A stretch of 15,093 nt of DNA from an uncultured Acidimicrobium sp. (lineage in GTDB: Bacteria > Actinomycetota > Acidimicrobiia > Acidimicrobiales > Ilumatobacteraceae), in NCBI GenBank assembly GCA_903853285.1, contig CAINTF010000130.1:1-15093 (forward strand), given 5' to 3'. A program made the position numbers and the translations under genes. Positions 1-15,093 of the stretch are shown here, in pieces. How positions within the stretch are numbered: position 1 is the stretch's first letter; every line of letters starts with the position of its first letter. The notes below the pieces were generated by a model. That model worked only from the letters and a program-made list of their open reading frames with translations. It did no database searches and was not told where the DNA came from.

Positions 1-393
1 GAGCGCTTCTTTGGTGTGCTGCTCGAGCATTACGGCGGAGCGTTTCCAACTTGGCTTGCGCCAGTACAGGTGCGAGTTCTTCCGGTAACGAGTGGTCACG
101 AGCCGTACGCAACAAAACTTGTTGCTCAACTTCTGCGTGCAGGTTTCCGTGTAGATACAAGCGTCGCTGATGAGCAGTTGGGTAAGCGAATTCGTTCGGC
201 AAAGTTAGAGCGCATTCCTTACGTGTTGGTTGTTGGCGACGACGATGTTGCACACGAAACCGTTGGTGTTAATCCTCGTGGTGGCGAAGTCATACGCGAT
301 GTAAAGTTTGCAGACTTTGTAAAGCAGTTACAAGATGAAACTGTCGATCTCGCTACTGATGTAACTACCGACGTCTCTGGAATGGCGTTGTAG
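1..393 (+). CDS. thrS: Threonyl-tRNA synthetase, C-terminal fragment (5' end outside window)
   Basis: This open frame enters from the left edge of the window, so only about the last 130 residues are present. It begins in the end of the class II catalytic core (ERFFGVLLEHYGGAFPTWLAP, the motif 3-proximal signature of ThrRS) and continues through the HGTP anticodon-binding domain (P-V-Q-V-R-V-L-P start, then NPRGGEV near the end, equivalent to the R-x-R-G-G segment of the family). ThrRS charges tRNA-Thr with threonine in the cytoplasm. The tail after the domain, about 17 residues rich in Thr, Asp and Val, is slightly longer than needed. The HIT gene follows after 5 nt, as in mycobacteria (thrS next to Rv2613c), so the two are probably co-transcribed. 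The GTG at 16 is an internal codon, not a start. Confidence 0.95.
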   Translation, partial: ERFFGVLLEHYGGAFPTWLAPVQVRVLPVTSGHEPYATKLVAQLLRAGFRVDTSVADEQLGKRIRSAKLERIPYVLVVGDDDVAHETVGVNPRGGEVIRDVKFADFVKQLQDETVDLATDVTTDVSGMAL

Positions 394-398
394 GCAAT

Positions 399-908
399 AT
401 GCGCCTAGAGCGACTGTGGAATGGATGGCGTGCACAGTACGTGCAGGGCGACACGAAGAAGAATGATTCCGGTAAGTCAGTGTTTACCGAAATTTTGCAA
501 TCAGACATGAAGGACGAAGAGTCCCATATCGTTCATCGCGGTTTGCATTCGTTCGTCATTCTTAATGCGTTTCCGTATTCGCCTGGACATTTGTTGGTTT
601 TGCCATATCGCGAAGTTGCCGAACTTGAAAACCTCACTTCGGAAGAGCACAACGAGATCTGGTCGACTGTCACGTTTGGCGTTCAAGTGTTGAAGGCTGA
701 ATACAAGCCACAGGGAATAAACATCGGCGTGAACATGGGAGCTTCGGCTGGTGGAAGTATTGCGCAGCACCTACACGTGCACATTGTTCCACGATGGGGT
801 GGCGATACTAATTTCATGGTTGCAGTTGCCAACACCAAGATTCTGCCAGAAGCGTTGGACGTCACGGCTGAGCGTGTGAGATCTGCCTGGAAGAAACTCG
901 AAGCGTAA
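399..908 (+). CDS. HIT-family Ap4A phosphorylase/hydrolase (Rv2613c-like)
   Basis: A 169-residue histidine-triad protein. The catalytic triad motif is visible as Q-H-L-H-V-H-I-V-P with H124, H126 and H128; H126 is expected to be the nucleophile that forms the nucleotidyl intermediate. Upstream is the family fold signature NAFPYSPGHLLVLPYREVAEL, and downstream PRWGGDTNF. Overall it resembles the actinobacterial diadenosine tetraphosphate phosphorylase group typified by M. tuberculosis Rv2613c, including an N-terminal extension (RLERLWNGWRAQYV) before the core. It would split Ap4A or similar dinucleotides in the cytosol. The CxxC zinc pair of Hint-type proteins is absent (S27-V-F-T30), which is usual in this subgroup. 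ATG at 399 lies 5 nt after thrS, giving a thrS–HIT–pgsA arrangement as in mycobacteria. The exact substrate is inferred from family membership. Confidence 0.93.
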   Translation: MRLERLWNGWRAQYVQGDTKKNDSGKSVFTEILQSDMKDEESHIVHRGLHSFVILNAFPYSPGHLLVLPYREVAELENLTSEEHNEIWSTVTFGVQVLKAEYKPQGINIGVNMGASAGGSIAQHLHVHIVPRWGGDTNFMVAVANTKILPEALDVTAERVRSAWKKLEA

Positions 909-930
909 GACAATCGAAGCGTAAGACAAT
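899..930 (+). repeat. Perfect 16-bp tandem duplication across the HIT stop codon
   Basis: The unit CGAAGCGTAAGACAAT occurs twice back to back (899–914 and 915–930), followed by a partial third copy (CGAA). The first copy contains the real TAA stop of the HIT gene; the second copy repeats that TAA in the intergenic DNA. It looks like a recent slippage duplication and lengthens the spacer to the next gene. Confidence 0.9.
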
Positions 931-949
931 CGAAAAAGGGAAGTAAACA

Positions 950-1444
950 ATGTCAAGCAATGAAATACGCGACGCACTACCTGAAGACCTAGATATTTCT
1001 GCTTTCGTCGGGCCATATCAATTTCCCGACAACCATCGTCGCAGGATTCCTGGATTTATTTATCTCGGAGTAGCGGCAGCATGCTTTGGTCTTTGGCTTG
1101 CTGCACAATCGGTAGATTCGTCACTCGGAAGGAGCGGTCTCGTGAATGATGGGATGCTCATCGTGGCTATTTCGCTGAGCGTGTTCGGATTATTCGTTCT
1201 GAGTTCATCATGGAAAATGACTGTCGATGAAAAAACAGCTCTGGTGTTTGCCAGTCGTGCAGTTGGCTTTGCGGTTGGGCATTCTTCAGCGCAACAGGTA
1301 TGGCGAGGTTTTCGCAGCCGACCTACATGGCGCGTATTTTGCTATAGCGCCGAAGAGCCCCCATCGCAGCGGGGATTGGTCTTGGTGGACGCGATCGACG
1401 CTTCTATCGTCGAATGTTTAGTCGAAGCCAACCCCGACAAGTAG
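950..1444 (+). CDS. Unrecognised two-helix membrane protein
   Basis: I do not recognise a family for this 164-residue protein. The N-terminal ~33 residues are polar and end in a basic cluster (H-R-R-R, 29–32). Two hydrophobic segments follow, about 35–52 (GFIYLGVAAACFGLWLA) and 68–86 (GMLIVAISLSVFGLFVL), joined by a short Ser/Gly-rich loop. A cytosolic-looking domain of about 78 residues follows, with alternating beta-like stretches (ALVFASRAVGFAVG, WRVFCYSA, RGLVLVDAID). By the positive-inside rule both termini are cytosolic. A purine-rich AAAGGGAAG at 935–943 precedes ATG 950 with normal spacing. The mycobacterial locus has nothing between the HIT gene and pgsA, so this is an addition to the lipid operon; a role in PI/PIM membrane metabolism is a guess from position only. 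Confidence 0.8.
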   Translation: MSSNEIRDALPEDLDISAFVGPYQFPDNHRRRIPGFIYLGVAAACFGLWLAAQSVDSSLGRSGLVNDGMLIVAISLSVFGLFVLSSSWKMTVDEKTALVFASRAVGFAVGHSSAQQVWRGFRSRPTWRVFCYSAEEPPSQRGLVLVDAIDASIVECLVEANPDK

Positions 1445-1457
1445 GCTCTCGCATATG
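1442..1457 (+). promoter_or_regulatory. Possible leaderless promoter -10 (TAGGCT) for pgsA
   Basis: TAGGCT at 1442–1447 is followed by exactly 7 nt and the ATG at 1455, the same geometry seen before pimA, lemA, pdxS and ruvC. Its TA comes from the TAG stop of the preceding gene, so this case is weaker, and no good -35 is visible. Confidence 0.35.
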
Positions 1458-2144
1458 TTTGATGGTCGGTTTCGTGTAGAGATCGAGCGCGTGGTGCGCC
1501 CCGTGGGCAAGTTGCTTCTGCGAACTGGTTTGTCGCCAGATCACATCACCATCCTGGGTCTGTTAATCGCGATTGGTGCATCGGTTGCAATTGGACTTGG
1601 CTCGTTACCTCTTGGGCTGGCACTCGTCATTTTGTCGGCACTTCCAGACATGTTTGATGGCGCACTTGCCAAGGCATCAAATTCGGCAAGTCAACGTGGT
1701 GCATTTTTCGATTCAGTCATAGACAGAGTGAGCGATTCATTTTTGCTTGGTGGCGTGGCCTGGTACTTGGCCGATACACGTGGGGCAACAGCCGCAGTCT
1801 TGCCGTTTGCGGTGATGGCGGTTTCATCGCTGATTTCATATCAGCGCGCGAAAGCCGAATCGCTAGGACTTCATGCCAAGGGTGGCTTGATGGAGCGAGC
1901 AGAGCGCATCATTGTTTTGTGCGTTGGGTTGTTATTTGGTTCGTTGCTGTGGTGGGTGATGTGGGCGATGCTCATACTTACTTCGATGACAGCGGTGCAA
2001 CGTTTTGCAAAAGTTTGGAAACAGGCGGCCGTTGCACCTGTTACAGCGCAAAAACAAGAAGTACGTCGTTCGCGTCGAGCTTCTCGACGTGTGCGTCGTG
2101 ATGATTATCGCGAACGATTTGCGCGCCGCCGTCGATTGCAATAA
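1455..2144 (+). CDS. pgsA: Phosphatidylinositol phosphate synthase (CDP-alcohol phosphatidyltransferase)
   Basis: A 229-residue polytopic membrane enzyme. It carries the CDP-alcohol phosphotransferase signature D-x2-D-G-x2-A-(K)-x8-G-x3-D-x3-D with D65, D68, D86 and D90 as metal and catalytic aspartates. Sequence around and after it (GAFFDSVIDRVSD, ISYQRAKAESLGL, GGLMERAERIIVL) matches the actinobacterial PI-phosphate synthase type (mycobacterial PgsA1, Rv2612c) rather than PG-phosphate synthase. It would condense CDP-diacylglycerol with inositol 1-phosphate, feeding the PatA and PimA steps encoded nearby. The usual A-R of the signature is A-K (K73). The last ~30 residues are extremely Arg-rich (RRSRRASRRVRR), a cytosolic basic tail. 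It lies 10 nt after the preceding membrane protein gene and 6 nt before the acyltransferase gene. Substrate assignment is by family and context. Confidence 0.9.
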   Translation: MFDGRFRVEIERVVRPVGKLLLRTGLSPDHITILGLLIAIGASVAIGLGSLPLGLALVILSALPDMFDGALAKASNSASQRGAFFDSVIDRVSDSFLLGGVAWYLADTRGATAAVLPFAVMAVSSLISYQRAKAESLGLHAKGGLMERAERIIVLCVGLLFGSLLWWVMWAMLILTSMTAVQRFAKVWKQAAVAPVTAQKQEVRRSRRASRRVRRDDYRERFARRRRLQ

Positions 2145-2150
2145 TTCTGC

Positions 2151-3086
2151 ATGCCGCAAGCGCATCACAACACTGCAGAACAAATCTCTGTAGCCGGTTA
2201 CAAGCTCGCATCGCTGGTCGCCCGTGTTGCTCCCTCATCGGTTTTGTTGGGAGCTGCTAGTGGGGTAGGTAGTTCTCTTGCAAGAGCAATGAAGCAAAAC
2301 AGGGCAATGGTGATGCGACATTTACAAAGGGTTGATCCAAGCCTGACAGGAAAGCAGTTGCAGGAGGCAACACAACAGGCGTTTGTGAGTTACACGCGTT
2401 ATTACTTAGAAACTTTTCGCCTGCCTTCGCTGTCGCAGCAGCAAATTGCAGATGGCCATCATGTCGAAGGGTTTCAATACATCGAAGATTCGGCGGCCAA
2501 AGGCAAGGGCACAATTCTTGCGCTGCCACATATGGGCGGATGGGAATGGTCTGGACGGTGGTTGATCGATCAGGGATATCAATTGACCGCAGTTGTTGAG
2601 CGTCTAGAAAATACGGAACTGTTCGAGTGGTTTGTCGAATTGCGTTCAAGATATGGGGTCAATGTCATTGCACTGACTGATGATGCGGGAATTGCGGTTG
2701 GCAAAGCATTGCGCGATAACCACGTTGTGTCGCTGCTGTGCGATCGCGATATCCCCAAAGATGGCAAACGCACTGGGGTCGAAGTGCAGTTTTTTGGTGA
2801 AACCACGACGGTGCCAGCCGGACCAGCCTTTTTTGCATTGCGAACTGGTGCGCAACTTTTGCCGATGGCTACCTTCTTTACACCCGGCGCCAACGGACAC
2901 AAGTCGGTCATCAGACCCGCACTCGTTGTTGAACGACAAGGTTCACTGCGCGACGACGTCGCACGAATCACTCAAATGCTGACAACCGAAATCGAAAATC
3001 TGATTCGCCAGGCACCAGAGCAGTGGCACTTGTTTCAACCGAACTGGCCGAGTGATCCCGGTTACCAGGATCAGACTGTTGCCTAG
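2151..3086 (+). CDS. PatA-like phosphatidylinositol mannoside acyltransferase (LPLAT/HtrB family)
   Basis: A 311-residue member of the LpxL/HtrB-like lysophospholipid acyltransferase family. The catalytic H-x4-(D/E) motif is L-P-H-M-G-G-W-E with H127 and E132. Other family landmarks: ERLENTELFEWFVELRSRYG, CDRDIPKDG, VEVQFFGE, VPAGPAFFALRTGAQLLP and the C-terminal WHLFQPNW. These align well with mycobacterial PatA (Rv2611c), which transfers an acyl chain from acyl-CoA to the 2-mannose of PIM on the cytosolic membrane face. The N-terminal 20–60 residues are amphipathic/hydrophobic, consistent with membrane association. In mycobacteria pimA follows immediately; here the next plus-strand lipid gene lies 2.9 kb away, beyond the ars cassette. 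Its TAG stop shares the CTAG at 3083–3086 with the stop of arsR on the other strand. Confidence 0.88.
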   Translation: MPQAHHNTAEQISVAGYKLASLVARVAPSSVLLGAASGVGSSLARAMKQNRAMVMRHLQRVDPSLTGKQLQEATQQAFVSYTRYYLETFRLPSLSQQQIADGHHVEGFQYIEDSAAKGKGTILALPHMGGWEWSGRWLIDQGYQLTAVVERLENTELFEWFVELRSRYGVNVIALTDDAGIAVGKALRDNHVVSLLCDRDIPKDGKRTGVEVQFFGETTTVPAGPAFFALRTGAQLLPMATFFTPGANGHKSVIRPALVVERQGSLRDDVARITQMLTTEIENLIRQAPEQWHLFQPNWPSDPGYQDQTVA

Positions 3087-3418
3087 CCGAGTACGTCTTG
3101 CAACTCTTGTAACCGATCGCGATTAACTCGGTACCAAATCCATGTTCCGCGTTTGGTACCAGTAATCAGGCCGGCTTCGCGTAAGACTTTCAAGTGGTGA
3201 CTTACTGTTGGTTGTGAACGTCCAGTTGGCTTGACGAGGGAGCATGCACAAGTTTCTGCATCTTCAGAAGCGGCGATGAGGCTAAACAGTTTGAGTCGAG
3301 TCGGATCTGCCAGAGCGGCAAATCCCTGAGACAAATTGTCGGCATTGCGCGTCGAGAGAGATGCCTCAGTGACTGGCGAACAGCAGACGGGGGTGCGTGT
3401 TATATTGATGACTGTCAA
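3083..3418 (-). CDS. arsR: ArsR/SmtB-family metalloid-responsive repressor
   Basis: A winged-helix repressor of 111 residues if translation starts at TTG 3418. The core is FAALADPTRLKLFSLIA, then the recognition helix region SQPTVSHHLKVLREAGLI and wing TGTKRGTWIWYRV, all hallmarks of ArsR. Candidate As(III)/Sb(III) ligands are the N-terminal vicinal pair C12-C13 (V-C-C-S-P) and C57/C59 in the ETCACSL segment, the position of the C-x-C of classical ArsR; the N-terminal pair resembles the Corynebacterium-type site. The frame stays open up to TTG 3454, but that start overlaps the Shine-Dalgarno of the divergent gene. TTG 3418 is the last usable in-frame start that retains C12-C13. It lies inside the palindromic operator 3398–3425, so the gene is probably autoregulated. 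Metal specificity is inferred from neighbours. Confidence 0.92.
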   Translation of the reverse strand: MTVINITRTPVCCSPVTEASLSTRNADNLSQGFAALADPTRLKLFSLIAASEDAETCACSLVKPTGRSQPTVSHHLKVLREAGLITGTKRGTWIWYRVNRDRLQELQDVLG

Positions 3419-3425
3419 TATAACA
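3398..3425. promoter_or_regulatory. ArsR operator: perfect 11-bp inverted repeat between arsR and cadI/arsI
   Basis: TGTTATATTGA (3398–3408) and TCAATATAACA (3415–3425) are exact reverse complements separated by 6 nt (TGACTG). The form A/T-rich arm with TTGA...TCAA-type inner edges is what ArsR/SmtB dimers typically bind. It covers the proposed arsR start codon and contains a -10-like TATAAC (3419–3424) for the plus-strand operon, so one bound dimer could block both directions. Confidence 0.85.
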
Positions 3426-3426
3426 G

Positions 3427-3454
3427 AAGATAGAGCAGACGGTACAACAATCAA
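3427..3454 (-). promoter_or_regulatory. Candidate arsR promoter
   Basis: On the minus strand, TTGATT (3454–3449) is followed by 16 nt and TATCTT (3432–3427). Transcription would begin around 3419, a base or so from TTG 3418, giving an essentially leaderless arsR mRNA that starts within the operator. The exact elements are inferred by eye. Confidence 0.45.
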
Positions 3455-3457
3455 TAT

Positions 3458-3469
3458 GGAGGCGAGATG
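3458..3469 (+). promoter_or_regulatory. Strong Shine-Dalgarno for cadI/arsI
   Basis: GGAGG at 3458–3462 sits 4 nt before ATG 3467. It is one of the few strong ribosome binding sites in the window (another is before yebC) and contrasts with the apparently leaderless starts of the chromosomal genes pimA, lemA, pdxS and ruvC. It fixes the start codon of this gene. Confidence 0.8.
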
Positions 3470-3880
3470 TCACGGGTCCAATTAGCGCTCAATGTTTCTA
3501 ATTTGAACGATGCAATTGAGTTCTACTCAAAAATGTTCAATGCAACTCCTGCCAAGGTTCGTGAGGGGTACGCAAACTTCGCAATCGCTGATCCACCTTT
3601 GAAGTTGGTGTTGATTGAAACGCCACGAGATGAACATGCCGAGTATCAACACATCAATCACCTTGGCGTTGAGCTTGAGTCGAGTGAACTTGTTGAAAAA
3701 TCAATTGCACGATTTGAACAACTTGGATTAGTGGAGTCTGTGGAGAAAGATTCCACATGCTGCTACGCCGTGCAAGACAAGGTGTGGATGCAAAGTCCTG
3801 ATGGCGCACCTTGGGAGTACTACACAGTGTTGTCTGATGCGCCAACATTTCATGCGACTATTGATCAGAAGTGCTGCTAA
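3467..3880 (+). CDS. CadI/ArsI-like vicinal-oxygen-chelate protein (candidate C–As lyase)
   Basis: A 137-residue glyoxalase/dioxygenase-fold protein. The opening MSRVQLALNV, then YANFAIADPPLKLVL, NHLGVEL, TCCYAVQDKVWM and PWEYYTVL closely resemble M. tuberculosis CadI (Rv2641) and the ArsI Fe(II)-dependent C–As lyases. Candidate metal ligands are Q5, H65 and E117. The vicinal C98-C99 corresponds to the pair ArsI uses to hold trivalent organoarsenicals, and a second Cys pair (C136-C137) ends the protein, as CadI also has Cys near its tail. It either demethylates MAs(III) or sequesters a thiophilic metal such as Cd(II); sequence alone cannot decide. It is the first gene of the plus-strand ars operon, directly downstream of the ArsR operator, so it should be induced by metalloid. 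The next gene starts 2 nt after its stop. Confidence 0.92.
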   Translation: MSRVQLALNVSNLNDAIEFYSKMFNATPAKVREGYANFAIADPPLKLVLIETPRDEHAEYQHINHLGVELESSELVEKSIARFEQLGLVESVEKDSTCCYAVQDKVWMQSPDGAPWEYYTVLSDAPTFHATIDQKCC

Positions 3881-3882
3881 AA

Positions 3883-4560
3883 ATGTCCGCGGCAAATGTG
3901 GTGATGTCACGAAAGTTGTTAGCCGAAGCGATCGGAACCGGGCTGCTGATAGTTGCAGTCATCGGTTCGGGGATCATGGCCGAGAGGCTCACCGACATTG
4001 TGGCCTTGCAATTGTTGTGTAACGCCATCGCTACTGGTGGAGCGTTAGTTGCATTGATTTTGATTTTTGCTCCAGTGTCGGGTGCTTCTTTTAATCCTGT
4101 TGTTGGAATTGTCGGAGTGTTTACTGGTGAGGCAACAATGCGAGATACAGCGCTATATGCAGTAGCGCAGACTGTCGGCGGGTGCATTGGCGCCATCACA
4201 GCAAATTTGATGTTTGATTTGGACGCCATCAACATTTCGCAAAAAGTGCGCTCTGGTTCAGGGATTCTTTTCTCTGAAGTAGTGGCAACGATCGGTTTAC
4301 TTGTGGTGATCTATGGAACTATTCGTGCACAGCGTGCAAATTTGGTTCCGTTTACGGTTGCGGCGTGGATAACAGGAGCATATTTTTTCACTTCATCAAC
4401 TTCATTGGCAAACCCAGCAGTAACCATTGCTCGAAGTTTGAGCAACACATTTGCAGGAATTGCTCCAGAGTCAGTGCCAATGTTCGTATTGATGCAATTG
4501 ATCGGCGCCATGATGGCAGTGGCGATCATCAAGTTCGTTTTCGGTGAATCGCAGTCATGA
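3883..4560 (+). CDS. AqpS-like MIP-family channel (aquaglyceroporin, arsenite efflux)
   Basis: A six-helix major intrinsic protein of about 225 residues. The two half-helix motifs are N-P-V (71–73, in SGASFNPVVG) and N-P-A (177–179, in SLANPAVTIAR). The residue directly after NPA, which is the selectivity-filter arginine in most aquaporins, is V180; the first motif is NPV rather than NPA. Such changes widen the pore and resemble the AqpS channel encoded in the Sinorhizobium meliloti ars operon, where As(III) made by ArsC leaves the cell by facilitated diffusion. No ArsB or Acr3 pump is seen here, so this channel is the likely exit route. Start: ATG 3883 chosen; ATG 3904 (MSRKLLAEAIGTG) is a plausible alternative, while GTG 3871 overlaps the previous gene. 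The stop overlaps the arsC start as ATGA. Confidence 0.9.
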   Translation: MSAANVVMSRKLLAEAIGTGLLIVAVIGSGIMAERLTDIVALQLLCNAIATGGALVALILIFAPVSGASFNPVVGIVGVFTGEATMRDTALYAVAQTVGGCIGAITANLMFDLDAINISQKVRSGSGILFSEVVATIGLLVVIYGTIRAQRANLVPFTVAAWITGAYFFTSSTSLANPAVTIARSLSNTFAGIAPESVPMFVLMQLIGAMMAVAIIKFVFGESQS

Positions 4561-4946
4561 AGGGTGTTTTGTTTCTGTGCATTCACAACTCTGGTCGTTC
4601 TCAAATGGCTGCAGGGTTTATGCGTCACCTCGGGGCTGGTCGAGTCACGGTTTATTCGGCAGGCTCGGAGCCAGCAAATTCAATTAATCCTTCTGCCGTT
4701 GCAGTGATGAAGGAAGTTGGAATCGATATTGCATCGGCTCAACCACAATTGTGGACTATGGAGATGCTGGAAGCAGTAGACGTTGTCGTAACTATGGGCT
4801 GTGGTGATGCGTGCCCGTTTTTACCCGGCAAAAAGTATGTGGACTGGCCCCTCAAGGATCCCGCAGGTCAAGGTGTAGACGCAGTGCGTCCAATCCGCGA
4901 TGAAATTCAAAAACTTGTAGAGGATTTACTTGCAGAAATTTCGTAA
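4557..4946 (+). CDS. arsC: Arsenate reductase, low-molecular-weight phosphatase type
   Basis: A 129-residue LMW-PTP-fold arsenate reductase. The P-loop is C-I-H-N-S-G-R-S with nucleophile C8 and R14 (CX5R), followed by Q-M-A; the acid loop is D-W-P-L-K-D-P with D101. Two further cysteines lie in M-G-C-G-D-A-C-P (C82, C86). Family knowledge: thioredoxin-coupled ArsC uses C10/C82/C89, whereas corynebacterial ArsC1/2 use mycothiol and mycoredoxin. The close C82/C86 spacing does not match the pI258 pattern exactly, so the reductant is unresolved. It reduces As(V) to As(III) in the cytosol, which the adjacent channel can release. The ATG overlaps the channel gene's TGA (ATGA), indicating translational coupling. 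It converges with the oxidoreductase gene on the other strand, 15 nt apart. Confidence 0.95.
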   Translation: MKGVLFLCIHNSGRSQMAAGFMRHLGAGRVTVYSAGSEPANSINPSAVAVMKEVGIDIASAQPQLWTMEMLEAVDVVVTMGCGDACPFLPGKKYVDWPLKDPAGQGVDAVRPIRDEIQKLVEDLLAEIS

Positions 4947-4947
4947 C

Positions 4948-4969
4948 TCGCCTCACCTGTATTAGGCGA
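4948..4969. terminator. Weak hairpin between convergent arsC and oxidoreductase genes
   Basis: TCGCCT (4948–4953) and AGGCGA (4964–4969) are exact reverse complements with a 10-nt loop, spanning the 15-nt gap between the two stops. There is no clear T-tract on either strand, so a bidirectional terminator role is only possible. Confidence 0.3.
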
Positions 4970-5894
4970 AAGCATTAAAAAGTTCGTTAATCGCCTTTAC
5001 CTGACCGCCGGTGGTAGACGACATCACTGCAATCGGTAAAACACCTGCGTTGGCCCACGCTGCAAATTGTTCGCGCACTTGAGCTGCTGAACCAGAGATT
5101 GTGCAGTCGCGTAGCCATGAATCACTCATCGTGGCTTGCAACGCCTCTGCCATGGATTCCTTTGGAGTCGTGGCAAGCACATTTTCGATTGCGTCCATCT
5201 CAACTTCGTAGCCGGCGGTACGCCAATAGTTTCGATAGTTGGGTAGAGAGACGTAACCAGTCAATGTCTTGCGGTGCAGTGCCAATGCCGCTTCGACATC
5301 GTCACTGATGATGGTTGGAACCATGTTGGACATAAAGAATGTGGATCGTTTGTCGGCGGGGAGTGTTGCAACCTGACGCCCAATATCGCGCAAGGAAGCA
5401 TTTGCCCAAATGGCTCCTTCGGAGATTTGGTGTGAGAGCGCAAGCATCTTGTCACGCAGTGTTGCGAGATAAATCGGTGGAAGCTCGCCCGAAAATTTCT
5501 CGTTTGCGCGCATTGCTGCAACATAGTTGGAAATGTCGCTGAGTGGCTTGCCGGTTTCAACTCCGAGACGTTGCACAACCGGTCCGTGACTGACACCAAT
5601 GCCGAGACCAAATCGCCCACGAGAAATTTCGTGAATGTGTGCAGCAGTGTTCGCCGTTTCCACTGGGTGGCTGTAATACATCGGTTGTATTGATGTCCAG
5701 TAATGAATTGTGTTTGTGGCATGGGCGAGTGACGTGCAGAGTGCCATCGTGCCGCCGAGGCTTGGGCAGGCAAGACCTTCAAAGCCGAGTTGTTCAGCTT
5801 TTAGCGCCAACTCCAAAATCGAATTGCGTTTGGTGGGCGAGGCGACAATCGAAATTGCCGGCTTGGAGTACGGGTTTGCAGGGAACTGCGTCAT
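4962..5894 (-). CDS. LLM-class (luciferase-like, probably F420-dependent) oxidoreductase
   Basis: A 310-residue TIM-barrel protein of the bacterial luciferase-like monooxygenase family. Visible landmarks are ALKAEQLGFEGLACP (barrel strand/helix 1), SIQPMYYSHPVETANTAAHIHEISRGRF, GLGIGVSHGPVVQRLG (phosphate/cofactor region) and the C-terminal ISGSAAQVREQFAAWANAGV, a typical closing segment. Actinobacterial members commonly use F420H2; FMN use cannot be excluded. Substrate unknown. ATG 5894 is the natural start, giving MTQFPANPYSKPAISIV. The gene points away from pimA across an 88-nt divergent spacer and toward arsC. Together with the ars cassette it accounts for the DNA separating the PatA and PimA genes. 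It may or may not belong functionally to metalloid handling; nothing in its sequence indicates that. Confidence 0.88.
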   Translation of the reverse strand: MTQFPANPYSKPAISIVASPTKRNSILELALKAEQLGFEGLACPSLGGTMALCTSLAHATNTIHYWTSIQPMYYSHPVETANTAAHIHEISRGRFGLGIGVSHGPVVQRLGVETGKPLSDISNYVAAMRANEKFSGELPPIYLATLRDKMLALSHQISEGAIWANASLRDIGRQVATLPADKRSTFFMSNMVPTIISDDVEAALALHRKTLTGYVSLPNYRNYWRTAGYEVEMDAIENVLATTPKESMAEALQATMSDSWLRDCTISGSAAQVREQFAAWANAGVLPIAVMSSTTGGQVKAINELFNAFA

Positions 5895-5960
5895 GGCGAT
5901 ACATCTTTCGTGCTGATTATGTTTTGTGTGGTTTTGTTTCGTTTGCGTTTAAATCGCTTC

Positions 5961-5981
5961 TAGACGGTCTACCGTATACGG
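5961..5981. repeat. Two abutting palindromes upstream of pimA
   Basis: TAGACGGTCTA (5961–5971; 5-bp arms around one G) is followed at once by CCGTATACGG (5972–5981; perfect 10-bp palindrome). They overlap the proposed -10 of pimA, so a regulator binding site is possible; no regulator is identified. Confidence 0.45.
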
Positions 5982-5985
5982 CGTG
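5970..5985 (+). promoter_or_regulatory. Leaderless promoter -10 (TACCGT) for pimA
   Basis: TACCGT at 5970–5975 is followed by 7 nt and GTG 5983, the same arrangement as at lemA, pdxS and ruvC. It implies an mRNA starting at or next to GTG 5983. No strong -35 is visible. Confidence 0.5.
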
Positions 5986-7155
5986 AACATGTTGCGGGTT
6001 GCAATGGTGAGTCCCTACAGCGTGTCAGTTCCGGGTGGAGTACAAGCTCAAGTCATGGGTTTGGCGCGCGAGCTTCGCCGCATCGGTCACGAAGTACGAG
6101 TGCTGGCGCCATGTGATGGTCCTCCTCCTGAGCCATTTGTGACACCGTTGGGTCAGAGCTTGCCGACTTCTGCAAATGGATCGGTTGCACCGCTTGCGCC
6201 GGATCCATCAGCAGCATTGCGTACGATTCGCGCCCTCAATGATGAGGCCTTTGACGTCATACATTTACATGAACCCATCGTTCCCGGTCCTACGGTTACT
6301 TCATTGTTGTTGCGACTTGCACCAACAGTGGGAACATTCCATGCAGCAGGCGATTCATCGTCGTATCGAGTTCTCAATAAAACTGCGCGTTGGGCGGCCA
6401 ACCACTTGAGCGCACGTGTTGCGGTATCTGAAGCTGCAAAGGAACTTGCTTCGAGATATCTCGACGGTGAGTATCAGGTGCTGTTCAACGGAATAGAAAC
6501 CTCTCGTTACCTGAAACATGGTGCAGAGCGCGAGGTTCAACCAACCATTTTTTTCTGCGGTCGTTTTGAACCTCGAAAAGGACTAGAAGTATTGCTTGGC
6601 GCGATGAAGCACTTGCCTCACAATTTTACGTTGTGGATCGCTGCGGATGGTCCTGGCATAGATGAAATGCACAGACTGTATGAGAGTGATAAGCGTATTT
6701 TGTGGCTTGGTCGAATTACCGAAACAGACAAGCTCGATCGACTTTCGCGCTGCACAGTTTTCTGTGCTCCTTCTCTGCGCGGTGAATCCTTCGGCATAGT
6801 TCTGCTTGAGGCAATGGCGGCGGCAGCCCCACTTGTTACAACTGATATTGATGGCTATCGAAATGTTGCGACACACGAATTGAATGCATTGCTTGTCGCA
6901 CCAGGCGATGAGGAGCAGTTGGCAAATTCGATAACTCGGATCGTCAACGACACCAATCTGTCGCAACGCTTGGTTGCTGGTGGTCTGAAACGCGCAGAGG
7001 ATTTTTCGATGCAACGTCTCGCAAGGGAGTACGTCGTGATTTACGAGAAGCTGTTGGCAGCCGAGAAAAATGATGAGATTGTTGTGCAACCAAACAAGCT
7101 GCTGTCAATGTTTGAGCATCGCGTACTTCGTCGTTCTCCAAGTGCTCGTTCATAG
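5983..7155 (+). CDS. pimA: GT4 glycosyltransferase, PimA-like phosphatidylinositol mannosyltransferase
   Basis: A 390-residue GT-B fold glycosyltransferase. N-terminal MVSPYSVSVPGGVQAQV contains the G18-G19 loop that contacts the donor diphosphate. H120 (GTFHA), R194 and K199 (GRFEPRKG) and the E268...E276 (GESFGIVLLE) EX7E-type motif match the donor-site residues of mycobacterial PimA, which transfers mannose from GDP-mannose to the inositol of phosphatidylinositol on the cytosolic membrane face. Length and motif order fit PimA well. GTG 5983 is preferred by the promoter geometry; ATG 5989 (MLRVAMV) is the alternative and removes only two residues. The gene sits downstream of the ars cassette and the oxidoreductase instead of next to the PatA gene, and apparently has its own promoter. 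The C-terminal ~30 residues are basic and poorly conserved. A related PI-glycosyltransferase is possible. Confidence 0.85.
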   Translation: MNMLRVAMVSPYSVSVPGGVQAQVMGLARELRRIGHEVRVLAPCDGPPPEPFVTPLGQSLPTSANGSVAPLAPDPSAALRTIRALNDEAFDVIHLHEPIVPGPTVTSLLLRLAPTVGTFHAAGDSSSYRVLNKTARWAANHLSARVAVSEAAKELASRYLDGEYQVLFNGIETSRYLKHGAEREVQPTIFFCGRFEPRKGLEVLLGAMKHLPHNFTLWIAADGPGIDEMHRLYESDKRILWLGRITETDKLDRLSRCTVFCAPSLRGESFGIVLLEAMAAAAPLVTTDIDGYRNVATHELNALLVAPGDEEQLANSITRIVNDTNLSQRLVAGGLKRAEDFSMQRLAREYVVIYEKLLAAEKNDEIVVQPNKLLSMFEHRVLRRSPSARS

Positions 7156-7198
7156 TTCGTAAGAAATTTGGCAATCTCGGGCTGTACCTGTGGTGGCG

Positions 7199-7214
7199 TA
7201 GACTGAGGGGCATG
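7199..7214 (+). promoter_or_regulatory. Leaderless promoter -10 (TAGACT) for lemA
   Basis: TAGACT at 7199–7204, then 7 nt (GAGGGGC), then ATG 7212. A GAGGGG lies in the spacer but is too close to the ATG to act well as a Shine-Dalgarno. It lies in the 56-nt gap after pimA. Confidence 0.5.
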
Positions 7215-7763
7215 AGCACCCTCGTAGATCTTGTCGTCATCGCATTAATCGCAGTTTCGGTTATTGCGATGTATAACTCGCTCGTTCGGCGACGTAATGA
7301 AGTTGACAATGCATGGTCACAAATTGATGTACAACTCAAACGACGCCTCGACCTGATTCCCAACCTGGTCGAAACCGTGAAGGGTTATGCATCCCATGAA
7401 AAGGCAACATTGGACGCAGTAATCCAGGCCCGGAATTCGGCGATGAGTGCGTCGGCATCACCAAATGCGCAAGCAGCTGCAGACACTGCAGTCGCTGGAG
7501 CTCTACGTCAATTGTTTGCTCTTTCAGAGGCATACCCAGACCTCAAGGCCAATCAAGGTTTTGTTTCTTTGCAAGAGGAACTGTCCAACACTGAAAGCCG
7601 CATTGCTTATGCGCGGCAGTTCTATGGCGACGCGGTGTTGTCGTACAACTCTGGTATTCAAAAATTCCCTGGCTCTCTAGTTGCACGCGTATTTAAGTTT
7701 GCAAAGCGGGAATACTTCGAGGCAGAAGATGCCGCACGCGTCACCCCACAAGTCAAATTTTAA
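7212..7763 (+). CDS. lemA: LemA family membrane-anchored protein
   Basis: A 183-residue LemA protein. An N-terminal hydrophobic helix (about residues 4–22, LVDLVVIALIAVSVIAMYN) anchors it with a short outside end, followed by the family signature NEVDNAWSQIDVQLKRRLDLIPNLVETVKGYA and a helical bundle ending in YNSGIQKFPGSLVARVFKF, all standard LemA landmarks. The biochemical role of LemA is not settled. Genes of this family very often sit next to htpX or TPM-domain genes, as here, where the HtpX-like protease starts 23 nt downstream. The mid-section (ARNSAMSASASPNAQAAADT) is Ala/Ser-rich low-complexity linker. Start ATG 7212 fits both homology and the promoter spacing. Confidence 0.94.
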   Translation: MSTLVDLVVIALIAVSVIAMYNSLVRRRNEVDNAWSQIDVQLKRRLDLIPNLVETVKGYASHEKATLDAVIQARNSAMSASASPNAQAAADTAVAGALRQLFALSEAYPDLKANQGFVSLQEELSNTESRIAYARQFYGDAVLSYNSGIQKFPGSLVARVFKFAKREYFEAEDAARVTPQVKF

Positions 7764-7786
7764 TTGGATTGGTAGAACGACACTTC

Positions 7787-8692
7787 ATGAATGATCTCAT
7801 CGCGTCAAATAAACGGCGCACGTTTTTCTTGCTCACCGGATTCATCATCATCACCATGTTGGTTGGTATGGCTGTTGGAGTGCTCATCGGCAACGGAGCC
7901 ACAGGAACGATTGTTGCTCTTGTATTTTCTGCTGTGTTTGCGTTTGGCTCATACTGGAAGTCTGACTCCGTTGCGTTGGCAGTGAGTCGTGCAGTACCAG
8001 CTGAGCCTGTCGAGTTTCGTCGGCTACACAACTTGGTTGAAGGATTGTGTATCGCAAGCGGTTTACCAAAGCCGCGCGTGTTCGTCATTCGTGATGATGC
8101 GCCAAACGCATTTGCGACAGGGCGAAACCCCAAGCACGCCGCGATCGCAGTAACTACAGGGCTACTTGAAAAGATGAATCGTGTTGAGTTGGAGGGGGTT
8201 GTTGCTCACGAACTTTCTCATATAAAAAATTACGACATTTTGGTCAGCACACTGGCAGTAACACTCGTTGGCACGATTGCCCTCATCACGGATATCACTA
8301 TTCGCATGATGTGGTGGAACGGTGGGCGAGTGAGCCGCGGCAATGACCGTCGTGACAGTACTAACCCTCTCGCTTTTGTTGGTATTGCGCTTTTGATACT
8401 TGCGCCGATCCTGGCCAAAATTATGCAGGCCGCAGTAAGTCGAAGGCGCGAAACATTGGCGGATGTGTCGGCCTGCAAAATGACCAGATATCCACCAGGT
8501 TTGATCTCTGCGCTTGAAAAACTTCAGGCTGATAGCACGGTCACCCATTCCGCCAGTATGGCAACGGCCCATATGTGGATTGAGCAGCCGATGTCGGGGG
8601 TGAATGACACAGGACGCCTAGGCATGTGGCATAAACTTTTTAATACGCATCCCCCATTGGCAGAAAGAATTGCGCTGCTCAGAGAGATCTAA
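7787..8692 (+). CDS. htpX: HtpX-like M48 membrane zinc metalloprotease
   Basis: A 301-residue M48B peptidase. Two N-terminal hydrophobic segments (about 12–36 and 39–57) precede the catalytic zinc motif H141-E-L-S-H145, with the downstream zinc-ligand glutamate E222 in SRRRETLADVSACK (family R-E-x-x-A-D). Two more hydrophobic stretches lie between (about 155–170 and 192–212). The active site faces the cytosol in HtpX and degrades misfolded membrane proteins. The usual Tyr after the zinc-ligand Glu is Thr here. All catalytic residues are present, so it should be active. ATG 7787 is chosen; an in-frame TTG at 7769 would add six residues and lacks support. It follows lemA closely and its stop lies 2 nt before the lipoprotein gene, suggesting one transcript. 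Confidence 0.92.
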   Translation: MNDLIASNKRRTFFLLTGFIIITMLVGMAVGVLIGNGATGTIVALVFSAVFAFGSYWKSDSVALAVSRAVPAEPVEFRRLHNLVEGLCIASGLPKPRVFVIRDDAPNAFATGRNPKHAAIAVTTGLLEKMNRVELEGVVAHELSHIKNYDILVSTLAVTLVGTIALITDITIRMMWWNGGRVSRGNDRRDSTNPLAFVGIALLILAPILAKIMQAAVSRRRETLADVSACKMTRYPPGLISALEKLQADSTVTHSASMATAHMWIEQPMSGVNDTGRLGMWHKLFNTHPPLAERIALLREI

Positions 8693-8694
8693 AC

Positions 8695-9750
8695 ATGAAA
8701 ATTCGCTCGGTGGTATTCGGTTCAGTCGTTGCAGGTTCGTTGTTGGCACTGAGTGCCTGCGGTGGATCATCAGGATCTTCAAGTTCGTCCGATAGTGCTG
8801 CAACTGACACTTCAGTCGTGACAGAGACAACAATCCCAGAAATCGTAAATCCATTGACGGGTTTGCCAAATACTGATCCATCTACGCTTACTCGCCCCGC
8901 AATGGTCGTCAAGATTGATAACCATCCATCTGCCCGTCCGCAAATGGGCATCAATCAGGCTGACATCATTTTTGAAGAGAACGTAGAAAAGCTGACACGA
9001 CTTGCTGCGGTTTTTCAAAGTGAAGGTTCAGATCCTGTTGGCCCAATTCGAAGCGGTCGCTTTCAGGACATCAATTTGTTGAGCTCGCTCATCAAGCCAT
9101 TGTTTGTGTGGAGCGGTGGTAACGAACAAGTATCGGCAGCGATCAAAAAATCGGATCTCGTTGACTTGAGTTACACAGTGGCCAACAAAGATGGTGGATT
9201 CCGCCGTGACAACGATCGCTCAGCACCGCACAACTTGGTTGCAGAGACGACAAAGTTGTGGACATTGAGCCCAGAGGGTTCGACGGCTCCACCTGCACAG
9301 TTTTCCTATCGCTCTGCAAGCGATGCTGCGCCATCAACTGCAAAGCCAACTGCAGGTGTAAAAGTTTCCATGGACGGTGTGAAGGTCCAATGGGATTGGG
9401 ATGCAACCACAAATGAATTCCTCCGACTACAAGACAACACGGCAGATGTTGATACAGCAGATGTTCAAGTTGCTGTACCCAACGTGATTGTTCTCGAAGT
9501 TGAGTACACCAATAACTACAGTCCGACATCCAAGACTCTGGGTGGTGGAAAAGCGTTCGTGTTTACTAATGGCTCTTTAATTGAGGGCACGTGGGAGCGA
9601 TCGGATCGATTGACTCCGTTCTTGCTCAAGGATTCGAGCGGGGCAGTGATCAAACTCACACCTGGTCAGACTTTCGTTGAGGTTGCTCGTGCTGCAAAAA
9701 CAGCTGTGGTGCCAGTGGGTACGAACCCAGACGACGTCAAGTTTCTCTAG
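8695..9750 (+). CDS. DUF3048 (YerB-like) lipoprotein
   Basis: A 351-residue exported lipoprotein. Residues 1–22 form a type II signal peptide: K/R at 2–4, hydrophobic core (VVFGSVVAGSLLAL) and lipobox L19-S-A-C22. A Ser/Thr-rich tether (about 23–46) follows. The mature domain has the DUF3048/YerB landmarks NPLTGLP, RPAMVVKIDNHPSARPQMGINQADIIFEE, EKLTRLAAVFQS, GPIRSGRFQDI and, near the end, GKAFVFTNGSLIEGTWERSD and LTPGQTFVEV. It would be anchored on the outer face of the cytoplasmic membrane. Function is unknown; the family is widespread in actinobacteria and Firmicutes. It starts 2 nt after htpX with a GAGAG purine stretch as probable ribosome binding site, so it is likely co-transcribed with lemA-htpX. 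Confidence 0.93.
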   Translation: MKIRSVVFGSVVAGSLLALSACGGSSGSSSSSDSAATDTSVVTETTIPEIVNPLTGLPNTDPSTLTRPAMVVKIDNHPSARPQMGINQADIIFEENVEKLTRLAAVFQSEGSDPVGPIRSGRFQDINLLSSLIKPLFVWSGGNEQVSAAIKKSDLVDLSYTVANKDGGFRRDNDRSAPHNLVAETTKLWTLSPEGSTAPPAQFSYRSASDAAPSTAKPTAGVKVSMDGVKVQWDWDATTNEFLRLQDNTADVDTADVQVAVPNVIVLEVEYTNNYSPTSKTLGGGKAFVFTNGSLIEGTWERSDRLTPFLLKDSSGAVIKLTPGQTFVEVARAAKTAVVPVGTNPDDVKFL

Positions 9751-9767
9751 GGAAACAGTCACAAATA

Positions 9768-9786
9768 ACCGACCGTTTGTGTCGGT
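9768..9786. repeat. Inverted repeat in the pdxS promoter region
   Basis: ACCGAC (9768–9773) and GTCGGT (9781–9786) are exact reverse complements with a 7-nt loop, located over the place where a -35 element of pdxS would fall. It could be an operator or the end hairpin of the lipoprotein transcript; no T-tract follows. Confidence 0.4.
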
Positions 9787-9797
9787 AATGGTTTCGG

Positions 9798-9813
9798 TAC
9801 TATGGAACGCATG
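9798..9813 (+). promoter_or_regulatory. Leaderless promoter -10 (TACTAT) for pdxS
   Basis: TACTAT at 9798–9803, 7 nt, then ATG 9811. The earlier in-frame ATG at 9802 lies inside the hexamer itself, so it cannot be in an mRNA started from this promoter. A TTTGTG (9776–9781) 16 nt upstream is a possible -35. Confidence 0.6.
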
Positions 9814-10704
9814 ACAAAGAACGCTGCACGCACAACGGGATCAATGCAGGTCAAGCGCGGTTTGGCCGAGATGCTCAAGGGTGGCGTCATTATGGACGTC
9901 GTCAACTCTGAACAAGCAAAGATCGCAGAAGACGCTGGCGCAGTAGCGGTAATGGCACTTGAGCGCGTGCCTGCCGACATCCGCCGTGACGGTGGGGTCG
10001 CCAGAATGAGCGACCCAGAAATGATCCTTGCGATTCAAGCAAGTGTGACAATCCCGGTCATGGCCAAGGCGCGTATCGGTCATTTTGTTGAAGCCCAGAT
10101 TTTGCAATCGCTTGGTGTTGACTTCATCGACGAGTCGGAAGTACTGACACCTGCTGACGAGACACATCACATTGACAAGATGGCATTCAATACGCCATTC
10201 GTATGTGGAGCAACCAACTTAGGAGAGGCTCTACGTCGTATTGGCGAAGGCGCTGCACTCATTCGCTCAAAGGGCGAAGCAGGCACCGGCAATGTTGTTG
10301 AGGCTGTTCGTCACTTGCGCAACATCCTTGGCGATATCCGCAAAATTACTCAAGCCGATTCCGCAGAGTTGTTTGAGTGGGCCAAAAAACTTGGCGCACC
10401 ATTACCTCTTGTCCAGGAAATTGCTGAGACTGGATTGCTTCAGGTCCCATTATTTTGCGCTGGTGGCATCGCCACACCAGCAGATGCCGCATTGGCAATG
10501 CAACTCGGCGCACAGTCAGTCTTTGTTGGTTCGGGCATTTTCAAGAGTGACGATCCTTCGCCGCGAGCAAAAGCAATTGTTGAAGCAACGACCCATTATC
10601 TTGACGCCGATATTTTGGCAAAAGTAAGCCGCAACCTTGGAGCTCCGATGACCGGAATCGGAATGGATCAGATCAACGAGCGTTATGCCGAGCGCGGTTG
10701 GTAA
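9811..10704 (+). CDS. pdxS: Pyridoxal 5'-phosphate synthase, PdxS subunit
   Basis: A 297-residue TIM barrel, very highly conserved: [45 protein letters not shown]. Key residues are D29, K86 ([10 protein letters not shown], the Lys that forms the imine with ribose 5-phosphate) and K154 ([11 protein letters not shown], the second Lys in product transfer). It combines ribose 5-phosphate, glyceraldehyde 3-phosphate and ammonia to give PLP in the cytosol, with ammonia supplied by PdxT, encoded next. PdxS forms dodecamers. Start: ATG 9811 ([12 protein letters not shown]) chosen over ATG 9802 because the latter falls within the apparent -10 hexamer. A perfect 10-bp hairpin follows its stop, before pdxT. 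Confidence 0.97.
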
Positions 10705-10729
10705 TCAAACTCAACACCATTGAGTTTGA
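10705..10729. repeat. Perfect 10-bp hairpin between pdxS and pdxT
   Basis: TCAAACTCAA (10705–10714), loop CACCA, TTGAGTTTGA (10720–10729). It begins at the base after the pdxS stop codon. No T-run follows on the plus strand, so it is a poor intrinsic terminator; it may protect the pdxS 3' end or tune pdxT expression. Confidence 0.75.
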
Positions 10730-10753
10730 CGCGTTGACAGTCTGGTACTGAGC

Positions 10754-11320
10754 ATGAAAATCGGCATCTTGGCTTTACAAGGTGCATTTGCTGTTCATGA
10801 AGAAATGTTGCAAAGCCTCGGCGCCGAAACGGTGCAGGTGCGAACGAATCAAGACCTGAAATCGGTAGATGCGCTCGTGATGCCAGGCGGAGAGTCAACA
10901 ACGATGTCACACTTGCTCAACACCTCTCAATTGTTTGATCCAATTGCCGAACGAATCGACAATGCAATGCCAGTGTTTGGAACGTGCGCTGGAATGATCT
11001 TGTTGGCGAAGAGCATTGCTGGCGGGCGACCAGATCAGCGCTTTTATGGAGCGATTGATATTGATGTAGAGCGCAACGCCTATGGTCGTCAGGTGGAAAG
11101 TTTTGAGACTGAACTGAAAGTTGAAGGCCTGCAATCGCCTTTTCATGCAATGTTTATAAGAGCTCCGCAGGTTTCTCGCATTGGGTCGAATGTTGAGGTG
11201 CTTTCAATGCATGAGGACAAAGTGGTGTTGGCGCGTCAAGGTTCAGTTATGGTGGCGTCGTTTCATCCAGAATTGACAAGCGATAATCGTATTCATTCAT
11301 TGTTTTTGCAGGAGGTGTAG
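10754..11320 (+). CDS. pdxT: PLP synthase glutaminase, PdxT subunit
   Basis: A 188-residue class I glutamine amidotransferase. The triad is C78 (FGTCAGMIL), H171 and E173 (FHPEL); GALQG-type opening (ILALQGAFAVHEEML) and PGGESTTM are PdxT/SNO signatures. It hydrolyses glutamine and channels ammonia into the PdxS barrel. Length is normal. ATG 10754 is 49 nt after pdxS, across the hairpin; a TTGACA at 10734–10739 lies in that gap but has no -10 with proper spacing before the gene, so co-transcription with pdxS is more likely. Its 3' end encodes the AGGAGGTG (11310–11317) that serves as ribosome binding site for yebC. Confidence 0.96.
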   Translation: MKIGILALQGAFAVHEEMLQSLGAETVQVRTNQDLKSVDALVMPGGESTTMSHLLNTSQLFDPIAERIDNAMPVFGTCAGMILLAKSIAGGRPDQRFYGAIDIDVERNAYGRQVESFETELKVEGLQSPFHAMFIRAPQVSRIGSNVEVLSMHEDKVVLARQGSVMVASFHPELTSDNRIHSLFLQEV

Positions 11321-11325
11321 ATATG
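11310..11325 (+). promoter_or_regulatory. Strong Shine-Dalgarno for yebC inside the pdxT 3' end
   Basis: AGGAGGTG at 11310–11317 lies 5 nt before ATG 11323 and overlaps the last codons of pdxT. This near-perfect site fixes the yebC start and suggests high translation. Confidence 0.85.
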
Positions 11326-12072
11326 TCAGGCCATTCCAAATGGGCAACGATCAAGCACAAAAAGGGCAAAGCCGACAAAGCGCGTGGCAAGACATTCGCG
11401 AAACTTGCACGGCAGCTTGAAGTCAGTACGAGAGAGGGCGGTGGCGATCCCGCGTCCAACGCTTCGTTGCGCACAATCGTGCTTAAGGCAAAAGCTGCTC
11501 AAATGACGAACGATGCGATCGATCGAGCGATTAAACGAGGAATGGGCGAGCACACTGGTGCTGCATTCGAGTCAATCACCTATGAGGCGTACGCACCGGG
11601 TGGTGTTGCGATGTTGATTGACGCGCTCACCGATAATCGCAATCGAACTGCATCGGATGTGCGACTTGCGTTCAGTAAATCGGGTGGTGCAATGGCGGAG
11701 CCTGGCGCAGTGGGATGGCAATTTTCGCGCAAAGGTGTCGTGCAGATTGACAAATCGGTTTCTGAGGACGAAGTGATGATGGTTTCGCTTGAACACGGAG
11801 CAGAGGACGTCGTGGATGACGGAGATACATGGCGCGTGACATGTGATTCGCAAGCGTTGTATGAACTGAAAGCTTCATTGGAAGCTGCAGGTATGAATGT
11901 TGTGTCTGCAGTGTCAACAATGGTTTCCTCTCTGCAGGTGCCGGTTACCGACATCGCCGATGCCAAGAAAATTCTTCGCATCATGGACGACTTGGAAGAC
12001 AATGACGATGTGCAAGATGTGTACGCTAATTTTGATATGAGCGATGCAATTCTTGAGGAGGCTGCGTCATGA
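11323..12072 (+). CDS. yebC: YebC/PmpR family protein (TACO1-like)
   Basis: A 249-residue YebC protein. It opens with the invariant MSGHSKWATIKHKKGKADKARGKTFAKLARQ, then GGDPASNASLRTIVLKAKAAQMTNDAIDRAIKRG and YEAYAPGGVAMLIDALTDNRNRTASDVR, and ends with DDVQDVYANFD. The family was described as a transcriptional regulator and more recently linked to translation, like mitochondrial TACO1; which applies here cannot be read from sequence. Proximity to ruvCAB is widely conserved in bacteria. It follows pdxT by 2 nt and its TGA overlaps the ATG of the peroxiredoxin gene (ATGA), so it belongs to the pdxS-pdxT-yebC-bcp transcript. Confidence 0.97.
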   Translation: MSGHSKWATIKHKKGKADKARGKTFAKLARQLEVSTREGGGDPASNASLRTIVLKAKAAQMTNDAIDRAIKRGMGEHTGAAFESITYEAYAPGGVAMLIDALTDNRNRTASDVRLAFSKSGGAMAEPGAVGWQFSRKGVVQIDKSVSEDEVMMVSLEHGAEDVVDDGDTWRVTCDSQALYELKASLEAAGMNVVSAVSTMVSSLQVPVTDIADAKKILRIMDDLEDNDDVQDVYANFDMSDAILEEAAS

Positions 12073-12521
12073 GTGTTGCTGTTGGCGATAAGGCACCAGG
12101 GTTCACACTGCTCGGCAGTGGAGGTAAGTCATATTCATTGTCTGATTATGCAGGAAAACCGGTGGTCCTCGTTTTTTATCCTGGTGACAACACAGCGGTG
12201 TGCACCAAGCAATTGTGTTCGTACAACAACGAACTTGCACAATTCAATGGCATTGGAGCCCAGGTTCTCGGCATCTCTGCCCAGGATGTTGCAAGCCATG
12301 ATGCATTTTCTGCCAAGCACGGATTTGGCTTCCCGTTGTTGGCCGACACCGAAAAAGAGGTGGCAGGGGCTTACGGAGTCGTCGGACTATTGGGCATGGT
12401 AAGACGCAGTATTTTTGTGCTCGACGCCCAAGGCGTGATCCGATATGTGCACAGATCTGCGGTCGGACTTACCTTTCGTCCAGTAGGCGAATTGGTAGCG
12501 GCACTGCGCGCGGCGGTCTAA
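12069..12521 (+). CDS. bcp: Peroxiredoxin, Bcp/PrxQ type
   Basis: A 150-residue AhpC/TSA thioredoxin-fold peroxidase. The active motif is Y-P-G-D-N-T-A-V-C45-T-K-Q-L-C50: C45 is the peroxidatic cysteine, and C50, five residues later, is the resolving cysteine that defines the intramolecular-disulfide PrxQ/Bcp type. T42 belongs to the P-x3-T-x2-C motif and R119/R120-region (MVRRSIFVLD) supplies the conserved Arg. It reduces hydrogen peroxide and organic hydroperoxides in the cytosol with a thioredoxin-like donor. The family normally has P-G-x-x-T-x-x-C; the spacing is met. It overlaps yebC by 4 nt, indicating translational coupling, and ends 40 nt before ruvC. Confidence 0.94.
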   Translation: MSVAVGDKAPGFTLLGSGGKSYSLSDYAGKPVVLVFYPGDNTAVCTKQLCSYNNELAQFNGIGAQVLGISAQDVASHDAFSAKHGFGFPLLADTEKEVAGAYGVVGLLGMVRRSIFVLDAQGVIRYVHRSAVGLTFRPVGELVAALRAAV

Positions 12522-12548
12522 ATCCTTACCTAGTCGGCCTTTTGGCAC

Positions 12549-12564
12549 TAAGGTAGAACATATG
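12549..12564 (+). promoter_or_regulatory. Leaderless promoter -10 (TAAGGT) for ruvC
   Basis: TAAGGT at 12549–12554, 7 nt (AGAACAT), then ATG 12562. A TTACCT at 12526–12531 is exactly 17 nt upstream and may serve as a weak -35. This separates ruvCAB transcription from the pdx–bcp operon. Confidence 0.5.
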
Positions 12565-13119
12565 TTCGCCCAGAAGCCGGCTCTCGTAGTCCTCGGGATT
12601 GACCCAGGTCTCACCAGATGCGGGTATGCAGTTTTGCGGTCGCAGTCATCTCGACAATCAATAGGTTCAGTCAATCCATCAGTGGTTGCGCTTGGTGTGA
12701 TGACGACTCCTGCAACCGATTTGTTGCAGCATCGGTTGTGCGCTTTGCAGTCGGATATCGAAAAACTTGTTGAAGAAACTCGACCTGATGCGATAGCAGT
12801 CGAGCAAGTCTTTTTTCAGAACAACGTACGTACAGCGATGAGCGTTGGGCAAGTGAGTGGACTGGTGCTTGCGATGGCCAGCCGTTTAGGAATTGATGTT
12901 GTGCAATACACACCAAGTCAAGTCAAGAGTGCAGTTACTGGTTCGGGTACGGCCAATAAGTTGCAAGTGCAAAAGATGGTGCAACAGCGACTCGGTCTTT
13001 CAACATTGCCTGAGCCTGCTGATGCTGCCGATGCTGCGGCGATTGCTTTGTGTCATTTGGCGGTTGCACCATTGCGCAGCAGTATTCTGCGCGCCGAATC
13101 AGTGGTGGGTGCACAATGA
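12562..13119 (+). CDS. ruvC: Holliday junction resolvase RuvC
   Basis: A 185-residue RNase H-fold endonuclease. The acidic catalytic residues are D14 (VLGIDPGLTRCGYA), E81 (IAVEQVFFQNN) and D154/D157 (PADAADAAAIAL), as in E. coli RuvC. Other landmarks are RTAMSVGQVSGLVLA and YTPSQVKSAVTGSGTANKLQVQKMV. It nicks four-way junctions symmetrically, working with RuvAB. Compared with E. coli it has a longer Ser/Gln-rich loop after the first strand (about residues 27–40) and a short C-terminal tail. The TGA stop overlaps the ATG of ruvA (ATGA). Confidence 0.97.
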   Translation: MFAQKPALVVLGIDPGLTRCGYAVLRSQSSRQSIGSVNPSVVALGVMTTPATDLLQHRLCALQSDIEKLVEETRPDAIAVEQVFFQNNVRTAMSVGQVSGLVLAMASRLGIDVVQYTPSQVKSAVTGSGTANKLQVQKMVQQRLGLSTLPEPADAADAAAIALCHLAVAPLRSSILRAESVVGAQ

Positions 13120-13709
13120 TCGGATCGTTGCGCGGAGTAGTGATTGAGCGAAATCAAGACTCGACAGTGTTGCTCGAAGTAGCAGGCGTTGGCTATCTCA
13201 TCCATGTCACACCGCGCACACTTGGTGAGCTCGAGCCGACATCGCAGGCTTTTGTGTATGTGCATCAGCACATTCGTGAAGATGCACAAACTTTGTACGG
13301 ATTTCTCGAACGAGACGAACGAAGAACATTCGAAATTTTGATTGCCACTCACGGGGTTGGCCCAAACATGGCGATGGCGATTCTTGCAACGCACACACCT
13401 CGCGCACTGATCGACATCGTTGCGACCAATGATCATGGCGCTCTCACATTGGTTTCCGGTGTGGGTCGCAAAACAGCCGATCGATTGCTTATTGAGTTGA
13501 AAGGCAGAATGAATCTGCCAATTATGGATTCGCCTCAAGGTGAGCAGTCGCAAGGTCATCGTGCAGTGACTGATGTACGCGAAGCGTTGACGGGTCTCGG
13601 GTATTCAAACGAAGAGATTCGAGATGTGCTGCGAGAGTTGTCTGCGACGGAAACCGCCGAGAACATGTTGCGACAAGCACTCAATGCGTTGGGGGTCAAG
13701 CGTGCGTGA
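13116..13709 (+). CDS. ruvA: Holliday junction DNA helicase subunit RuvA
   Basis: A 197-residue protein with the three RuvA domains: OB-fold ([31 protein letters not shown], through about residue 63 with [14 protein letters not shown]), tandem helix-hairpin-helix domain ([13 protein letters not shown] and [17 protein letters not shown]), a flexible linker (about 128–145), and the C-terminal RuvB-contacting three-helix domain ([19 protein letters not shown]). It binds the four-way junction as a tetramer and loads RuvB. ATG 13116 is selected because it matches the invariant MIGxLxG start; the frame is open further upstream (an ATG at 13050) but that part lies wholly within ruvC. It overlaps ruvC by 4 nt and ruvB by 8 nt. 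Confidence 0.97.
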
Positions 13710-14739
13710 AGAATTTGTAGATCCACATAAGCGTTCGCACGAAGAGAGTGACGATGGCGAAATGTTGGATGAAGTTGGGCTGCGTCCACGTTCTTTGTCT
13801 GACTTTGTTGGCCAGCGCGAACTCAAGGAGCACCTGAGCATCGTTCTCGAGGCTGCGAGGCGCCGAGGTCAGGCAGCAGATCACCTGTTGTTCGCCGGTC
13901 CTCCCGGACTTGGTAAAACAACGCTTGCAGGAATTGTTGCAACAGAAATGTCTGCACATCTCCATGTCACTTCGGGTCCTGCTCTTGAGCGTGCAGGTGA
14001 CTTGGCAGCAATATTGACCAAACTTGAGGAAAACGATGTGTTGTTCATTGACGAGATTCATCGTTTGTCCCGCACTGTAGAAGAGATCTTGTATCCAGCA
14101 ATGGAAGATTTTCAGATTGACATCGTGGTGGGTAAGGGACCGTCTGCATCGTCCATACGACTGACGTTGCCGAAGTTCACCTTGATCGGAGCGACAACTC
14201 GCACCGGCATGATTACCGGGCCACTGCGTGATCGGTTTGGCCTTGTTGCACGACTCGACTACTACGACGAAAACGAACTGCAGTCGATCATCAGTCGGGC
14301 GGCAGGCATATTGCAGGTTGACATTGATGCCCAGGGTGCTGCAGAAATAGCTCGTCGCTCGCGCGGAACACCACGTATCGCCAATCGACTTTTGCGCCGG
14401 GTGAGAGATTTTGCAGAGGTTCGAGGTGACGGCACGGTTGACAAGAAGTCTGCCAATGAAGCCTTAAGTGTTTTTGGTGTGGACGAGTTGGGGCTCGACA
14501 AGGTCGATCGGGCAGTACTGAGTGCTATCTGCGTTCAGTTTGGTGGCGGTCCAGTTGGTCTGTCCACACTTGCGATCAGTGTGAGTGAGCAAACTGAAAC
14601 TATTGAAGATGTCTATGAGCCATTCTTGATTCAGCAGGGAATGATTGCCCGCACTCCACGTGGTCGTGTTGCAATGCCTCTTGCGTATGCGCACCTAGGT
14701 TTGCCATCGCCTGCGCACCAGCCAGACCTTTTCGCCTAA
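13702..14739 (+). CDS. ruvB: Holliday junction branch migration ATPase RuvB
   Basis: A 345-residue AAA+ motor. It contains [12 protein letters not shown] (residues 27–38), Walker A G-P-P-G-L-G-K72-T, Walker B F-I-D-E-I-H-R, sensor 1 region LIGATTRTG, arginine finger region GPLRDRFG and sensor 2 region [18 protein letters not shown]. The winged-helix DNA-binding C-terminus includes [33 protein letters not shown] and RTPRGR. It forms hexamers that pump DNA through RuvA-bound junctions. The start is GTG 13702 (VREEFVDP), 8 nt inside ruvA; the open frame continues upstream to ATG 13624, but those residues are an off-frame reading of ruvA. The three ruv genes overlap one another, indicating co-translation. 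Confidence 0.97.
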
Positions 14740-14755
14740 GTTTCTCTAGGCCGTT

Positions 14756-15093
14756 ATGCAACTTTCAGATATTGATTATGACTTGCCGCAGCATCTCATT
14801 GCGCAACATCCAATCGAGCCACGTGATGCTGCGCGGTTGCTCGTCGATGTTGATCTGAACAAGCCCGATAATGAACCAGAGCATCGACATGTTTCGGAAT
14901 TTATCGAATTTGTGCGACCGGGCGATGTGTTGGTCGTCAATCACACACGGGTAATGCCTGCGCGAGTGTTGTTGCATCGAGCAAGCGGTGGCGTTGTTGA
15001 GGCCTTGCTGCTGGAAGAGAGAGATGCAGGTACGGCAACGTGGGAAACGTTGTTGCGACCGGGTGGCAAGTTGAAGGTTGGCGAAATTCTGTA
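14756..15093 (+). CDS. queA: S-adenosylmethionine:tRNA ribosyltransferase-isomerase, 5' part (3' end outside window)
   Basis: The first 112 residues of QueA run to the right edge with no stop. Signatures are the opening LSDIDYDLPQHLIAQHPIEPRDAARLLV, the VVNHTRVMPARV segment (family N-x-T-R-V-x-P-A-R) and the start of the swivel region GGVVEALLLEE. QueA transfers and isomerises the ribosyl group of SAM to 7-aminomethyl-7-deazaguanine in tRNA, making epoxyqueuosine in the cytosol. ATG 14756 lies 16 nt after ruvB; the ruvCAB–queA order is common in bacteria. No strong Shine-Dalgarno is visible in the spacer and no TANNNT-N7 motif, so it is probably read through from ruv. An interior insert (NKPDNEPEH) is slightly longer than usual. 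Confidence 0.95.
   Translation, partial: MQLSDIDYDLPQHLIAQHPIEPRDAARLLVDVDLNKPDNEPEHRHVSEFIEFVRPGDVLVVNHTRVMPARVLLHRASGGVVEALLLEERDAGTATWETLLRPGGKLKVGEIL

Follow-up and report, generated by a model that had tools for sequence, protein, structure and literature searches.

The ars Genes and Their Neighbors

The window, i.e., the whole stretch of 15,093 nucleotides that was analyzed, contains four ars genes at 3083-4946, between patA and a pimA-like gene. The first, arsR, is on the reverse strand and is followed on the forward strand by arsI/cadI, an AqpS-like channel gene and arsC. These positions and identities had been proposed in a sequence-only reading of the window, and family models and domains bore them out.

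The left flank gene, patA, encodes a phosphatidylinositol mannoside acyltransferase (2151..3086, forward strand; 235.7 bits, cut-off 209), and its end overlaps the end of arsR tail to tail. On the other side, a gene for a luciferase-like (LLM) oxidoreductase (4962..5894, reverse strand) converges on the ars block. We considered this gene as a member of the cassette and rejected it, because it is present at the site without ars genes in four genomes (G005, G009, G021 and G030). The right flank gene (5983..7155, forward strand) encodes a pimA-like glycosyltransferase. The protein is a GT4 by its domains and, among the 25 of its 31 NCBIfam matches that were listed, the PimA model did not appear and no cut-off was passed; therefore, the PimA name rests on the position of the gene beside pgsA-patA. 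For the trees and for the operator and residue counts given below, a locus is called on-site if it also matches patA or the LLM gene.

The Repressor and Its Predicted Operator

By model NF033788, the product of arsR (3083..3454, reverse strand; 90.3 bits, cut-off 55) is an ArsR/SmtB metalloregulator. It scores 99.5 bits against NF041413, the Rv2640c family, which is under the cut-off of 155. Two groups of cysteines are present, an N-terminal Cys24-Cys25 pair and Cys69-x-Cys71, numbered from a TTG at 3454; the other candidate start is a TTG at 3418, within the predicted operator.

This predicted operator is a perfect palindrome with 11-base arms and a 6-base center (3398..3425), and it lies within the longest arsR frame. 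Its core (3401-3422) occurs as a sole exact copy in the 82% complete draft genome to which the window belongs. The palindrome was found once per genome in 16 of the 23 congeners, always at arsR-arsI; 15 of the cores adjoin arsI and one (G008) adjoins arsR at a contig end. The reversed pattern gave no match in the 23 congeners, and none of 200 shuffles of the window contained the core. These results support the earlier suggestion that a single operator serves the set. General scans for sigma-70 promoters and terminators gave one site (shuffle mean 3.0) and two sites (shuffle mean 3.4), respectively.

The Dioxygenase, the Channel and the Reductase

The first gene behind the operator, arsI/cadI (3467..3880, forward strand), encodes an ArsI/CadI-family dioxygenase of the C-As lyase type (NF041414, 178.9 bits, cut-off 116). 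Its Gln5, His65 and Glu117, which we take to be metal ligands, and its Cys98-Cys99 pair are identical to those of the solved structure 5c4p in an alignment. All five residues are kept in 42 of the 42 on-site ArsI proteins, and in 12 of the 12 off-site ones apart from one gap at Glu117. The cysteines would be the substrate pair, a role given in an excerpt of PMC6514093, and the enzyme most likely cleaves methylarsenite.

The next gene encodes the AqpS-like MIP channel (3883..4560, forward strand; PF00230, 82 bits, cut-off 25), with its start at a GTG at 3871 or, likelier, an ATG at 3883. The protein is below the TIGR00861 cut-off. A valine follows the second NPA motif, where AqpZ has an arginine, and this valine is found in 105 of the 106 channels of the family. 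The gene is the only MIP gene found in its own draft genome, and the congeners have one MIP locus each in 20 of 23 cases and none in three. The locus is an AqpS-type ars operon in the sense that a MIP gene lies in an ars operon together with arsR and arsC. Most likely, the channel is the exit for As(OH)3 and would in this way confer arsenate resistance.

The channel gene overlaps arsC by four bases (ATGA). The latter (4557..4946, forward strand; PF01451, 73.2 bits, cut-off 23.2) encodes an arsenate reductase of the low-molecular-weight phosphatase type with three redox cysteines, Cys8 in the P-loop plus Cys82 and Cys86. Cys8 and Arg14 are present in all 39 on-site ArsC proteins, as is the motif GCGDxCP (39 of 39). 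The closest solved chain, 3t38, has all three cysteines; 3rh0 is without the second and third. The arsC-specific NCBIfam models stayed under their cut-offs (TIGR02689, 92.7 of 157.6 bits; TIGR02691, 89.2 of 174.3; NF010053, 91.1 of 215), so that the name ArsC comes from the domain, the cysteines, the solved match and the context. We predict that the enzyme is probably thioredoxin-coupled. In three of 94 loci (G141, G084 and G074), all from relatives in the same family, the channel and ArsC are fused in one frame. Fusions of this kind reportedly confer arsenate resistance (PMC12838822, in excerpt).

A Channel in the Absence of Acr3, ArsB and ArsP

The sequence-only reading held that the channel stands in place of a known pump, and that an ArsB or Acr3 exporter elsewhere in the genome would speak against this. 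Acr3 (TIGR00832) and ArsB (PF02040) were each found in none of the 23 genomes of the genus, the 82% complete draft included, and ArsP was likewise found in none of the 23. A known pump of these three families elsewhere in the genome is thus rejected, and the claim is supported. Positive controls were matched in these searches, which covered Acr3, ArsB and ArsP.

The pattern extends to the family. Among 200 genomes, with kinship not corrected for, 109 have the channel, 44 have Acr3 and two have both. Here, a channel means a score above 140 bits (109 of 116 matched genomes) and Acr3 a score that passes the cut-off (44 of 49). With the five weaker Acr3 matches included, two more genomes, G036 and G106, join those that have both. 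The two therefore almost exclude each other in this family.

Distribution and Age of the Block

The ars genes are present at the site in 18 of the 23 genomes of the genus and absent there in four, with one undecidable, and the block occupies the same site in two further genera of the family. Hence, the earlier impression that the location is unusual is not supported. Eight of the 23 genus genomes reach 90% completeness with contamination of no more than 5%, and most of the genomes compared are incomplete MAGs. In a tree of concatenated ArsI, channel and ArsC sequences, the on-site blocks all lie to the same side of a branch with support 99/96.9. The tree has 65 rows, consisting of 54 family loci with arsI and the channel together with 11 named loci chosen by eye, and arsC is present in 53 of them. 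Seventeen named off-site loci have arsI nearby; six of these (L227, L229, L235, L259, L263 and L274), with arsI identities of 26-40%, were left out. The outgroup did not form one group, so the root is approximate. The flank tree covered those loci in which four or more of the six flank genes are present, i.e., 54 of the 66 loci with a patA match.

The earlier reading had set an ancestral block, shared by all close relatives with congruent trees, against an inserted one. The occupied sites in the three genera and the grouping in the ars tree largely agree with the ancestral alternative, but not all close relatives share the block: the four congeners and the single genomes examined of g3, g4 and g9 have none at the site. 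Since the block is missing in these genomes, losses must be assumed. The on-site grouping is what a single old acquisition would produce.

A Proposed Mechanism and Its Rivals

We consider it very probable that these genes are a pump-free arsenic detoxification operon, and that the block came to lie between patA and pimA in a single event and was inherited there with losses. From the sequences we infer the substrates, the direction of flow, the induction and the redox partner as follows. ArsR would sit on the arsR-arsI palindrome and keep transcription to either side repressed until As(III) is bound. Arsenate would enter as a phosphate analogue and be reduced from As(V) to As(III) by the three-cysteine ArsC, and ArsI would convert methylarsenite to As(III). 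The As(III) from both enzymes, as neutral As(OH)3, would follow its gradient out of the cell by way of the AqpS-like channel. The entry of the block would date to an ancestor common to three genera or more.

One could also argue that methylated arsenic comes first: ArsI would demethylate methylarsenite produced by other microbes, the resulting As(III) would drain through the channel, and arsC would play an accessory role. The position of arsI directly behind the operator fits this scheme, as do three g2 genomes (G113, G144 and G164) in which the on-site block has arsI and the channel gene together without arsC, and which have only weak ArsC matches elsewhere. However, the on-site block of G087 (L142) keeps arsC and has no arsI match, and the fusions mentioned above tie the channel to ArsC. 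Moreover, the window ArsR is without the C-terminal cysteine pair of the methylarsenite-sensing ArsR of Rhodococcus, as described in an excerpt of PMC6514093. We think that this explanation is unlikely.

Equally improbable to us are separate captures of the block, from related donors, at a favored gap. The channel loci retrieved from g4 (nine) and g9 (ten) all lie away from the site, and G005, G020 and G021, which have no block there, keep an arsC'-arsC-channel set elsewhere. The N-terminal cysteine pair is missing from ArsR in the 12 g49 rows that were listed, and a channel-only tree, with support of 56, does not group the on-site genera. Such patterns would be natural under repeated capture, but the on-site blocks share gene order and orientation and lie to the same side of the 99/96.9 branch, which speaks against separate captures.

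CadI was named for its induction by cadmium, and the best matches of the channel among solved structures are AqpZ water channels. Thus, CadI might be a protein for cadmium or thiol adducts, with the channel carrying water or another solute. This is very unlikely given the company of arsC and ArsR, the conserved ArsI residues, the valine in place of the AqpZ arginine and the Aqp-ArsC fusions. Finally, the ars block could be taken for a mobile element that recently inserted into the phosphatidylinositol-mannoside locus. The genes patA and pimA adjoin each other in G020, G024, G025 and G034, unrelated genes fill the interval in some other relatives, and the GC of the block is slightly lower (0.46-0.51, versus 0.48-0.55 in the rest of the window, in 500-base windows). 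This reading is rejected as scarcely credible, because the site is shared by three genera and the ars tree places their blocks to the same side of a branch; in addition, a Pfam scan of 20 window proteins gave no match to a transposase or integrase family. An insertion that is old and happened once is retained in the explanation that we favor.

Comparison with Known Systems

The components of the cassette and their pairing are already known, and so, it is a well-supported but ordinary variant. The combination had looked unusual in the sequence-only reading. In eight of the 71 named off-site loci, arsR, arsI and arsC are all matched no more than 3 kb away from the channel gene, and a 2014 paper on Frankia (PMC4531530, in excerpt) describes aqpS neighborhoods with arsR, arsC2 and cadI; together, these reject a unique combination. 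Frankia has the same four components, is likewise actinobacterial, and has the aquaporin as the proposed arsenite exit. In the same excerpt, the gene order is not given (the neighborhoods are stated as not shown), the position in the genome is different so far as the excerpt shows, and the gene table counts ACR3 in some genomes. In our literature search this was the sole paper on cadI, arsR, an aquaporin and arsenate in actinobacteria, and no paper on Ilumatobacter with an arsenate reductase and an aquaporin was found.

In Mycobacterium tuberculosis, Rv2640c (arsR) presumably is divergent from cadI, and the Sinorhizobium meliloti AqpS operon, which we take to be arsR-aqpS-arsC-arsH, contains ArsH. 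The window shares the divergent arrangement with M. tuberculosis, and its ArsR resembles Rv2640c at the score given above; an Acr3-ArsC pump fusion is mentioned for M. tuberculosis in an excerpt of PMC12838822, whereas the window has a separate channel and reductase. Like the S. meliloti operon (Yang et al. 2005, as excerpted in PMC6205960 and PMC4531530), the window has a channel in place of a pump, together with ArsC; unlike it, the window has ArsI/CadI instead of ArsH, a divergent arsR and an actinobacterial lineage. The Aqp-ArsC channel-enzyme fusions (Wu, Song and Beitz 2010, as excerpted in PMC12838822 and PMC6205960) join the same two protein families, and true fusions exist in the family of the window, but the window itself has two separate proteins and arsI is added.

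If our favored reading of a pump-free operon is taken further, it is conceivable, though doubtful, that a passive channel has replaced Acr3 for good in several small-genome freshwater lineages of the family, with one operator per genome governing the response to both inorganic and methylated arsenic, and that arsI and the channel gene can be kept as a pair after arsC is gone. In that case, the pair by itself would amount to a demethylate-and-leak system. The family, with freshwater lineages in which methylated arsenic from neighbors may matter, offers a comparative case for the question raised by AqpS, namely how an energy-driven arsenite pump can give way to a channel that is passive and works in both directions, and the contrasts for its study are the near exclusion of channel and Acr3 within one family, three Aqp-ArsC fusions and natural losses of arsC.

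Organization of the ars block

The ars block is flanked on the left by patA (2151-3086) and on the right by a pimA-like glycosyltransferase gene (5983-7155), as in the sequence-only reading. From patA to the pimA-like gene the order is arsR (minus strand), arsI/cadI, an AqpS-like channel gene and arsC (all plus strand), and an LLM oxidoreductase gene (minus strand). The genes are tightly packed: the ends of patA and arsR overlap, two bases separate arsI from the ATG of the channel gene and the arsC start overlaps the end of the channel gene as ATGA. The GC content is slightly lower in the block (0.46-0.51) than in the remainder of the window (0.48-0.55, 500-base windows), which comes from a draft genome of 1.58 Mb that is 82% complete. 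What was noticed from the sequence alone holds, and its interpretation is borne out in part; we predict that the block is a conserved, pump-free arsenic operon. A peroxiredoxin-like gene with a PrxQ-type match below the cut-off is present between yebC and ruvC (12069-12521).

Distribution among relatives

Ars genes are present at the patA-pimA site in 18 of the 23 genomes of the window's genus, and all four are seen in 16; G008 has arsR and the operator and then the contig ends, and the G017 contig begins within arsI. Four congeners (G005, G009, G020 and G021) have patA-pimA without ars genes, and in G015 the contig stops at patA and the genome has no ArsI, channel or ArsC match. A family search found a channel match in 116 of 200 genomes. 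We inspected 94 channel loci (four of the window's genus and 90 of other genera), and 29 are at the patA-pimA site: G017 from the window's genus, plus 12 loci from genus g2 and 16 from g49. The proposal that the location is unusual is not supported. These occurrences favor an ancestral block, but its absence from the four congeners and from g3, g4 and g9 (one genome of each examined at the site) does not.

Matches to all three of arsR, arsI and arsC are present within 3 kb of the channel gene in 19 of the 29 on-site loci. The other 10 consist of five truncated by contig ends, one without arsI (G087), one without arsR (G186) and three without arsC (L173 in G113, L159 in G144, also without an arsR match, and L175 in G164). 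These last three genomes have only weak ArsC-like matches elsewhere, and their cassettes are a natural test of the arsI-channel pair. An arsC'-arsC-channel set occurs away from the site in G005, G020 and G021, and in four of the nine g4 and seven of the 10 g9 channel loci.

At four loci of other genera (L059, L065, L067 and L071) the interval is occupied by unrelated genes (riboflavin genes, a 938-residue ORF, a P450 and an enoyl-CoA hydratase), which makes it a variable spot. The patA-ars locus of L215, a MAG record titled Bifidobacterium breve, resembles genus g2, and so the label is probably wrong.

Evolutionary history

The simplest reading is one old capture of the ars block followed by losses. 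In a concatenated arsI, channel and arsC tree that included 11 named outside loci, the on-site blocks are on one side of a branch (bootstrap 99, SH-aLRT 96.9), together with three off-site g46 blocks. However, the channel-only tree, which separates the on-site genera (support 56), counts against a single capture. In the flanking-gene tree the neighbors of the window's genus are the genomes of g4 and g9, and g49 and g2 fall outside this group; either block loss in g4 and g9 or repeated capture must be assumed.

Within the genus the ars and flank trees agree at starred nodes; the exception is G018, which the ars tree places apart from the group of the window. The G018 locus (L048) has 77% DNA identity to the window in arsI and the channel gene versus 83-88% in arsC and the flanking genes, a contrast that hints at exchange within the genus.

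Operator and ArsR

A palindrome at the arsR-arsI junction (3398-3425) is the putative operator. In 16 of the 23 congeners the genome has a single copy of its core; 15 of these copies adjoin arsI, and the one in G008 adjoins arsR where the contig ends. A reversed-pattern control gave no hits in the congener genomes, nor did the core occur in shuffled windows. The seven genomes without it are the four block-less genomes, G015, G017 (contig start) and G018 (an N run upstream of arsI). Counted by eye, a palindrome of the ATATTGA/TCAATAT type, like that of the window, lies upstream of arsI in 8 of 11 g2 loci, as does ACATTGA-N6-TCAATGT in 6 of 16 g49 loci.

Among the rows listed, ArsR has an N-terminal Cys pair plus CxC in 16 loci of the window's genus and 10 g2 loci, and the pair is missing from 12 g49 loci, so the sensor site is not the same in all of these genera. 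The window's pair aligns with that of the solved chain 6j0e, presumably a Corynebacterium glutamicum protein. No ATG or GTG precedes this pair in the window, where the closest start codon is a TTG (3418) inside the palindrome, unlike g2 genomes G023, G113 and G164, which have a Met codon at the corresponding position.

Channel, pumps and enzymes

The noted lack of an ArsB or Acr3 pump held for the genus: Acr3, ArsB and ArsP were each found in 0 of the 23 congeners, with positive controls detected. Of the 200 family genomes, 44 have Acr3 above cut-off, and no genome of g1 (the window's genus), g2, g4, g9 or g49 is among these; strong channel matches occur in 109. Only G035 and G062 have both (four genomes counting weaker Acr3 matches; Fisher p ~ 2e-15, not corrected for relatedness). 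The channel is the sole MIP locus in 20 of the 23 congeners, and three have no MIP match. The second NPA motif is directly followed by Val in 105 of 106 channels of the family and in 76 of 80 from named records. Arg is five residues past the motif in all 106 and all 80; in AqpZ, by contrast, Arg immediately follows NPA.

Gln5, His65, Cys98, Cys99 and Glu117 are kept in 42 of 42 on-site ArsI proteins, and the window ArsI matches solved ArsI-type chains, which we take to be from Thermomonospora curvata, at E 1e-38. The window ArsC has three cysteines, all shared with its closest solved chain, 3t38 (presumably a thioredoxin user); 3rh0 (presumably a mycothiol user) is without the second and third. 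Both classes are described in PMC6514093.

Comparison with known systems

New in the present analysis are the site, genus-wide conservation, single operator and channel/Acr3 exclusion; no prior description of these was found among the open-licence papers listed. The combination itself, thought to be unusual, has a precedent in Frankia, where arsR, arsC2 and cadI neighbor aqpS and exit through the aquaporin was proposed (PMC4531530). PMC6205960 reviews Sinorhizobium meliloti AqpS and a Salinispora AqpS-ArsC fusion. Trivalent arsenicals move both ways through aquaglyceroporins, and a figure legend states that methylarsenite is not among the compounds that Escherichia coli GlpF takes up (PMC1440775); by analogy, such a channel need not pass methylarsenite. 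The parts, the pairing and the mechanism are therefore already known. PMC12838822 says that Aqp-ArsC fusions confer arsenate resistance and that true kinetics, both inward and outward, are yet to be measured. In three of the 94 loci the channel and ArsC are in one open frame (385 residues in L110 of G141, 381 in L111 of G084 and 354 in L134 of G074), and these frames resemble published actinobacterial fusions.
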